Assembly (NCBI GenBank): GCA_017439665.1
Contig: JAFSIS010000030.1
Coordinates: 19,801 to 83,800, forward strand
DNA length: 64,000 nt
DNA from: Lachnospiraceae bacterium
GTDB lineage: Bacteria; Bacillota; Clostridia; Lachnospirales; Lachnospiraceae
Direction of reading: 5' to 3'
Under the pieces are notes generated by a model. It made no database searches, was not told the DNA's origin, and was given only the letters and a program-made list of their open reading frames with translations. How positions within the stretch are numbered: the stretch's first letter is position 1; every line of letters starts with the position of its first letter. The translations under genes and the position numbers were made by a program. This document shows positions 1 through 64,000 of this stretch, piece after piece.

Positions 1-428
1 TTGTCTGCCCGATAGAGATAACCGGACAGGTTTTTTTCCTCTTTAACTGCCTTATTTCTATGGTTTCCAATGGCTTCGGTAATGGTATCAACTTCCCCCG
101 GAGCAAATCCACAGTCCACTAATATCGGTCCTGCCAGCTCTTTACTTGCCAAAGCATGATCTATACCATCCTCATATTCCTTCCATCTTCCGATATCGTG
201 TAAAAGTCCTGCTCCATAGATCCATTCCTTATGGACAGAAGGCAACGGTACAGGGTTCTCTGGCAACCCGTTTCCCTCCTCCAGATACAGGATCCAGGCC
301 AGGCGACAGACATCCAGAAAATGAACCAGATCGTGTCCGCAGAAAATTCTGTCTTCCTCTGCTTCTGCAATCTTTGCACAATAGCGGATATAATCAGGAT
401 GATGTAAAATCCGGTTGACTCGTTCCAT
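1..428 (-). CDS. HD-domain phosphohydrolase, C-terminus cut by window edge
   Basis: The frame is open from an ATG at 426-428 to the window start, so the 3' end lies outside. The visible 142 residues start MERVNRILHHPDYIRYC and show an HD-superfamily pattern: a first His in CGHDLVHFLDVCR, the HD pair in LLHDIGRWKEYEDG followed by DHA, a later GNHRN, and a final Asp in YRADK. The family hydrolyses phosphate esters, often of nucleotides. It starts 14 bp after folE ends on the same strand, so it is probably the last gene of the folC-folE transcript. The substrate cannot be told from sequence; a dihydroneopterin-phosphate step is only a guess from context. Confidence 0.8.
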   Translation of the reverse strand, partial: MERVNRILHHPDYIRYCAKIAEAEEDRIFCGHDLVHFLDVCRLAWILYLEEGNGLPENPVPLPSVHKEWIYGAGLLHDIGRWKEYEDGIDHALASKELAGPILVDCGFAPGEVDTITEAIGNHRNKAVKEEKNLSGYLYRAD

Positions 429-442
429 TTTCTCTCCTTTGC

Positions 443-1069
443 TCACCGCCCCAGCATCCGGTAAAAGTCATCCTGCAGTCTGGGCTCATCCGTAAAACAG
501 CCTCTGGTCACACAGGTAACCGTTTTGCTGCCCGGCTTTTTGATCCCCCTCATGGTCATACACATGTGTTCTGCTTCTACCATAACCATTACTCCCCGGG
601 GCTTAAGACACTCCATCAGAGCATCTGCAATCTGGGCAGACATTCTTTCCTGAAGCTGGGGCCTTTTGGCAAAAACCTCTACCAGACGGGCCAGCTTACT
701 TAACCCTGCCACCTCTCCCTTGGGAAGGTAAGCCAGATGCACCTTCCCAAAAAAAGGCAGTAAATGGTGCTCACACATGGAAAAAAAGGTAATATCCTTT
801 TCCAGGATGATATGATCATCCTCCACGGGAAAACGCTTTGCCAAATGCTGCCCCGGTAACTCCTCCATACCGGAAAATACCTCTTCATACATTCGGGCAA
901 TCCTGTCCGGCGTTTCCCGTAAGCCTTCCCGATTCAGATCTTCACCGATTCCTTCCAGGATCAGCCTGACCCCTTCTTTTATCTTCTCCTGATTAATCAT
1001 GGTTTCTCTCACTCTGTTTTCAGACATCTTCAACTTATTCAGTGCCTGTCCACAGACCTTTCCTTTCAT
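443..1069 (-). CDS. folE: GTP cyclohydrolase I
   Basis: Catalyses GTP to 7,8-dihydroneopterin triphosphate, the first step of folate synthesis. The zinc ligands are visible in MCEHHLLPF and the later CVTRG, and the KRPQLQERM substrate loop is present; the core matches the family length of about 185 residues. The ATG at 1067-1069 overlaps the folC stop (ATGA), arguing for translational coupling. It gives a 23-residue N-terminal extension compared with an alternative start at MINQEK (1000), which also has a purine-rich ribosome site, so the exact start is uncertain. Operon: folC, folE, HD hydrolase. Confidence 0.95.
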
Positions 1070-2364
1070 TTCTTCCGTCTGACCTCCACTGCCCGGATAC
1101 AGTCTCCCAGATAGGCCAGGGAGCCGAAGGCCACGATTACGGTATCCTTATCTGCCAGTAAAAAAGCCAGCTCCACTGCTTCCTCCACACTATCTGAGGC
1201 AGTCACCCTGGGATGTACCCTGGCCGCCAGCTCTGCCAGCTCCAAAGCCGGTAAAGCCCTGGGATTTCCTTTGGTGGAAACGGTAATGATGTGCTCCGCC
1301 AGAAAAGCTGTGTGAGCGATCACTTTTTCACACTCTTTGTCTCTAAACATTCCCATTATATATATAATTCGTTTGTTTGTAAAATAAAACTCCAGAGATT
1401 TTTTCAGCTCTAATGCCCCCGCCTCATTGTGGGCTCCATCCACCACAAAAACCGGCTTTTTACTAAGAATCTGGAAACGCCCTGGCCAGACCGCCTCTGC
1501 CATCCCCTTTAGCAGTGCTTTTTCAGAAACCGGATATCCCAGCCCTTCCAAAGCTTTTACTATTTCCAATACTACTGCTCCATTCACTGTCTGATACCGG
1601 CCAAGCAGGGAAATCTCTATATTCCTATAATTCCCATAGGAAAACTTTTGCCCCTGTAAGCTTTTACTCTGACCCTCTTTTATTTCTTCTTTTTCAACCT
1701 GATAAAAGGCTTTCACCCCACGCTGCCCGGCTATTTTTTCCAGCACGGCTGCTACTTCCTCCGGCTGAGGTGCTGAAACTACAACAGCCCCCTCCTTCAT
1801 AATTCCTGCCTTTTGGCTGGCAATCTCTTCCAGGGTATTTCCCAGAAAAGCCATATGGTCCATGCTGACAGGAGTAAATACACAAACCAAAGGCTCTTCG
1901 ATCACATTGGTAGCATCCAGCTCTCCCCCCATTCCGGTTTCCAAAACCACCAGTTCACACCGTTTTTCCCGAAACAGTAAAAAACTCATGGCTGTCTCCA
2001 TTTCAAAGGGTGTGGGATGAGGTAGTCCCTCTGCCCCCATGGCATCCGCCTCCACAGCCACCTGCTCTACCAGCCTGGCTGTCCGTGCCTTGGAAACAGG
2101 CTTTCCCTGAACCTGAAATCGCTCCCGGTATTCAAAAATAGTGGGGGACACATAAGCACCCACCTTATAGCCTGCCGCTTTTAATACAGAAGTCAGAAAA
2201 GCCAGTGTGGAACCCTTTCCATTGGTTCCGGCTATATGAATGACCTTCAATCCCTGATGAGGATTTCCCAATCGTTTTAATAATTCCTTTACATTTGACA
2301 GGCCAGGTACGATACCGTAGCCTGCTGCTCTTTCCATATATTCCATGGCTTCCTGATAGTTCAT
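1066..2364 (-). CDS. folC: Folylpolyglutamate/dihydrofolate synthase
   Basis: A 432-residue Mur-ligase-like ATP-dependent enzyme adding glutamate to dihydropteroate or folates. The P-loop reads GTNGKGST near residues 46-53, and the family motifs [12 protein letters not shown] and VDGAHNEAG are visible. The length is normal. It is the first gene of the folate cluster; its stop overlaps the folE start. Upstream (2365-2455) is a short divergent intergenic region with no folate-riboswitch-like structure that I can see. Confidence 0.95.
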
Positions 2365-2455
2365 CCTTATTTCCTCTTCCTTCTATCTGTTCAACATCCA
2401 TTTCTACAGTACAACTACATGAATAAGCCTTCCTCTGTAAGGCTATACTGTAAGT

Positions 2456-2851
2456 ATGATAACGAAACTGATCAAAAACTTTTTTTACTGCGGTGTTACC
2501 GGCTGGTTTACAGAAATCCTGTTCACTGCCTTTCAAAGCTTTCGCCGTCGCGACTGGCGGCTGATCGGCCAGACCTCTGTCTGGATGTTCCCTATTTATG
2601 GAATGGGCTGTCTTCTGCTCTTTCCTTACCGGCTGTTAAAAAACCATTCCACACTGGTAAGAGGAGTTTCCTATACCCTTGCCATTTTTACCGGTGAATA
2701 TTTAAGCGGGCGCCTGTTGACCCGCTTTCATGCCTGCCCCTGGGATTACTCCTCCAGCCGCTTTAACCTGCACAGGGTAATCCGTCTGGACTATGCTCCC
2801 GGCTGGTTCCTTCTGGGTCTTTTTCTGGAAAGATTTCACAGGCAGGAATAA
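2456..2851 (+). CDS. Small membrane protein, CmpB-type putative ABC permease family (PF06541-like)
   Basis: A 131-residue protein with about four hydrophobic segments. It matches the N-terminal GW-x2-E segment (GWFTEI), a PIYGMG turn, an EYLSGRLL helix, a W-DYS motif (CPWDYSSSRFN) and a following R-L-D stretch, the layout I associate with PF06541 ('putative ABC transporter type IV'). Two other proteins here share the W-DYS-x2-PFN signature (6720-7700 and prophage 44902-45339). There is no Shine-Dalgarno before the ATG, but TATACT lies only about 10 bases upstream, so translation may be leaderless or start further in. The biochemical role is unknown. Confidence 0.75.
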   Translation: MITKLIKNFFYCGVTGWFTEILFTAFQSFRRRDWRLIGQTSVWMFPIYGMGCLLLFPYRLLKNHSTLVRGVSYTLAIFTGEYLSGRLLTRFHACPWDYSSSRFNLHRVIRLDYAPGWFLLGLFLERFHRQE

Positions 2852-2935
2852 GAAAGCTGCCGCAAAGCCTCTGCATACGCTCTTTACGACAGCCCTTTTG
2901 CCCTCTATCCTTCCTTCTTTTCGTGAAATCTGCCC

Positions 2936-3319
2936 TTACAGCTTCTCCAGATCCTCTGCCTCATCAATTATCCCGCTTCCGATATCCAGTGTAGTCAGGG
3001 TTCTTCTCTTGATCCTGGCTGCCTCTGATGCCTCAAGAATAAAATCCTTTACCTCTTTGGCATGGCGGATATGCTCGATAAGAAGTGTAGGATTAGTGGT
3101 GTCCCCAGTGTGGCAGACTACCGTACCCAGGCCGAACAACCTCTCTGCAAGGGAAATCCTAAGCTCCACATCCTGCACCTTATACATATAGCAGTCGTTT
3201 TCTGTGGTTCTTAAAAGACCGCTGTTAATGGTAATCATATCCTCCTTCACACTATATTGGGTAAAGGTCCAGGGAAGTCCGAAAAACAATATTCTCTTTC
3301 TCTCTATAAATTCAGCCAT
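2936..3319 (-). CDS. PH domain-containing protein (bPH2-like)
   Basis: The start is ATG 3317-3319 (MAEFIERKRILFFGLPW), chosen because GGAGGG lies 8 bases upstream; a longer in-frame ORF reaches 3388 but has no ribosome site. The 127 residues carry a bacterial PH-like (YdbS/bPH2) pattern: a short leader, then ITINSGLLRTTENDCYMYKV and DVELRISLAERLFGLGTV, then TLLIEHIRHAKEVKDFI. No transmembrane helix is visible, unlike many YdbS proteins. Function unknown; convergent with the upstream membrane-protein gene. Confidence 0.75.
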   Translation of the reverse strand: MAEFIERKRILFFGLPWTFTQYSVKEDMITINSGLLRTTENDCYMYKVQDVELRISLAERLFGLGTVVCHTGDTTNPTLLIEHIRHAKEVKDFILEASEAARIKRRTLTTLDIGSGIIDEAEDLEKL

Positions 3320-3430
3320 AATCAGCCCTCCATTCTGTATGCAGATTTCCTGCCCTGATCCATTTAAGTTTTTTCCATTGTACTCCATTCCTCCGGCTAA
3401 TGCAAGATTCAGAACCTCAGTAACTTTCCA

Positions 3431-3459
3431 TTGAAAGTACAGGGCCTTTATGCTAGAAT
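3431..3459 (+). promoter_or_regulatory. Sigma-A promoter for the nitroreductase gene
   Basis: TTGAAA at 3431-3436, a 17-base spacer, and TAGAAT at 3454-3459, ending 30 bases before the ATG at 3490. GGGGAGG lies in the leader just before the start codon. Confidence 0.7.
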
Positions 3460-3489
3460 AGTAACAGTCTAAACAAAGGGGAGGTTATT

Positions 3490-4032
3490 ATGACTGCAAA
3501 AGAATGTATTTTAACCAGAAGAAGTGTTCGTAAATTTAAGGATACACCTGTAGATCATGCACTTTTGGAAGAAATTATTGAAACAGCATCCTATTCACCC
3601 AGCTGGAAGCATACCCAGATTACCCGTTACATAGCTATTGAAGGGGAAACCAAGGACCGAATCTGTAAGGAATGCTATGAGGCATGGCCCAATAATTCTG
3701 TTATTACTGCCGGTGCACCCGTTTTAATGGCACTTTGTATGGTGACCAAACGCAGTGGCTTTGAACGTGATGGTTCCTATTCCACCTGGAGAGAAGATGG
3801 CTGGCAGATGTTCGATGTGGGTATTTCCTGCCAGAGCTTTTCCCTTGCCTGCCATGAAAAGGGTCTTGGTTCTGTTGTTCTCGGTATTTTTGACCAGCAG
3901 AAGGTTACTGATATCTTAGGTATTCCCGAAGGACAGGAGCTTGTTGCTTTAATGCCCGTTGGCTATCCTGATGAAGAGCCCAAGTGTCCTAAGAGAAAAC
4001 CTGTTGAAGATTTATTATCCTATAGAAATTAA
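3490..4032 (+). CDS. Nitroreductase family flavoprotein
   Basis: 180 residues, a short member of the FMN-dependent nitroreductase fold. The N-terminal RRSVRKF motif (phosphate/FMN binding), an SPSWKHTQ segment in place of the common SP-S-N-xQ FMN loop, and the C-terminal GIPEGQELVALMPVGYP motif are visible. It probably reduces quinones, nitro compounds or flavin-linked substrates with NAD(P)H in the cytoplasm. It has its own promoter and an AGGGGAGG ribosome site, and is followed by a hairpin before pyrB. The physiological substrate is unknown. Confidence 0.88.
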   Translation: MTAKECILTRRSVRKFKDTPVDHALLEEIIETASYSPSWKHTQITRYIAIEGETKDRICKECYEAWPNNSVITAGAPVLMALCMVTKRSGFERDGSYSTWREDGWQMFDVGISCQSFSLACHEKGLGSVVLGIFDQQKVTDILGIPEGQELVALMPVGYPDEEPKCPKRKPVEDLLSYRN

Positions 4033-4039
4033 ACCATAT

Positions 4040-4062
4040 AGCTGTCACATTTTGTGGCAGCT
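4040..4062 (+). terminator. Hairpin between nitroreductase and pyrB (terminator or attenuator)
   Basis: AGCTGTCACA pairs with TGTGGCAGCT across a 3-base loop (ten pairs, one T-G), followed by a weak T-rich stretch (ACTTCTTT). It ends the nitroreductase transcript or attenuates pyrB. Confidence 0.5.
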
Positions 4063-4119
4063 ACTTCTTTGCGTATTTTCTGCTTTGATTATTCAAAACC
4101 CATAAAAAGGAGGTAATCT

Positions 4120-5031
4120 ATGAGACATTTAATGACCCCACTGGATTTTAGCGTAGAGGAATTGGAACGCCTCTTCGACCTGGCTGCTGACATTGAGCGT
4201 GAGCCATCCAAATATGCCCATGCCTGCGACGGAAAAATCCTCGCCACCTGCTTTTATGAACCCAGTACCCGAACTCGTTTAAGCTTTGAATCTGCCATGA
4301 TTCAGCTTGGAGGACAGGTTCTTGGCTTCTCCGATGCCGGCTCATCCTCTGCCACAAAGGGAGAAAGCGTATCCGACACCATTCGGATGATCTCCTGCTA
4401 TTCACATATCTGTGCCATGCGCCATCCTAAAGAGGGATCCGCTATGGTTGCTTCCATGGCAGCTTCCATCCCTGTGATCAATGCCGGTGATGGCGGTCAT
4501 CAGCATCCCACCCAGACCTTGACGGATCTGCTCACCATCCGTTCCCTGAAAGGCCGTCTGGACAACTTCACTATCGGTCTTTGCGGTGATCTGAAATTCG
4601 GCAGAACCGTACACTCCCTGATCAATGCTCTTGTGCGGTATGATAATGTGAAATTCATCTTTATTTCTCCTGAAGAGCTGAAGGTTCCCGACTATATTAT
4701 TGAAATGCTTAAGGAAAAAAACATTCCCTTTGAAGAAGTGATCCGTCTGGAGGATGTGATGCCCTCTCTGGACCTTCTTTACATGACCCGTGTTCAAAGA
4801 GAACGTTTCTTTAACGAGCAGGACTACGTGAGACTGAAGGATTTCTATATTTTAAATAAAGAAAAAATGGATCTGGCAAAGGAGGATATGCTGGTGCTCC
4901 ATCCCCTTCCCCGTGTGAACGAAATTTCCGTAGAAGTAGATGAAGATCCCAGGGCAGCCTATTTCCGTCAGGTACAATATGGTGTATATGTCCGTATGGC
5001 CCTGATCCTCACTCTGTTGGAGTTGGCTTAA
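4120..5031 (+). CDS. pyrB: Aspartate carbamoyltransferase catalytic subunit
   Basis: Condenses carbamoyl phosphate and L-aspartate in pyrimidine synthesis. The carbamoyl-phosphate motif STRTRLSFE, the [12 protein letters not shown] motif and the C-terminal [10 protein letters not shown] are intact in 303 residues, the normal length. The start has AAAAAGGAGG upstream. It is followed after 102 bases by pyrI, so this is the two-subunit allosteric (E. coli-type) enzyme rather than the lone B. subtilis form. A small hairpin (TCACAAG/CTTGTGA, 5049-5067) sits between the genes. Confidence 0.97.
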
Positions 5032-5133
5032 TCTCTGGAACACCAGCATCACAAGCCATACTTGTGACACTGCTTAAATTAAGAAAGGGAAAAATTTCTG
5101 ATTTTTCACACTACTACCTGAAAGGAGCAAATC

Positions 5134-5574
5134 ATGTTAAATATCGGAAAAATTGAAGAGGGCTTTGTACTGGACCACATTCCTGCCGGCAAAAGTCTTT
5201 CCATCTACCATCATTTGCAGCTGGATAAACTGGATTGTACCGTCGCCATCATTAAAAATGCCAAAAGCAGTAAAATGGGAAAAAAGGATCTGTTAAAGGT
5301 AGAATGCGATATTGAAAAAATGAATATGGACGTCCTGGCCGTTATCGACCACAACATTACCGTCAATGTCATTAAAAACGGAGAAATTGTAGAGAAAAAA
5401 GGGCTGGTTCTTCCTAAAGAAATTAAAAATGTAATGAAGTGTAAAAATCCCCGCTGCATTACCTCCATCGAACAGGAACTTCCCCATATCTTCACCCTTG
5501 CCGATGAAAAGAAAGAAGTTTATCGCTGCAAATACTGTGAGGAGAAATTCGATAAACATTCACTGATTATCTAA
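5134..5574 (+). CDS. pyrI: Aspartate carbamoyltransferase regulatory subunit
   Basis: 146 residues. The N-terminal allosteric domain carries DHIPAGKSLSIYHHL (nucleotide binding); the C-terminal zinc domain has four Cys in CKNPRC and CKYCE. It binds CTP/ATP and the catalytic trimers. The start has GAAAGGAG upstream. Last gene of the pyrBI pair, before a long bidirectional hairpin. Confidence 0.96.
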   Translation: MLNIGKIEEGFVLDHIPAGKSLSIYHHLQLDKLDCTVAIIKNAKSSKMGKKDLLKVECDIEKMNMDVLAVIDHNITVNVIKNGEIVEKKGLVLPKEIKNVMKCKNPRCITSIEQELPHIFTLADEKKEVYRCKYCEEKFDKHSLII

Positions 5575-5586
5575 GAAAAAAGGGCT

Positions 5587-5755
5587 GTTGCAGAATTCTT
5601 TCATCAGCTTACTGTTATCCTTTGTTCGCTTGTTGCTACGGACATTGTAGCCAAATATCGGACTAAAAGAACACTGATTAAATCAGCCTTTCCCTAACTA
5701 TTCAAGACAGGCTCGAAAATCCTTCGGATTTCCTTGCTATGGAAATCCATCCAAT
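5587..5755. repeat. Intergenic repeat element, copy 1
   Basis: This gene-free stretch shares blocks with 39565-39700 and 23301-23317. Examples are CAGCTTACTGTTATCC (compare GAGCTTACTGTTTATCC near 39645), the palindrome-containing AACACTGATTAAATCAG at 5670-5686 (identical at 23301-23317), and GGCTCGAAAATCC...ATCCATCCAATAGAAAT at 5710-5760 (present inverted at 39566-39596 without the middle 20-odd bases). It looks like a degenerate dispersed element (MITE- or REP-like) with no coding potential. Confidence 0.55.
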
Positions 5756-5816
5756 AGAAATAGAGAAAAACAGTCCTTTGAAAGCAAGCTTTCAGGGACT
5801 GTTTTTCTCTATTTCT
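5756..5816. terminator. Long bidirectional terminator between pyrI and the metal exporter
   Basis: A 21-bp perfect inverted repeat (5756-5776 against 5796-5816, containing runs of A and T) encloses a second hairpin TGAAAGC/GCTTTCA. The A/T runs make it an intrinsic terminator in both directions for two convergent genes. Confidence 0.85.
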
Positions 5817-5830
5817 GCTGTCCTGAATAA

Positions 5831-6691
5831 TTAGAGTAGATTTAACACTCCTCCTGCTACTACTCCGATAAGGTAAAGCAGGCCGATGATCTTCATGCTC
5901 TCCTTCTTACTTTCGTTAACCCGAAGGAGGACCATTATTCCCACTCCGGCCCCCACTAAAAGTCCGGCCATCATGGTTCCGTAGCCTATGGTTCCCGACA
6001 AATACATTTCCGTGATCACAATGGAGGCCGCACAGTTGGGAATCAGACCGATGATACCGGCCAGAAGAGGCCCTGCCACAGGCTGACTTAAGGCTTCCCA
6101 GAACAGGCTGTCTTCGCCAAGAACCTCGATTCCCAGATTCAACAATATGGTGATCAGAAAGACAAAGAGAAAAATACTCACTGTATGACGGAGGGCCGAT
6201 TTAAAAATTCCATCCTCACAGTGACAGTGTTCATGCTCACACATACCGTGAATTTTCAGTTCTTCTTCTTTTTTTCTGCGAAGACGAAGGATAATATCCA
6301 CCAGAAAACCTGCCAGCATACCGATTCCTGCCTTTAGAGCAAGGGTTTTTGCAATGGTTCCTGCAGGTACTGAGCTGGAGATCATGATCGGCAGCATCTC
6401 ATCGGAAGTGGACAGATAGATCGCCAGCAAAGTTCCCAAAGTGATCATTCTTCCCGCATATAAGCTTGAAGCTGCTGCGGACATTCCGCATTGCGGCAGC
6501 AAGCCGGCTACTGCTCCTGCAAAAGGTCCTACCTTTCCTGCTCCAGTTAGGATCTTCCGGATACCATCACCCGTCTTATGCTCTACGTACTCCATCAGCA
6601 AATAGGTGAAAAATAAAAATGGGATCAATACAATACTGTGCTCAATTGCGTGCTCGATCGAATGTTCAATGATATGCCAAAACTGTTCCAA
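5831..6691 (-). CDS. Putative 10-TM heavy-metal/manganese exporter (PF11449-like)
   Basis: 286 residues with many transmembrane helices. It contains an internal duplication: GLLPQCGMSAAASSLY near residue 63 and GLIPNCAASIVITEMY near residue 218, each followed by a G-rich helix. The N-terminus is His-rich (IIEHSIEHAIEHSI) and a cytoplasmic loop holds CEHEHCHCED, both plausible metal sites. This layout fits the 'putative manganese transporter / 10TM heavy-metal exporter' family. The start is 28 bases downstream of the gene at 6720 on the same strand. Confidence 0.75.
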   Translation of the reverse strand: MEQFWHIIEHSIEHAIEHSIVLIPFLFFTYLLMEYVEHKTGDGIRKILTGAGKVGPFAGAVAGLLPQCGMSAAASSLYAGRMITLGTLLAIYLSTSDEMLPIMISSSVPAGTIAKTLALKAGIGMLAGFLVDIILRLRRKKEEELKIHGMCEHEHCHCEDGIFKSALRHTVSIFLFVFLITILLNLGIEVLGEDSLFWEALSQPVAGPLLAGIIGLIPNCAASIVITEMYLSGTIGYGTMMAGLLVGAGVGIMVLLRVNESKKESMKIIGLLYLIGVVAGGVLNLL

Positions 6692-6719
6692 TGGTCTTTC
6701 TCCTCATTATCTTGCAAAA

Positions 6720-7700
6720 CTACTTCTTTTTCTTATACTCTTCCAGAGCTTCCTTCAATTCTTCTAAAGCGTCTTTAAACCGCTCTGATCTTAAGCTGGG
6801 ATTTCCTTTCAGAATAGAAGCCATTAAACGATTCTGCTTATGGGAAAGCCGGAATCGGTTTTCCTTCTGGAAATGGAATTTTTCCTTCAGCTCCTGTAAC
6901 TCTTCCCTCACATCCTCAGAAAGCTCGCCAAGAGACAGTCTTTCCTTAAACCGTCCCAGCTTTTCCTCCATCCGCCTGTTCAGTTCCTCCATACGGATTT
7001 CCACGTAGTCAGACAGTTCCTCTACCTTAGCCTCCATCTGGCTGGCAAATGCTCCTGCTCTTGCCTCCCTTTCCTGTCTGCGTTCTTCTTTCTCCTGCTC
7101 ACTTATGGCAATAAGCACATCTACACGCTTCTGTAAACGCTCCGCTTCCCTCCTGGCCTCTTCCATAGCGATCAGCACATCGCGCAGATCCAGAGCTGCC
7201 TTGAAGGACAGGGTAAAATCCACTACAATAGCCAGGACAAGCAGCATGGTGCTCAGAGTAAGTATTCCTTCCGGAATAGCCAGAACAACGCTTTCTATGG
7301 GCTGATGGATCAGCCTGGTCATGAAAATCGTCAGCCCTCCCCAGGCCAGGGAAGAGCTTAAACAAATATGTCCTTTATAATTAAAGGGTTGGTCAGAATA
7401 ATCCCAGTAACGCACCTTAAAGAGGGCCTCCATGGCCGCTCCGGTAAAGTATTCCAGCACCGTTGCTCCAATACAGCCTGCAATATAGGTAAGCAGCAGA
7501 TTATCTCTGACCGGTGCCGATACGATCAGCATCATCAAAGCACCCGTTCCATACAGAGGCAGAAACGGCCCCCGCATAAAACCGCGGTTGATCGGATGTC
7601 CTTCCTTCAGACTTACATATGAAGACTCAAAGCACCAGCCGAAAAAGCAATAAAAAAAGAAGAAAAACAACCATTGTATCCATGTGTAATTCAGGTCCAT
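6720..7700 (-). CDS. CmpB-type membrane protein with C-terminal coiled coil (PF06541-like)
   Basis: 326 residues. The first half is a four- to five-helix membrane domain with the signature GW-x2-E (FGWCFESSY), PLYGTGA, EYFTGA and YWDYSDQPFNYKGHICL, shared with two other proteins here. The second half (from about residue 185) is a long charged coiled coil rich in E, R and K. GGAGAAATACAT precedes the ATG. Co-transcribed with the metal exporter. Function unknown; the fusion suggests a membrane-anchored scaffold. Confidence 0.75.
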   Translation of the reverse strand: MDLNYTWIQWLFFFFFYCFFGWCFESSYVSLKEGHPINRGFMRGPFLPLYGTGALMMLIVSAPVRDNLLLTYIAGCIGATVLEYFTGAAMEALFKVRYWDYSDQPFNYKGHICLSSSLAWGGLTIFMTRLIHQPIESVVLAIPEGILTLSTMLLVLAIVVDFTLSFKAALDLRDVLIAMEEARREAERLQKRVDVLIAISEQEKEERRQEREARAGAFASQMEAKVEELSDYVEIRMEELNRRMEEKLGRFKERLSLGELSEDVREELQELKEKFHFQKENRFRLSHKQNRLMASILKGNPSLRSERFKDALEELKEALEEYKKKK

Positions 7701-7744
7701 ATGTATTTCTCCTGCTTCCTCTTTCGTCGGCCTTTGTAATAGGG

Positions 7745-8506
7745 CTATTGATATACACTTACTTTAAAAGAAAATTTCCCTTTTTTCGTCTCATAGGCCA
7801 GTCCATCAAACTGAAATTTCCCATGGCCCCGCACACTGACAATATCACCGGCCTTCAATGGATAGCTGCTATTTTCACAAAGCCGGCTATTCACATAGAT
7901 TTTTTTTGCCTGAAACAATTCCAGGCTTTTGCTGCGGGAAAAATGATACAGCTTTGCCACAATTCCATCCAGTCTTGCCGATGAAGCCAGGATATTTTCT
8001 TCCCGCATTTCTCTCTGCAGCAGATTCCCCGGTGTTTCTACCTGACAGACCTTTACCGGATTTCTCCCCACCTGATTGAGCTCTGCTTCCACGAAAGGAG
8101 CTATCCTTTTAAGGCAAAACAGCCAGGCCTGTTTCTCCTGGATAAAAATATCTCCCAGGTTCTCTCTTTCTATGCCAAGATTCATCAGAGCCCCCAGATA
8201 ATCTCTGTGACTGAGTTCTCTGGCAAATTTTTCTGCCAGGGGCTCAATCAAAAGACAGGCAATGGGAAATTCCTCCTCATAGCCCAACTGTTCAGGATTT
8301 CCGAATCTGAGTACCTTACGGTCACATTCTGCAGTACCGCCAAAAAAAGTCATTCCTGCATACCGCAGCCTCACTTCCATAGAAAGGCACAGATCAATCT
8401 GGGGCAGGGCCAGAAAGTCTGTAAAGGTATAGACATTCTGGCTATAAGAACGTTCTGCCAGCTCCTGGATTCGTTTCTGTAAAAGTAAATCTTCCTTATC
8501 CATCAT
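7745..8506 (-). CDS. ylmH: YlmH-like S4-domain RNA-binding protein
   Basis: 253 residues. The C-terminal S4 domain is recognisable (ARLDGIVAKLYHFSRSKS, then IYVNSRL and GDIVSVRGHGKF), with the YlmH N-terminal domain before it. Family members sit beside cell-division genes in other Firmicutes and act on stalled ribosomes; here it lies beside two GTPases instead. The ATG overlaps the stop of the upstream gene (8503). Confidence 0.85.
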   Translation of the reverse strand: MMDKEDLLLQKRIQELAERSYSQNVYTFTDFLALPQIDLCLSMEVRLRYAGMTFFGGTAECDRKVLRFGNPEQLGYEEEFPIACLLIEPLAEKFARELSHRDYLGALMNLGIERENLGDIFIQEKQAWLFCLKRIAPFVEAELNQVGRNPVKVCQVETPGNLLQREMREENILASSARLDGIVAKLYHFSRSKSLELFQAKKIYVNSRLCENSSYPLKAGDIVSVRGHGKFQFDGLAYETKKGKFSFKVSVYQ

Positions 8507-9456
8507 GTAAAGCTGATAATGGGCTCATCGGGTTCTGCCGTCTCTTCCACCTGCAGGGCATGAAGAACCGGTCCCTCTCCCTCATAATCCGGCCAGTATT
8601 CTCTGGCAATTTTAGCGGTCACCTTAATCCAGCTTTTTTCCTTAAGCTGATCTACAGCCTCATATTCACAGGCGAAGCCCAAAAAAGCCATATCATCTGC
8701 ACAACAGGTCATGGCCAGCCTTCCCGGAACAAAGTATTCCCTGGGGAAGGATTTAGGCTTAAGCACCTGTGCGACAAAGCTGACCACTTTTCCCTCATAC
8801 CGTTCCAGATGGTCCAGGCTGTCCAGATACCAGACTCCAAAGCCCAGATCATCCAGATCGATCACCGACTGATTGATATCGTAGGGAAGCTCTTCCTCCA
8901 GCAGCTCACTGATCTCTCCATTGGCATCCTCAAATACGATCTCCGCCCTCTGGTTCACCGCCTTTACATTACGCTTATAATTGCTCAGTTCCTTAATCCC
9001 GTCACAGCGATTAAAAATGATCAGTTCTGAGTTCCTTACCATCTCTGCCACCATGGACTTCATGTTGGTATAGTACATAGGAAAGCTTCTGGCATCAATA
9101 TTGGTGATCTGCTGTTCTACACTCCAATGCTTTGGCAGAACCATATCCTTCATATTCCACATGCCATTATACTCGATAATGATTCTTTCCGGACGGTATT
9201 TCTGCTCCAGCTCCATCAGATTCACAGGATTAAAATCCTCTTCCTCTTCGATCACTTCCATAAAGGTTTTTGTCTGCTTAAGAAGGGATGCATCATAATC
9301 GATTTCCCCCTCCTCACAGACTAAAAGCAGGGTCTTTCCCTTACTCCTGAAATAGGGCTGGCTTAAGGTAAAGGTAATAAATTCTGTTTTTCCGCTCTCC
9401 AAAAACCCGTTGATCAGATAAACGGGCGTGATCTTTGCTTCTTTTTTACTCAACAC
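8503..9456 (-). CDS. CobW/P47K-type GTPase with C-terminal TIGR03943-like domain
   Basis: 317 residues. The N-terminus is a G3E GTPase with Walker A GFLESGKTEF (Glu replaces the usual Gly/Ala), a Walker B-like RIIIEYNG and an NRCD guanine motif in place of NKxD. The CxCC metal motif is not visible. The C-terminal third (EGKVVSFVAQV..., GRLAMTCCADD) resembles the TIGR03943/DUF1980 family that neighbours permeases of the same set. Immediately downstream of the zinc-type CobW at 9472; the two probably work together in metal delivery. Confidence 0.75.
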   Translation of the reverse strand: MLSKKEAKITPVYLINGFLESGKTEFITFTLSQPYFRSKGKTLLLVCEEGEIDYDASLLKQTKTFMEVIEEEEDFNPVNLMELEQKYRPERIIIEYNGMWNMKDMVLPKHWSVEQQITNIDARSFPMYYTNMKSMVAEMVRNSELIIFNRCDGIKELSNYKRNVKAVNQRAEIVFEDANGEISELLEEELPYDINQSVIDLDDLGFGVWYLDSLDHLERYEGKVVSFVAQVLKPKSFPREYFVPGRLAMTCCADDMAFLGFACEYEAVDQLKEKSWIKVTAKIAREYWPDYEGEGPVLHALQVEETAEPDEPIISFT

Positions 9457-9471
9457 CGAAACTCTCTCCTT

Positions 9472-10692
9472 TTATATCCCGAACAGCTCCTTAAGCTTGT
9501 CCTCTTTTAAGCCGGAACCGATGACACAGAGCTTCCCGGTAACGTCTGCTTTTCCCTCTCTGATCGAAACCTCTCCGGGTACATAGTCAAAATAGATCCA
9601 GCTGCCCTTCTCTTTATTCTGTACCATTCCCTTGGACCTTAAGATCATGCCATAGGTATGTTCATCCTCCAATGCCTCCAGAATCGCTTCAATTTCTTGT
9701 ACAGCATAGGTTTTGGGAGTCTCTTTCCCCCAGCTGGTAAATACTTCATCCGCATGATGATGCTCATGATCGTGGTCATGGCAGCCACAGCCGCAATGTT
9801 CACCATGCTCATGATGGTGATGATCCTCGTGGTCGTGGTGTCCACAGCCACAGCCTTCCCCATGCTCATGGTGGTGATGATCCTCGTGGTCGTGGTCGTG
9901 ATGTCCGCAGCCACAGCCTTCCCCATGCTCATGGTGGTGATGATCCTCGTGGTCGTGGTCGTGATGTCCACAGCCGCAGCCTTCCCCATGCTCATGATGG
10001 TGATGATGCTCGTGATCGTGGTGTCCACAGCCACAGCCTTCCCCATGTTCGTGATGATGATGCATTTCTTCCACCTCATCCAGCAATTCCTGCTCCAGGC
10101 TGGCCTTCTTCTCCATTGTTGTCAAAATAGCCTGTCCTTCCAGCTCATCCCAGGAGGTAGTAATAATGGTTGCTTCCTGATTATGCTGACGGATCAATCC
10201 CACTGCCTTTTCCAGCTTTTCCTCAGAGATATTTCCTGTACGGCTCAAAATAATGGTTCCTGCATGCTCAATCTGGTTCAGGAAAAACTCCCCAAAGTTT
10301 TTCATATACATCTTACATTTGGAAGCATCCACAACAGCTACCATGCTGTTGATCCGGATATCTCCCTCTACCTTAGCCACGGCTGCGGCCACATCAGAGA
10401 GCTTGCCCACACCTGAGGGCTCGATCAGAATCCTCTCCGGCTCATAGGTTTCCAGAACCTCCTTTAAAGAGGTGCCAAAATCTCCTACCAGAGAGCAGCA
10501 GATGCATCCGGAATTCATCTCCTTGATCTCAATACCTGCTTCCTTCAAAAAGCCACCGTCTACACCGATTTCTCCAAATTCATTTTCAATCAGGACTACT
10601 TTTTCTCCTGCCAGTGCTTCCTTTAATAATTTTTTGATCAATGTTGTCTTACCGGCTCCCAAAAAACCGGATATAATATCAATTTTTGTCAT
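9472..10692 (-). CDS. CobW/COG0523 family zinc metallochaperone GTPase with His-rich insert
   Basis: 406 residues from ATG 10690-10692 (MTKIDIISGFLGAGKTTLI), chosen because GGAGG lies 7 bases upstream; a longer ORF has no ribosome site. It has Walker A GFLGAGKT, the CICC metal-binding motif of COG0523 proteins, and IEPSGVG. Residues about 211-313 form a His/Asp/Glu/Cys-rich insert of five tandem units of about 20 residues, followed by the CobW C-terminal domain. It probably delivers zinc (or Ni/Co) to client proteins. A clear promoter and leader hairpin lie upstream. Confidence 0.88.
   Translation of the reverse strand: MTKIDIISGFLGAGKTTLIKKLLKEALAGEKVVLIENEFGEIGVDGGFLKEAGIEIKEMNSGCICCSLVGDFGTSLKEVLETYEPERILIEPSGVGKLSDVAAAVAKVEGDIRINSMVAVVDASKCKMYMKNFGEFFLNQIEHAGTIILSRTGNISEEKLEKAVGLIRQHNQEATIITTSWDELEGQAILTTMEKKASLEQELLDEVEEMHHHHEHGEGCGCGHHDHEHHHHHEHGEGCGCGHHDHDHEDHHHHEHGEGCGCGHHDHDHEDHHHHEHGEGCGCGHHDHEDHHHHEHGEHCGCGCHDHDHEHHHADEVFTSWGKETPKTYAVQEIEAILEALEDEHTYGMILRSKGMVQNKEKGSWIYFDYVPGEVSIREGKADVTGKLCVIGSGLKEDKLKELFGI
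9754..10062 (-). repeat. Tandem His-rich coding repeat in the CobW-type gene
   Basis: Five near-identical units of about 57-63 bp encode variants of HHHHEHGEGCGCGHHDHDHE. All units keep the frame and the CGCG core; unit length varies by one or two codons. This is coding repeat, not CRISPR. Confidence 0.9.
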
Positions 10693-10715
10693 TTTTTTCC
10701 TCCATAGATAACGTA

Positions 10716-10746
10716 AAGAGGTGGGATCAGGTATCTCCCACCTCTT
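10716..10746 (-). promoter_or_regulatory. Leader stem-loop before the CobW-type gene
   Basis: A perfect 11-bp stem (AAGAGGTGGGA/TCCCACCTCTT) with a 9-base loop lies between the promoter and the ribosome site. It is not followed by a T run in the gene's direction, so a simple terminator is unlikely; it may stabilise the mRNA or bind a regulator. Confidence 0.5.
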
Positions 10747-10766
10747 CATCCAGTACCACATTTAAT

Positions 10767-10795
10767 AATGTACAACTTACTGGGGTTTGCGTCAA
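10767..10795 (-). promoter_or_regulatory. Sigma-A promoter of the CobW-type gene
   Basis: On the minus strand: TTGACG (10790-10795), a 17-base spacer, TACATT (10767-10772). The transcript would begin about 65 bases before the ATG. No clear Zur box is seen. Confidence 0.75.
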
Positions 10796-10823
10796 GAATT
10801 TTCTTACTTTTTCTCAAGATATT

Positions 10824-11162
10824 CTACAGCATAAAGGTATCAACCATGCCGGCAATAACGGATACAGTTACCAAAATTCTGGCAATCTTAAATCTATGCT
10901 CCCCTTTCGTGCAGAGCTGAAACAAAAGAGCCGCTATGCTGAGCCCTCCCAGTATCCAGGCCAGAACGATCTCACCAAACCATCCATCGGGAATTCCGGC
11001 TGCATTGCACCAGGCAATAACCATTCCCCAGATGGTCAGAAAATAAAAAATACCTTTTTTTATTTTTTCATTCTTTGCCAGATAGAGCAGAATCAACCCG
11101 ATCACACTGATCACACTCATTACCAGGAACACGATTACTAAAGCATCTAATGGATTCATCAT
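10824..11162 (-). CDS. Small hypothetical membrane protein
   Basis: 112 residues with three or four hydrophobic helices: an N-terminal LVIVFLVMSVISVIGLILL segment, a central FYFLTIWGMVIAW, then IVLAWILGGLSIAALL and a C-terminal ILVTVSVIAGMV. No family recognised. It lies between the histidine kinase and the CobW-type gene on the same strand. Confidence 0.6.
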   Translation of the reverse strand: MMNPLDALVIVFLVMSVISVIGLILLYLAKNEKIKKGIFYFLTIWGMVIAWCNAAGIPDGWFGEIVLAWILGGLSIAALLFQLCTKGEHRFKIARILVTVSVIAGMVDTFML

Positions 11163-11255
11163 CTTTTTTACCTCACTTTTTATATTGTTGTTTTGTTGAT
11201 GTCTTTATCTTATCTGAAAGTTATAAAGAAAATGGTAAGGTAATTCTGAAGAATT

Positions 11256-12299
11256 CTAAAGATTGATCTCCATTAGGATAATTTTAATGGAAAACTCTGT
11301 TTCGTCATGAGTAACCTCTATATTTCCCCCATAGCCTTTTGCAATCCTTCTGATACTGTCTATTCCGATCTTACTGCTTTCTACATTTTCCACGTTCTTT
11401 CTGCATCTATTCTGCTGAAGGATAACCAGCCTTTTATCTTCTTTAAAAATCCTCAGACTGACCTCCTTGTTGCTATCCGCATATTTACGGATATTAGAGG
11501 CCAGATTATCAAATATTCTTCTGAACTGCTGTATATCAAACCTTCCTGAAAAGTTCGGGCACTCCTTAAGATCTGTATGGCAGGTAAAGTCCTCTTCCAG
11601 CTCCATTTCCCACTCATCCATGAGCTGTGCCAATAAGAGCCGTCCGTCTATGACTTCCGTTTGCTTTTGTATCCCCTCCTCCAAAAGCAGGTTAGTCAAC
11701 TCTTTTATCTGTCCTGCTTTTTTATGGACCATAGAAATATACTCCTCAATCTCCTGCCTCTCCAGGCTGTTCTTTCTCTGTATAAATTCTGTATAGGAGA
11801 TCAATGAGGTAAGCGGTGTCCTAATATCATGGGACAGAGCCCGGATCAGTTCCTCCCGCTCCTTTTGTAGAGTGGCTTCTTTTTCCTGAAACTCCTTTTC
11901 CGTTCTGGAAAGAAAGTTGATCCTCTCCGCCAGCTCCGTCAATTCGTTATTTCCCTGTAGCTGAATCTGATAATCCATCCTGTGCATCCGCAGAGCTTCA
12001 ATTCCCAGAGTAATCTGATTGATGTAAGCCAGCTTTTCTCCTACCAAAAAAAGAAACAGCACGATAAAGGTCACCATTGAGGCAAAAAAACTGACACTTT
12101 GAATCCAGGAATTGATCATCCACTCAGCATCCTCTGTATGGCTGATTCCATTTTTATCACTGTAAGAAATGGCAAGAGAGATTACCGCTTTGGAAAAAAA
12201 TGTAAAAAAGAACAGGGCAACAGCAGCTGTCGCACCGAATAAGCCCAGAATTTCTTCTGACAGTTTTCTACGCTTCTGCTGTTTTTCCCTATTCCACAT
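11256..12299 (-). CDS. Two-component sensor histidine kinase
   Basis: Start ATG 12297-12299 (MWNREKQQKRRK) with AAAGGGG upstream; it overlaps the regulator's stop by 3 bases. 347 residues: two N-terminal transmembrane helices around a short extracytoplasmic loop, a HAMP-like linker and coiled coil, HisKA phospho-acceptor ALSHDIRTPLTSL, and an ATPase domain with an N-box FDNLASNIRKYAD. The G1 box is not canonical: after LVILQQN comes RCRKNVENVESSKIGIDS, then GYGGNIEV. This shortened ATP lid is seen in some Firmicute kinases. Signal unknown. Confidence 0.88.
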   Translation of the reverse strand: MWNREKQQKRRKLSEEILGLFGATAAVALFFFTFFSKAVISLAISYSDKNGISHTEDAEWMINSWIQSVSFFASMVTFIVLFLFLVGEKLAYINQITLGIEALRMHRMDYQIQLQGNNELTELAERINFLSRTEKEFQEKEATLQKEREELIRALSHDIRTPLTSLISYTEFIQRKNSLERQEIEEYISMVHKKAGQIKELTNLLLEEGIQKQTEVIDGRLLLAQLMDEWEMELEEDFTCHTDLKECPNFSGRFDIQQFRRIFDNLASNIRKYADSNKEVSLRIFKEDKRLVILQQNRCRKNVENVESSKIGIDSIRRIAKGYGGNIEVTHDETEFSIKIILMEINL

Positions 12300-12981
12300 A
12301 GTACCCCTTTCCCCAGGCAGTTTTGATGTATCTGGGATTCCGGGAATCCTCTCCCAATTTCTTTCGGATATTTTTGATATGTACCATGATCGCACTGTCC
12401 CCCACTGCCTCTTCTTCCCAAATACTCTGATAGATATTTTCCAGAGAATAGATTTTCTTCCGATGGGAGGATAAAAGCTCCAAAATCTTATATTCCGTAT
12501 AAGTAAGAGGGATGATCTCCTCTCCCCGGATTACCGACTGATTATCCGGATCCAATACCAGATCATGGATGAGGATACGGCTGTCACGCTCCTCATTGGA
12601 TTCATCCCTTTTGCTTCCTCTTCTTAAGATAGCCTTTATCCGCAGGATAAGCTCCATATTGGAAAAGGGCTTCACCAGATAATCATCCGCCCCCGATAGA
12701 AACCCCATAACCTTATCGGATTCCGTAGAATAGGCTGTCAAAAAAATGATTGGTGTATCACAGGTCTTTCGAAGCTCGGCTGCCACCTGAAATCCTGACA
12801 ACTTTGGCATATTCACATCCAGGATATACAGATCGATCTGAGAAGATGCCCTCTCAAGTACCCTGCTTCCATCCTCTGCAGCCAGCACCTCATACCCTTC
12901 CCCTTTTAACATAAGCTCCAGAATATCCCTTATTTCCTTCTCATCATCTGCAATTAAAATATACTTCTTACCGTTGATCAT
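12289..12981 (-). CDS. OmpR/PhoB-family response regulator
   Basis: 230 residues. Receiver domain with ADDEKE acidic pocket, phospho-acceptor Asp in LYILDVNMPK, the TAYS switch and the KPF lysine; C-terminal winged helix with PLTYTEYKILELL and a final AWGKGYYVE. Paired with the overlapping kinase gene downstream. Confidence 0.93.
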   Translation of the reverse strand: MINGKKYILIADDEKEIRDILELMLKGEGYEVLAAEDGSRVLERASSQIDLYILDVNMPKLSGFQVAAELRKTCDTPIIFLTAYSTESDKVMGFLSGADDYLVKPFSNMELILRIKAILRRGSKRDESNEERDSRILIHDLVLDPDNQSVIRGEEIIPLTYTEYKILELLSSHRKKIYSLENIYQSIWEEEAVGDSAIMVHIKNIRKKLGEDSRNPRYIKTAWGKGYYVE

Positions 12982-13012
12982 TCTGTCTCCTTACTGATTT
13001 ATTTTGATAAAG

Positions 13013-13048
13013 AAAAAGTAACTGTTAATGATTTCACAGTTACTTTTT
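13013..13048 (-). terminator. Terminator after RNase P RNA
   Basis: AAAAAGTAACTG pairs with CAGTTACTTTTT across a 12-base loop. It lies 5 bases beyond the RNA's 3' end and can also act in the opposite direction. Confidence 0.8.
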
Positions 13049-13053
13049 TAAAT

Positions 13054-13388
13054 AAGCGGGACGATAAGCCGGGTTCTGTCGTGAGTGATCATCTATCTAG
13101 GACTGCCGTTACCGGCAGCCTCCAGCAACCTACCTGAAAGCAGGTCGGGCAAACCTGTCGCTTTCTGCTTGGTCTTGCTTCGGATGGGGTTTACATGTGC
13201 CCCTTTTGTTACCAAAAGGGCGGTAGTCTCTTACACTGCCTTTCCACCCTTACCAGCTTTTGGCTGGCGGTTTATTTCTGTTGCACTGGCCTTGGAGTCG
13301 CCTCCACCGGACGTTATCCGGCATCCTGCCCTGTGAAGCCCGGACTTTCCTCGTCTGCCAAAGGCAGCCGCGATCACTTGTCCCACTT
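13054..13388 (-). ncRNA. rnpB: RNase P RNA (bacterial class A-like)
   Basis: The catalytic RNA that matures tRNA 5' ends. Visible conserved parts on the minus strand are GAGGAAAGTCCGGGCTTCAC with AGGGCAGG (P4/CR-I region), GGTGGAAAGGC-type central elements, AAACCCCATCCGAAGCAAGA, and the 3' ACAGAACCCGGCTTATCG. The ends were set by the P1 stem: AAGTGGGAC at the 5' end pairs with GTCCCGCTT at the 3' end. Length about 335 nt. Confidence 0.93.
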
Positions 13389-13416
13389 ATTTTTATCATT
13401 TTTTTATCAAACAGCC

Positions 13417-15075
13417 TTACACCTTAAAGCAGCTTCCTCCTACAAATTCCCGAACAATGGAATTGGTGGGAAGATTTTCGCTGCTGACTCCCAGAAAATA
13501 ACCCAGGAATTTTAATAAACGTTTAGCCTCAAAATATTCCGGCTCATCCTTGGAAATCCCAAACAGCAGAGGCTCTGCATAGATTTTCAGCATAGCGAGC
13601 TCATAAAGCGTTGCAGAATTGAACATGGCATCCGCACTTTCCTGGTAAGGGAAAATATTTTCTTCTTCACCCTTTCGTACAGACCCCCACATTGCCAACG
13701 TCCGCTTGGCTATGGTTCCTCTGGTTCTGGCATCTCTTACCATACGCCGCAGCAGCCTTCCGTCTGTGGTCGGTATACGGTTGTGCTCATCTACATTCAG
13801 GCAGGTTAAGGCACTGATATAGATTTTATATTTGCTCTCTTTGGGAAGAGCGTGGGACATCTTATCATTAAGGCCATGAATGCCCTCGATCACCAGAATA
13901 TCCTCCGGTCCCAGCTTTTTGTAATCTCCCCGATATTCCCGCCTACCTGTTTTAAAATTAAAGCTGGGCATTTCTACGGTTTTCCCTTCCAGAAGATCAC
14001 GCATATCCCGGTTAAACTGTTCCACATCAATGGCTTCCAGACACTCAAAATTGTAGTCTCCGTTTTCATCCCTGGGGGTATCCTCCCGGTTGACAAAATA
14101 GTCATCTACAGCGATGGGATGGGGTTTTAGGCCATGGGTCATCAGCTGCACGGATAAACGATGGCTGAAGGTGGTTTTTCCGGAAGAAGAAGGGCCTGCG
14201 ATCATCACAAATTTTACATTACCCCTTCCTGCAATCTCACTGGCAATTTCTGCAATTTTTCTCTCCTGTAGTGCCTCCTGCATAAGGATGACCTCCTGCA
14301 GTCTCTGCTCGCAGATTGCCTTATTCAGATCACTTACCGTATTGACTCCGATCTCCTCCGCCCATCTGGTGGATTCCATCAGGGTTTCAAACAGCTTTTC
14401 TCTGGCATCGTATTCCGTCAGTCTGCCGGGCTCTTCCATGGTGGGAAGGTTCAAAAGAAGCCCCTCATGATAGGCCTCCACATCGAAAAGCCTGATATAA
14501 CCTGTTGAAGGAACCATGTAACCGTAATTATAATCATAATAATCTTCCAGACAGTACATATTGACATAAGAGCTTCTTCTGTACCAGAACAGCTGCTCCT
14601 TGTCTGCCATTCCCTGTCCTGCAAAAATATTTCTGGCCTGTTCCACAGGAAATGTCTTTTTATGGATAGGGATATCCGCATCCACCAGCTTCTGCATCTG
14701 CAGCTTGATCTTTTGGATCAGCTCTTCATCCAGAAGGAAGTCTCCTTTTACGGAAACATAGAAAGCCGGGCCTAAGGAAAACTCCACCTTAACCCTTCCT
14801 TTGTGAGAGCTTCCTACCACATCATTTATGGCCTTGACCAGAAGTAAGGTAGCGCTTCTGACATAGGTACTGTAGCCGATTTTATCCCTTTTGGTAATCA
14901 GCTCAATCCCTGCCCCATCCATCTGAAGCGTTTTATGAAGTTCCCGGATCTTTCCATCAACAATCACCAGAACGATGGTATTGTCAAAAGCCGGCTGAAA
15001 CTCCTCTACGATCTGTTCATAGGTGGTTCCTCCCGGATATTCTCTTGTTTGTCCATTTACCTTAATGGTCAGCAT
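13417..15075 (-). CDS. Nucleoside kinase with N-terminal TGS-like domain (uridine kinase family)
   Basis: 552 residues. The N-terminal about 60 residues are TGS/ThrRS-like (MLTIKVNGQTREYPGGTTY), followed by a ThrRS second-additional-domain-like region, and a C-terminal kinase with P-loop GPSSSGKTTF (about residue 295) and DDYFVNR. Probably phosphorylates uridine/cytidine or a related nucleoside. Last gene of the dgt-dnaG-rpoD operon, 27 bases after yqfO. Confidence 0.88.
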   Translation of the reverse strand: MLTIKVNGQTREYPGGTTYEQIVEEFQPAFDNTIVLVIVDGKIRELHKTLQMDGAGIELITKRDKIGYSTYVRSATLLLVKAINDVVGSSHKGRVKVEFSLGPAFYVSVKGDFLLDEELIQKIKLQMQKLVDADIPIHKKTFPVEQARNIFAGQGMADKEQLFWYRRSSYVNMYCLEDYYDYNYGYMVPSTGYIRLFDVEAYHEGLLLNLPTMEEPGRLTEYDAREKLFETLMESTRWAEEIGVNTVSDLNKAICEQRLQEVILMQEALQERKIAEIASEIAGRGNVKFVMIAGPSSSGKTTFSHRLSVQLMTHGLKPHPIAVDDYFVNREDTPRDENGDYNFECLEAIDVEQFNRDMRDLLEGKTVEMPSFNFKTGRREYRGDYKKLGPEDILVIEGIHGLNDKMSHALPKESKYKIYISALTCLNVDEHNRIPTTDGRLLRRMVRDARTRGTIAKRTLAMWGSVRKGEEENIFPYQESADAMFNSATLYELAMLKIYAEPLLFGISKDEPEYFEAKRLLKFLGYFLGVSSENLPTNSIVREFVGGSCFKV

Positions 15076-15102
15076 AAAAGCCTCCTCTCCTCTGGCCGCT
15101 TT

Positions 15103-15885
15103 TCAGATCGTCTGAAAAGGCGCTTCTTCTTTAGCTATATGAATTTCTACACCGGGCAGTTCTCTTCTCAATACTTCTTCCATATAAACAGAAAAAATTT
15201 TTTCCAGCCCATAATGGCCGGCATCGATCACTGCCAGCCCCTGTTCCAGAGCATCCAGACCGTCATGATGACCGATATCTCCTGTAATCAGTACATCTGC
15301 TCCTTTTGCAAGCGCCTGTTTAACAAAGCTTTTTCCCGAACCCGGCACCAAAGCAGTCTTTCTCACCAATTTTGCTGAAGCTCCAAACATCCTTACACTG
15401 GGAAGCCCGCACCTTTTCTTTACATAGGCTGCACACTCCTCCAAGGTCATCTGCCGGGGAAGGCTTCCCAGGCGGCCTATTCCTTCCATAGAAATGTCAT
15501 CCTGAAAGGTCACATCCAATACCTGGCATTTTTCCAGTCCCAGCTGGTCAGCCACCGCATCTGCCATTCCCATAACATCAAAATTGGTATGCATGGCATA
15601 ATAGGCAATATCCTGACGGACCAGCTGATATACCCGTTTCCCAATAAAATCCCCTGTAGTCACCGATTTCATCCCGGAAAAGATCAGTGGATGGTGAGTG
15701 ATCAGCATATCCACTCCCAGGCTAACCGCCTGTTTCACCACTTCACCGGTGGGATCCAGCGCCAGCAGGATCTTTGCTACCTCTTTATCCTCTCTTCCCG
15801 CCAGAAGTCCTACATTGTCCCAGCCTTCTGCAAAAAAAGAGGGTGCCAGTTTCTCCAGGCACTGAATCACTTCTCTACACTTCAT
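15103..15885 (-). CDS. Nif3-like dinuclear metal centre protein (YqfO family)
   Basis: 260 residues from ATG 15883-15885 (MKCREVIQCLEKLAPSFF), chosen by a GGAGTGG site; the longer ORF start has none. Metal ligand motifs ITHHPLIFSG and NFDVM, an Asp in WDNVGLL, and DIGHHDGLDA plus DAGHYGLE near the end are all present. Family proteins form hexameric rings; function is unsettled (GTP cyclohydrolase-like or metal trafficking). Overlaps trmK by 11 bases. Confidence 0.9.
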   Translation of the reverse strand: MKCREVIQCLEKLAPSFFAEGWDNVGLLAGREDKEVAKILLALDPTGEVVKQAVSLGVDMLITHHPLIFSGMKSVTTGDFIGKRVYQLVRQDIAYYAMHTNFDVMGMADAVADQLGLEKCQVLDVTFQDDISMEGIGRLGSLPRQMTLEECAAYVKKRCGLPSVRMFGASAKLVRKTALVPGSGKSFVKQALAKGADVLITGDIGHHDGLDALEQGLAVIDAGHYGLEKIFSVYMEEVLRRELPGVEIHIAKEEAPFQTI

Positions 15886-16651
15886 CTGTAAACCACTCCA
15901 ATCCCTGCTGTATCTTCTCAAGCCTAGCTTCGATTTCTTTTCTTCGCTGTCTGCTTCGTAGAGAAGACTGCTCCTCTAAAGCAGTCAGAATTTCCTCCTG
16001 CAGCTTTTTTTCCTTTTCCAGAAACTGCTTTAATACCGGGTGCCTGTTTCTCAATAAACACTCACCAAAGGCATCAAAGAGCTCCTGTTGATCTCTGTCT
16101 GATCCATGTCCTGCTGCCTGTTGGCTGGAAATTCTTTCTTTCTTCCATAGGGCAGACTGTGCAGGATTTTGAAAGTCTCCGGTTTCCACCCGCATCATGG
16201 GGTAGAACTTCCCCTCCTCCAGTACCATATCCTCTCCGGTGATCCTACAGCCAATCTGACGGATAAACTGCCGTACCAGGGCAATCTCTGACTGAGGCTG
16301 AAGAATAAATTCCTGCATCCTCAAAAACTTCTCAAGGCTGTCCTCAATAATACGGATCATCAGCTTACCACCCATGCCTGCCAGTACGGCAGCTTCAGCC
16401 TCTCCAATGTTCAGTGCATTTGCCCCGTCAGAAAGCCGGGTTTCTATATATGTAGAAAGCCCCTGTCTGTCAATGTTTTCTTCGGCCCGCTGAAGAGGGC
16501 CACGGTTGACATCCATGGCAATGCAGCCGGACACCTTGCCCACTTGTACCAGATAAATAGACAAAAAACCATGATCACAGCCGATATCGGCAACCTTAAG
16601 GCCTTCGGACAAAAGATCTGCCACTGCCTGTAAACGTTTTGATAGCTCCAT
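15875..16651 (-). CDS. trmK: tRNA (adenine22-N1)-methyltransferase
   Basis: 258 residues. SAM-binding motif VADIGCDHGFLSIYLV at about residue 20, then AMDVNRGPL and the NIGEAEAAVLAGMGG motif; the C-terminal half is a coiled coil as in TrmK. It methylates A22 of tRNAs. One base after rpoD, same operon. Confidence 0.9.
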   Translation of the reverse strand: MELSKRLQAVADLLSEGLKVADIGCDHGFLSIYLVQVGKVSGCIAMDVNRGPLQRAEENIDRQGLSTYIETRLSDGANALNIGEAEAAVLAGMGGKLMIRIIEDSLEKFLRMQEFILQPQSEIALVRQFIRQIGCRITGEDMVLEEGKFYPMMRVETGDFQNPAQSALWKKERISSQQAAGHGSDRDQQELFDAFGECLLRNRHPVLKQFLEKEKKLQEEILTALEEQSSLRSRQRRKEIEARLEKIQQGLEWFTDEV

Positions 16652-16652
16652 C

Positions 16653-17768
16653 TTAATCCAAATAATCCTTTAATTTTCGGCTTCTGCTGGGATGACGCAG
16701 CTTACGAAGGGCCTTGGCCTCAATCTGACGGATACGCTCTCTGGTAACCTTAAATTCTTTTCCAACTTCTTCCAGGGTTCTTGCCCGGCCGTCATCCAGA
16801 CCAAAACGCAGCCGAAGTACCATCTGCTCTCTCTCTGTCAGTGTACCCAATACCTCCACCAGCTGTTCCTTTAACAGGGTAAAGGCAGCTGCATCAGCGG
16901 GCACGGGAACATTATCATCCTGGATAAAATCACCCAGATGACTGTCTTCTTCCTCACCGATAGGGGTTTCTAAAGACACAGGTTCCTGGGAAATCTTCAA
17001 AATTTCCCTCACCCTTTCCACCGGCATGTTCATGGATTCTGCAATTTCTTCCGGGCTGGGTTCTCTCCCCAGCTCCTGCAGAAGCTGTCTGCTGACACGG
17101 ATCAGCTTATTGATGGTTTCCACCATATGCACAGGAATACGGATGGTTCTTGCCTGATCCGCAATAGCTCTGGTAATGGCCTGACGAATCCACCAGGTTG
17201 CATAGGTGGAGAATTTATATCCCTTACGATAGTCGAATTTTTCCACTGCTTTGATGAGACCCAGATTTCCTTCCTGAATCAGATCTAAAAACAGCATGCC
17301 ACGCCCTACATAACGCTTGGCAATACTTACCACCAGACGAAGGTTTGCCTCAGCCAGACGTTTTTTTGCTTCCTCATCTCCCTCTTCCATTCTCTGGGCA
17401 AGCTCTATTTCCTCCTCTGCACTGAGCAGGGGAACCTTACCGATCTCCTTTAAGTACATTCTTACCGGGTCCTCAATGCTGACACCGTCGGGAACGCTGA
17501 GGTCAATATTTTCCACATCCACCTCATCCTCCTCAGAAAGAATGATCTCATCGTCCTCAACCGGAACCTCTTCCTCGGTGATGCGAAGTACATCCACACC
17601 GCTTCTTTCCAGAGCTTCAACCACCTTTTCCAACTGTTCTTCGCCCACAGGAAAACCGGCAAAGAACTCCACAACCTCCTGGTATTCCAGCATGTTTTTC
17701 TTTTTTCTGGCCTGTGCCAGAAGCTCTTTTAAACTCTCTTCCAATTTTGCCTTTGTGTTTTCATCCAT
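16653..17768 (-). CDS. rpoD: Primary sigma factor RpoD/SigA
   Basis: 371 residues, the short SigA form without the long non-conserved insert. Region 1.2 [11 protein letters not shown], region 2 ([31 protein letters not shown]), region 3, and region 4.2 [19 protein letters not shown] are intact. ATG 17766-17768 (MDENTK) was preferred over the ATG 21 bases upstream because only it has GGAAGGATGG nearby. Lies 71 bases after dnaG. Confidence 0.96.
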
Positions 17769-17839
17769 TACAAGGTTCCATCCTTCCATTTAGGGTTTTG
17801 TATTCATACATTTCTAAAGGGATTACGTCCATAGTTTGG

Positions 17840-19615
17840 TCATTCCTCCAAAGAAATATGCGTTTTATTCAGCTCTTCCAGGGCTTTTTTTGCCTCCAGC
17901 ACCTGATTTAAGGCAGTCACATCACTGCCCAGCCGCCCGGAATAATATTCCAGACTGTTTCGTTTGACGTTCAGTAAAATATCATGAAAAGCCTTCTCTC
18001 TCTCAGAAAAAGAGTCAGACAGTTCAATCTTTGTATTAAACAGTTCTGCCACCTGCCGCTGTTCTTCCTCCTCCGGAAAAAGACTGATCAGGCCTGCAGG
18101 GCTGTAATTTTCATGCTCAAAGCCTTCAAACAGCTTTTCCGCTACCTTTCCATAAAGCTCGTCCGTAAAATCGGCAGGGGTAAGATACTTCTTTACCTTA
18201 TCATATAACCGTGGCTCCTCTGTCAGCCAGGTGATCAACAGCCTCTGTACCCGTCTGATTCCTTCTTCTGCCCTGTTTTTGGGCTGAATACCGGATTTTG
18301 GCCGTTCCAGCGGCTTTACCAGACCGGTCCTGGCCGCATAGCCTTCCACCAGCTTTTTCAGGCTCTCCCGATTGATCTGATAGGTATCCGCTACCGCTTC
18401 CAGATAATTGCTTCGTTCCATTTCCTCCGAAAACTGGCAGAGCTTTGCTGCAATTTCCCGGTGGAAAACCGTCTTTTCCTCCGGATCCTGAGTATTGAAC
18501 CGCTGTTTTAAGATGCGGATCTCAAATAAAAAACCGTTTTCCGCCTGATCTATCCTTTCCTGGAAGGCCTCCTGCCCCAGATTCCCAACAAATTCATCCG
18601 GATCCTTATAAGGCTTTAAGTCGATTACCTTCCCGGAAAGTCCTGTCTCCCGCAAAATCCCCAGGGCTCTGAGAGCAGCACTGGTTCCCGCTCCGTCACT
18701 ATCGTAGGCTAACAGCACCTGATCCGTATATCGCCGCAAGAGATTGGCCTGTCCCGAAGTAAATGCGGTTCCCAGGGAGGCCACTGCCTGGTTGAATCCG
18801 GCCTGATGGAGGGCGATTACATCCATATAGCCTTCACAAAGAATAATATTGTTTTTTCTTGCCGTTCTGGCAAAATTCAATCCATAAAGATTTCTGCTTT
18901 TGTCAAAAACAGGAGTCTCCGGAGAATTCAGATATTTAGGATTTCCTTCCCCCATAACCCTTCCCCCGAAGCCAATGGCACGGTGGTTCACATCCATAAT
19001 AGGGAAAATGACCCGATTCCAGAATTTATCATGTACACCATAGCGTTCGTCTGCCGAAGCCAGACCTGCCTGGATGATCTGCTCATCCTTATAGCCCTTG
19101 CTTTTTAAATACTGTACCAGATCGTTGCTGGTTTTATTGGCAAAGCCGAGGCCGAATTTCTGCAGGGTTTCCTCAGACAGTCCCCGATTCGTCAGATAAC
19201 GGTGGCCCAGTTCTCCCTGCTTCCCCCGAAGCTGATAATAGAAGTATTTTGCCGCCTCTTTATTGATTTCCAAAAGGATGGCTTTCTTATCTGCTGCTTT
19301 TTTCGCTTCCGCCGAATACTCTTCCTGGGGCAGATCTACTCCGGCCTTCTGGGCCAGTGCCTTTAGAGATTCCTGAAAGGTAAAATTCTCATAATGCATC
19401 AGGAAGCTGAACACATTGCCCCCGGCTCCACAGCCGAAACAGTAATACATTTGTTTCATAGGAGACACGGAAAAAGAAGGAGACTTTTCATTATGGAAGG
19501 GACAGAGTCCAAAATAGCTGGAGCCCTTCTTCGTCAGCTTCACATAGCCGGAAACAATATCCACTATGTCATTTTTTGCTCTGATCTCCTCTACCAGTTC
19601 ATCAGAATAATACAT
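17840..19615 (-). CDS. dnaG: DNA primase
   Basis: 591 residues. Zinc-binding domain CPFHNEKSPSF with CFGCGAGGN, TOPRIM domain with EGYMDVIALHQAG and YDSDGAGT, and a C-terminal DnaB-interacting region. It makes RNA primers for replication. Operon: dgt, dnaG, rpoD, trmK, yqfO, kinase. Confidence 0.96.
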   Translation of the reverse strand: MYYSDELVEEIRAKNDIVDIVSGYVKLTKKGSSYFGLCPFHNEKSPSFSVSPMKQMYYCFGCGAGGNVFSFLMHYENFTFQESLKALAQKAGVDLPQEEYSAEAKKAADKKAILLEINKEAAKYFYYQLRGKQGELGHRYLTNRGLSEETLQKFGLGFANKTSNDLVQYLKSKGYKDEQIIQAGLASADERYGVHDKFWNRVIFPIMDVNHRAIGFGGRVMGEGNPKYLNSPETPVFDKSRNLYGLNFARTARKNNIILCEGYMDVIALHQAGFNQAVASLGTAFTSGQANLLRRYTDQVLLAYDSDGAGTSAALRALGILRETGLSGKVIDLKPYKDPDEFVGNLGQEAFQERIDQAENGFLFEIRILKQRFNTQDPEEKTVFHREIAAKLCQFSEEMERSNYLEAVADTYQINRESLKKLVEGYAARTGLVKPLERPKSGIQPKNRAEEGIRRVQRLLITWLTEEPRLYDKVKKYLTPADFTDELYGKVAEKLFEGFEHENYSPAGLISLFPEEEEQRQVAELFNTKIELSDSFSEREKAFHDILLNVKRNSLEYYSGRLGSDVTALNQVLEAKKALEELNKTHISLEE

Positions 19616-19648
19616 AAAATGAACTCCTCTTCCTTAAGTCTGTTCCTC

Positions 19649-20653
19649 TCAGCCATGCCAGCATTTGGGAATATAGATTTCCTCATATTTAGCGATAGCA
19701 AAGCGATCCGTCATGGCTCCTACATAATCACAGACCACTCTTTCCTTTTCCTCGCCGTCATACATCATACGCTGATATTCCTGAGGAAGAAGCTGTGGTC
19801 TTATCAGATAATATTCATAAAGAGTTTCCATCAGTTCCTCCGCCTTCCTCTCCTCACTTTTTGCCTGAGGATTACGGTAAACTCTAAGAAACATGAAACG
19901 ACGAAGCTCTGCCATAGCTTCTGCCACGGCCGGAGACATGGCAATCTCATCCTTTCCGTAGCTGGTGGTCACAATATCATGGATAAAATGATCCAGCCGC
20001 TCACCGGTAGTTTCACCGATAACGCCAGTGATCTCCCTGGGTATATCTGCCTCCGTCAGGATCCCTCCCCGGATAGCATCATCACAATCATGATGAATAT
20101 AGGCAATCTTATCGGAAAACCGGACGATCTGTCCTTCCAGCGTAGAGGGCTTCCCACTGGTCTGATGATGTAAGATCCCATCCCTGACCTCCATGGTCAG
20201 ATTCAGCCCCTGACCTCCTTTTTCCAGACAGTCCACCGTTCTTACACTCTGTTCATTGTGTTTGAAGCCTAAAGGACAGATTCTGTTCAAAGCTCGCTCT
20301 CCGGCATGTCCGAAAGGAGTATGCCCCAGATCATGTCCCAGGGCGATAGCTTCCACCAGATCCTCGTTAAGCCGCAATGCCTTGGCTATGGTACGGGCAT
20401 TCTGACTGACCTCCAGGGTATGGGTAAGCCGGGTACGGTAATGATCTCCCTCCGGGCTTAAGAATACCTGGGTCTTGTCCTTTAACCGGCGAAAGGCCTT
20501 GCTGTGAAGGATCCTGTCTCTGTCCCGTTGAAAAACAGGGCGGATATCACAGGGCTCCTCTTCCTTCAGCCTTCCTTTGGAATGCATACTTAAGGCTGCA
20601 TAGGGGCTTAAATACTCCTTTTCCCACTGCTCAAGGCTCTCCCGAATGGTCAT
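19649..20653 (-). CDS. dgt: dGTP triphosphohydrolase (dGTPase family)
   Basis: 334 residues. Motifs RDRDRILHSKAFRRLKDKTQ, TRLTHTLEVSQ, and the HD pair in LGHDLGHTPFGHAGE are intact. It cleaves dNTPs to nucleoside and triphosphate. First gene of the primase/sigma operon, after a 134-base gap that holds a weak hairpin (AAAACCT/AGGTTTT type) ending lrgB. Confidence 0.92.
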   Translation of the reverse strand: MTIRESLEQWEKEYLSPYAALSMHSKGRLKEEEPCDIRPVFQRDRDRILHSKAFRRLKDKTQVFLSPEGDHYRTRLTHTLEVSQNARTIAKALRLNEDLVEAIALGHDLGHTPFGHAGERALNRICPLGFKHNEQSVRTVDCLEKGGQGLNLTMEVRDGILHHQTSGKPSTLEGQIVRFSDKIAYIHHDCDDAIRGGILTEADIPREITGVIGETTGERLDHFIHDIVTTSYGKDEIAMSPAVAEAMAELRRFMFLRVYRNPQAKSEERKAEELMETLYEYYLIRPQLLPQEYQRMMYDGEEKERVVCDYVGAMTDRFAIAKYEEIYIPKCWHG

Positions 20654-20787
20654 GGTCTTCTCCTTTGCCGGCTTTTCTCACCTCATTAGAATCATCAAAA
20701 CAGTCTTTACTATATTTATTCTGTGAAAACCTCTTATTTCCTTTAAGGTTTTACAAAAAAATCCACTAAAATTCCTTCCCTGAAGCT

Positions 20788-21489
20788 TTAGCCCACAAAT
20801 GTGACGATCCAGGGCAGGATGATCACCGTCAGGATTCCTGTCACCACAATTGCTAAAGAACTCATAGCTGCCTGGATCTCACCCAGCTCAATGGCCTTGG
20901 AGGTTCCCACAGCATGGGAGGCACTTCCCAGTGCCAGTCCCTGCGCCACCGGTTCTGTAACTTTCATCAGCTTCAGCAGCAGAGGTCCCACCACAGCTCC
21001 CGATACACCGGCGATCATTACCCCCAAAACCACAATACCCTGAATACCGCCTATCTCTTCTGTTACTCCCAAAGCGATAGCACTGGTGATGCTTTTGGGC
21101 AGCAGGGAAAGGATCAACTGCCTGTCCACCTGAAAAACAGACAGCACCCCTATGATCACTGCTGCGTGGACAAAGCAGCCAATGGTTATACTAATGACAA
21201 TGGCCGCCACATTTTTTTTAAGGACCTGAAACTGACGGTACAAAGGTACAGCCAGTGAGACGGTTACCGGTGTAAGAAAATAACTCAGATACTTTGCTCC
21301 ATAATGATAGGTTTCATAAGAGATTCCTGTGACTGCCAAAAAACCGATAATAAAGGCAACAGAGAGTAGTAAGGGATTCAGGAATACCTTTTTCCATTTT
21401 GCCTGAATGGCAAAACCGATCCGATAGGCCACGAGACTGAGTGCCATACCAAAAAACAGGGACTCTCCCAAGAGTACATTCCATTCCAT
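20788..21489 (-). CDS. lrgB: LrgB-family membrane protein
   Basis: 233 residues, about seven transmembrane helices. The family core is visible: LLPKSITSAIALGV, GPLLLKLMKV and GLALGSASHAVGTSKA. LrgB/CidB proteins act with LrgA as holin-like or metabolite (pyruvate/glycolate) transport partners. Three bases after lrgA. Confidence 0.9.
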   Translation of the reverse strand: MEWNVLLGESLFFGMALSLVAYRIGFAIQAKWKKVFLNPLLLSVAFIIGFLAVTGISYETYHYGAKYLSYFLTPVTVSLAVPLYRQFQVLKKNVAAIVISITIGCFVHAAVIIGVLSVFQVDRQLILSLLPKSITSAIALGVTEEIGGIQGIVVLGVMIAGVSGAVVGPLLLKLMKVTEPVAQGLALGSASHAVGTSKAIELGEIQAAMSSLAIVVTGILTVIILPWIVTFVG

Positions 21490-21492
21490 AAT

Positions 21493-21852
21493 CTATTTTC
21501 CTCTCTTTCTTTTTCCGCGGATGATCCCCTGAGCCGTCACCCCCACTACCACCACCACAGCGGCAAAGGAAAGAAAGGCTGCCAGAAAGAGGATTGGTAT
21601 CTTTCCTTTGATCAGTCCGTAATAGTTCATTACTCCTACTGTGGAATCAATAAAAAACAGAGGCATCACCGCCATCAGAAAATCTGCTGCATTTTCTACC
21701 TGTTCAAGCTTTACTATCCCCGTCAGAAGAAGAATAAACATGATCACCAGGCCATAAACACTGGCAGGAACAGGCATGGGCAGCAGTGCATTCAACACTT
21801 CACCGGCCAGACTCACACCAAATATCCATACAAACTGGAATATATATTTCAT
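21493..21852 (-). CDS. lrgA: LrgA/CidA-family holin-like protein
   Basis: 119 residues, four helices; motifs LLPMPVPASVYGLVIMF and ADFLMAVMPLFFIDSTVGVMN match LrgA. The start MKYIFQF at 21852 has GAGAGGAAAA directly upstream; a start 12 bases earlier is possible. Regulators usually seen next to lrgAB are absent. Confidence 0.9.
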   Translation of the reverse strand: MKYIFQFVWIFGVSLAGEVLNALLPMPVPASVYGLVIMFILLLTGIVKLEQVENAADFLMAVMPLFFIDSTVGVMNYYGLIKGKIPILFLAAFLSFAAVVVVVGVTAQGIIRGKRKRGK

Positions 21853-21944
21853 TTTTCCTCTCATTCTGCTGCCTCTGGCAGCTTTTTCCTTTTAATTTCA
21901 GCCATATATTCTAACATATATTACTATTCACGACAAGCTGAATA

Positions 21945-21953
21945 TGCTATACT
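21945..21953 (+). promoter_or_regulatory. Extended -10 promoter for the acyltransferase gene
   Basis: TGCTATACT, an extended -10 element, lies 55 bases before the TTG start; no good -35 is seen. Confidence 0.45.
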
Positions 21954-22007
21954 AAATTCGTATATTTTTTGTACTTCTTTTAAGAATAAAAACAGGAGGT
22001 GAGGGAC

Positions 22008-23297
22008 TTGAGTAAGCATAGACAGGAAAAACCAGGATGGTATCCTCTGGATCTGTCCGCCATTGTATATCCCACACTACAGAGAAGGGATTTTTCCTCT
22101 GTTTACCGTCTTTCCGTTCTGTTAAAGGAAGACATCCTTCCTGAAGTTCTGCAGCAGGCCGTAGACATGAGCCTGCCCCGCTTTCCTACCTATAAGGTAG
22201 CCATGCGAAAAGGATTATTCTGGCGCTTTCTGGAGCCCAACGACCGCCCCGGTCCCTTCGTTAAGGACGATGTGCGTAATTTCTGTATGCCCATGCCCTT
22301 TAAGACCAATAACCGGTATCTGATCCGGGTTTACTACCACGGACGGCGGATTTCCCTTGAAGCCCATCACAGTCTGGGTGACGGTACCGGCGGAATGTAT
22401 CTTCTCCATACCATAACTGCCAATTATCTACGCCTTCTGGGCCATGATATTCCCAATCAATATTTTGTTCTGGACATCCATGAGGAGCCCCATCCGGAGG
22501 AACTGGAGGATGCCTATATGCGTTACTCCAACGCCAAGGTACGGCCTCCCCGCCCCATGGAAAAAGCCTACCGGATCAGGGGAACCAAGGAACCCTTCTA
22601 TACCTTCCATGTGATCGACGGGATTATGAGTGTAAAAGATGTAATGAAGGTAGCTGCAGATTACCACTGCACGATTACCGAATATCTGAATGCTGTGCTT
22701 TTATATGCTCTTTTGCAAAAACAACGACAGGATAAGCCCCTTAAGGAACGGCCCGTTAAAATTGCCATGCCGGTGAATCTGCGCCGGTTCTTCCCCTCCA
22801 GAACTCTGCGTAATTTTATTACCATGATCTATCCATCCATAGACCCCAGACTGGGGGAATATACCTTTGAGGAGATCATCAAGCAGGTGCACCACTATAT
22901 GCGCTACTACATTAATGAAAAATTCCTGCGGGGAGATATCACCACTAATGCAGCCACCCAGCGTAATCCCTTTATCCGTGTGGTTCCCCTTTTTATTAAG
23001 GATTTTGTCGTAAAAACCTTCTACAGCCGTGTTCAGGATAAAAACTCTTCCGCCGGACTGACCAATATGGGAAGTCTGAAGGTACCTGAAGAAATGATCC
23101 CTTTCATCGAGCGCTTTGATATCTATATGGGAATTCCTTTTTCTTCCCGCACCAACTGTGCCATCATCAGCTTTCAGGATGTTCTGACCATCAATTTTGG
23201 CAGCTGCATCCATGAATCGGATGTGGAACGTTTCTTCTTTTCCAAGCTTGTGGAAGACGGAATTCCTGTCACCATCGAAAGCAACCGTGACTTCTAG
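22008..23297 (+). CDS. Condensation/acyltransferase-fold protein (alcohol acetyltransferase-like)
   Basis: 429 residues. The BAHD/condensation-type catalytic motif reads HHSLGDGTG near residue 124. Start is TTG 22008-22010: AGGAGG at 21994-21999 overlaps the upstream in-frame GTG but is 8 bases from the TTG. Paired with the zinc-ribbon membrane protein at 23358, as in related Lachnospiraceae. It probably transfers an acyl group to a lipid or alcohol; substrate unknown. Confidence 0.78.
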   Translation: MSKHRQEKPGWYPLDLSAIVYPTLQRRDFSSVYRLSVLLKEDILPEVLQQAVDMSLPRFPTYKVAMRKGLFWRFLEPNDRPGPFVKDDVRNFCMPMPFKTNNRYLIRVYYHGRRISLEAHHSLGDGTGGMYLLHTITANYLRLLGHDIPNQYFVLDIHEEPHPEELEDAYMRYSNAKVRPPRPMEKAYRIRGTKEPFYTFHVIDGIMSVKDVMKVAADYHCTITEYLNAVLLYALLQKQRQDKPLKERPVKIAMPVNLRRFFPSRTLRNFITMIYPSIDPRLGEYTFEEIIKQVHHYMRYYINEKFLRGDITTNAATQRNPFIRVVPLFIKDFVVKTFYSRVQDKNSSAGLTNMGSLKVPEEMIPFIERFDIYMGIPFSSRTNCAIISFQDVLTINFGSCIHESDVERFFFSKLVEDGIPVTIESNRDF

Positions 23298-23300
23298 GGA

Positions 23301-23317
23301 AACACTGATTAAATCAG
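23301..23317. repeat. Copy of a 17-bp palindrome-containing repeat
   Basis: AACACTGATTAAATCAG is identical to 5670-5686, including the CTGATT-A-AATCAG dyad, and is followed by a T-rich TTTCCT in both places. Part of the dispersed element noted at 5587-5755. Confidence 0.5.
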
Positions 23318-23357
23318 TATTTCCTAAGCCTGAGTATTATCCAGAAAGGAGAATTCT

Positions 23358-24071
23358 ATGTCTTATTGCGTAAATTGTGGAGTAAAGCTGGAGCCTTCAC
23401 TTCAGACCTGCCCCCTGTGCCATACACCTGTAATCAATCCCAATGACCCACATACCCAAATTGCCAGCTGTACCTACACTCCTTTTTCCGAAAAGAAAGG
23501 TGATGTGGAGCTGGCACGCCGTAAGGATGCAGGACTCTGGATCACCATAGTGCTTTTTGCTTCCTCTTTGACCTGCCTGATCCTGAATCTGACTACCTTT
23601 ACCAGCATGCGCTGGTCCTGGCCGGTCATCGGAGGCTGCCTGCTTCTATGGGTGTTTACCTGTCCCAAAATGCTCTGGACCAGGCTCTCCTGGAGTATCT
23701 GTCTCATTGCTGATGCCATCTGCCTTATTGGCTATGAGTATTTTTTAAGCTGTCTGACCACAGACAGCCGATGGTTCTCTGCCCTGGCACTTCCGATTAC
23801 TCTGATGGTCTATTCACTAATCATCATCTATATTCTGCTGTGCAGGCTGATTTCCCGCTCCGGGCTGGCTGCCATTTTCTACTTTTTTGTAGAGGTCGGT
23901 TTCCTAAATGTGGGAATAGAGCTACTCATCGACCGTTTTCAGGATCTTGCTTTAAAACCTGGCTGGTCAGCCATCGTCTTCAGCGTATGTATGGTTATTT
24001 CCGTTGGTTTATTGGCCATTATGTCCATTTCCAGACTTCGTAATACCGTAAGAAAACGCCTCCATTTCTAG
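23358..24071 (+). CDS. Zinc-ribbon membrane protein (DUF6320-like)
   Basis: 237 residues. An N-terminal zinc ribbon with CVNCG and CPLCH precedes about six hydrophobic helices from residue 55 on. AGAAAGGAG is 8 bases before the ATG. Partner of the acyltransferase-fold protein 60 bases upstream. Role unknown. Confidence 0.75.
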   Translation: MSYCVNCGVKLEPSLQTCPLCHTPVINPNDPHTQIASCTYTPFSEKKGDVELARRKDAGLWITIVLFASSLTCLILNLTTFTSMRWSWPVIGGCLLLWVFTCPKMLWTRLSWSICLIADAICLIGYEYFLSCLTTDSRWFSALALPITLMVYSLIIIYILLCRLISRSGLAAIFYFFVEVGFLNVGIELLIDRFQDLALKPGWSAIVFSVCMVISVGLLAIMSISRLRNTVRKRLHF

Positions 24072-24080
24072 AGGCGTTTT
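24053..24080 (+). terminator. Intrinsic terminator overlapping the DUF6320-like gene end
   Basis: AAAACGCCTC pairs with GAGGCGTTTT across an 8-base loop; the stop codon TAG lies in the stem region. Confidence 0.85.
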
Positions 24081-24103
24081 GTCTGTTACGTATTCTAATC
24101 CTT

Positions 24104-24592
24104 TTATTCTAATCCTTCTATGTTTCCCACTTCTTCTTTTCTTTCTTTCTTTTTGAAGTGGTATTCCTTCATAATAATAGAGGCTCTGTTGGGATCCATT
24201 TTACCGATTCTCATCAGGTAAGGCAGTACCTCTCCATCAAATTCCTGTTCTTCACCATATTCGATCACTTCAAGGCAGTTACGTACCACATTAATGATAC
24301 AATTGTCAAAATGACCGGCTTTGCAGCTGCGGCACTGTGCAAGAAGATGAGCTATTCCATGAAGAGTCTCATATTCATCATAACCACCCCGTATATCATA
24401 CTGAGGCATATTCTTCTGACCTTCATATACATAGGTAACCTCATCCCGCATACAGTTCTTCGTACAGATACGGGCATAACCGATCAGACATTCAGGTCCT
24501 GCACAGCTTCCACATACTTCGGGAGTCTTACAGATATTATCCAAATCCTCAAGGATCTCCTCTCCGTTTAATTGATCATATGTAATTGCCAT
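24104..24592 (-). CDS. Cysteine-rich hypothetical protein
   Basis: 162 residues from ATG 24590-24592 (MAITYDQLNGEEIL), selected by GGAGG 6 bases upstream. Eight Cys lie in CKTPEVCGSCAGPEC, ICTKNC and QCRSCK, suggesting an iron-sulfur or zinc site. It contains a helix-rich C-terminus with KKKERKEE. No named family recognised. Confidence 0.7.
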   Translation of the reverse strand: MAITYDQLNGEEILEDLDNICKTPEVCGSCAGPECLIGYARICTKNCMRDEVTYVYEGQKNMPQYDIRGGYDEYETLHGIAHLLAQCRSCKAGHFDNCIINVVRNCLEVIEYGEEQEFDGEVLPYLMRIGKMDPNRASIIMKEYHFKKKERKEEVGNIEGLE

Positions 24593-24702
24593 AATTTCCT
24601 CCATTCCCAGTCTGCTTCAAGTCCATTTTCTTCCAAACTGTTATCGTATATCAAGAATAATACTACAATAATTCTCTTTTGTCAAATTTTGTCAGAATAT
24701 TT

Positions 24703-25623
24703 CTACAGAAGATAAACAAAATACGCACCATAGCAAAGCAGCATGATAATCCCCCATTTCCGTCTCAGCTCCATGGTCCGGCAGACGGATAACCATAAGA
24801 TCACAGCAGCTGCCACTGCGATCCAGCCGTCAAAAAAGAAGCTGGGCTGATAGGGGATGGGTGAGATCAGGGCAGTGGTTCCCAGGATGAACAAAATATT
24901 GAGGATACTGCTTCCCACAATATTTCCGATAGCAATATCTGCATTTCCCTTAATTGCTGCAGTCACAGAAGTTACCAGCTCCGGAAGTGAGGTTCCCAGA
25001 GCCACGATGGTAAGACCGATAAACCGTTCACTTAAACCAGCAGTTTCAGCAAGAGCCGTAGCACTGTCTACCGTAATATTACTTCCCCAAACGATCGCAA
25101 CCAGACCGATAACCGTAGATAACAAAAGCTTCCATACGGCCTTTTCCTCTGTGCTGCTCTCTTCCTTTCCCTTTTTGGCCATACGGAAGAGATAGCCCAG
25201 ATAAACCAGGAAAAGGATCCAAAGGATAACACCTTCTGCTCTGGTCACCTCATTACCTGTACTTCCCATAATAATCAGGACTATGGTAATGGCGATCATA
25301 TAAGGAATTTCCACCTTAAGAGTGGATTTCTGGATGGCAACAGAAACGATAAGGGCCGTAATTCCCAAAATGATCAAAATATTTAAAATATTGCTGCCTA
25401 CCACATTTCCGATGGCAATTTCCGCATTCTGCTTTAAGGCTGCCGTAATACTTACCGCTGCCTCCGGTGCACTGGTTCCCATGGCCACGATGGTAAGCCC
25501 CACCACCAGCTGAGGAATCCCCATCCTTCTGGCAACTCCAGAGGTTCCGTCTACAAACCAGTCAGCCCCCTTCACCAGCATCAAAAATCCTAATGCCAAC
25601 AATAAAAATTCAATAAAAATCAC
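24703..25623 (-). CDS. Calcium/sodium antiporter (CaxA/YrbG family)
   Basis: 306 residues, about ten helices, with the two inverted alpha repeats: VVGLTIVAMGTSAPEAAVS and IGLTIVALGTSLPELVTS, each followed by a GN-x2-GSNILNI-type helix. Exchanges Na+ (or H+) for Ca2+ at the membrane. Confidence 0.92.
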   Translation of the reverse strand: MIFIEFLLLALGFLMLVKGADWFVDGTSGVARRMGIPQLVVGLTIVAMGTSAPEAAVSITAALKQNAEIAIGNVVGSNILNILIILGITALIVSVAIQKSTLKVEIPYMIAITIVLIIMGSTGNEVTRAEGVILWILFLVYLGYLFRMAKKGKEESSTEEKAVWKLLLSTVIGLVAIVWGSNITVDSATALAETAGLSERFIGLTIVALGTSLPELVTSVTAAIKGNADIAIGNIVGSSILNILFILGTTALISPIPYQPSFFFDGWIAVAAAVILWLSVCRTMELRRKWGIIMLLCYGAYFVYLL

Positions 25624-25766
25624 GTATAGTCCTCCTTTTGTACATAAATTGACCTATGCTGTTATTTCTTTTCTCACAGCTATCTTTGTTCTTTAGTCAT
25701 TTACCAAAGAGACTATAGCATATAAGGCTAAAAAAAGCCAGTTTAATTTGTCGCATTTTGCCGCAG

Positions 25767-26555
25767 TCACAGGATGGTATACTGGAGTACGTTGTAAAAA
25801 TCCATGGCTACGATCAGAAGCAGCAGGATCTTTAGGATCTTCTCTACTCCTGCATTGTCGATCCTTCTGGATATGGCCGCTCCCACCAGAGCACCGCTGA
25901 TCCCTCCCGCAACCATGCAGATCAGATTCATCCATTCAAAATCCGGTACAGAGCTCGTCACCAGTGCACTGGCAATACTGGAAATCTGCGAAAAAATAAT
26001 GATGTAAATGGAGTTTTTTGCCGCCTCCTTCGCCTCCATGGAAAAGAAGAAGAACAATACCGCCACATTGCTGGTTCCTCCTCCTATCCCTAAAAAGGAG
26101 GAGATCACTCCCAGGACAACACCAATGATTACAGAAACTCCCAGGTTCTGGATCCGTTTGGAAGGAAGTCTGTCCTTATTGCAGACATAAAGCAAAACCA
26201 AAAAGGTGATAATGGTCAAAAACACCGCCTGAATAGCTCCCAGGGCTCTTTCATTGGGAAAACTGTTTCGTACCAGCTCGAAAAGCCATTTCCCCAAAAG
26301 ACCTCCCAGCACAGCTCCTACAGCCAGGGCCGTGCTGATTCTGACCTGCAGCCTGACTCCGTCCTTCCTCCCCCGAATCAGGGAACAGACCGACATCCCC
26401 AGAACGGTGCAGCCGGAGCAGAAGCTGACGGTAGAAACAGGAAGAATACCGATCATATCCAGCACCGGCTTGATGATCACTCCACCTCCCGCACCGACTA
26501 CGGCTCCTACACTGGATGCAAGAATGCAGACAATAAACAGAACTAATGGTATCAT
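25767..26555 (-). CDS. TSUP-family exporter (TauE/SafE)
   Basis: 262 residues, about eight helices, with duplicated glycine-rich motifs: GAVVGAGGGVIIKPVLD and SSFLGIGGGTSNVA. The TSUP family moves sulfite, sulfoacetate or other organic anions out of the cell. AAGGAGAAAGG precedes the ATG. It starts 24 bases after the LarA-like gene ends, so it probably belongs to that catabolic transcript. Confidence 0.9.
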   Translation of the reverse strand: MIPLVLFIVCILASSVGAVVGAGGGVIIKPVLDMIGILPVSTVSFCSGCTVLGMSVCSLIRGRKDGVRLQVRISTALAVGAVLGGLLGKWLFELVRNSFPNERALGAIQAVFLTIITFLVLLYVCNKDRLPSKRIQNLGVSVIIGVVLGVISSFLGIGGGTSNVAVLFFFFSMEAKEAAKNSIYIIIFSQISSIASALVTSSVPDFEWMNLICMVAGGISGALVGAAISRRIDNAGVEKILKILLLLIVAMDFYNVLQYTIL

Positions 26556-26579
26556 GATTATCCTTTCTCCTTATTTTTC

Positions 26580-28073
26580 CTAGCCGGCACAGCCGCAGCC
26601 ACCTGTATGTCCATAGGCATCCATACAGTCTAAGGCAGGATTTTTCATACAAAGATGGACTGCTGCTTTTTTAAAGGTCATGGGCAGAGCCAGAATATTG
26701 GGATTCTCCCCCACAAATTTCTTTTTCGCATCGGCCAGTGCCTCTTCAAAGCTTTCTCTGGTCTTTAATCCCATTCCCCTTGCATAGCCCGGTTCCTGGG
26801 CTCCCACGATATAGATGGCACTGGTATTCATTTCTGCAATATGGCCGCAGGACATCATGGAAAAGCCGTGGAAGGGATGAAAAGCATTGGTAAAGCGGTA
26901 TTTTCGGATATACTCTTCGTTGGTGGCAAAATATTCACCATAGCGGTTCATATCCGGCAGGATATTCATATGGTCATGCTGGAAGAGCTCATACACTTCT
27001 CTTAAATAGGGCCAGAGCTCATCGTGGAAATAGCCGTTACAGGTGGATGCACAGATCAGCACACATTGATCACTCATGATCCTTTTGAACCGAAGGACCT
27101 GTGCACTTAAGGCCTGCATCATCATAATGGGATTGGTTCCCATGCCATCTCCATAGTGGAATTTCTGCGGCATACCGAATACCAGAACATCATATTTTTT
27201 CTCTGCCCAATGGACATAGGTACGCTTATCTGCCACCTTCCAGCTTAAAGGCATCATCTCTTTTGCATAGCCGGAAAAAACAGCAATCTGGCGGGAAGAG
27301 GTATCCAGCACCGCATCACAGCAGAAAAAGGGATGGCCCATTTTCTCTTCCATGTGCATACTGATCTCATCGAACTTACTGCGCATCAGACTTCCGCCGT
27401 TAACAGGAGTAAAATCCTTTCTGTGCATAACTGAAGGGACATGGTGACTGGCAATGGAGCGCCAGTTGGTAATTCCCGTTGCACTGTGCTTGTAGCCTCC
27501 CGAATATCCCCCATAGGGATTTCCCTGAACATGACCAATCAGAATGGGAATATCACAGTCAAAAACATATTTATTCATGACTACCGGATCTCCTCTGTCC
27601 GTGCAGCCCAGGTCGATCATATGATCCGGATCCTCACTGTCGTGGCTGATGATCTGCCCCGTTGGCCAGAATTCATTGAACAGCTCCTCTCCGAAAAGGG
27701 CCCTGGCATCTCCCTCCTTGCTTCGGGGATGGAGCCCATTGGAAATAATGAACAGAATATCCTTTTTTTCCACTCCTGCTGCATAAAGCTCCTTTAAGAT
27801 CAGCTTAATACTCATCTTCCGATGGCTGGTAGGCTGTTCTCCACCTTTTACCCTGTCGGGTACGATGAAGGTCACGGTACTTCCTTTATGAGCCAATTCT
27901 GTCAGGGTTGGCATACCGATGGGATTTGCCAGACTTTCCAGATAAGCCGCTTCCAGCTGATCCTCCGGAATAAAGTCAGGATCCTTCACCGTTTCTCCGG
28001 GAATAAAAATATCCGTATTGTCAGGAAGTTCTGCCGTCATCACTCCCTGTCCGTATTCAAAATCCAGTTTCAT
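26580..28073 (-). CDS. LarA-like (lactate racemase/nickel-pincer family) protein
   Basis: 497 residues from ATG 28071-28073 (MKLDFEYGQG; GGAGAGGT site); the ORF is open 63 bases further. It has the family's IVPDRVKGGEQ-type N-domain, an NGLHPRS loop and GGYSGGYKHSATGI, which aligns with the family's Lys region that carries the pincer cofactor. The His of the usual EPH segment reads GNP here (GHVQGNPYGGY). It ends GGCGCAG, a Cys-rich tail. LarA-family enzymes epimerise 2-hydroxy acids with a Ni-pincer nucleotide; no larBCE genes are in the window. Substrate unknown. Confidence 0.8.
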   Translation of the reverse strand: MKLDFEYGQGVMTAELPDNTDIFIPGETVKDPDFIPEDQLEAAYLESLANPIGMPTLTELAHKGSTVTFIVPDRVKGGEQPTSHRKMSIKLILKELYAAGVEKKDILFIISNGLHPRSKEGDARALFGEELFNEFWPTGQIISHDSEDPDHMIDLGCTDRGDPVVMNKYVFDCDIPILIGHVQGNPYGGYSGGYKHSATGITNWRSIASHHVPSVMHRKDFTPVNGGSLMRSKFDEISMHMEEKMGHPFFCCDAVLDTSSRQIAVFSGYAKEMMPLSWKVADKRTYVHWAEKKYDVLVFGMPQKFHYGDGMGTNPIMMMQALSAQVLRFKRIMSDQCVLICASTCNGYFHDELWPYLREVYELFQHDHMNILPDMNRYGEYFATNEEYIRKYRFTNAFHPFHGFSMMSCGHIAEMNTSAIYIVGAQEPGYARGMGLKTRESFEEALADAKKKFVGENPNILALPMTFKKAAVHLCMKNPALDCMDAYGHTGGCGCAG

Positions 28074-28089
28074 TTCTACCTCTCCTTTC

Positions 28090-28192
28090 GCCGCCTTCGG
28101 CGGCATTTTAATCACAGGAACTTTGTTCATTTGCACAAAGTTCGTGAGGAAAGTTTACTTTCCTCGACTCTCCCTTCTACCGCCTTCGGCGG
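28090..28192. repeat. Cluster of four short hairpins upstream of the LarA-like gene
   Basis: Four inverted repeats in about 100 bases: GCCGCCTTCGGCGGC (28090-28104), GAACTTTGT/ACAAAGTTC (28118-28143), GAGGAAAG/CTTTCCTC (28146-28165) and CCGCC/GGCGG (28180-28192). The first and last share CCGCCTTCGGCGGCATTTT. They lie between the isomerase and LarA-like genes, where differential mRNA stability or partial termination is plausible. Confidence 0.6.
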
Positions 28193-28200
28193 CATTTTCA

Positions 28201-29037
28201 TCATTTTTCCATATACAGACGGATGATCTTAAGATATTCCTCCGGATAATAACCGATCTCGCCGCTGAAACGGGTTAAGGCAATCAGCCCTCCGTCAATT
28301 TCAGGGATGGATGCCAGCATGGCTGCATTATCCTGTTTTAATCCGCCGCCATAAACAATATCCATGCCTCCCGTTTTCTCTTTGACAAAACGGGCTATTT
28401 TCGTGATATACTCCTTGTCTGCCGGTGTTTTTCCAGGCCCGATGGACCAGATGGGCTCATAGGCAATGACCACCCTTTCCTTATCCACATCCTTTAACCC
28501 GATCTCAAGCTGATCCCCCAATACCTTTTCCCAGTGTTCCTGTTCTTCACTTTTCTCACCTATACAGTAGAGTACCTTCATTCCTCTGGCGATAGCACAT
28601 CGGATCTCCTGATTCAACAGACGATTGACAGCAGCTGTATCCGTCACCCCGGCCTCTGCCAATACTCCCGCTTTATCGTTACGTTCTTCACAATGTCCGA
28701 TAATGGTGGTGGTACAGCCCACAGCCACCATAGAGGATGCACTGCGGTTACTGGTAAAGGCTCCGAAATTTCCTCCCACTGCTGTATCCATACGGTAGAC
28801 GCTCTGACAGCCGATCTGCAGGGGACTGTCCTTTCCCTTTGCTGCCACGGCTCCCAGAAGATGTGCCTCGGGAAAATACATGGCAAACTCCACCTCTTTC
28901 GGATCGTAGCTTTTTAACTCTTCCTGGGTAGATTCCACAATGACTCTGGCCCAGTCTTGCAAAGGAGCAAGACGGTTTACACCGCCATATTCTACAGGAA
29001 CGTCAAACCGCTTAAGATTCAAATAAATATGCTTCAT
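28201..29037 (-). CDS. Triosephosphate isomerase-family protein
   Basis: 278 residues, longer than standard TIM (about 250). Active-site His in IIGHCEERN and Glu in AYEPIWSIGPGKTP are intact; the phosphate loop YGGGL is present. The N-terminal Lys loop is unusual (YLNLKRFDVP instead of GNWKMN). A specialised isomerase acting on the aldolase product of the next gene upstream is likely. Confidence 0.85.
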   Translation of the reverse strand: MKHIYLNLKRFDVPVEYGGVNRLAPLQDWARVIVESTQEELKSYDPKEVEFAMYFPEAHLLGAVAAKGKDSPLQIGCQSVYRMDTAVGGNFGAFTSNRSASSMVAVGCTTTIIGHCEERNDKAGVLAEAGVTDTAAVNRLLNQEIRCAIARGMKVLYCIGEKSEEQEHWEKVLGDQLEIGLKDVDKERVVIAYEPIWSIGPGKTPADKEYITKIARFVKEKTGGMDIVYGGGLKQDNAAMLASIPEIDGGLIALTRFSGEIGYYPEEYLKIIRLYMEK

Positions 29038-29051
29038 GGATCTTCCACCTC

Positions 29052-30206
29052 CTAAATCCCCGCCTGTTTATACCGCTTAGCCATCTTCTCCAGAGTAACC
29101 TGCTCTACTCCGGGCGCATGGCCAAAGCTGGCAAATCTTACGATTAGTGTCCCAACCACTTCTTTCACACCATCCTCAATACATTTACATATCCTGCCCA
29201 CATGCTCATCGGGGATATTTCCTGTCATCACCGTATCCATAATGGGTGTGATAAAGACTCTGGGATCAAAGGCTGTTTTATTTTTTTCCAGAAGCTCATA
29301 GATTCCTCCGATGGATGCACTGGTTCTGAGAGCCTTCTCCCTGGCAAAAAGCTCCTTCATATTCCGGGTTACGGCCAGGCGAATATCCGTATCCACGTTG
29401 ATCTTATTGATACCACAATGGGAAGCCTCAATAAGCTGGTTTACATCAATTCCATAGGTATTGGTCAGTTCTCCTCCCAGAGCATTGATTTCCTCCACAA
29501 TATACTGTGGCACGGTGGATGAGCCGTGACTGACCAGATACCCCTCGATTCCTTCATGACGGAGGCATTCCTTGATGGCTATGGCAATTTCCTTACGGAT
29601 GACTGCGTTTTTTCCCTTATTTGCCCCGTGCATGGTTCCATAGCTGATGGCAAGAGCATCCACCTTCGTCTTTTTAAAGAAGGTAATGGCATCCATGGGA
29701 TTGGTGTAGGTACTTCCTGCCGAAAAGACATGGTCCTCCACTCCTGCCAGAACCCCCAGCTCTCCTTCCACCGTAACTCCCCGTTCATGGGCATATTTAA
29801 CCACCTCACGGGTCAATTCCATATTCTCTTCAAAGGGAAGGGAGCTTCCGTCGATCATCACGCTGGTATAGCCTCCTTCAATGGCCGCAATACAGGAATC
29901 CAGGTTCTTCCCATGATCCAGGTGAAGAGCAATGGGAATAGGACTGTCACTGCCGTAGGTTCTTACTGCATCGGCAATATTCCTGGCTCCTTTCTTTTTA
30001 TCTTCTAAAGTAGCATTCATAAAGTCTGTTCTGCCGCCCATAAAACCGTTTGCCAGATCTGCCCCCTGTAAAATTGCCGGGCTTCTGAACATTTCATGGA
30101 CCTCAATTACCGCTTTGGCCTGACAGACCGCATTTACATTGAAGGCTCCCTGGGCATAATCTCTCTTATCTGCCGCCTCTAGGATTGCTCTCATCGGTAC
30201 TAACAT
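29052..30206 (-). CDS. Class II ketose-bisphosphate aldolase
   Basis: 384 residues, long for the family. Zinc and catalytic motifs HLDHGKNLDSC, VEGELGVLAG and a late NVDTDIRLA are visible, plus VSHGSST. Cleaves a ketose 1,6-bisphosphate to dihydroxyacetone phosphate and an aldehyde. With the PFK upstream and the isomerase downstream it forms a lower-glycolysis-like module. Fructose- or tagatose-type substrate cannot be decided. Confidence 0.88.
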   Translation of the reverse strand: MLVPMRAILEAADKRDYAQGAFNVNAVCQAKAVIEVHEMFRSPAILQGADLANGFMGGRTDFMNATLEDKKKGARNIADAVRTYGSDSPIPIALHLDHGKNLDSCIAAIEGGYTSVMIDGSSLPFEENMELTREVVKYAHERGVTVEGELGVLAGVEDHVFSAGSTYTNPMDAITFFKKTKVDALAISYGTMHGANKGKNAVIRKEIAIAIKECLRHEGIEGYLVSHGSSTVPQYIVEEINALGGELTNTYGIDVNQLIEASHCGINKINVDTDIRLAVTRNMKELFAREKALRTSASIGGIYELLEKNKTAFDPRVFITPIMDTVMTGNIPDEHVGRICKCIEDGVKEVVGTLIVRFASFGHAPGVEQVTLEKMAKRYKQAGI

Positions 30207-30272
30207 ATCTTCTCCCTTTCCGCCGCCTTTGACGGCCTTCTGATCACAGTGGTTTTGTATAACAGTGTAAAA

Positions 30273-31442
30273 CTATTCCTGATTAAAATGAGTCATTTGG
30301 GTGAGCTTTCCCCCCAACAACGGTCTGCACCATTCCTTAAAGCTTTCCGTTACTCCATTTCCTTCTTCATTGATAAACGCTTTCGGCATGGTCTTCTCCA
30401 CCAGCATCACCTCCTCAATATCTACCAAAAATGGCTCTATCCGGTAGGGTGATGTGGATAGTCGTCTGAAAGCCACCATTTTCCCGCTTTCTTTCTGAAG
30501 AACTGCTCTGCAGGCCAGCTCTCCGGCCAGCTCTGCTTCCTCACGATCCACAGAGCTCTGCAAGAGGATTGATGCCCTTCCCAAAAGTCCCGGCTTTTCT
30601 CCTCTGGCCTTATAGCCCAGCCGTTTAATGACAAGCCCTGCAAGGTAGGAACTGACATCTCCGAAATAGGTTGCCCTTCCGGTCTTAAAAATGGGTTCTA
30701 CCACAGGATTTCCCTCCTGATCCTTAAGCCCCTCACTGACCACTATCACAATTCCTTTTTTCCGTGTTAACAGCTTCTTCACATCTTCTATATATTGATC
30801 TTCATCGAAGGGAATCTCCGGCAGATAGATCAGATCCGGTCCCGGTCCTCCATCATCTGATGCCAGAGCCGCTGCTGCCGTTATCCAGCCTGCATTCCTT
30901 CCGGAAGCCTCCATCACCACTACATGAATGGGAAGTCCCCGGACATCTGCACAAAGCTCTCTGGTACTCTGGGCAATGAACCGGGCCGCACTGCCAAAGC
31001 CCGGGGAGTGGTCGGTAACGGAAATATCATTATCCATGGTTTTGGGAATTCCCATCACTGCAATATCCATTCCTTTATTCCTGCAGGTTTTATGGAGCTT
31101 TCCACAGGTATCCATGGTTCCGTTTCCACCGTTAAAAAGCACGTAACCGATCTCCCATTTTATCAGTACCTCTGCCATTCGCTCATATTCCTTCTCACCA
31201 AGCTCATCTCTGGAGGTTCCGATGGCACTGCCCGGAGTCTGCAGCAAAAGCTGCAGCTTATCATCCGGCACCTCCTCCAGAGAAATAAATTTCTCTCTCA
31301 GCACCCCTCCGGTACCGTTTTTGGCCCCATAGATCCTTCCGATCTGAGGATATTTTCCGGCTTCCTTAAGGGCTCCGTACAAGGATGCATTCAGGACTGC
31401 CGTAGGTCCTCCCCCATGAATGATCAAGAGATTTTTTTTCAT
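30273..31442 (-). CDS. 6-phosphofructokinase-family sugar kinase
   Basis: 389 residues. Typical PFK fold: GGGPTAVLNASLYG near the start, NGGNGTMDT (in place of GGDGT/S), GIPKTMDND and a later MEASGRNAGW. The Lys in PKTMDND is the residue associated with pyrophosphate-type PFKs, but the GGNGT motif is not the usual GGDD of those, so donor specificity is open. Same transcript as aldolase and isomerase; may act on tagatose-6-P or another ketose phosphate. Confidence 0.85.
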   Translation of the reverse strand: MKKNLLIIHGGGPTAVLNASLYGALKEAGKYPQIGRIYGAKNGTGGVLREKFISLEEVPDDKLQLLLQTPGSAIGTSRDELGEKEYERMAEVLIKWEIGYVLFNGGNGTMDTCGKLHKTCRNKGMDIAVMGIPKTMDNDISVTDHSPGFGSAARFIAQSTRELCADVRGLPIHVVVMEASGRNAGWITAAAALASDDGGPGPDLIYLPEIPFDEDQYIEDVKKLLTRKKGIVIVVSEGLKDQEGNPVVEPIFKTGRATYFGDVSSYLAGLVIKRLGYKARGEKPGLLGRASILLQSSVDREEAELAGELACRAVLQKESGKMVAFRRLSTSPYRIEPFLVDIEEVMLVEKTMPKAFINEEGNGVTESFKEWCRPLLGGKLTQMTHFNQE

Positions 31443-31457
31443 CTTAACCTCCTACTC

Positions 31458-32132
31458 TTAAAACAAATGTTCGATATTCAGATCATGGATGATCGACACA
31501 ATCTCCTTCGTTCTGCTGCAGCCGAATTTCCTTAAAAGTCCTTTGATCTGTGTTTTGATCGTACTCACCTCCACACAACGGACACGGGCAATCTCCTGTA
31601 CCTTACAGCCCTGCAGCAAAAGCCTGATCAGATCATGCTCTGTGGAAGTCAGCTTGGAAAGATTGTTGATAAAAAACAGAAGGCTTCTTTCACTTTTCTG
31701 TAAACGCGCATATTCCTGCATGACCATTTCATGCACCCTGCCCTGCATGATCGGCTTACCCGCCATGGCACAGCGGATATGGTACAGAATTTCTTCATCG
31801 GGACATCCCTTTACCAGATAATCAATGGCTCCTGCTCCCATGGCAGTAACCACAATATCCCTGGTTTCATGGACAGAAAGAAAAATGATCCTCTCATCCG
31901 GATTTTCCCTCCGAAGTGCTTCCGTAGCAAGTATTCCCGCGTTGGTCTGTTCCATTTCGATATCCATAAGGATCAGATCATGGGGAATTTGGGCAGCCAT
32001 ACTGACAATCTCCCTGCCGCTGGCAGCCATCCCCGCCACTTCCATATCCTCCTGCCTGTTGATCAGTTCACTCATATCCTCCCGAAGCAGCTGAAAATCA
32101 TCTGCGATCAGGATTCGTATGGTCTCCCCCAT
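31458..32132 (-). CDS. NarL/LuxR-family response regulator
   Basis: 224 residues. Receiver ADDFQLL, phospho-Asp in LILMDIEM, VKGCPDEEIL; C-terminal helix-turn-helix LTSTEHDLIRLLLQGC and VEVSTIKTQIKGLLRKFG. Lies between the sensor kinase and the PFK gene, so it probably controls this block. Confidence 0.92.
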   Translation of the reverse strand: MGETIRILIADDFQLLREDMSELINRQEDMEVAGMAASGREIVSMAAQIPHDLILMDIEMEQTNAGILATEALRRENPDERIIFLSVHETRDIVVTAMGAGAIDYLVKGCPDEEILYHIRCAMAGKPIMQGRVHEMVMQEYARLQKSERSLLFFINNLSKLTSTEHDLIRLLLQGCKVQEIARVRCVEVSTIKTQIKGLLRKFGCSRTKEIVSIIHDLNIEHLF

Positions 32133-32151
32133 CGGTATCTCGTCTCCTTTA

Positions 32152-33645
32152 TCAGTTATAGCGGGGAAGCATGATAAAAAACCGGCTTCCCACCTGGGGT
32201 TTTGTTTCCACCTTCATAAAGCCAAGATGGCCCTTTACCACTTCTCTGGCAAAGTACAATCCCATTCCCCAGTTATGATTGGAATTTTTACTGGAATAGA
32301 AAGGTTCAAAAATTTTTTTCACCTGTTCTCTGGTCATTCCTTTTCCATTATCCTCCACTTCAATCACCGTATATAAGCGTTCATTGTAACACTTCAAAGC
32401 GATCTTACCCCTATGGGGATCTGCCGATTCGTTTACTGCATCCTGAGCATTGATCAGCAGGTTGGAAAGAGCTTCACACAGCTGTGCCTTATCTGCCAGA
32501 ACGGTAATCGCCCCCGGCACGATACATTCCACCATTTCTTCCGGATATTTCCTGTGAAAGCGCTCCACAGCCTCATGAAAAATCTCCTGAACCTCCAGGG
32601 GTGCCATATAGATGGCGTTAGTCTTTACACAGCGATACAGCTCATCCATCCTTTCCAGCATAGAGCTGTTAAGCTCCTCCAGAACATCTATATTTTCCCT
32701 GATCTTTTCAATATCTGCCTTCTCTCCTTCGCAGAGAGAGCGAAGCCGCTTATGTACCACTCTGGAGGCCAGCAGCTGGTTTTTGATCCCGTGGACGAAC
32801 ATGGAGGCTCCCACCTTAGCCATGTTGAATTTACGCTGCATGACCATGTCTTCTTTATGTTCTTCAAACATTCCCGTGGTGTATTTAAAAAGGCTGTAAA
32901 AGCCCATTACCGTACACACCAGCATGATCCCGACCAGACCGATATAGCTGACAAGCCCGGGGTTGATCTGCAGATATCCAATTCCTCTGGGCCAGATAAA
33001 ATCCATGCTGTAGAAACGGTATACCTGTCCCGGATCCTGCTGATAATAAAGAAGATAGAGGATCGCCATGGCCAGTATACAGGCAGTAATCTGACCGAAC
33101 TGACGTTTACAGAACTTCATGGTAATACTTTTATATTCGTAAAGGAGAAGCAGTCCCCCCACCACCAGATAAGCCGTCAGCCATCCATGTGATCCTTCCG
33201 TGATCAAATTCTGCAGTCCCGGCCGTTTTTCCGTAATCATCCGATAAACCTGAGGGTAGTAAAGGATCAGATTGGTGGCCGGAAAAACCATGGCCGCATA
33301 CTTGATCCACCTGTTTTTCCGCACCCATTCGATCATGGAATAATGGAGGGATATTTCTGCAAAAAAGAGAGGAAACAGGGTTCTTCCCAGAGCGATCAAA
33401 AAGCCCAGCTGATTTAACGTAATCCCCAAATACCTTATCCGGTTTAAGATATCACGGGAAAAATACAAAAACAGCAGGATATCTTCGGAAATTCCTCCTT
33501 TTTTTGCAATAAAGATCATCACTCCACAGATTTCCAGACCTAAGCTTATACATAAGCCCAGGAGCAGAAAGGCTTCCTGATTTCGTTTTACGGCAAAGAT
33601 GATGAAGGACGCCAATACCAGACATACACTTAGCAGGATCAGCAT
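32152..33645 (-). CDS. Multi-pass membrane sensor histidine kinase
   Basis: 497 residues: about seven N-terminal transmembrane helices, then a HisKA_3-like helix (VHGIKNQLLASRVVHKRL) and an ATPase domain with N box LSNLLINAQDAVNES, G1 EVEDNGKGM and G2 GMGLYFAREVV. Its ATG lies inside the end of nagA (7-base overlap), indicating coupled translation of nagA and the sensor. Ligand unknown; the context suggests the block's substrate. Confidence 0.9.
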   Translation of the reverse strand: MLILLSVCLVLASFIIFAVKRNQEAFLLLGLCISLGLEICGVMIFIAKKGGISEDILLFLYFSRDILNRIRYLGITLNQLGFLIALGRTLFPLFFAEISLHYSMIEWVRKNRWIKYAAMVFPATNLILYYPQVYRMITEKRPGLQNLITEGSHGWLTAYLVVGGLLLLYEYKSITMKFCKRQFGQITACILAMAILYLLYYQQDPGQVYRFYSMDFIWPRGIGYLQINPGLVSYIGLVGIMLVCTVMGFYSLFKYTTGMFEEHKEDMVMQRKFNMAKVGASMFVHGIKNQLLASRVVHKRLRSLCEGEKADIEKIRENIDVLEELNSSMLERMDELYRCVKTNAIYMAPLEVQEIFHEAVERFHRKYPEEMVECIVPGAITVLADKAQLCEALSNLLINAQDAVNESADPHRGKIALKCYNERLYTVIEVEDNGKGMTREQVKKIFEPFYSSKNSNHNWGMGLYFAREVVKGHLGFMKVETKPQVGSRFFIMLPRYN

Positions 33646-34793
33646 AGATCGATCCGTCTTCCGCCGACGAAAACGTCTGCGATATTATTATCACCATCCA
33701 GAATGACCAGATCCGCATCCTTCTGATCTGCAAGATATCCCTTCCGGTCTGAAATCTTTAACAGATTTGCGGGATTTTCCGTGAGCAGCGGAATAATTTC
33801 CTCCAAAGGCCTTCCGGTGAAGGAAAGCAAATTCTTCAAGGCCACATCCTGGGTCAGAGTGCTTCCCGCACGAACACCGCTATCTGCCAGCTTGGCATCT
33901 CCATCTACAACCACCACATCATTTACACCCAGCTTGTAGTTTCCGTCGGGTAAACCGGCAGCCATAATGGAGTCCGTGATCGCTACCACCTTATCCAGTC
34001 CCTTGGTTTTCAGCAAAAGGCGTACTGTACCGGGATGCAGATGGCGTCCGTCACAGATGGCCTCACAATAGATATCCGATTCCAGGGCCGCTCCCATAAT
34101 GGCCGGAAAATGCTGGTGCAGAAGCTTCATGGCATTAAAGGTGTGGGTGCAGCTTTCTGCTCCCTGATGGATGGCCTCCCAGGCAGTATCGTAATCGGCT
34201 CCGGAATGGCCGATGGCTACCGTAAGACCCAGTTCCTTCATGGCCGGAATATCCTCATTAAGCCCTTCGATTTCCGGGGAGATCGTCATATATTTAATCT
34301 TCCCTTTCGCTCTTTCCTGATACTCCTTTAACAAAGGCAGATTTCTGGTCTGCAGCAGATATTCGGGCATGGCTCCTTTATATTCCGTGGAGAGAAAAGG
34401 CCCTTCCAGATGGATACCCAGTAAATTTGCTCCCTGACTTTCCTTTTTTTGATGCTCATTAAACTGATCGATACACCATAGCGTCTGTTCCCTGGTATCC
34501 GTCAGCACTGAACACAGCCAGGAGGTGGTTCCCCTGGTTGCCACAAAACGGCAGATTTTTTCCAGTTCCTCTGCTGTTGCCGCATTTACATCTACGCCCA
34601 CAGAGCCATGGGTATGTACATCAATAAAGCCGGGAACAATTCGCTTCCCTGCAGCATCATAGATTTTTGCATCTTCCGGAATCCTTTCTTTGGCATCCAG
34701 AATTTCCAGCCTGCCCTCCGTAATCTTTATGGTTTTTTCCTGAAATTGATGATCAATATAGGCTTCACCATGAATAAAATACTGCTCCTTCAT
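33639..34793 (-). CDS. nagA: N-acetylglucosamine-6-phosphate deacetylase family
   Basis: 384 residues from ATG 34791-34793 (MKEQYFIHGEAY; GAGAGGAAAG site). Amidohydrolase motifs GFIDVHTHGSVG, HLEGPFL, AIGHSGA, CTHTFNAM and AITDSIMAAG are intact. Removes acetyl from an N-acetyl-hexosamine 6-phosphate. Neighbours a NagB-like gene upstream and a sensor kinase downstream. Confidence 0.9.
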   Translation of the reverse strand: MKEQYFIHGEAYIDHQFQEKTIKITEGRLEILDAKERIPEDAKIYDAAGKRIVPGFIDVHTHGSVGVDVNAATAEELEKICRFVATRGTTSWLCSVLTDTREQTLWCIDQFNEHQKKESQGANLLGIHLEGPFLSTEYKGAMPEYLLQTRNLPLLKEYQERAKGKIKYMTISPEIEGLNEDIPAMKELGLTVAIGHSGADYDTAWEAIHQGAESCTHTFNAMKLLHQHFPAIMGAALESDIYCEAICDGRHLHPGTVRLLLKTKGLDKVVAITDSIMAAGLPDGNYKLGVNDVVVVDGDAKLADSGVRAGSTLTQDVALKNLLSFTGRPLEEIIPLLTENPANLLKISDRKGYLADQKDADLVILDGDNNIADVFVGGRRIDLC

Positions 34794-34847
34794 CTTTCCT
34801 CTCCCCTTTCGCATCTCTTTTTATGATCCACCCGTCCACTTATCCGG

Positions 34848-35666
34848 TCAGGGAAGATTTGCTACAAATTCTGTAAACTTCAGATTGATATCCGGGTGGT
34901 CCTGCAAAAGACTTACCGGAAAATCTGCACTCTTTTCTCCATAAGCTGCTCTTCTTACCACTGCTCTGTGCCAGTCTCTGAAGCAGCCCAGACGAATCTT
35001 TTTTGCCTGGGAAATCTCATGAATACCGATGGTAATGCAATAATGAGGCATATCCTCCAGTGCTCCGTTTAAATCCCCCACAGAATTGATAGCCCTGGTC
35101 TCAGGGGAAATCGGCAGTACACGGGTAGGCAGCTGTAAAAATTCCTCCGGTGTTTTGGAAGCATCTGCCTCATTAAAGGCTACATGGCCGTTTATTCCAA
35201 TTCCTCCAAAGCAGATATCTACTCCTCCAAGTCTGTCAATAACCTCCTGAATATAGCCCGGATTATCCGGATCCGGAAAAATCCTCTGCTCTTCGGACAT
35301 GACCAGCTCAGGCTTTATTTGGGTATACACATTCCGATCCATAAATCCCCTGAAGCTTAAGGGATGTTCCTTAGGAATCCACTTTCTATCGTCGGTCAGG
35401 TATTCGTCCATATTGATGAACCAGACATTCTTCAGGCTGATATTCTGTTCATTGACCATATCTACAAAGAAAGGATACTGGCCTACGGGACCAACCGGAC
35501 AGATAAATACGGTATTTTCCCCCAGTCCATTCTTTCGTTTGATCTCCTCTGCCATTTCTTTTGCCAAAGCCTTAAAAACAGCAGGATTATCTTCCATAAC
35601 AATGAGCGGTATCCGCGGATGCTTTAACAGCTCTTCTTTTGTATAACCATAGTACTCGTGACTCAT
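34848..35666 (-). CDS. Glucosamine-6-phosphate deaminase-like protein (NagB family)
   Basis: 272 residues of the NagB/RpiA/SugE fold. Conserved NMDEYL and GIGINGHVAFNEAD; the usual catalytic Asp before G-H-x-AFNE reads Asn here and the GLATGSTP phosphate loop reads CPVGPVGQYP. The protein may be an isomerase/deaminase with a shifted substrate rather than a typical NagB. It is the first gene of the nagA-kinase-aldolase block. Confidence 0.8.
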   Translation of the reverse strand: MSHEYYGYTKEELLKHPRIPLIVMEDNPAVFKALAKEMAEEIKRKNGLGENTVFICPVGPVGQYPFFVDMVNEQNISLKNVWFINMDEYLTDDRKWIPKEHPLSFRGFMDRNVYTQIKPELVMSEEQRIFPDPDNPGYIQEVIDRLGGVDICFGGIGINGHVAFNEADASKTPEEFLQLPTRVLPISPETRAINSVGDLNGALEDMPHYCITIGIHEISQAKKIRLGCFRDWHRAVVRRAAYGEKSADFPVSLLQDHPDINLKFTEFVANLP

Positions 35667-35706
35667 ACTTCCCTCTCATTCTGCTTAAAGCCTTTTACTT
35701 TTTTGT

Positions 35707-35747
35707 GAGAGTAAAACAGGACTGCCTCCGGGCAGCCCTGTTCTCTC
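35707..35747 (-). terminator. Terminator after the ABC importer operon
   Basis: Minus strand: GAGAACAGGGCTGCC/GGCAGTCCTGTTTTACTC, an interrupted stem with a T-rich 3' side. It separates the ABC importer genes from the nagB-like operon. Confidence 0.7.
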
Positions 35748-35775
35748 AACTACCGTTTAATCGGAAGTTTATTAT

Positions 35776-36855
35776 TTAATATTCACCAGCCTCAATCATT
35801 ACGTCTAACAATACGTAATCAGAAACTGCGGGATCACCTTCTACAGCACCTGCATCAATAAATGCCTGCTTCTGCAGTTCATAATAGCCTTCTACAGTTC
35901 CGTCTGCTGCACCCTGGGATACCTCTTTACCGGTCAGCCACTGTGCATCACCACGCTGTTCGTAAACGCTTGCTTCATCCAACGCTACCTGCTTAGCTAC
36001 TAAAGCTGCCGTTTCCTGCTGATGCTCGGTTGCTGCATAATCCATAGCCTTGAACAATGCTCTGGTGTAACGAACGAGAACGTCTCTGTTCTCTTCTGCA
36101 TATTTAGGCATTACGATCCAGCTTGCCAGAGATACGGTTTCATCAGCAAAGGTCATATTGTCAGCCAGCTCAGTCGCACCTTCGGTCTCTTCCAGAATCT
36201 TTAAGCTGTTGGGAGACCAGGTTGCTGCTGCATCAACACCACCGGAGATCATAGCAGATACGATACCGGTCGCATCCATGTCTACTGCTACGATATCATC
36301 CAGAGTCATTCCTTCTTTAGCCAGGGCCTTTACCAGAATGTCTTCACTGGAGGTTCCGGAAGAATAAGCCACCTGTTTGCCGGCCAGATCCTTGATGCTG
36401 GTAATGCCGGGGCCACCGATCAGCATATCACCATTGGAAATATGGGATAAAGCAAAAATAGTTGCCTGTCCGTTGATACAGAGCTTATGTGCGCCCTGTC
36501 CGATGTATCCGATATCGATGCTTCCGGATTCCATAGCTGCGATAATGGTAGGTCCATCCTGGAACTCAGTCAGGTTAACGGTAATGCCTTCTTCCTCAAG
36601 ATATCCCTGTGCGATGGCATTTTCAATTGCCCAGAGGCTACCATAGTTGGGCATATAAGCCACATTTAAGGTTACCGGTTCTACTGCTGCTTCTTCTTCA
36701 GCGGGAGTAGATTCCTCTACTGCTGCTTCTGTTTCGGCTGCAGGTGTACTTTCAGCAGGTGCTGCTGTCTGCTCGGAGCTTCCCCCGCCACAGCCTACCA
36801 GCATGCTGGCTGCCATTGCTGCAACCAGAAATAAACTGATTACTTTCTTTTTCAT
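35776..36855 (-). CDS. ABC transporter substrate-binding lipoprotein (SsuA/TauA/THI5 type)
   Basis: 359 residues. Lipoprotein signal (MKKKVISLFLVAAMAASMLVGC) with the lipobox Cys, an acidic Ala/Glu/Thr-rich linker, then a periplasmic-binding fold with VAYMPNYGSLWAIENAIAQG and an ESGSIDIGYIG motif. Ligand is probably a sulfonate, nitrate-like anion or a pyrimidine precursor. Third gene of the importer operon; GGAGG site. Confidence 0.85.
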   Translation of the reverse strand: MKKKVISLFLVAAMAASMLVGCGGGSSEQTAAPAESTPAAETEAAVEESTPAEEEAAVEPVTLNVAYMPNYGSLWAIENAIAQGYLEEEGITVNLTEFQDGPTIIAAMESGSIDIGYIGQGAHKLCINGQATIFALSHISNGDMLIGGPGITSIKDLAGKQVAYSSGTSSEDILVKALAKEGMTLDDIVAVDMDATGIVSAMISGGVDAAATWSPNSLKILEETEGATELADNMTFADETVSLASWIVMPKYAEENRDVLVRYTRALFKAMDYAATEHQQETAALVAKQVALDEASVYEQRGDAQWLTGKEVSQGAADGTVEGYYELQKQAFIDAGAVEGDPAVSDYVLLDVMIEAGEY

Positions 36856-36921
36856 TTTTTTCCTCCTTTAACAGTTAGATTATGTATACCCCATAAGCCC
36901 TTACGGGACAGGTATCGTAAA

Positions 36922-37713
36922 TTACTTTCTGACCTCCAGATATTCCTGATATACCTGGCTCCAGATATGGTTCTTCAGTTCCAGGAATTCCGGAGACATT
37001 TTAGTTTCCTGTGTCCTGGGATAAGGGATGTTAATGTCTACAATTTCCTTGATCCGCCCCGGCCTGGCACTCATAATGATCACCTTCTGGGCTAAAATAA
37101 TGGCCTCATCCACATCGTGGGTAATAAAGAAGCAGGTCTTTCTCTCCTTTTCCCAGGTTTCCAGAAGCTCTGACTGCAGCTGGGTTCTGGTCTGTGCATC
37201 CAGCGCACCAAAGGGTTCATCCATTAAAAGTACTGAAGGATTCACTGCATAGGCACGGGCAATAGCAACTCTTTGTTTCATTCCTCCGGACAGTTCCTTG
37301 GGATAATGATTTATGAAGTCTTCTAATTGTACCATTTTTATGTATTTCATGGCAATATCTTCTGCTTCCTGCCCTTTGATTCCTTTCAGATTCAGGCCGA
37401 ACATAACGTTCTTTTTCACCGTCATCCAGGGGAACAATGCATATTGCTGGAAAACCACACCTCTTTCGGTTCCTGTTCCAACAACCTCCTTACCATCGCA
37501 ATATACCTTACCGGAGCTGGGTTCCAAAAGACCGGCAATAATATTGAGGAGGGTGGATTTACCACAGCCGGAGGGCCCTACCACACAGATGAATTCATTT
37601 TCCATGATATCCAGGCTTACTCCGTTTAAGGCCACCATTTCACCATTTCTGGTATTAAAGATCCTTTTTACATTGTCGATCCTGACCTTTACGCTTCTCT
37701 CTTCTCCTGCCAT
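36922..37713 (-). CDS. ABC transporter ATP-binding protein (SsuB/TauB type)
   Basis: 263 residues. Walker A GPSGCGKST, Q-loop QQYALFPW, signature LSGGMKQR, Walker B LLMDEPFGALD, H-loop THDVDEA. Overlaps the permease gene by 25 bases. Confidence 0.93.
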   Translation of the reverse strand: MAGEERSVKVRIDNVKRIFNTRNGEMVALNGVSLDIMENEFICVVGPSGCGKSTLLNIIAGLLEPSSGKVYCDGKEVVGTGTERGVVFQQYALFPWMTVKKNVMFGLNLKGIKGQEAEDIAMKYIKMVQLEDFINHYPKELSGGMKQRVAIARAYAVNPSVLLMDEPFGALDAQTRTQLQSELLETWEKERKTCFFITHDVDEAIILAQKVIIMSARPGRIKEIVDINIPYPRTQETKMSPEFLELKNHIWSQVYQEYLEVRK

Positions 37714-38462
37714 CCGGTAAACCTCCTTTCCAGGAATTTTACAAATTTTTCAACCAGCATACCGATGATGCCGATGATGATGATGTATAAAAGCATGGGC
37801 TCTGATTCAAAACTGTTATTTAAAGATCTGATCCTCATTCCCAAACCTGCAACCGCTCCCGTCGATTCTGCAGCGATCAGGGTGGTCAATGCTGTGGAGC
37901 TGCCCAGCCGGATCGCCGTAATGATAAAGGGCAGGGTGGCCGGCGCGATAACCTTCAGGAAAATATCCTTATCGGTGGCCCCCAGCACTCTTGCCGCCTT
38001 GATCAGTGTCTCATCCACGTTTAATACACCCTGATAGATGGTGACCGTCATGATCAGGAAGGTGGCTATGGTAATGACGATGATCTGCGGCTTTCTTCCT
38101 ACACCTGCGGAGATTACCACCAGAGGCACGTAAGCCAGAGGGGGAATATTCCGGATAAACTGGATCCAGGGTTCAATGATATTCCTTACCGGTATGTACC
38201 AGGCCATTAAAATTGCCACTGGCAGAGACAGTACGAAGCCTATGGCAAAGCCTGCCGAAACGGAGATCAGGCTGCTTTTGATGTCCTGAAAAAATACTCC
38301 TCTCTCGATCATCGTTGTCATAGACCTGAAGGTCACGATTACATTGGGAAAACTTCTGGCTGTTTTTTCATTCATGGACAACAGGGTCCAGAGCACCATA
38401 GCGGTGAGGAACGATAATAACAGCCATACTTTTTTGGGAATTTTGCTGTTTTTTTTCTTCAT
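37689..38462 (-). CDS. ABC transporter permease (SsuC/TauC type)
   Basis: 257 residues, about six helices, with the EAA-like ARVLGATDKDIFLKVIAPATLP coupling loop. First gene of the importer operon, downstream of a clear promoter and a palindromic operator-like site. Order permease-ATPase-binding protein. Confidence 0.92.
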   Translation of the reverse strand: MKKKNSKIPKKVWLLLSFLTAMVLWTLLSMNEKTARSFPNVIVTFRSMTTMIERGVFFQDIKSSLISVSAGFAIGFVLSLPVAILMAWYIPVRNIIEPWIQFIRNIPPLAYVPLVVISAGVGRKPQIIVITIATFLIMTVTIYQGVLNVDETLIKAARVLGATDKDIFLKVIAPATLPFIITAIRLGSSTALTTLIAAESTGAVAGLGMRIRSLNNSFESEPMLLYIIIIGIIGMLVEKFVKFLERRFTGWQEKREA

Positions 38463-38491
38463 AGCCCTCTTCCTTTCCTATACCTGCTTGC

Positions 38492-38530
38492 AACTATTCA
38501 GAACAGAGAACATCCCAATTCTGAATAGTT
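38492..38530 (-). promoter_or_regulatory. Operator-like palindrome at the importer promoter
   Basis: AACTATTCAGAA (38492-38503) and its exact complement TTCTGAATAGTT (38519-38530), 15 bases apart. It sits just downstream of the minus-strand -10 box, covering the expected start site. Confidence 0.55.
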
Positions 38531-38531
38531 A

Positions 38532-38559
38532 TATATATGATAACAAATCTTCTGACCAA
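38532..38559 (-). promoter_or_regulatory. Promoter of the ABC importer operon
   Basis: Minus strand: TTGGTC (38554-38559), 16-base spacer, TATATA (38532-38537). Confidence 0.6.
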
Positions 38560-38603
38560 GATAAGGTGGATTTTTTTTCACCCTTTTTCTTCTCATCTAT
38601 GAG

Positions 38604-38632
38604 TAGAAAAAAAAAGCTGTTTCCTCTATACT
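38604..38632 (+). promoter_or_regulatory. Weak promoter of the aldose-1-epimerase gene
   Basis: TAGAAA, 17-base spacer, TATACT (38627-38632), divergent from the importer promoter. AAAGGAGG precedes the ATG at 38681. Confidence 0.4.
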
Positions 38633-38680
38633 GAGTTTATTCGGGAGGCCCTGGCCCCCCCTTGTCAAAGGAGGTCTATT

Positions 38681-39562
38681 ATGCGTGTCACCATTACCAG
38701 TCATGGCTATGAAGCAGTCATTGAATCCCTGGGAGCAGAATTAAAGTCCCTGAAGAGTCCTGATGGAAAAGAATATATCTGGAACGCAGATCCCAAACAC
38801 TGGATGCGTTCCTCCCCTCTGCTCTTTCCCACCATTGGAAACGTGAGAAATAATAAAACCATTATTGCGGGAAAAGAATACTCCATGCCCAAGCATGGTT
38901 TTTGCAAGGAGTCCGAATTTACCCTGCTTGAACAGACTGAAAACAGGGCTGCCTTTTCTCTTACCGACAGCCCCCTCACCCATGAAAGCTATCCCTTTTC
39001 TTTCGAGCTTCGCCTTACCTATGAATTGGAAGAAAGTAAGCTTAAGATGACCTATCTGGTCATTAACCGGGATACCGATTCCATGATCTACCATATCGGG
39101 GCACACCCCGGCTTCAACTGCCCTCTGGAAGAAGGGGAGGCTTTTTCTGATTACGTCATTGAATTTGCTCAGGATGAGCGTTTGGAATCCTACGTCTATG
39201 ATCTGGAAAATATGTGTTTTTTTGCTGATAAAAGAATGGTCCATGGTGCCACCGGAAAAATGCTGAAGCTTTCCGGAGAACTCTTTGACCAGGATGCCCT
39301 CTATTTCTACCATACCAATTCCCGTAGTGTGGCCTTAAAAAATCCGGTCTCCGGAAAGGGAATACGCATGGACTATCCTGATTTTGTTTCCATTGCTTTC
39401 TGGACACCCATGGGTGGGAACGCTCCTTTCCTCTGTCTGGAACCCTGGAATGGTTCCGGTATTTTTGAGGATGAAGACGACCATTTCGCCAATAAACGGG
39501 ATATCCAGACCCTTGCTGCCGGCAAACAAAAGGAATATAGGCTCAGTATCTCTATTTTATAA
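38681..39562 (+). CDS. Aldose 1-epimerase-family protein (LacX-like)
   Basis: 293 residues. Catalytic His in IYHIGAHPGFNCPL and the Glu in CLEPWNG are visible, with the RSSPLLFPTIG substrate loop. Interconverts sugar anomers. Divergent from the ABC importer. Confidence 0.88.
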   Translation: MRVTITSHGYEAVIESLGAELKSLKSPDGKEYIWNADPKHWMRSSPLLFPTIGNVRNNKTIIAGKEYSMPKHGFCKESEFTLLEQTENRAAFSLTDSPLTHESYPFSFELRLTYELEESKLKMTYLVINRDTDSMIYHIGAHPGFNCPLEEGEAFSDYVIEFAQDERLESYVYDLENMCFFADKRMVHGATGKMLKLSGELFDQDALYFYHTNSRSVALKNPVSGKGIRMDYPDFVSIAFWTPMGGNAPFLCLEPWNGSGIFEDEDDHFANKRDIQTLAAGKQKEYRLSISIL

Positions 39563-39564
39563 AA

Positions 39565-39700
39565 TTTCTATTGGATGGATTTTCGAGCCAGTCCTGAATC
39601 ATTACAAATGAGAAATAAAGAGGGGCTGCTGCAAAAGTCTTAAATGAGCTTACTGTTTATCCACCTGTACGCATTTGTGAAGACCTTGCAGACATAAGAA
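39565..39700. repeat. Intergenic repeat element, copy 2
   Basis: TTTCTATTGGATGGATTTTCGAGCC at 39567-39591 is the reverse complement of pieces at 5710-5760, lacking an internal block of about 20 bases. GGGGCTGCTGCAAAAG and GAGCTTACTGTTTATCC (about 39622-39663) match 5582-5620 in direct orientation. Confidence 0.5.
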
Positions 39701-39722
39701 CGAACTTTCTCCTGTTTGTACA

Positions 39723-39757
39723 AAAGCCTGATAGAAGAAAATCTTCTACCAGGCTTT
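39723..39757. terminator. Bidirectional terminator
   Basis: AAAGCCTG-A-TAGAAG pairs with CTTCTA-C-CAGGCTTT across a 5-base loop, between two convergent genes. Confidence 0.8.
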
Positions 39758-39782
39758 CATCCAGGTATTTACTTATTTAGAA

Positions 39783-40313
39783 CTACTCTGTTACAGTTTT
39801 TCGCTTGCCGGAGAAGACCAGAGCCAGCGCTCCTGCCACGGATTCCCAGGTTCCCACTACCTTATCAGAAAAGTTTACTACCCAGGACTCAGCATATTTG
39901 GGAGCAGTAGCCGCAAAGGGCCACATATGCGAAGCAATGACATTCTTCTCTTTATCACTCAGATCGTGAACAAGATCAGCTGCCACTTCTACAGAATCCT
40001 TGGGGTGCTGCAAAAGACAACAGCCCTTAATTCCCTTGAATTTTCCTTCAAAGCGGCCTAAAATGCCAAAGTCATGCATCAAGGATGCTCTCACCAAAAC
40101 GTTTCTGTCCAGTTCTACTCCTATTCTTGCCAGAAAATCTGCCAGTCTGACCGACATTAAAGCCACACGGAAGCTATGCTTGGATACGCTCGTTCCCAAA
40201 TGATGCATCTGTTCAAGTCCCTGTGCATATTCCCTGGTACGCATAATGTCCTTCCCCAGGTCAAAAACCATCAGCCTGTGCGGATTTCTGTCAACCACCA
40301 CTTCATTCTCCAT
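39783..40313 (-). CDS. HD-domain phosphohydrolase
   Basis: 176 residues from ATG 40311-40313 (MENEVVVDRNPH; GGGAG 9 bases upstream). HD-type metal residues: KHSFRVALMS, LMHDFG, LLQHPKDS, ASHMWPF and a late NFSDKV. A small member of the HD family found in Firmicutes; substrate unknown. Separate from neighbours by terminators. Confidence 0.75.
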   Translation of the reverse strand: MENEVVVDRNPHRLMVFDLGKDIMRTREYAQGLEQMHHLGTSVSKHSFRVALMSVRLADFLARIGVELDRNVLVRASLMHDFGILGRFEGKFKGIKGCCLLQHPKDSVEVAADLVHDLSDKEKNVIASHMWPFAATAPKYAESWVVNFSDKVVGTWESVAGALALVFSGKRKTVTE

Positions 40314-40486
40314 TGGACTCATCTCCCTTCTTTTCCTTCTGCAAAGCCCAAAGGCTCTGAATGTTTATCACGCTCTACATGGTTTGTCTTCTGTATTTTA
40401 TTTTTTATTCTATATATATTTTACTACAATTCATCTCAAAGAAAAACAAAATTTTCGATTTTATTATTTTTTTATACTTCTTAACA

Positions 40487-40513
40487 ATACCGTCCCTTGA
40501 CAAGGGACGGTAT
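40487..40513. terminator. Perfect 12-bp hairpin upstream of the HD gene
   Basis: ATACCGTCCCTT/AAGGGACGGTAT with a 3-base loop, with T-rich DNA to the left on the plus strand. Strong hairpin; probably ends or separates transcripts on this AT-rich stretch. Confidence 0.5.
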
Positions 40514-40528
40514 CCTCTCTATATAGAA

Positions 40529-40555
40529 AAAAACCTTGAATAAATCAAGGTTTTT
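40529..40555 (-). terminator. Terminator of tRNA-Leu(CAG)
   Basis: AAAAACCTTGA/TCAAGGTTTTT, 5-base loop, just after the tRNA on the minus strand. Confidence 0.8.
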
Positions 40556-40568
40556 CACTAAAGCTTAG

Positions 40569-40651
40569 TGCAGGAAAAGAGACTTGAACTCTCATGGTAT
40601 TGCTACCACACGGACCTGAACCGTGCGCGTCTGCCATTCCGCCATTCCTGC
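40569..40651 (-). tRNA. tRNA-Leu (anticodon CAG)
   Basis: 83 nt, class II with a long variable arm. Acceptor GCAGGAA/TTCCTGC, anticodon loop TTCAGGT giving CAG, T-loop GTTCAAGTC, discriminator A. CCA is not encoded. Confidence 0.95.
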
Positions 40652-40756
40652 CAACGAAATTATTCTATCTTCTTTTCCCACAAATGTCAATATGAATTTT
40701 AATTAATTTTCAAAAAATTTGAAAAACTCTTTTCCAGGCCTTATTTTCCTCCTGTT

Positions 40757-41491
40757 TCATACGATTCCATTCAATAAATCGCCGGTAGAAAGATTGCTGT
40801 ATGTACCATTGGCCGTATATAAGGTGGACTTATTACTCTCACTATAGGCCGTATTCCCAATGGCAGTTGCCTTACTGGAAATCAGATAGGACAGGGAACT
40901 GTTTCCGTTAAATAAGGACTTAACCTTGTCCACATCTGCGTTCATAAATGTATCCTTGTCGATACTCAGCTGATTATCCTTACCAATGGTGATTCCGATT
41001 TCGTTCAGGGAATCTTCATAGCCCTTTACCATATAAGCCATGCTGTCTGCATATTTTGTCACTGAACTGGAAGAAGAAGCCTGCCCCTTCTCCATCAGCG
41101 TATTATAATCCTCTGTAAGTGCAGAAACGGCTTCGTAAACCTTATCCATATCTTCATTCTTGAATACGGATTTACTGCCCTTTTCCATAAGAGCTGCTGC
41201 TGAATCCCTTACTTCATTGGAGTAGGTCTGAATATCATTTAACTCCTTCTTCACTGTGGCATCAACACTGGTCTTGCTCAGAGAAGATACGGTAGTCGCG
41301 GAACTTGTGCTGTCACTTGTACTGTTCTGTTTGTAGTACGCCTTCAGGAGCTTTCCGTAGCTTCCGTTCTTGATCGAGGCATAATCTGCAAAGTTGATTC
41401 CATAAAGAGAATTTGAGCTTTTTGAACTGGAGCTATTCAGACTGGAAAATAAAATACTGTAGTCCTGTTTAGCACTAATTTGAATACCCAT
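40757..41491 (-). CDS. Uncharacterised Ser-rich protein with FliD-like C-terminus
   Basis: 244 residues, no signal peptide or membrane helix. Serine-rich N-terminus (LNSSSSKSSNSL), helical middle, and a C-terminal segment DNQLSIDKDTFMNADVDKV then LF resembling the end of flagellar cap protein FliD. No flagellar genes are in the window. Function unknown. Confidence 0.6.
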   Translation of the reverse strand: MGIQISAKQDYSILFSSLNSSSSKSSNSLYGINFADYASIKNGSYGKLLKAYYKQNSTSDSTSSATTVSSLSKTSVDATVKKELNDIQTYSNEVRDSAAALMEKGSKSVFKNEDMDKVYEAVSALTEDYNTLMEKGQASSSSSVTKYADSMAYMVKGYEDSLNEIGITIGKDNQLSIDKDTFMNADVDKVKSLFNGNSSLSYLISSKATAIGNTAYSESNKSTLYTANGTYSNLSTGDLLNGIV

Positions 41492-41550
41492 AAAATCCCT
41501 TCCTTTCTCTTATATACTGTATATCGGTTGCTTTCTGCGGTTTCTTAAGT

Positions 41551-42270
41551 CTACTGCTTCTGTTTCTTCAATTCTTCTACTTCCTTCTGCAGGGCTGCCA
41601 GCTGGGCCGATGCCTGCTCCAGCTTAGAGTCAATCTCTTCAATATCAGAGGTGTTTTCTACAACTTCATGATTTCCCATGGTGTCTGCAGCTTCCTCTTT
41701 ATTGATCGATTCCGGCTGGGCTACTAGAGTTGTAGTTTCAAAAAAACTGGGATCGATATCCAGACGATAGGTATCATAAGTCACCTCTCCCAGATGCATA
41801 TTGGTATCCTCGTGAGCAGTAACCGGTATTCCTTCCTCATCCTCTTCTTCCTCATCTCCTCTTTTCAGGGTAGCTGCCGTATAGATCAGCAGCCCCAAAA
41901 CCAAAAGGATCACTATACCAAGTCCGAGAATCAGATAGGTTTTCATGGGAATAGCATTTGTGGCCTCCTCTGCACTCCGGGCGGTTTCTTCCAAAGGAGT
42001 AAAAACCAGATAATCCCCATGAATATATCCCTGTTCTCCGTTATAATCAATCATATACCAGTCCGGTCTGACGATTCCCGTAACCTCTACACGATCATCC
42101 TTTTCAAGAACCCCCAGCACCACATACTCCTTAGAGGGGCCGCTTCGCACATTAAGCTTATTGGAAGTGATCACTGCTTCCCCACTCAAAGGCTCTGCCT
42201 GCACTGCATAAACCGGGAAAGAAGAAAAAAGCAAGAGACAAAACAATAGGTAAAATAATGCTCTTCTCAT
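41551..42270 (-). CDS. SH3 domain-containing membrane protein
   Basis: 239 residues from ATG 42268-42270 (MRRALFYLLFCLL), selected over an upstream TTG because GGAAGG is 7 bases before it. Signal peptide; bacterial SH3 domain (KLNVRSGPSKEYVVLGVL, GYIHGDYL); one transmembrane helix near residue 120 (YLILGLGIVILLVLGLLIY); acidic linker; C-terminal coiled coil LEQASAQLAALQKEVEELKK. Probably binds cell wall outside and another protein inside. Confidence 0.75.
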   Translation of the reverse strand: MRRALFYLLFCLLLFSSFPVYAVQAEPLSGEAVITSNKLNVRSGPSKEYVVLGVLEKDDRVEVTGIVRPDWYMIDYNGEQGYIHGDYLVFTPLEETARSAEEATNAIPMKTYLILGLGIVILLVLGLLIYTAATLKRGDEEEEDEEGIPVTAHEDTNMHLGEVTYDTYRLDIDPSFFETTTLVAQPESINKEEAADTMGNHEVVENTSDIEEIDSKLEQASAQLAALQKEVEELKKQKQ

Positions 42271-42448
42271 TTTCAAGCCTTCCTTTCACCTTATTATAGC
42301 ACGCTTTATTCAAAAGGCAAAAAGTTTTCCCCTAAAATAATCTTAAAAATTTATGAAGTTCCTGACAAAAACACTTGACGAATGCATTTGCCAGTGGTAG
42401 AATACAACTTGTGCTGTGAAGCAAAACAATCGTTGTAAACAGTGACAT

Positions 42449-42532
42449 GCGGAAGTGCTGGAATTGGCAGACAGGCAAGACTAAGGATCTTGTGATTGTA
42501 TGATCGTGTGGGTTCAAGTCCCATCTTCCGCA
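42449..42532 (+). tRNA. tRNA-Leu (anticodon AAG), prophage attachment target
   Basis: 84 nt, class II. Acceptor GCGGAAG/CTTCCGC, anticodon loop CTAAGGA giving AAG, GGTTCAAGTCC T-arm, discriminator A, no encoded CCA. Prophage genes begin right after its terminator, so its 3' end is the probable attachment site. Confidence 0.92.
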
Positions 42533-42538
42533 GTAGAT

Positions 42539-42568
42539 AACCTCCGAAAATTCGGGGGTTTTTATTTT
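42539..42568 (+). terminator. Terminator of tRNA-Leu(AAG)
   Basis: AACCTCCGAA/TTCGGGGGTT (one T-G) with a 2-base loop and a T run. Confidence 0.8.
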
Positions 42569-42590
42569 TGTGTCATATTTTGTGTCATAT
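42569..42590. repeat. Short direct repeats near the attachment site
   Basis: TGTGTCATAT occurs at 42569-42578 and 42581-42590 (12-base spacing). Paired short direct repeats next to an att core resemble integrase arm-binding sites. Confidence 0.4.
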
Positions 42591-42656
42591 GAATAGAAAT
42601 AAATTTCTTCTATATTATTATAATAGGGCAGCCATAAAAGCTGCCCCTTCTTAATT

Positions 42657-43727
42657 TTAAAATCCTGTTACTGTCGTTCTCTTCCCATTCTTATCAATAG
42701 CCCAATACTTCACCGCCCGGGAATCCACATGAACACCCCAGCTGTACTGGATCACGCCCTTAATGCCGATACTGGCCGCATACCGGGCTACCTCTACCGG
42801 GGTCTTACCGCGAACAACGATGTCAAAGGCCCGGCCTTTCAGGTGGAAGCTGTTAGAAGCTCCACCCTCCCGCTTATTATGCTCCGGGGTGCGGTAAGCT
42901 GAGTTAAAGGTCACCGGCATACCAAAGTAGCTGCGGATCTTCTGCAGTTTTTCCTTTACAAAGGCATCATGGATCACAATGGTATCCGACTTGTCTTTAC
43001 AGGCAAACTCTTTCACCCGGAAATTGGCCGAAATAGCCTTATTTCCATCTGCCTTAAGGGAATAGACTTTGATCTCGTCCAGAGCAGCCCAGGTCTTGGC
43101 TCCTACGACACCATCTGCTGTCAGTCCGGCATCACCCTGGAATGCAATCACGGCCGCCTTGGTCTTTGTCCCGAAGCTTCCATCAGCTGATCCGGGAGCA
43201 TAGCCGATGCTGGCCAGCTTCTCCTGCAGGGCTTTAACCTCTTCTCCTCTGCTGCCTGTTTTTAACGTGCTTCTCTGGCTTACTGTGGTACTCATACTGC
43301 CTCCTTTTTCTACCGGGGCAAGGAATAGCTCCTGCTCTTCCTTCCTTCGCTTCTCGAGCCCGGGAAGGACTTTGCCATTACTCTTTACATATAACAGCAT
43401 CTTCTCCGCGATCACCGCTCTCTGCCTTGTCCCGTTTGCCGTCAGCTGTTCAATGCTGCCCATGTTGTAGGCAAAACTCACCAGGGCATCGAACTCATTC
43501 TGATTCCAGGTATACCGGCTGTGGTATTTCTCCACCAGTTTTTCAAACTTGGCTACATCTCCTTTAAGGTATGCGTCTGCCTGGGCCTGGGTGATGGTCA
43601 TGCCCAATGTCACCCCGGCTGTATGGCCATAGCCTATGGTAGGCTTTCCGGACGGGCAGAGGTAGGCGGTCAGCCTGCAGCCTTCGTATTTTTTGATCAG
43701 GAATAATCCATTATCGGAAATTTTCAT
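42657..43727 (-). CDS. Phage endolysin: GH24 lysozyme, peptidoglycan-binding and M15-like peptidase domains
   Basis: 356 residues from ATG 43725-43727 (MKISDNGLFLIKKYEG; GGGAGGT upstream). Domain 1 (1-135): T4-type muramidase with catalytic Glu in KKYEG and GYGHTAG. Domain 2 (about 150-220): PG-binding (GSRGEEVKALQEKL). Domain 3 (about 230-340): M15-like carboxypeptidase with SAYRTPEHN and SFHLKGRAFDIVV (zinc His, Asp) and WGVHVD. It cuts both the glycan and the peptide. Confidence 0.9.
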   Translation of the reverse strand: MKISDNGLFLIKKYEGCRLTAYLCPSGKPTIGYGHTAGVTLGMTITQAQADAYLKGDVAKFEKLVEKYHSRYTWNQNEFDALVSFAYNMGSIEQLTANGTRQRAVIAEKMLLYVKSNGKVLPGLEKRRKEEQELFLAPVEKGGSMSTTVSQRSTLKTGSRGEEVKALQEKLASIGYAPGSADGSFGTKTKAAVIAFQGDAGLTADGVVGAKTWAALDEIKVYSLKADGNKAISANFRVKEFACKDKSDTIVIHDAFVKEKLQKIRSYFGMPVTFNSAYRTPEHNKREGGASNSFHLKGRAFDIVVRGKTPVEVARYAASIGIKGVIQYSWGVHVDSRAVKYWAIDKNGKRTTVTGF

Positions 43728-43812
43728 CTTCCATGCACCTCCCTGCTTTGTATATGGCAATGGCAGCGGCCGCACCGATCAGCGCGACCGCCCCTAAGAT
43801 CACCCAGCCCAT
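43711..43812 (-). CDS. 33-residue single-helix phage membrane peptide
   Basis: ATG 43810-43812, stop 43711-43713. Sequence starts MGWVILGAVALIGAAAAI with one helix and a short charged tail; GGTGAG upstream overlaps the holin stop, and its end overlaps the endolysin start by 17 bases. The context suggests an accessory lysis (antiholin/holin) peptide. Confidence 0.5.
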   Translation of the reverse strand: MGWVILGAVALIGAAAAIAIYKAGRCMEDENFR

Positions 43813-43813
43813 A

Positions 43814-44212
43814 TCACTCACCCAGCTGTTCTTTCAGCTTGGCCACTTCCTGATCCTTATTATCCCCATAGACATATTTAGCCAGGCTGTCATTGGCAAC
43901 GATCATCTCTTTTACCTGAATCAAAGATTCCGATACCCAGCCAGAAAAGGTCTCAAAAGAAATTACCCTGGCTACCCAGGTAAAGGCCGGCACTGCACAA
44001 AAGAGATTCCACACTTCCCTGAGTTTTAACTGACCGGTTCCGGACTGCAAAGCCCTTTCTGCTTCCACACAGGCCCAGATCAGCCACTCCTTTACCTTTG
44101 CTATCTGCGTTTCACTGGGCTGTCCCCGGAAGTTATATACCGATGCAATAACAGCTCCCACCAGTGCCGCTGCCGCAATTAATACATACCAGTTTTCCAT
44201 TAACCAATTCAT
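43814..44212 (-). CDS. Phage holin, LL-H type
   Basis: 132 residues. One N-terminal helix (WYVLIAAAALVGAVIASVY), then KVKEWLIWACVEAERALQSGTG and LREVWNLF typical of the LL-H holin family. Overlaps the next upstream gene; followed by the endolysin. Confidence 0.85.
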   Translation of the reverse strand: MNWLMENWYVLIAAAALVGAVIASVYNFRGQPSETQIAKVKEWLIWACVEAERALQSGTGQLKLREVWNLFCAVPAFTWVARVISFETFSGWVSESLIQVKEMIVANDSLAKYVYGDNKDQEVAKLKEQLGE

Positions 44213-44514
44213 AATTCAATTACCTCCAATTCCTGTAATAAATTCACATTTTTATGCTTCCGGCAGTTCTCTGTCTTGTGCTTCCAGATGATAAATCCGG
44301 TGTGCAGTCCCAGCTCCGTAAAGGCAGCCGGTACACCTACATTGACGATGGCCATATCCATAACTCCCAGCTTTCCGCTGAACACAGTCAGCACAAAGCA
44401 TAAAAAGACGAATATCCATGCCATCTTGAAATTCAGCCAGTACAGCCTGTCAGAAAAGCTGCTTCTCTGGCCGGGGCTGTCCCTCTTTTTTCTCTTCTTT
44501 CTTCTCCTTGCCAT
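44209..44514 (-). CDS. Small phage membrane protein of the lysis module
   Basis: 101 residues. Very basic N-terminus (MARRRKKRKKRD), two hydrophobic helices (MAWIFVFLCFVLTVFSG and a central one), and a C-terminal EL-rich tail. Typical of genes beside phage holins in Clostridia; function unknown. GGAGGAAG site; overlaps the holin gene. Confidence 0.65.
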   Translation of the reverse strand: MARRRKKRKKRDSPGQRSSFSDRLYWLNFKMAWIFVFLCFVLTVFSGKLGVMDMAIVNVGVPAAFTELGLHTGFIIWKHKTENCRKHKNVNLLQELEVIEL

Positions 44515-44522
44515 TCTTCCTC

Positions 44523-44840
44523 CTACAGCATGGTCAACAGCTTGGCCACTATTGCACCGATAACACCGCCCACAATGGTAGTGATCAGTGCATCCCTAAC
44601 TTTCTTGTTGGTCTCCAAGGGTACTTCTTCCAGCTTTTTCAGCCGCTGGCTTTGTATCTCCAGTTGATTTACCACATGCTCCAGATTAATGGACATACGC
44701 TCCAGGGCTATGGTAAATTCCGACTGCTTTTTTACTGTTTCCTCCAACTCTTCCAGTCTGCGGTGGATCCGGTGATGCTCATCCTGCTGCCGCTCAATGA
44801 CCTGTTCAAAGTAATCTTTTCTTACATATTCTTCTGCCAC
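44523..44840 (-). CDS. XhlA-like lysis-associated protein
   Basis: 105 residues from GTG 44838-44840 (MAEEYVRKDYFEQ), chosen because AGGAGG is 8 bases upstream; the longer ORF start overlaps the site. A coiled coil precedes a C-terminal helix (ALITTIVGGVIGAIVAKLL), the XhlA layout. Confidence 0.7.
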   Translation of the reverse strand: MAEEYVRKDYFEQVIERQQDEHHRIHRRLEELEETVKKQSEFTIALERMSINLEHVVNQLEIQSQRLKKLEEVPLETNKKVRDALITTIVGGVIGAIVAKLLTML

Positions 44841-44865
44841 TCTTCTCACCTCCTAGTATTATACA

Positions 44866-44903
44866 AAAAAGCCAGAGGATTTCTCCCCCGGCTCTCAGGC
44901 TCT
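44866..44903 (-). terminator. Module-boundary terminator 3 (before lysis genes)
   Basis: Minus strand: AGAGCCTGAGAGCCGGG then a hairpin AGCCGGGGGAG/CCTCTGGCT and T6. Shares a 17-nt 5' motif with terminators at 57686 and 63206. Confidence 0.7.
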
Positions 44904-45339
44904 AAAATAATCGATATTGTGGTCTTTCCCGCTTTTCCATCAGCGGAAAGATCTTGTGGAATAACCGGTAAAACAGGTAGCGTAACCAGTCATCCAGCAG
45001 GATCCCCAATATCGATAATGGGATCCATAAGAAAAAGTAATACAGGCAGATCTGGCCAAACAGGTTAAAGGGCAGGTCGGAATAGTCCCAGATATCCCAT
45101 CCCAGCCACAGATTGACTATGCAGCCGGTGACAAACTCAAAACCAGTAATGATCACCGCACTGATCAGAGACTGCCGGACAAGGGGCATATCCCAGGTAT
45201 ACCGGTACTCATTTAACAGCCCCATGATCACAAAACACAGGCCACCAACCAGAAACATGGTCCAGTGGGTACGTCCTCTCCAGAGCAGTTCAAACCAGGT
45301 GTATAACCGACCGCCGATAAAAAATAAAATCCCCTCCAT
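44902..45339 (-). CDS. Phage-borne CmpB-type membrane protein (PF06541-like)
   Basis: 145 residues, four helices. It carries WDIWDYSDLPFNLFGQICL, nearly the same signature as the host protein at 6720 (YWDYSDQPFNYKGHICL). ATG overlaps the upstream stop. Its place between tail fibre and lysis genes suggests a lysogenic-conversion or envelope function; unknown. Confidence 0.7.
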   Translation of the reverse strand: MEGILFFIGGRLYTWFELLWRGRTHWTMFLVGGLCFVIMGLLNEYRYTWDMPLVRQSLISAVIITGFEFVTGCIVNLWLGWDIWDYSDLPFNLFGQICLYYFFLWIPLSILGILLDDWLRYLFYRLFHKIFPLMEKRERPQYRLF

Positions 45340-46199
45340 TATGCTGTAGCCTCCTGCTGCATAGCGTACATATCCTTAAGTACCTCTGAACAATACTCCT
45401 CCGGAATCACCATACCATAAGTGACTGCCCCTACTTCTTCTTTGCTCTCCAGGGATCGGATGTAGATTCGAAGGTCCCTAAAGTAGGTCACATGGTAAAG
45501 CACCCACTGATAGGCTGCCGCGGAAATGGCAGCCATATCCTCAGCAGAATAATACTGACAGTGTACACTCTCGTCTGCGATATGCCAGGGTGTGCCTTTT
45601 ATGGTGGTCACATCAGCAGCAACAGATCCCATAATGCTCAACTGATCATTAGTGGTCAAAGAAAAATGATACTGCTCCCCATCCGATAAAATTACATCCA
45701 CACCCCCAGCTATCACTTCCTGCTGGATGGTGTTCATTTCGACCACTTTGGCTTCCTGTACCTCCTGCAGGGTTGGTACATACTGAAACTGTGCCGTAAA
45801 GGTCTGGTTCTCTTCGATCTCTCCCTCTGTGGGAATCTCCGGTACCCATCCAGTAAAGGTATAATTCTCCTGTACCCGGACAGAGGGGATGACCAGATTT
45901 TCATACCGGCCTGCTGCCTGCCTTGCTTCCCCTTCCAGCTCTCCCCCGGCCTGAACCTGGAAGGAAATCACAGGGGTATAGACAGAGCCATCATCTGAGA
46001 AAAGGATCTCCCCTTCTCTTTGCCGGTAGATGGTATTGTAGGCAGAATAATCCCAGTTATCCTCCTCTCCCTCCCGGGTCAGGGTAAATCCCTTTGCCTC
46101 GGCGGGAAGGTTGCCTTTAATGGATATGATATGGGAGCTGACTATATCAAACTCCACTTTATGTACGGTGCTTTCACCGTTGTAAGTTAAATTTAACAT
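45339..46199 (-). CDS. Phage tail-associated protein with DUF4376-like and InlB-type repeat
   Basis: 286 residues from ATG 46197-46199 (MLNLTYNGESTVHK; GGAGAAAGGAAAG upstream). The longer ORF would read through the inverted repeat and is rejected. Contains an InlB/bacterial-repeat-like YTFTGWVPEIPTEG segment and a C-terminal DUF4376-like domain. Its ribosome site lies outside the invertible segment, so both orientations keep it. Confidence 0.75.
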   Translation of the reverse strand: MLNLTYNGESTVHKVEFDIVSSHIISIKGNLPAEAKGFTLTREGEEDNWDYSAYNTIYRQREGEILFSDDGSVYTPVISFQVQAGGELEGEARQAAGRYENLVIPSVRVQENYTFTGWVPEIPTEGEIEENQTFTAQFQYVPTLQEVQEAKVVEMNTIQQEVIAGGVDVILSDGEQYHFSLTTNDQLSIMGSVAADVTTIKGTPWHIADESVHCQYYSAEDMAAISAAAYQWVLYHVTYFRDLRIYIRSLESKEEVGAVTYGMVIPEEYCSEVLKDMYAMQQEATA

Positions 46200-46234
46200 G
46201 ATCTTTCCTTTCTCCGGGTCAGCCCGGTAAGTGT

Positions 46235-46932
46235 TTAAACGAAAGTTTAGGTATGAAACTGTTATGGAATAATCCAAATCCAACAGCAACATTCGCCACA
46301 CAGACGATTACATTATCATCTGATGATTATGATTATCTTAAGATATTTTATAGATATAACACTGCTTACAATAGAGATTTAAGCATAGATGTTTTAAAGG
46401 GAGATTCTGGTGAATTAAATAGCTGCTATGTAACGGCAACAGGTTTTGGATTGATTACTAGACATTTGACATATGTATCAGACACTGAATATACAGTTTC
46501 AAATCATATGAGTGCTACTGCAACAACAGCACCGTCAGTTAGTACAGCTATGAATGGTGTAGGTGGATGTATACCATTGGCTATATATGGATGTAAATTT
46601 TAATATTATTTATATGGAACAAACCATACACTCATACTATTGGAGTTTCTGAATGATGTAACCGTTAGAGTGTCCCCTTTGTTTATATGATATTGTGTTG
46701 TTCTCGTACCACCACTTGCTGGTGTTATAACGGCAACATATGAGGCACCAAATAAATTGCTGCTGGCGTACAAATAAGATGATTGTTCGGCTGACGAACT
46801 ACAGATAATATATAAGATTCCATTGATATCAAAGGTATATGTACCACTTTGTTTTTCCAACGCACTGATTTGTATTTTGGATTCTGAATCCAATTCATAT
46901 AAACTTTTTAAACTTTTTAAACTTTCGTTTAA
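46235..46932. repeat. Invertible tail-fibre segment bounded by 15-bp perfect inverted repeats
   Basis: TTAAACGAAAGTTTA at 46235-46249 and its exact reverse complement TAAACTTTCGTTTAA at 46918-46932; 668 bases lie between. Both arms are read in the same frame as codons LNESL. Inside lie the active tail-fibre C-terminus (minus) and a silent alternative C-terminus (plus), ends 2 bases apart. Confidence 0.85.
46250..46603 (+). other. Silent alternative tail-fibre C-terminus (phase-variable cassette)
   Basis: Plus-strand frame continuous with the left repeat: LNESL then GMKLLWNNPNPTAT, ending at TAA 46601-46603 after AIYGCKF. About 117 codons encode a typical phage fibre-tip sequence but have no start with ribosome site of their own. 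After inversion it would replace residues 347-449 of the tail fibre, giving about 463 residues. AT-rich compared with its flanks. Not an independent gene. Confidence 0.8.
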
Positions 46933-47955
46933 TTCATTATATAGCTCCTTAACCCCTAATGCCCCGGCACCTTTCCCGGATGATGTATTTGCCTTAATGG
47001 CCTCTGCTGTGTCCAAAAGACTCACCGTAGCATCTGCTCTCCATGCCGGATTTCCATTAGCGTCCGTTTTCCATACTTTATTAGCCTGACCGGATCCCTT
47101 TGCCACATATCCCTCACTGGATGCGGTATTTGCTTTCCAAGTATTGTTGTCCGTTGTCTTGAATCCGGAATCATTGTTCAGCTGTGAGGTTTTCGTGGGG
47201 ATGCTGCTTTTTAATTCGTTCAGGGCTGACACCAGGTTGGTTTTATCCGTTGTGCTTAGACTGGATAGATCACCAACCATACTAATAATCGTATTAATCT
47301 GGTTCTGCAAGCTTCCGGCAATATCGCTTGACAAGGTATTTTTGATCGTTTCAAACCATTCAGTAAACTCTGCCTGGCTTACGTTTTGAAACTGCTCCAG
47401 ATCACTTTGCACTTGCTGATATAAAGTAGTGGTATCAAACTGGCTGATCGAAGAAATAATTCCACAACGTTCAGTCTCGTATCTGGTGTCCGTAATATCC
47501 GCATTTGTAATCTCTGTGGAATTAGCCTTTCTTTTAAGATCTGCAAGCCCGATCTCCCAGATAGATTCGGTCTGTGTTAATGTGGGACGAACCGGGGATG
47601 CTGCAGCCTCTCCAGTAATAATGTAAAATTCGCATTCCCTTACCTCTTCGTTGTTATTAAGCCGAAGAACCACGGTATCAATTCGGCTATTTACAGTATC
47701 TGAAGCCGGCAAATCAATTTCTTTATCTTCTTCCTGAAGCTTCTGGCATCCGTCACAAAGAGCAAATCCTGCCTTGATCGTTACCTTTTCTCCGTTTGCC
47801 ATAACCTGTAAATTGGTGGAAGGATTGGGAAGGACACCATCGGAAAAAAGGCTTTTCGTCAGTTTTCGTAATGGTGCCGATGTAATTGCCCGGTCATATA
47901 CCGGTATTCCGTCTTTATCATATGTCACTCTGGAATCTAAAGGATATCCAATCAT
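46606..47955 (-). CDS. Phage tail fibre with invertible C-terminus
   Basis: 449 residues. N-terminus [16 protein letters not shown], a baseplate-attachment-like region, helical stalk, collagen-free shaft with SQLNNDSGF and [19 protein letters not shown] repeats, then the crossover codons LNESL at 342-346 and a 103-residue tip. GGAGGTAATACACAG precedes the ATG. The tip is the likely host-receptor binder. Confidence 0.85.
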
Positions 47956-47962
47956 CTGTGTA

Positions 47963-49051
47963 TTACCTCCTTTTTAATATTGGAGTCCCAAACTCAAGGG
48001 TCAGGCTCCATGTTCCTTTTTTAATCACCTCATAGCAGCCAATAAGAACTGCATCTGCCGATATGTCTACTTCCGGGATCTCTATTGAGCATACATCTCC
48101 AAGGTCAAAATCTATCCTGTATTCATATGATCCTTCCATAGCATCAAATTCCACATTTACTGTTTTTACCCGGTCTGATAGTTCTGAGATTCCTTCTGTA
48201 TCTAAAGCTGACAAAAAAGCATCTTCTGCATAATCATTCCGGTTAAGGGCTGACTTTAGATAAACAAAACTGGCCTGATCAGCTTCTATTACCGTCTCAC
48301 CACTCATCACAGCCCTGGAATAAACGCTCTCTTCGCTCTCATGATCCACAATGCACATATTTTTATAATTGGTGGAATCCATCAGCACATTGGGCTTTTT
48401 TATATTCCCATAACGGGTAGAAAAAATGACCGGGTTATTCTCCAACTGCTCCTGAGTGCGATCGCATCCACTCCATACATAAAAAACTTTCCTGCTGCTT
48501 TCAAAATCATAAGCAACGCGATAGGACATCTTCGATGCCTGCAGAATATGATAAATTTTATTCCCCAGCAGCTCTCCGCATCTTTCATGGTTTGCTGTTT
48601 TCCCTCTGGACTGATTTTCTCCAGCATCAATACCCAAAGGAAATTGGTTTGAATCAGATAAGCAGACATCCTTAAAAGCATTAAAAAATGCAAATGCTAC
48701 ATCCTCTGCGTTACCACTCTGATTTACCCAGGAGGGTGGATTTTTTATATTTGTATCTCCCTTCCGGTAAACCACTCTGCGGTTTAATTCATTCTCCAAA
48801 AAATATCCACTGAGATAAATCGCCCTGTATTCCCCCTGGTCTATGTAATTGACCTGGGTTATCTCACCCATTTCCGGCCTATCCTTTGTAAAAATATATT
48901 TGTATCTTGAATCGTACTGCTCCAATGGAATTTCCAGGGAAAAAATGCCCGGTTCAAAATACTTCCGGTTCCACTGAAGGTTGGTATAGCGCAAAAGAGA
49001 AATAATTTCATAGTTTTCATCCAAAGCAATAACATTAAATCCTATGCTCAT
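47963..49051 (-). CDS. Siphovirus tail-tip protein (ReqiPepy6 Gp37-like)
   Basis: 362 residues; [19 protein letters not shown] and the [20 protein letters not shown] segment match the Gp37-like/tail-associated hub family. GGAGGCGGCTG site. Follows Dit, precedes the tail fibre. Confidence 0.85.
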
Positions 49052-49061
49052 CAGCCGCCTC

Positions 49062-49931
49062 CTAAATTACTGTATAGAGCTTATTATAGTAGATCGATAC
49101 CTGTAAAAGGTTCGTGCCATCATCCGCATCATACTGTATAGCTGTATCTCCGATACTAAGATACATGGCATCAAAACCAGATTTCCTGTCACATTTTCCT
49201 ATGCAATTAACTCCATTTTTCTTTATGGTAGGTGGATCCTTGGTAAAATCCATTTCTATGACATCATCCGTCTGCATGACATCAAGGACTTTTACATAAT
49301 CTTCCCCGATGATTAAAGCCGGATTGGTGACAGTGCCCTTTGCCACAAATACTGCCCGGCAATAGGTTTCTACGTCCCCATCGTTTTCCAAAATAACTTT
49401 CTTGGCAAAATTATAGATCCCACCGGTCACCCCATATACATGTCCCGGAGCCACATTACACAAATAAGGAAAACCGATCATGGGAGTAACGGAGGCAATA
49501 TCCCTTCCGAAGTCTTCATAAGACTTCAGGTAAGGATTGGGGAAAAGAAAGGTGATCGACAGCTCCAGACTCCTATGTACATTTCCGGTGGGAAGATCAT
49601 ATTTATAAATCTTTCCCTCTCCCCACCGGGTAAGACCCATATAAGTTACATAAACCTTATATAACATTTTGGCATTGAAGAAAGAATTCGCTTCTCTTCT
49701 CAATATATCATTCAGATGTCGATTGAGGGCTTTTGCTACAATGGTTCTGTCCTTCTCAGCTATACGGTCTGAGGTAATGATACTGCCGTCTCCAATAGCC
49801 TTGTCCACGGTACTGATATCATTTTCAAAAGCCCCGAACCCATCCAGCTCCAATAACTTCCAATCGGAGCCATCAATCTTAAATTCTTTATTGTCCTCTC
49901 TGACGATCCGGACACTCGCTTTTCTATCCAA
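49062..49931 (-). CDS. Distal tail protein (Dit)
   Basis: 289 residues from TTG 49929-49931 (MDRKASVRIVREDNKEF), preferred over an upstream GTG because GAGAGG overlaps the GTG but is 8 bases before the TTG. Family pattern with LTRWGEGKIYKYDLPTG and the SLELSITFLFPNPYLKS region. Overlaps the tape-measure stop. Confidence 0.8.
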   Translation of the reverse strand: MDRKASVRIVREDNKEFKIDGSDWKLLELDGFGAFENDISTVDKAIGDGSIITSDRIAEKDRTIVAKALNRHLNDILRREANSFFNAKMLYKVYVTYMGLTRWGEGKIYKYDLPTGNVHRSLELSITFLFPNPYLKSYEDFGRDIASVTPMIGFPYLCNVAPGHVYGVTGGIYNFAKKVILENDGDVETYCRAVFVAKGTVTNPALIIGEDYVKVLDVMQTDDVIEMDFTKDPPTIKKNGVNCIGKCDRKSGFDAMYLSIGDTAIQYDADDGTNLLQVSIYYNKLYTVI

Positions 49932-52758
49932 CAGGAACACCTCTCATTAATCCATATTTACTTTCTACCTTTATTGCCCTAGCCATTTCGTCTGCAGTGG
50001 ATATCTCTCGCTGAATAATGATCGTCTGATTAAAACCACCTTTTCCACTATCCCCACCAGAAGCTTGTCCGGATAAACCTGACTGCATAGATGCATAACT
50101 GGCCTTTATATTTCTGGTCATGGTAGTGGGATCCATTAAAGGTTCCATTCCTTCATCCCAGCCGGCCACACACATCTCAGCCAGCCACATAAATTTCCCG
50201 GAAGGGGAATTAATATCCAACGCATCCTTTGCTCCCTGGAACAGACTGTTGGCCAAATCCTGCACCTTTCCAATAAGCCAGTCCCATCCGGCTGAAATGC
50301 CACTCCATATACCGCTTACAATATTACTGCCTATCTCAGCCATCTTATTAGGCAATTCGGATAAGGCCTGTACAATCCGGTCAAAGAATCCTTTTCCTGC
50401 CTCTGCGGCCTTATTGCCCATATTGGTAGCAAAACTGGTTGCTTCCCGGATGATCTGGTCAATAAATTCCTTGATCTTGCCAGGAAGTGTTTTTATATAT
50501 TCCACTACCTTTGAAACAAAATCACTGCCCGCCTTTTGTCCTTTTACCAGCATATCACCAGCCCAGGCAATCACTCTGGCGATAATTTCACTTAAGAATT
50601 CGGCTATCTTACCAGGAAGTTCAGAAATAAAGATAATGATATTTTCCACAAATACAGGTATATTGGTTACAGCCCAATTAATCAGGTCTTCTCCCCATCG
50701 GATGAATGTTCCGATTACATAGCCAAGCCAATAAGCGATTGTTTCGGGCAGGGTAGAAATCCACTCCACTATATATGCAATAAATTGTGGTATGCTCTCT
50801 GTAAAAAATAAGATAATGGTTTCCCATGCTCTCAGCAAAGTTTCTTGTATGCTCTGAACGAACGTTCCTACAAATTCACAGAAGGATTGCCATTTTTCTT
50901 GTATACCCTCCCAAACTCCCAGAAGAGCTTCACCTATAGAAGCAGCGATTTCTGCGATAAACCCCCAGAGCAGGGTGAATATATTTTGTATCAATTCCCA
51001 ACGAGACTGCAGAATGGATGTAATTGCCTCCCACATTCCTTCCCAATCGCCGGTAAAGAGAGCGATAAAGAAATCTACATAACCACCTATAATATCAAAT
51101 ACAGACTGAAATATAGCCTGAATATCATCCATATGCTCTTGAACAAATTCCACCAGCCAGATAAAAAGAGGATACAGATATTCTTCTATAATCCCTACAA
51201 ACCATTCTATCTTCTCAGCTATATTATTGAAGATCACTCCAAATAGCTGACCTATTTTATTGATCTTATCTTGATTTTCCTCCCATAATTGCTTGAGCAT
51301 ATCGATGAACCGGCTCAGTATCGGGATGATATAATCATTAATCGCTTCCTGAACAATTAAATATAGAGTTTCAAACTCTAAGCGAATATTTTCAAGTGCC
51401 GGTACTATATAGCTCAATATAGCATCCACAATATCCATGAATGCATCAAAAAGGAATCCTAATGCCGGAACCGCAACATCCGTTACATACGTCATCGTAG
51501 TTTGGATGTTGTTTATGAGCACCATAAGGCAGGTTTCAATAAAAGGCTGTATAATACCTCCTACTTTCTCAAATGTACTGCCCAAACGCTCAAGTGAACC
51601 GGAAAAATTTTCAATAATACTGCTTTCCAGATGTCCTGCCAGATTTGGAAATGCGATTTCAAAGTTCCATTCCATTTGGGAGAGGAACCCATCACTAAAC
51701 ACACCTCCCAAAGCATCTTTAAATACACTGGTGAAGCTATTGGATAGTTCCGGAAGTATGTCTCCTACCATCACGGGAATCTCATTGAGTAGCTTCGGTA
51801 CCTCGGTAATAATCACCGTTCCAATACTTTTTGCGATAACACCAATTCTGGGAATCAGATTCTTTCCGTAGGTGACTACACTCTCAGCGAATTGTTCTAC
51901 CAGTTCGGTAAGGTTTGCGTTTTCATTACCGAATCCAGTCACAAGGTTTTTCCAGGAGGCTTTCATGGCAGAAGCTGATCCGGCAATAGTTTCACTGGCT
52001 TCTTTTGCTGTGGTTCCTGTAATCCCCATTTCTGTCTGAATCACATGGATAGCTTCAATGATTTTATCGAATGATACTTCATTGACCGTTTTTGCTGTGA
52101 CTTCCATTGTGTCACCCAAAACACCGGAATCATTAATCAGCCTTGCCATTTCTGCCTGAGTACCGCCATAGCCAAGCTTCAGATTGTCAAGCATGGTATA
52201 ATTCTGTTTTGCAAAGCCCTGATACGCATTTTGTATCAGTTCCATGGATGTTCCCATCTTATTTGCATTGTCAGACATATCTACAATGGCTTTATCCGCT
52301 ATCTGTGCGGCTTTTTCCGTGTCACCGCCCAAGCCCTGTATCAATGATGCAGAAAAGCTTGTGACCGTCTCCATGTACTCATTGGCAGACATTCCGGCTG
52401 TCTTATATGCCTTGTCTGCATTATCAAGCACTGTCTTTTCTGCTTTCGCCAGGCTTTCATATTCGCCCTTGACTTCGCTTACCGTCTTTCCGACAGACTT
52501 TGCATATTCCTCAAGTGATTGTCCACCTGTTCCAAATAGTGTTTCTACACCGCCTACGAGCTGCTCATAGTCTGCGTAGGCACTTACTGCTGCAGTCGTC
52601 AATGCAGCTACCCCGGTCGCTGCAGCTGCCATCCCGGCTGCAAATACCTTCACTCCAGTTGCTACTACATTCCCCAGAGTGCCACCCAGTTGTTTTATGC
52701 CAGTGACTACTCCACTACTATTCAGTTTTGTATCAAAAATTAAGCTCCCGTCAGCCCT
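49924..52758 (-). CDS. Tail tape-measure protein; start codon appears to be AGG
   Basis: 944 residues if started at AGG 52756-52758. The N-terminus then reads (M)ADGSLIFDTKLNSSGVVTG, the conserved tape-measure start. TGA lies immediately upstream in frame, so the frame cannot begin earlier, and the first ATG/GTG/TTG is 35 codons in (GTG 52653). GAGG lies 9 bases before the AGG. The protein has the TMP helix-rich body with repeated KIKEFIDQIIREATSFA and PGKIAEFLSEIIARVI-type units. See the alternative-start finding. Confidence 0.85.
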   Translation of the reverse strand, partial: RADGSLIFDTKLNSSGVVTGIKQLGGTLGNVVATGVKVFAAGMAAAATGVAALTTAAVSAYADYEQLVGGVETLFGTGGQSLEEYAKSVGKTVSEVKGEYESLAKAEKTVLDNADKAYKTAGMSANEYMETVTSFSASLIQGLGGDTEKAAQIADKAIVDMSDNANKMGTSMELIQNAYQGFAKQNYTMLDNLKLGYGGTQAEMARLINDSGVLGDTMEVTAKTVNEVSFDKIIEAIHVIQTEMGITGTTAKEASETIAGSASAMKASWKNLVTGFGNENANLTELVEQFAESVVTYGKNLIPRIGVIAKSIGTVIITEVPKLLNEIPVMVGDILPELSNSFTSVFKDALGGVFSDGFLSQMEWNFEIAFPNLAGHLESSIIENFSGSLERLGSTFEKVGGIIQPFIETCLMVLINNIQTTMTYVTDVAVPALGFLFDAFMDIVDAILSYIVPALENIRLEFETLYLIVQEAINDYIIPILSRFIDMLKQLWEENQDKINKIGQLFGVIFNNIAEKIEWFVGIIEEYLYPLFIWLVEFVQEHMDDIQAIFQSVFDIIGGYVDFFIALFTGDWEGMWEAITSILQSRWELIQNIFTLLWGFIAEIAASIGEALLGVWEGIQEKWQSFCEFVGTFVQSIQETLLRAWETIILFFTESIPQFIAYIVEWISTLPETIAYWLGYVIGTFIRWGEDLINWAVTNIPVFVENIIIFISELPGKIAEFLSEIIARVIAWAGDMLVKGQKAGSDFVSKVVEYIKTLPGKIKEFIDQIIREATSFATNMGNKAAEAGKGFFDRIVQALSELPNKMAEIGSNIVSGIWSGISAGWDWLIGKVQDLANSLFQGAKDALDINSPSGKFMWLAEMCVAGWDEGMEPLMDPTTMTRNIKASYASMQSGLSGQASGGDSGKGGFNQTIIIQREISTADEMARAIKVESKYGLMRGVPVG

Positions 52759-52769
52759 TCACCATTACC

Positions 52770-53312
52770 TCACTCAAAATAGCTGTTAAATTTATCTATC
52801 TCCTCCTGTTCATCTTCGGAAATATATTCGATCTCCCAGGCACGTCTCAGCTCTTCGTAAACATCTTTCTTAGGATTCGTCGACTTTTCATAGCAGCGGT
52901 ATCCCATTACTTCCCGTAGCTTCGTCTGCTCATTCAGACCCTTTAATAAGGCCAAAAACTTATGCCAGTGCAGCTCCTCAACCTCTACCAGATCGATTCC
53001 ATACTGACCTAGAAAGGCAGCATAGATCAGATCTCCATCCAGTTCATAATCCAAGGCTATGACATCTGATGCAGAGCCTATCTGACGTGGTAATGGACTG
53101 TACGGACGGCTAAAAGCAAACAGTTCAGGAATATTGCAGTATGCCGGCATATCGTTTTTAAAGAGATAGGAGATGTCCATGACATGTCCTCTTTGCAATC
53201 TCCTTACCTCATTTTCAAACCGCATCCACAGGCGAAAATCAGTATAGATAGAAAAAGGACTGCCGTTTATCATGACGACATTGGGCAGTCCTCTCTGTGT
53301 TAAATCCATCAT
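52770..53312 (-). CDS. Phage Gp15-family protein (tail assembly chaperone region)
   Basis: 180 residues; MMDLTQRGLPNVVMINGSPF then DFRLWMRFENE, matching the bacteriophage Gp15 family between tail-assembly chaperone and tape measure. The ATG overlaps the upstream stop (ATGA). Confidence 0.8.
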   Translation of the reverse strand: MMDLTQRGLPNVVMINGSPFSIYTDFRLWMRFENEVRRLQRGHVMDISYLFKNDMPAYCNIPELFAFSRPYSPLPRQIGSASDVIALDYELDGDLIYAAFLGQYGIDLVEVEELHWHKFLALLKGLNEQTKLREVMGYRCYEKSTNPKKDVYEELRRAWEIEYISEDEQEEIDKFNSYFE

Positions 53313-53692
53313 TTATTAGAAAAGCTGGTCATTGTATTTGCCGCTTTAGTAAGGGAAACCACCTTTTCAATGGGGATATCATTGAATTTACTCATGGTCT
53401 TTTCCCGGTCATAATCAGCAATAGGCTTGTCATAAGCATCGATCACTTTTCTCACCGCAAGGGTAAGCTCGGACAGATCGATTTCCTCCAGTTTGTCAGA
53501 ACCGAACATTTCTTCACATTTCTCACTACCTACAGTATCTTTCATGAAGGTATGGAGTTTTTCAAACTTCTGACGAACAGAAAGCCCGATATCTGTATCC
53601 ACCTTCATCACTCCATCCAGTGCCGTCATAACCGCAACCGTTTTCTTAGGTAATTCATAGCCTTTGCCATCTACAATAATCGTATATTCCAT
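53309..53692 (-). CDS. Tail assembly chaperone-like protein (DUF6673-like)
   Basis: 127 residues, small and acidic, with VDGKGYELPKKTVAVMTALD and a helical middle. Position between tail tube and tape measure fits a tail-assembly chaperone. AAGGAGGACAAGT precedes a normal ATG. Family assignment from context and pattern only. Confidence 0.7.
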   Translation of the reverse strand: MEYTIIVDGKGYELPKKTVAVMTALDGVMKVDTDIGLSVRQKFEKLHTFMKDTVGSEKCEEMFGSDKLEEIDLSELTLAVRKVIDAYDKPIADYDREKTMSKFNDIPIEKVVSLTKAANTMTSFSNK

Positions 53693-53703
53693 ACTTGTCC
53701 TCC

Positions 53704-54195
53704 TTATGTGGTGGCAGTCTTCGTATAAGTAGGTTTGCCACCTGCTACTTTAACTGTTCCCCGCTCAATACTGTTGATATTGAGCTTGAAATAGATCTTT
53801 TCTGCCACAGAATCAAAATGATCCAGGGTGATGGTGCTGACCGTATTCCATGCATTAAACATAGGGTCATTTTCTGTCCCTACATTCCCTGCAAATACAA
53901 ACAGCGCAGGAAGTTTTACATCTTCACCGGTGGGAAGCAGATAAAACATTCCATAAATAAAATCGAATGCCGGATCACCTTTGTTTGCCTGAAGCTCCTG
54001 GGAAATCTCGGGTTTATAGTAGGTAATATCCGTAGACGGCATCTCATCTTCGATGAAGTTGTTTTCTTCGGTCTGCGCATTCAATACAAGATCATAGACC
54101 GTTGATTTTCCGATCCTTGCCCATTCCGGAGTATCATCTGCACTGATATCCAAAAACAGCATCGTTTTATGTTTCTTTAATCTCTCTAAAGCCCT
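53704..54195 (-). CDS. Major tail (tube) protein; start codon appears to be AGG
   Basis: 163 residues if started at AGG 54193-54195: (M)ALERLKKHKTMLFLDIS, then WARIGKSTVYDLVLNAQ and FVFAGNVGTENDPMFNAWN, typical of this tail-tube family. The stop of the upstream gene (TAA) overlaps the AGG by one base (TAAGG), the equivalent of the common TAATG overlap. GAGGGG is 7 bases upstream. A TTG 8 codons earlier has no ribosome site. See alternative-start finding. Confidence 0.82.
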   Translation of the reverse strand, partial: RALERLKKHKTMLFLDISADDTPEWARIGKSTVYDLVLNAQTEENNFIEDEMPSTDITYYKPEISQELQANKGDPAFDFIYGMFYLLPTGEDVKLPALFVFAGNVGTENDPMFNAWNTVSTITLDHFDSVAEKIYFKLNINSIERGTVKVAGGKPTYTKTATT

Positions 54196-54608
54196 TATGC
54201 TACCCCTCTTTCTCTCCAATAAGTTATAGTTAGCGACATCTGGTAGACGATATCATGTTCCCCTTCTTCTAATGGGGCAGGGATTCCGGTTATGGACAAC
54301 CCTGCAACCGTCCTGCCACCATCAATCTCCGGAAAATCATAATTTAAAGGAAAATCATCTATCCAGTAAGTTAATTCTTCCAGCCATTCATCCGCTTCCT
54401 TCCGTTCCCCTTCAGAAACTGCAGGCTGTCTGGCCATAAACTGATAAAACTCCGTAATCTCATAGCTGGAATCTGTATACCCTTTTATGTTTCTTGTGGG
54501 AGACTTGAAGAGTCCGTTTCTGTCCGAACCATCCGACATGTGATTGGTTTCGATTTCCAGATCTTCATAATTTTTCAACAGATCCACAATATACTGTGAT
54601 ATGGTCAT
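54195..54608 (-). CDS. Tail terminator (minor capsid 3-like)
   Basis: 137 residues; MTISQYIVDLLKNYEDLEIE and the late GEHDIVYQMSLTITYWRERG fit the tail-completion family. GGAGGGACTGCA before a normal ATG. Confidence 0.75.
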   Translation of the reverse strand: MTISQYIVDLLKNYEDLEIETNHMSDGSDRNGLFKSPTRNIKGYTDSSYEITEFYQFMARQPAVSEGERKEADEWLEELTYWIDDFPLNYDFPEIDGGRTVAGLSITGIPAPLEEGEHDIVYQMSLTITYWRERGVA

Positions 54609-55027
54609 TGCAGTCCCTCCGCTTTTGCTCTTTTCCTTGCTCCTGCTAAAATAGCTTCCTTATGCTGTTGCTTCATCCGCTCAAACCAGTAATTTCCACG
54701 TCCCACAGTGCCCATTCCGCTGCCGGAACCTTCACTGAAATTGGCCGGCATATAGTACCAGCGTCTGGCATAGGGTGTTCGGTATTTGATTTCGCCGGAT
54801 CCAATCTGGGTGTGCATAATTCCCGACTGCTTAAGGATTCCTGTGTCAAAAGGGATCAACTCCTCACATAGCCTTAAACACTGTGTATCAATGTAAGCCT
54901 GGGCTCCCTGGATTCGTTCTGTCATATCCGGTCCAAAACCAGGATTCCAGCGAATCTCCATTTCAACCTCGCCATCAGCCGTCTTTATCTTTACCAGTTC
55001 ACCTTTTGGTGTCTGGAGAACAAACAT
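54605..55027 (-). CDS. Head-tail joining protein (minor capsid 2 / HK97 gp10-like)
   Basis: 140 residues; DTGILKQSG and YARRWYYMPANFSEG are family features. AAGGGC upstream of the ATG. Four-base overlap with the next gene. Confidence 0.75.
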   Translation of the reverse strand: MFVLQTPKGELVKIKTADGEVEMEIRWNPGFGPDMTERIQGAQAYIDTQCLRLCEELIPFDTGILKQSGIMHTQIGSGEIKYRTPYARRWYYMPANFSEGSGSGMGTVGRGNYWFERMKQQHKEAILAGARKRAKAEGLQ

Positions 55028-55035
55028 ATCTGCCC

Positions 55036-55395
55036 TTAAGCGATCACCACCTTGATATTTTTCAAATGTCTGCGGTTGGAATTATCGTTTATCGACTGGA
55101 TCCTGCCTGACTTTGGGTATTTTTTCAGCAGATCAGAAATCCTGCTGCCTTTTTCGCCGGTCACCACATCCCCCACAGATCCGTAGATGATACAGTCCTC
55201 TTCCCGGTCAGCCTGTAAGGTCAGCCCTTCATAGCTTCCGGCCGGGAAGGTGATCTGTACATATCTGACTACGCTGATCTTTCCATTGAGGTTCTGCTTT
55301 TCCGTCTTATCTGACCACTGAACCCCTTTGATAATGGTGGGCTGCCATTCGGTATCTGATATTTTGTTGTAGAGGGTTATGGTGTCATTAAACAT
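55036..55395 (-). CDS. Head closure protein (minor capsid 1-like)
   Basis: 119 residues; MFNDTITLYNKISDTEW, TGEKGSRISDLLKKYP and a basic C-terminus fit the head-closure family found here in related phages. Confidence 0.7.
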   Translation of the reverse strand: MFNDTITLYNKISDTEWQPTIIKGVQWSDKTEKQNLNGKISVVRYVQITFPAGSYEGLTLQADREEDCIIYGSVGDVVTGEKGSRISDLLKKYPKSGRIQSINDNSNRRHLKNIKVVIA

Positions 55396-55504
55396 TTTTT
55401 GCCCTGTCCTCTTCTATTGTCATATCAGCAATATCCTTAATTACCATCATGAGGGAAAGGGTAATACTCAAATATTTTATTAATTTGATCCATTTCTTTT
55501 TCAT
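55388..55504 (-). CDS. Possible 38-residue phage peptide
   Basis: ATG 55502-55504 overlaps the connector stop (TGATGA), stop TAA 55388-55390 inside the next gene's start. Lys-rich start (MKKKWIKLIKYLSITL), one short hydrophobic stretch. No homolog recognised; small and uncertain. Confidence 0.4.
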   Translation of the reverse strand: MKKKWIKLIKYLSITLSLMMVIKDIADMTIEEDRAKNV

Positions 55505-55863
55505 CAATACGCACCTACCAATCCGGTACCGGAAAGCCATGCCCGGATAGAAGTCTGCAACTCGCTCCGAAGCTGTTCTTCTGTCTGCACCACATAACTC
55601 TCCGAATACCCATCATTGCTGACCGAAGCCACACCCTTGCCTTTGCCTGTATCTGCATCCTCTGCCATTTTGTCAATGACCTTACAGATGCAGTCCTGAA
55701 GCTGCTCGTAGTAAAAGGCATCTTCCCTGAGATTTCCCCAGCGGATCCAGCCTACTACCAGCTTCACCTCTTTTTCTGCAAGAGTCTCTGCCCGGTCAAA
55801 CTGTTTCTCGGTTATTTTGTCATGAAGGGAGTGATAACGCTCCCAATCAACCAGTTGTGCCAT
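55504..55863 (-). CDS. Head-tail connector protein
   Basis: 119 residues from ATG 55861-55863 (MAQLVDWERYHSLHD); GGGAGGGG is about 7 bases upstream, while a start two codons earlier is too close to it. Helical; location after capsid fits gp6-like connector. Confidence 0.65.
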   Translation of the reverse strand: MAQLVDWERYHSLHDKITEKQFDRAETLAEKEVKLVVGWIRWGNLREDAFYYEQLQDCICKVIDKMAEDADTGKGKGVASVSNDGYSESYVVQTEEQLRSELQTSIRAWLSGTGLVGAY

Positions 55864-55881
55864 TATCATTCCCCTCCCTTC

Positions 55882-56040
55882 TTACTCTTTCTCAGGCTGC
55901 TCCTCTGCCTTGGCTTCCTTTTTCAGCTTCTTTAACTCAGCTTTAAGCTGCTTATTTTCCTTTTCCAGATCTTCCACCTTTTGGGTTAAGGTAGAAAGCT
56001 CTGTGCCAGGCTTTTTTGCTCCTACTCCTACTGTACGCAT
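55882..56040 (-). CDS. Small coiled-coil phage protein
   Basis: 52 residues from ATG 56038-56040 (MRTVGVGAKKPGTE), set by AGGAGGT; the longer ORF reads through that site. Heptad-like LEKENKQLKAELKKLKKEA. Unknown role next to capsid. Confidence 0.65.
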   Translation of the reverse strand: MRTVGVGAKKPGTELSTLTQKVEDLEKENKQLKAELKKLKKEAKAEEQPEKE

Positions 56041-56050
56041 CCCGCACCTC

Positions 56051-56920
56051 CTACGCTTTGCTGTGCAGATAAATTCCTGCACGTTTGTTTTCATAGCCGT
56101 TTACCATGCCATACTTGCGGTATTTTACAATATCCGCATCTGCATCAGGGTTTGCGGATGCAGGAATGATATTGCTGGCCACATGCTTATCAAACTTGAT
56201 AATGGCAGGCTTATGAATGATCATGAAACTAATATCCTGACCAGTATCAGCTTTTTTGTAGTGCCCTGCCTCCTCGTCTACAGTTTTTCCGTCCAGTAAG
56301 TCAATGGCCGTGTAGAATCTGGCCTGAGGAACCACCTTCTTCACATCGAATCTACTCAAGATCTCTCTGGATTTAGTGGTGTCCAGTGCCATCACACTGT
56401 TTAACAAAGTGGCCGTAGCATACAGCATACGCCCCTCCTGGGGAACCTCATCCTCATCCATCTTAGACCACGCGGCAAGCAGTGCATCCAAAAACTGAGT
56501 AGCATCGTCAATCTCTCCTGTTGCCTTGGAGATATTGTCCAGTGCTGCCAGCGTAGCAAAAGTAAAGGCATCTGCCTCAGGTGCTACTTTTTCACGCATC
56601 AGGGTGGCTCCTGCCATACCAAAGGCAAGGTTTCTGGATTCCTCATTATCCATTACATCTACAGTGATCTTTGCACCCCTGTCATAGTTAAAGGCAGCGG
56701 TTTTCCATTTTAAGTCTACAGATGCGCTGGTATAACCTGCATTACGGTCATACTCTCCCAAACCGGTTACAGAGATCTGGGGATAAATGATTTCATTTGC
56801 ATTCGCCCCCGCTCTTGACATACCTGCATCAGATGTCAAATCTGCGGTTACGGATGCACTTCTGTATACCTCGTCCAGCAGACTGGTATAATTTTTCGCT
56901 AAAGCAATTGTATTAGACCT
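56051..56920 (-). CDS. Major capsid protein; start codon appears to be AGG
   Basis: 289 residues if started at AGG 56918-56920: (M)SNTIALAKNYTSLLDEVYR, the conserved N-terminus of this capsid family, then QISVTGLGEYDRNAGY, DYRG-type NYDRGAKITVDVMDNEE and a C-terminal MVNGYENKRAGIYLH. TAA abuts the AGG in frame. AGGAGG is 8 bases upstream. The first usual start codon in frame is 27 codons in and would delete the N-arm. See alternative-start finding. Confidence 0.85.
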   Translation of the reverse strand, partial: RSNTIALAKNYTSLLDEVYRSASVTADLTSDAGMSRAGANANEIIYPQISVTGLGEYDRNAGYTSASVDLKWKTAAFNYDRGAKITVDVMDNEESRNLAFGMAGATLMREKVAPEADAFTFATLAALDNISKATGEIDDATQFLDALLAAWSKMDEDEVPQEGRMLYATATLLNSVMALDTTKSREILSRFDVKKVVPQARFYTAIDLLDGKTVDEEAGHYKKADTGQDISFMIIHKPAIIKFDKHVASNIIPASANPDADADIVKYRKYGMVNGYENKRAGIYLHSKA

Positions 56921-56932
56921 TTACTTGTCCTC

Positions 56933-57514
56933 CTATTTCTGTTCTGAGATGGGCGGTAATCCCATAGCTGCACGCATGGCGGCATCACCGTCCTGGTTTC
57001 CTGTTTTCCTTACTACTCCAATAGGATCACCCTGCCCGATCACCTCAGGCTGCGGCTCTCCGAAGAGCATTTTACTGTCCTCTGCCTCTGACAAGGCTTT
57101 CAATGCTGCAGCAATATCCTCTTTCTGATTCTTAGATGCTTTCAGCGCATCCACATCCAGAAGAGCAGTGATCGCCTTTGCATTGATACCCTTGGCGGTA
57201 GAAATAGCTTCTTTTAACATGTCCGAAAAATCACGATCAGCAATTTTTGACTGATAATCAGCATCTTTCTGTGCCAGATCTGCTTCCAGATCTTTGATCC
57301 TCTGGTTTAATGCATCTGCATCTACCCCGTCAAACTTTGCCAGGGGTTCTTTTGTGGTTTTTAACTGCTCTGTGAGGTTTTCCACCTTATCCACCTGTTT
57401 CTGCCAGTCGGCTACCGGCTCATAGTTCTCCACTATAGCCTTGTTTACCGCTGTTTTCTGCTCGTCTGTCAGTTCAATGCCTGCATCAGACAAAATCTGC
57501 TCAATATTTTTCAT
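56933..57514 (-). CDS. Scaffold protein (Gp20-like)
   Basis: 193 residues, long coiled coil with LNQRIKDLEADLAQKDADY and a C-terminal AMRAAMGLPPISEQ. AAGGAGAG before a normal ATG. Guides capsid assembly. Its stop TAG overlaps the capsid's ribosome site. Confidence 0.85.
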   Translation of the reverse strand: MKNIEQILSDAGIELTDEQKTAVNKAIVENYEPVADWQKQVDKVENLTEQLKTTKEPLAKFDGVDADALNQRIKDLEADLAQKDADYQSKIADRDFSDMLKEAISTAKGINAKAITALLDVDALKASKNQKEDIAAALKALSEAEDSKMLFGEPQPEVIGQGDPIGVVRKTGNQDGDAAMRAAMGLPPISEQK

Positions 57515-57539
57515 GGTACTCTCCTTAAATGATTTATTT

Positions 57540-57556
57540 ACCGGACTTTCTCCGGT
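57540..57556 (-). other. Hairpin after the tRNA
   Basis: ACCGGA/TCCGGT with a 5-base loop, 8 bases beyond the tRNA 3' end; processing or termination element. Confidence 0.4.
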
Positions 57557-57563
57557 ATGGGAA

Positions 57564-57634
57564 TTGCGGACGGAGGAATTGAGCCTCCACCTTCGGCTAA
57601 GGAGACCGATATGCTGCCGTTACACCAATCCGCC
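57564..57634 (-). tRNA. Phage tRNA with anticodon CCT and initiator-like features
   Basis: 71 nt. Acceptor GGCGGAT/GTCCGCA leaves base 1 (G) opposite A72 unpaired; D-loop AACGGCA with GG; anticodon stem TCGGT/GCCGA, loop CTCCTTA giving CCT; T-arm GGAGG-CTCAATT-CCTCC; A73; no encoded CCA. Initiator-like marks: 1-72 mismatch with A72-A73, the GG/CC pairs at 29-30:40-41, loop CTCCTTA versus CTCATAA of tRNA-fMet (A35 to C, A37 to T), and CCGAAGGT after the loop. Elongator-like: T11-A24. Reads AGG. Confidence 0.8.
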
Positions 57635-57638
57635 ATCT

Positions 57639-57660
57639 GCCCGGCTGACGCACGCCGGGC
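57639..57660 (-). other. Hairpin immediately before the tRNA
   Basis: GCCCGGC/GCCGGGC with an 8-base loop, ending 4 bases before the tRNA 5' end; perhaps a processing signal. Confidence 0.45.
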
Positions 57661-57685
57661 CTGTATAGGAGAAAAAATATGAAAA

Positions 57686-57741
57686 CAAAAAGAGCCGGGA
57701 GTTAATTCACACTGGACTTAACTGCTCGGCTCTTAGGCTCT
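57686..57741 (-). terminator. Module-boundary terminator 2 (before tRNA and capsid genes)
   Basis: Minus strand: AGAGCCTAAGAGCCGAG, then stem AGAGCCG...AGTTAA/TTAACT...CGGCTCT and T5. It overlaps the end of the KTR gene. Shares the 17-nt motif AGAGCCWRAGAGCCGRG with the terminators at 44866 and 63206. Confidence 0.75.
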
Positions 57742-57866
57742 ATCGTTATCACTGATTTACTTTTACATTTTTTACAATATCCGGGAAAATTGACCAGCTT
57801 GGTGTCCTCCCGGATCATAAACATTTTGCCCTTGCAATGTGGGCATGGATACCAAAAATACTTCAT
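57702..57866 (-). CDS. Cysteine-rich KTR-domain protein
   Basis: 54 residues, ATG 57864-57866. MKYFWYPCPHCKGKMF, NFPGYCKKCKSKSVITIEPKS: four Cys in two CxxC, the pattern of small KTR-domain proteins common on mobile elements. GAGGG site. Function unknown; its 3' end forms a terminator. Confidence 0.75.
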   Translation of the reverse strand: MKYFWYPCPHCKGKMFMIREDTKLVNFPGYCKKCKSKSVITIEPKSRAVKSSVN

Positions 57867-57922
57867 CTTGTGCCCTCTTGGCTATCATAACACATCATTA
57901 TGTGAGATAGCAAGCTATACAC

Positions 57923-58126
57923 TTAATATTTTATTCCTAAAAAATCAAATATATACTCTTTGGTTCTTTCCTCCCTAGGTACCAATATAATTTCTCCATA
58001 AAGTACCTTGTGTAAAATATCTCTACCAGCCAATGAACGAATGAGTATTTCATATTCTTCCGGTGTCATTCCGGGATAATAAAATGGATTTTCCATCATA
58101 TATAACTGATTTTCATATTGAGACAT
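57923..58126 (-). CDS. Hypothetical phage protein next to the MuF gene (candidate immunity)
   Basis: 67 residues, acidic and aromatic (MSQYENQLYMMENPFYYPG...). GAGG upstream of ATG. Starts 2 bases after the MuF gene stop. MuF-type toxins often have the immunity gene here; this is inference from position. Confidence 0.5.
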   Translation of the reverse strand: MSQYENQLYMMENPFYYPGMTPEEYEILIRSLAGRDILHKVLYGEIILVPREERTKEYIFDFLGIKY

Positions 58127-58127
58127 G

Positions 58128-59969
58128 TCACTGAACCTCGTTAAAATATTCTCTGATAATCATTCTAGCTATTACTTCTTCTTTCGCACTGGCTAATGAG
58201 CCTATGTTCTCTTTTATTTTATTGTAATCTGGTAGTTTTTTCAACTCATTATCCACTATTTCTGCATCCATATCAAAAACCAGATCATATATATTATGTG
58301 CACCCGGAACCTTCTTTTTATTTGCCATATAATACACGCTTCCATCATTGCAGGACATAATCGATGCATATATACGCTGGTCAAAAAGTGCTGTATTAAC
58401 ATCGATATAAGAGGCTCCTTTATTATTTGTATGGTTATGCAGGAGGATAACACTATTTTCCCCACAGTTTAACAGCTTTTTAAAAAACTCCTGGCTCATA
58501 CACTCTCCTACCAAACCTTCTTCATAGGCAAGTGTTTTGCCAGAAACTCTGTCCAAAGCATACGCATACTCCTTTCCTGTTTCTGCACCATTTTTGACTA
58601 TTTCCTTGCTTATATGCTGCAGCTTCTTACAAACATCTGAATCTATGCCTGCTATCTTCATAGCGAATGAAGCATTTTCGTTAAATGGATAGTTTGCATT
58701 ATTGATTGAACCAGCCTTACTCTTTTGTTTTACTATAGCTGTTTTATAGGACTTTGTTTTCCTCAGATCACTGGTTCCACCGGACACTCTCAACCGATTA
58801 TCCTTTGCCCGGATGCCGACAGAATCACTGAAACTATGATAATCTGATACCTGCTTACGGAGCTTACGGTTTAGCTCCTTGACATCTCCGCCTATGGCTT
58901 TCTGTGCTTCAATCTCCCGTTTTGTCGCCCGAATATTCCTCTCCATAGCTCTCTGCTTCTGGGTATTCTGATAATAGCTCTCATCATAAGGGATATCCTC
59001 TGGAATAGGATCATCCTCCCAGTAGGGATAGAAGTTGTGACTGCAGTTTGGTCCCTGGATTCCGTCTCCCATACCATACCCTGCTCCACCACTTCCTAAA
59101 GGCGCCTTAAAGGATGGGTATTTTTTATTTTTTCCACTGTAGGAAAATACTTTGTTCTGAATAGGTGCGTGTTCCGGTCTGCTTCCCATATGCTGTGAGG
59201 TAATCACCAGATCCTGTCCTGTACTTTTCAGGTTCATCTCCGTCACTCTTCCGGATAACTGTGCCATACCGGTCCTTACTGCCATCCTGGCTGCGGAATC
59301 CAGCTGATAGCTTCTGCCACTGGCATAATCAACGGTGCGTAGTCCGCTTTTGGCCATGCGCTTTACACAGTCATTCACTACCTGATCGTAGGAAAAAGTG
59401 CCGCTGGCAACCTTTAATAGTGCCAGATCAAGCTCACGCTGATACATATTGAGAACACCAGTCGTTCCCAGGACAGTATTTTTAAATCCCATAGACCGGG
59501 TAAGGTTTTTTAACTCTTTAGCTGTCTGGATCCGGAAAGCTGACAGCAGCTGACTCATGCTGTTTGGCTTCTTCAAGCTGACCCCATGCTCCGACCACAT
59601 GGACAGATCATTGTTCCAGGCCATGTTTCCGGCCTGTGCGATCAGCTCTTTATTGCCCTCATTGATCTCTTCCAGGGTTTTATTGATAATCTCCTGTACC
59701 TGTTGCTTATAAGCCTTGGTATTCTCTGCTACAGCCATCTGATAGGCTTTATCTGCCCGGAGAAGCTTCATGACCTCAGCCTGTATCTTTGCTGCAGAAT
59801 ATCCCTGCTCTGTCATAGCCTTTGCCATCAGCTCTGCCGTCTCTGTGTACCGGCCAGTCTTTTGCACTCGTCTGGCTATATCTGCAATGATTTCCCTTTC
59901 CATCTCCTGATACAGGCCGATGATATATTTATCTGCTAAAACTTCAATCTGTTCTGGTGTTAATGCCCT
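58128..59969 (-). CDS. MuF-type minor head protein with C-terminal JAB-like domain; start codon appears to be AGG
   Basis: 613 residues if started at AGG 59967-59969: (M)ALTPEQIEVLADKYI, the conserved MuF-family start, with TAA abutting the AGG in frame and AAGGCGGTGAT 4-14 bases upstream. The first ATG is 22 codons in. Head-protein domain to about 380 (PNCSHNFYPYWEDD zinc-like motif), then a separate C-terminal domain with LLHNHTNNKGASYIDVN, resembling the HxH...S-x2-D of JAB/MPN enzymes. That tail may be an effector. See alternative-start finding. Confidence 0.82.
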   Translation of the reverse strand, partial: RALTPEQIEVLADKYIIGLYQEMEREIIADIARRVQKTGRYTETAELMAKAMTEQGYSAAKIQAEVMKLLRADKAYQMAVAENTKAYKQQVQEIINKTLEEINEGNKELIAQAGNMAWNNDLSMWSEHGVSLKKPNSMSQLLSAFRIQTAKELKNLTRSMGFKNTVLGTTGVLNMYQRELDLALLKVASGTFSYDQVVNDCVKRMAKSGLRTVDYASGRSYQLDSAARMAVRTGMAQLSGRVTEMNLKSTGQDLVITSQHMGSRPEHAPIQNKVFSYSGKNKKYPSFKAPLGSGGAGYGMGDGIQGPNCSHNFYPYWEDDPIPEDIPYDESYYQNTQKQRAMERNIRATKREIEAQKAIGGDVKELNRKLRKQVSDYHSFSDSVGIRAKDNRLRVSGGTSDLRKTKSYKTAIVKQKSKAGSINNANYPFNENASFAMKIAGIDSDVCKKLQHISKEIVKNGAETGKEYAYALDRVSGKTLAYEEGLVGECMSQEFFKKLLNCGENSVILLHNHTNNKGASYIDVNTALFDQRIYASIMSCNDGSVYYMANKKKVPGAHNIYDLVFDMDAEIVDNELKKLPDYNKIKENIGSLASAKEEVIARMIIREYFNEVQ

Positions 59970-59981
59970 TTAATCACCGCC

Positions 59982-61385
59982 TTACTCTTCTTCCTCCGGT
60001 TTATCCGGCTCCATAGCCTCTTTCCCTTCGCTGATATACTTTTCTACTTCTTCATCAGAGAGATTGTATTTCTCTTTGATATACTCTCGTGTCAGCCAGG
60101 GGATCTCCGGGAAGGATAGGGCATCTGCCCTCATCTGCTCCAGTTTCGCTGTCTTATCCTCGATGTAAGAATCGTCAAATTCAATGGACAGTCCTTCCTC
60201 GAGGTTATAACTGGTTCCATGGAACTGATTGGAAAACCACATGGCCGCCCGGACAATATCGGTAATATAGTCCTCTGCATTCTTTCTTTGTTTGTTCAGT
60301 TCCTGCATAGAATCCTGTTTTTCGCCAATATATTCCGTTGCTGTAGTGATCTTTCCATTCTCAAAGGTATACTTCTTAGTACCGTAGCCAAAGGACATGG
60401 ACAAAAGAGACAGCAGCAATTCAAACACCTTTGTAATATCCTCCACCCTGATTTCCGGGGTATACTCTTTAATCAATATATCCTGATCAGGCAGTTTTTC
60501 TCCCAACAGGATAAACAGATCTTTCTGTTGGGGAGTGAGCATATATGTACCATCTTCTCTTGTCTTTACTTCTGCCAATACCTCATTCAAAAATACCAGC
60601 TTTTCCCCTTTATCCAGATCTCCATAAAGGATATTGTAGCAAAGGTCTAAGGCCTTGAATACAGGAATGGAATTATAGATTTTAGGAAGGCCGTACCCCT
60701 CCATATCCTCCAGGTTATTCACCTCTGCATTGGTCATAATGGCAAAGGGCTTAATCTCTCCCAGCTGAATGCTGCCTTCCTCTTCTATTTTCCCCGAATG
60801 GTCAAAAATAACCGTGTCGGCCTTATAGAGATTATTTTCCAGTGTAAACGTTACCAGAGTAGTCTTAATCTTCCCCTTTACTCTTCCACTGGCGCAAAAG
60901 GCACATTCAGTCACCAGGTCATTTTCAATGGTCAAGGGAATAATGCTGTCTGCATCACAATAGTTGATCCTGATATCTCCTCCGGATACTTTTGCCTTAT
61001 CTTCTCCATACTCAATGAAATCAGCACTCTTGAGATATACATAAGCTCCTGCTGTTCCAGTGGCAGAAGTCTTTTCCAGCTGTTTACGATACTGAACCTC
61101 AAACCGGCTTTCTTCAAAGAGACTCTCAATAAACTCCTGTGCAGCGTTTTCCTTTTCCGGGACTACTGACACGATTTCACACAGGTTAGCATCATCCGCA
61201 CATCCTCTTTTTGCAAAGTTCATACGGCTTAAATGGATCTCCCTGCCGCTTAAGTTGTTTCTTTTATGAAAATCCGCTATTTCCTTGTTTTTATACCAGC
61301 TATCACAAACTTTAATGATGATTAGGGCCTCCTCATTGACAGAATAGCCCATCTTCTCCAAATGTCTTTTTACAAAATCTTTCCT
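59982..61385 (-). CDS. Portal protein; start codon appears to be AGG
   Basis: 467 residues if started at AGG 61383-61385: (M)KDFVKRHLEKMGYS. AGGAGG is 8 bases upstream and overlaps the large terminase stop. The only earlier usual starts are out of frame; TTG at 61361 has no ribosome site and would drop eight residues. Portal-type body with GDIRINYCDADSIIPL and a C-terminal acidic tail (EPDKPEEEE). See alternative-start finding. Confidence 0.8.
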   Translation of the reverse strand, partial: RKDFVKRHLEKMGYSVNEEALIIIKVCDSWYKNKEIADFHKRNNLSGREIHLSRMNFAKRGCADDANLCEIVSVVPEKENAAQEFIESLFEESRFEVQYRKQLEKTSATGTAGAYVYLKSADFIEYGEDKAKVSGGDIRINYCDADSIIPLTIENDLVTECAFCASGRVKGKIKTTLVTFTLENNLYKADTVIFDHSGKIEEEGSIQLGEIKPFAIMTNAEVNNLEDMEGYGLPKIYNSIPVFKALDLCYNILYGDLDKGEKLVFLNEVLAEVKTREDGTYMLTPQQKDLFILLGEKLPDQDILIKEYTPEIRVEDITKVFELLLSLLSMSFGYGTKKYTFENGKITTATEYIGEKQDSMQELNKQRKNAEDYITDIVRAAMWFSNQFHGTSYNLEEGLSIEFDDSYIEDKTAKLEQMRADALSFPEIPWLTREYIKEKYNLSDEEVEKYISEGKEAMEPDKPEEEE

Positions 61386-61397
61386 CTGATCATCCTC

Positions 61398-62729
61398 CTA
61401 TCTTCCCAAATCGATAAATTCCACAAAATCCAGCCATGTATAACAGAAAGCATCCCACCAGTCGTTGATATTGCCGATATTTTTATCTTCCGGAATATCC
61501 GGGTGTTTTTCATCCCACCGCAGAGATGCTATAGCTTTCCTGATATTGACACATCGTTTATTAATCTTAAGCCGCCCTGTATTTAAAAGCAGATCCACTG
61601 TCTTGGGTCTTTCTGATACTTCGTTCTTACGGCATCCTTTGATATTACGGCAGGGTAATCCTGCCGCTTTCGCTGCACTTCTAAGACTGTTGATCATGGT
61701 GGTGCTGGCAGAATCCGGGAACACCCAATCTACTCTCCCATATCTGCTTATTGCCATGCGATAGAATTCAATAAACTTATTACAAATAGCCTTTGCATCA
61801 ATATCAGCAGTTATCGGCAGGCCATCTTCCTCCAAAACCATGATCTTTTTATATCCTTCCCGATATCCGGTCAGGGCGAAAGTAGTTTTAGACCCATTAC
61901 CGCCAAAGTCAATCCCCATGACCAGCTTAGTAAAGGCCATCGCTTTCCCTTTGCCCTTAATCTCTTCCCACAAGTCATCATCCTGAAAAAGATATGGACT
62001 GTCATCCTCTGCAAAAAAGCGGAAAATAAGACCCTCCGCAACTACCCATAAGCCACGGATAAAACGATCATGAAATACACCGCTGTATGTACTTTCATAC
62101 CAATGAAGAACCTCTTCTGAAAGGCTGGGATTATCCCGCATTTCAAAATGGATCCGGATAAGGTTCTTTTCGGTACGCTTATCAATCCATTCTATTTTGA
62201 AAAAATGGTCAGGCCCTTCCGGGTTGCAGTTAAACCAGAACTTAGAACCCTCCACAGAGCATCGGCCTGTTGCCTGATTGACAAAGGATTCCGGCATCAG
62301 AGCCACCTCATCCATAAACAATCCTGCCAGCGTGATACCCTGAATCAGATCCTGAGAGCTTTCATCTTTTCCACCAAAGAAATAAAAGCTGTTTTCCGCA
62401 TCCTTACTCCTTACAATCATATAATTTTCAGACCGTTTTTCCTCCACCCCATATCCCCGGGATTTCAGCATTGCTGTCAGCTGCCTTATTACGTTTCTCC
62501 TGAGGGACTGGATCGTCTTTCCGCACAGGGCAAAGGTCTGACCGTCAAAAGTATCCATAGCCCAAAAGGCAAAAGACAATGCTCCTATGGAGGTTTTCCC
62601 AGAACGGATTGAGCCGTCCATGATAATTCCCCGCTTATTCTTGTATGGACTGCCCGGCATCCACCAGGTAAGAACAACCTTTTGTTTTAATGTGAAGGGC
62701 TTAAATTTGAATAAAGCTTTACGTTTCAA
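61398..62729 (-). CDS. Terminase large subunit
   Basis: 443 residues. Walker A-like DGSIRSGKT, Walker B-like LAGLFMDEVALMPE, and nuclease motif MGIDFGGNGSKT. TTG 62727-62729 start with GAGGGGG upstream; overlaps TerS by 11 bases. Cuts and packages phage DNA. Confidence 0.92.
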   Translation of the reverse strand: MKRKALFKFKPFTLKQKVVLTWWMPGSPYKNKRGIIMDGSIRSGKTSIGALSFAFWAMDTFDGQTFALCGKTIQSLRRNVIRQLTAMLKSRGYGVEEKRSENYMIVRSKDAENSFYFFGGKDESSQDLIQGITLAGLFMDEVALMPESFVNQATGRCSVEGSKFWFNCNPEGPDHFFKIEWIDKRTEKNLIRIHFEMRDNPSLSEEVLHWYESTYSGVFHDRFIRGLWVVAEGLIFRFFAEDDSPYLFQDDDLWEEIKGKGKAMAFTKLVMGIDFGGNGSKTTFALTGYREGYKKIMVLEEDGLPITADIDAKAICNKFIEFYRMAISRYGRVDWVFPDSASTTMINSLRSAAKAAGLPCRNIKGCRKNEVSERPKTVDLLLNTGRLKINKRCVNIRKAIASLRWDEKHPDIPEDKNIGNINDWWDAFCYTWLDFVEFIDLGR

Positions 62730-63183
62730 TAAACTCTTCCCCCTCTTCGCTTATTGTCTCCGCAGAGGCTTTCAACGCTTCCATAAAGCCGTCCGATTCA
62801 TACTCTTCCTGATCTCCGTGGATCTGACTCTTAAGCTTCTCAATCTCTACTCTCTGCTTCTCTATCTCATTGTTTTTATACTTAAGCTCTTCTTCGGTTT
62901 TCAACACACCGCAGATCGCGGTATATGCTTTTACATTGCCAGTAAGCCCTGCTTTAATCATGGCCATGTTAAGGGCAGATTCCAGGGTACAGTCTACTCC
63001 CAGCTCTTTCAGCAGGGGCTCCCATTCCGGGCTGTCTATTTTGGCTGTTAATAAAGCGTTTAAAGTCTTTCGGAAATTTGCTTTTTTACGTCTTGCTTCA
63101 CCAGAGGCTTTCCCGCCTTTTGAACCATTTTTTCGAGCTTCATCCGAGCTTAAAGCGATTAAATTCTTATGTCTTTCGTTCCC
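62719..63183 (-). CDS. Terminase small subunit; start codon appears to be GGG
   Basis: 154 residues if started at GGG 63181-63183: (M)NERHKNLIALSSDEARKNG, a helix-turn-helix with GSKGGKASGEARRKK typical of TerS. TAG abuts the GGG in frame. GAGGTGA lies 6 bases upstream. No ATG, GTG or TTG occurs in frame for 72 codons. Recognises the packaging site. See alternative-start finding. Confidence 0.78.
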   Translation of the reverse strand, partial: GNERHKNLIALSSDEARKNGSKGGKASGEARRKKANFRKTLNALLTAKIDSPEWEPLLKELGVDCTLESALNMAMIKAGLTGNVKAYTAICGVLKTEEELKYKNNEIEKQRVEIEKLKSQIHGDQEEYESDGFMEALKASAETISEEGEEFIET

Positions 63184-63205
63184 CTATCCTCACCTCACAA
63201 TCCAT

Positions 63206-63256
63206 ATAAAAAGAGCCAGGTGCATGGTTATCCATGCTTCCCGGCTCTCTGGCTCT
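63206..63256 (-). terminator. Module-boundary terminator 1 (before TerS)
   Basis: Minus strand: AGAGCCAGAGAGCCGGG, then stem GAGCCAG...GCATGG/CCATGC...CTGGCTC with T5. It ends 23 bases before TerS, so the late operon must read through it. Confidence 0.8.
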
Positions 63257-63284
63257 CGTTGGGTTGATTATAACATGATTAATA

Positions 63285-63318
63285 GAAAAATAAAACCACC
63301 AGTAAATACCGGTGGTTT
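63285..63318 (-). terminator. Terminator after the HicB-like gene
   Basis: AAACCACC/GGTGGTTT, 10-base loop, T run; follows the stop of the HicB-like gene. Confidence 0.75.
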
Positions 63319-63326
63319 AATCTCTT

Positions 63327-63761
63327 TTATCTGGAAACACCCAATTTCGCCATAAGTGCTTCCTGTAATACCTTTGATACATTGATATGTGCCATTTCTG
63401 CTTCCTGATTAAGCCAGTTAGGAAGGGTTACGTTCCTTCGCACAGTCTTATTATCCATCCTCCTCCGATAGGCTACCAAATCCACATCAACAAAAGAAAC
63501 GATTCCGGCTCCTTCTGCAAAGAAAGCACCTTTGGAAACATCAATTTCCTGTAAGGTGGATGCCTCCGGGATTTCTCTACCATCATCCTCCATGGATATA
63601 CAGGCCAAACCTATGGCATCTCTTGCCATCATAATAGCATCCGCCATAGTTCCCTTTGGTTTTTCTTCATCGTTTGCTTCCGTAAAGATCTGCAAGTCGG
63701 GAACCTCAATTAAAATATTGGTATCTACTTCTGTAAAGATTACGGGATATGTGACTTTCAT
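63327..63761 (-). CDS. HicB-like antitoxin/regulator
   Basis: 144 residues from ATG 63759-63761 (MKVTYPVIFTEVDTN; GGAGGT site). N-terminal HicB-like domain and C-terminal ribbon-helix-helix (VRRNVTLPNWLNQEAE). No HicA toxin is recognisable upstream within the window. Confidence 0.75.
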   Translation of the reverse strand: MKVTYPVIFTEVDTNILIEVPDLQIFTEANDEEKPKGTMADAIMMARDAIGLACISMEDDGREIPEASTLQEIDVSKGAFFAEGAGIVSFVDVDLVAYRRRMDNKTVRRNVTLPNWLNQEAEMAHINVSKVLQEALMAKLGVSR

Positions 63762-63904
63762 CTTATCTACCTCCAATGTGTACAATCTATATCATTTACC
63801 AAGATAGGGGATTTTACAATCCCCATTTCTTCAGTATCGCTTTTGCCAGTCTCTCATTCTGTTATTCGTAACTTTACCCACTCCCAATTACCCGAAAATT
63901 CTTC

Positions 63905-63976
63905 AAATAAAAAGAAGGTACAGCATAATTCATTCTGATGAATAATACGTCAGATTATTTTATCCTGTACCTTCTT
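63905..63976 (-). terminator. Terminator of the upstream early gene
   Basis: AAGAAGGTACAG/CTGTACCTTCTT arms 41 bases apart with T5 on the minus strand, ending an early-region transcript beyond the window edge. Confidence 0.65.
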
Positions 63977-64000
63977 ATGTTATCATATCAAAGTTACTGA

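What the first reader, a model, noticed from the sequence alone, without database searches (positions are those of the whole stretch)
57564..57634. Initiator-like phage tRNA with anticodon CCT, matching the AGG starts
A tRNA gene lies amid the genes with AGG starts. Its anticodon CCU is the exact complement of AGG and, by first-position wobble as with GUG and CAU, could read GGG. Unlike an ordinary Arg tRNA it shares the tRNA-fMet anticodon arm apart from four bases (loop CTCCTTA against CTCATAA), keeps G29G30:C40C41 and has an unpaired 1-72 with A72-A73. A35 to C mirrors T to G in the codon.
Basis: partly seen in the sequence, partly recalled or inferred. Interest (0 to 1): 0.97.

Follow-up and report, generated by a model that had tools for sequence, protein, structure and literature searches.

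The report
Phage initiator tRNAs, private start codons
A gut-bacterial prophage carries a tRNA gene with anticodon CCU and has AGG where ATG is expected at the start of several virion genes; in a family of filamentous phages a similar tRNA changes its anticodon in step with the start codon of the coat gene, so these viruses likely use their own initiator tRNAs to read private start codons.

Summary
The tRNA (57634-57564, minus) has anticodon CCU, a G1xA72 mismatch, A73, G2:C71 and C3:G70. It scores 64.3 bits with a model of phage tRNA-Met(CAU) and 34.3 bits with a model of 19 host elongators. In the window AGG stands at the start of the portal, minor capsid, major capsid, tape-measure and (probably) major tail genes, GGG at the small terminase-like gene. 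AGG behind a Shine-Dalgarno with no canonical start occurs in 40 of 349 ORFs of CCU-tRNA loci, 0 of 90 of CAU-tRNA loci and 7 of 1247 of loci where neither was found. The link holds in tailed phages unrelated to the window's (L052, L056, L069). Decisive evidence came from inoviruses: in 23 of 23 with such a tRNA the coat start codon is the exact complement of the anticodon (ACG, ACA, ACU, CAG, CAA), and in 23 of 23 the base before it is complementary to tRNA base 37. One tRNA-less relative uses ATG. Initiation at a four-base private start is strongly inferred; charging, formylation and expression are untested.

The parts
57564..57634 (-). phage initiator-like tRNA, anticodon CCU (C34C35U36), U37, G1xA72, A73; no encoded CCA
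62719..63183 (-). small terminase-like gene (phrog_2412, named from its place before TerL); GGG directly after TAG
   Evidence: a GGG start rests on this one gene
59982..61385 (-). portal gene (phrog_533), AGG start at 61385-61383 after AGGAGG
   Evidence: AGG at the aligned place in L010, L019, L039, L040, L043, L050, L058, L066; ATG in L014 (which has the CCU tRNA) and in L048 (CAU tRNA)
58128..59969 (-). minor capsid gene (PF06152), AGG start directly after TAA
   Evidence: AGG also in L010, L019, L043, L050, L058, L065; ATG in L014, L039, L040 and L048
56051..56920 (-). major capsid gene (phrog_422), AGG start at 56920-56918 after AGGAGG, directly after TAA
   Evidence: AGG also in L018/L019, L039, L058; ATG in seven other CCU phages
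53704..54195 (-). major tail gene (weak phrog_820), probable AGG start at 54195-54193
   Evidence: AGG also in L010, L018, L043, L058; GTG in L014
49924..52758 (-). tape-measure gene, AGG start directly after TGA
   Evidence: AGG also in L010, L014, L018, L043, L045, L058, L065; no Pfam match, named from size, place and N-terminus
54605..55036 (-). minor head gene (phrog_556), possible AGG start at 55036-55034; an ATG lies three codons further
   Evidence: AGG at this place in L043 and L058
56933..57514 (-). scaffold gene (PF06810) next to the tRNA, ordinary ATG start

Best explanation
The phage carries a tRNA gene with anticodon CCU and AGG at the first position of several virion genes, and the tRNA is predicted to act as a virus-encoded initiator tRNA that starts translation of those genes at AGG. 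Shown by sequence: the initiator-type acceptor end (no 1:72 pair, G2:C71, C3:G70), the AGG codons behind Shine-Dalgarno sequences, and the co-occurrence of tRNA and AGG starts in related and unrelated phages. Shown by covariation in inoviruses with tRNAs of this kind: anticodon and start codon change together, and tRNA base 37 matches the base before the start codon. Inferred: the host would charge and likely formylate the tRNA, IF2 would bring it to the P site, and bases 34-37 would pair with the four bases -1 to +3, so that these virion genes are translated only when the phage makes its tRNA. Unknown: which amino acid is loaded (Arg, Met or another), and why phages do this. The likeliest reasons are a private lock and key that keeps virion genes silent without the tRNA, or escape from host attack on tRNA-fMet.
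For: Initiator traits: 14 of 14 distinct CCU tRNAs of tailed phages have a 1x72 mismatch, of six kinds (GA, CA, AA, TC, GG, AG), all with G2:C71, C3:G70 and A73; L069 also encodes CCA, which fixes the ends. Family: 64.3 bits to phage tRNA-Met(CAU), 34.3 to host elongators. AGG sites: 40 of 349, 0 of 90 and 7 of 1247 ORFs in loci with a CCU tRNA, a CAU tRNA or neither. Unrelated phages: L069/L151 with six AGG starts, L052/L152 with six, L056 with one; none of 16 window proteins matches them. Anticodon swap: CAU tRNAs in L013, L048 and L107 go with ATG. Inoviruses: 23 of 23 codon matches and 23 of 23 matches of base 37 with base -1, ten distinct quadruplets, 0 of 100000 permutations; tRNA-less L207 has ATG. 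Twelve of the 23 were fetched by coat protein, not by tRNA. In U37 tailed phages base -1 of AGG is A in 32 of 33 sites, against 61 of 135 at ATG.
Against: No expression, charging, formylation or N-terminal data. The window tRNA lacks two E. coli initiator traits, the third G:C pair and A11:U24. In the two tailed phages with A37 (L010, L050/L045) only 1 of 5 AGG sites has the matching T at -1. L038 has the tRNA but no AGG start in its 10.9 kb. Seven CCU phages keep ATG at MCP, so use is partial. L048's CAU tRNA has a C1:G72 pair. Of the 23 inovirus tRNAs 15 have a 1x72 mismatch, 6 a weak U1:A72 pair, and 2 (L202, L204) have ends that I could not place. The inovirus starts were read by eye with the anticodon known; the guard is their fixed distance, within one base, from a conserved GAAAGG-like stretch, the same as in L207 with ATG. 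All counts ignore relatedness.
Confidence: 0.93

Rival explanations
1. The tRNA is an ordinary elongator tRNA-Arg(CCU) that helps read internal AGG codons, and the AGG starts are unrelated.
For: Anticodon CCU is an Arg anticodon and ARAGORN names it tRNA-Arg.
Against: 14 of 14 such tRNAs lack the 1:72 pair; poor fit to elongators; the host already has tRNA-Arg(CCU) with a G1:C72 pair; AGG starts follow the tRNA across unrelated phages; U37 is unusual for an elongator reading A-codons (recalled).
Confidence: 0.02
2. AGG (and ACN, CAN in inoviruses) are weak near-cognate starts read by the host tRNA-fMet to keep expression low; the phage tRNA has another job.
For: tRNA-fMet can start at some non-AUG codons in cell-free systems (PMC13232202, passages).
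Against: Capsid and coat proteins are needed in bulk (recalled); MCP starts are canonical in the relatives examined that lack such a tRNA; in inoviruses the start codon equals the complement of the anticodon in 23 of 23.
Confidence: 0.02
3. The tRNA works both ways, as initiator at AGG and as elongator at internal AGG codons, or acts mainly as a regulator of late genes.
For: A weak U1:A72 pair occurs in 6 of 23 inovirus members; the window tRNA gene lies inside the late gene block.
Against: In the CCU set the 1:72 mismatch is kept by six different base combinations, which suggests selection against elongation.
Confidence: 0.03

Closest known systems
Bacterial initiator tRNA-fMet, and phage tRNA-Met(CAU) genes of the same body
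   Same: 1x72 mismatch, G2:C71, C3:G70, A73 as in a bacterial tRNA-fMet (L067); body fits a model of 18 phage tRNA-Met(CAU) genes
   Different: anticodon CCU, CGU, UGU, AGU, CUG or UUG; three G:C pairs and A11:U24 not kept in the window tRNA; base 73 is C or U in 16 of 23 inovirus members
Engineered initiator tRNAs with changed anticodons and artificial start codons (PMC8576571 and PMC13232202, passages read)
   Same: principle: an initiator body with another anticodon starts translation at the matching codon (UAG; in cell-free systems also AAG, GUA, CAC and others)
   Different: man-made; no natural case and no matching of base 37 with base -1 in the passages read
Phage tRNAs that evade tRNA-targeting defences (PMC10264068; start of abstract and passages read)
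   Same: phage tRNAs with changed anticodon loops; tRNA-fMet named as a target of VapC
   Different: the passages read speak of escape from nucleases, not of changed start codons
Extended codon-anticodon interaction at initiation (Esposito 2003, EMBO J; seen only as an entry in a reference list; content recalled)
   Same: base 37 of the initiator pairs with the base before the start codon
   Different: there with AUG and tRNA-fMet; here base 37 and base -1 covary in 23 of 23 inoviruses

Membership tests
bacterial initiator tRNA | no Watson-Crick pair at 1:72 | tested here: met
   G1xA72 in the window; mismatch in 14 of 14 CCU tRNAs
bacterial initiator tRNA | G2:C71, C3:G70 and A73 (formylation determinants, recalled) | tested here: met
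   all 14 CCU tRNAs
[quoted passage not shown]
   window has G29:C41, G30:C40 and U31.G39
bacterial initiator tRNA | A11:U24 in the D stem | tested here: not met
   window has U11:A24; A11:U24 is present in L038, L039, L040 and L069
bacterial initiator tRNA | CAU anticodon reading AUG | tested here: not met
   CCU
bacterial initiator tRNA | formylated and bound at the P site by IF2 | not testable with these tools
   needs biochemistry
phage tRNA-Met(CAU) body | fits a covariance model of that family better than one of elongators | tested here: met
   64.3 against 34.3 bits
elongator tRNA-Arg(CCU) | CCU anticodon | tested here: met
elongator tRNA-Arg(CCU) | paired 1:72 as in the host tRNA-Arg(CCU) | tested here: not met
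elongator tRNA-Arg(CCU) | A20, an arginine identity base (recalled) | tested here: not met
   window D loop has C at 20; host tRNA-Arg(CCU) has A20 (read from the sequences)

The most novel reading that the evidence does not exclude
Viruses of bacteria own private start codons. Tailed phages and inoviruses encode initiator tRNAs whose bases 34-37 read a four-base start (base -1 plus the codon) of virion genes: mostly AAGG in tailed phages and ten different quadruplets on one inovirus coat gene family. Codon, anticodon and base 37 diversify together as a lock and key, so that the virion genes are readable only with the virus's own tRNA and are closed to the host, to competitors and to satellites.
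Probability: 0.8. Interest if true: 0.98.

Novelty: categorically new. Interest (0 to 1): 0.97.

Why it matters
Initiation at AUG and its close kin, read by tRNA-fMet, is taken as universal in bacteria; stop codons are known to be reassigned in phages, start codons to my knowledge are not (recalled; no report among the papers listed). Here nature has apparently done what synthetic biology attempts: an orthogonal initiation channel. It offers ready-made initiator tRNAs for at least six codons, makes the old question of pairing between base 37 and base -1 directly testable, and explains why annotators missed most of these inovirus coat genes (18 of 20 records).

Tried and rejected

Considered and rejected: AGG flagged near MCP in L116, L119, L120, L122 and L124 lies in or by the Shine-Dalgarno before an ATG. 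One search also flags AGG within three codons of the aligned minor-capsid start, with a canonical codon close by, in L070, L073, L078, L081, L082, L089, L106 and L108; these were not looked at one by one, and one search does not count an ORF that has a canonical codon at Shine-Dalgarno distance. Two AGG sites in the CCU set (window minor capsid codon 24, L039 10337 codon 23) look internal; the first ORF counts in the 40 of 349 anyway, the second counts only through this site; both were dropped from the -1 table of 39 sites. CGG, TGG and other GGG sites were not taken as starts. The AGG of L066 TerS has a GTG with a Shine-Dalgarno two codons before it and is left open. The fold of the tRNA alone is no better than shuffled (z -0.60); it says nothing for or against.

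Limits: the 87 comparison loci are pieces in which ARAGORN found no CCU tRNA and no initiator-like CAU tRNA; not all span the tRNA place, and four hold another tRNA (L031 Gln, L076 Ile, L104 elongator-like Met, L126 Asn). L028, L034 and L035 were left out of it. Duplicate ORFs were removed only if their first 120 bases were identical. L018 and L019, and L045, L050 and L062, look like pieces of one phage each. Of the 18 records I fetched the 9 new inoviruses and not the 7 tailed-phage records.

Full report
What is in the window. The window is the end of contig C87 of a 2.7-Mb draft genome. Its last 21 kb are the late genes of a tailed prophage on the minus strand: a TerS-like gene, TerL, portal, minor capsid, scaffold, major capsid, connectors, tail genes and tape measure (some names from place and size). 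Between the minor capsid and scaffold genes lies a tRNA with anticodon CCU at 57634-57564. It has G1xA72, G2:C71, C3:G70, A73, loop CTCCTTA with U37, U31.G39 and U11:A24.

AGG starts. MCP, minor capsid and tape measure have AGG as the first codon after an in-frame stop, and portal has AGG four codons in, each behind a Shine-Dalgarno. The major tail gene has a probable AGG start, a minor head gene a possible one; the TerS-like gene has GGG directly after TAG. Scaffold and several small genes have ATG. A canonical start of MCP would lie 27 codons in.

Relatives of the window phage. MCP relatives came from IMG/VR and from GTDB genomes, portal relatives, tRNA relatives from patterns. A CCU tRNA upstream of the scaffold or MCP gene occurs in L010, L014, L019, L038, L039, L040, L043, L050, L058 and L065. 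All but L038 have AGG at the aligned start of portal, minor capsid, MCP, major tail or tape measure, in differing subsets; L038 is a 10.9-kb fragment. Seven keep ATG at MCP. Relatives with an initiator-type CAU tRNA at the same place (L013, L048, L107) or elsewhere in the late region (L070, L081) show no AGG start. MCP starts are canonical in the relatives examined without such a tRNA.

Unbiased count. For all ORFs of 90 codons or more I asked for AGG at Shine-Dalgarno distance with no canonical codon so placed: 40 of 349 ORFs in 20 loci with the CCU tRNA (or parts of the same phage), 0 of 90 in 5 loci with a CAU tRNA, 7 of 1247 in 87 loci in which neither was found (Fisher 8.7e-21 for the first against the last, relatedness ignored). 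In the CCU set AGG is the commonest such codon (next AGA, 16); in the comparison set it is not among the eight listed.

Unrelated tailed phages. None of 16 window proteins matches L052, L152, L069, L151 or L056 (tblastn, E up to 1e-3), while in the control L010 fifteen of the sixteen queries match, all but the TerS-like one. Yet these phages carry CCU tRNAs of the same body. L052/L152 (contig name of an IMG genome) has AGG at TerS, portal, MCP, tail tube, tape measure and a further tail gene (gene names by my reading of N-termini, place and size, MCP also by relatives). L069/L151 has AGG at portal, MCP and four further genes (portal phrog_156; MCP by relatives). L056 has AGG at its tape measure. 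L069's tRNA encodes CCA, which fixes its ends and so the C1xA72 mismatch.

What kind of tRNA. 14 of 14 distinct CCU tRNAs lack a 1:72 pair, by six different base combinations, and all have G2:C71, C3:G70 and A73. A covariance model of 18 phage tRNA-Met(CAU) genes (18 of the 28 new loci, whose tRNAs all read CAU) gives the window tRNA 64.3 bits; a model of 19 host elongators gives 34.3. The host tRNA-Arg(CCU) gives 25.0 and 76.5, a bacterial tRNA-fMet (L067) 61.8 and 61.6. The host has its own tRNA-Arg(CCU). Identity elements of E. coli initiators are quoted from passages of PMC8576571.

The inoviruses. BLAST with the L069 tRNA found two inovirus records with a tRNA of anticodon CGU, and the coat-like gene there starts with ACG. 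BLAST with that tRNA gave nine more inovirus records; BLAST with the coat protein gave 13 more. Of the 24 records, 23 carry a tRNA of this kind. In 23 of 23 the start codon is the complement of the anticodon: ACG 9, ACA 3, ACU 4, CAG 6, CAA 1. In 23 of 23 base 37 is the Watson-Crick partner of base -1, with all four bases seen at 37. There are ten distinct quadruplets; 0 of 100000 permutations of base -1 match in all (relatedness ignored). The one record without a tRNA, L207, starts its coat with ATG. Start positions were read by eye with the anticodon known; they lie within one base of 16 bases after the start of a GAAAGG-like stretch, as does the ATG of L207. Base 72 is A in the 21 whose ends could be placed; base 1 is C or G in 15 and U in 6 (a weak pair); 2 (L202, L204) could not be placed at base 1. 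Annotators list no feature under the coat match in 18 of 20 records.

Four-base start. In tailed phages with U37 the base before AGG is A in 32 of 33 sites, against 61 of 135 before ATG in the CCU loci; the C37 phage L014 has G (1 of 1); the two A37 phages have the matching T in only 1 of 5. So the extended pairing is clear in inoviruses and in U37 phages, and not in the A37 ones. Extended pairing at initiation is known from work that I could not read (Esposito 2003; seen in a reference list; look-up failed).

Mechanism, shown and inferred. Shown: gene anatomy, co-occurrence, covariation. Inferred: charging, formylation, P-site use, dependence of virion proteins on the tRNA. Unknown: the loaded amino acid. 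The window tRNA has C20 where the host tRNA-Arg(CCU) has A20, so ArgRS may charge it poorly (identity role recalled). In the inovirus tRNAs base 73 is A in 7 of 7 with CUG or UUG and C or U in 16 of 16 with NGU, which hints at selection on charging. Phage-encoded synthetases, formylase or initiation factors were not searched for.

Literature. Searches for natural AGG starts, phage initiator tRNAs and inovirus start codons showed no report among the papers listed (20 of 232, 15 of 36, 20 of 37, 9 of 10, 1 of 1, none; open-licence papers only). Read as passages: PMC8576571, PMC13232202, PMC10264068, PMC8877259; all others only as search listings. Engineered initiator tRNAs do the same by design (PMC13232202 and PMC8576571).

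Verdict. The finding is real, and it is one instance of a wider system: viruses that carry an initiator-like tRNA and a matching private start codon.

Noticed in passing
L154, L155, L185-L193, L195-L206: Inovirus coat genes with ACG, ACA, ACT, CAG or CAA starts are mostly missed by annotators: no feature under the match in 18 of 20 records.
   Followed up: yes
tRNAs of L154, L155, L185-L193, L195-L206: Discriminator base 73 follows the anticodon: A in 7 of 7 tRNAs with CUG or UUG, C or U in 16 of 16 with NGU.
   Followed up: partly
L107 6352-6425; L070 2648-2722; L081 3759-3832; L048 9288-9360: Relatives of the window phage carry close kin of bacterial tRNA-fMet(CAU): one with U37 (L107), two with T1xT72 (L070, L081), one with C33 (L081), one with a C1:G72 pair (L048).
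   Followed up: partly
window 57705-57866: Small Cys_rich_KTR (PF14205) zinc-ribbon protein gene between the minor capsid gene and the tRNA.
   Followed up: no
window 42448-42533: tRNA-Leu(AAG) next to the lysis end of the prophage, a possible attachment site; a tRNA-Leu(CAG) lies at 40568-40651.
   Followed up: no
L154 4037-4234, L155 1013-1210, L196-L199: A paralogous coat-like gene next to the private-start gene begins with TTG or ATG.
   Followed up: no
L052 1104-1176: A further tRNA-like element (ARAGORN tRNA-Ala) directly upstream of the CCU tRNA.
   Followed up: no
window 13049-13389: RNase P RNA class A of the host.
   Followed up: no
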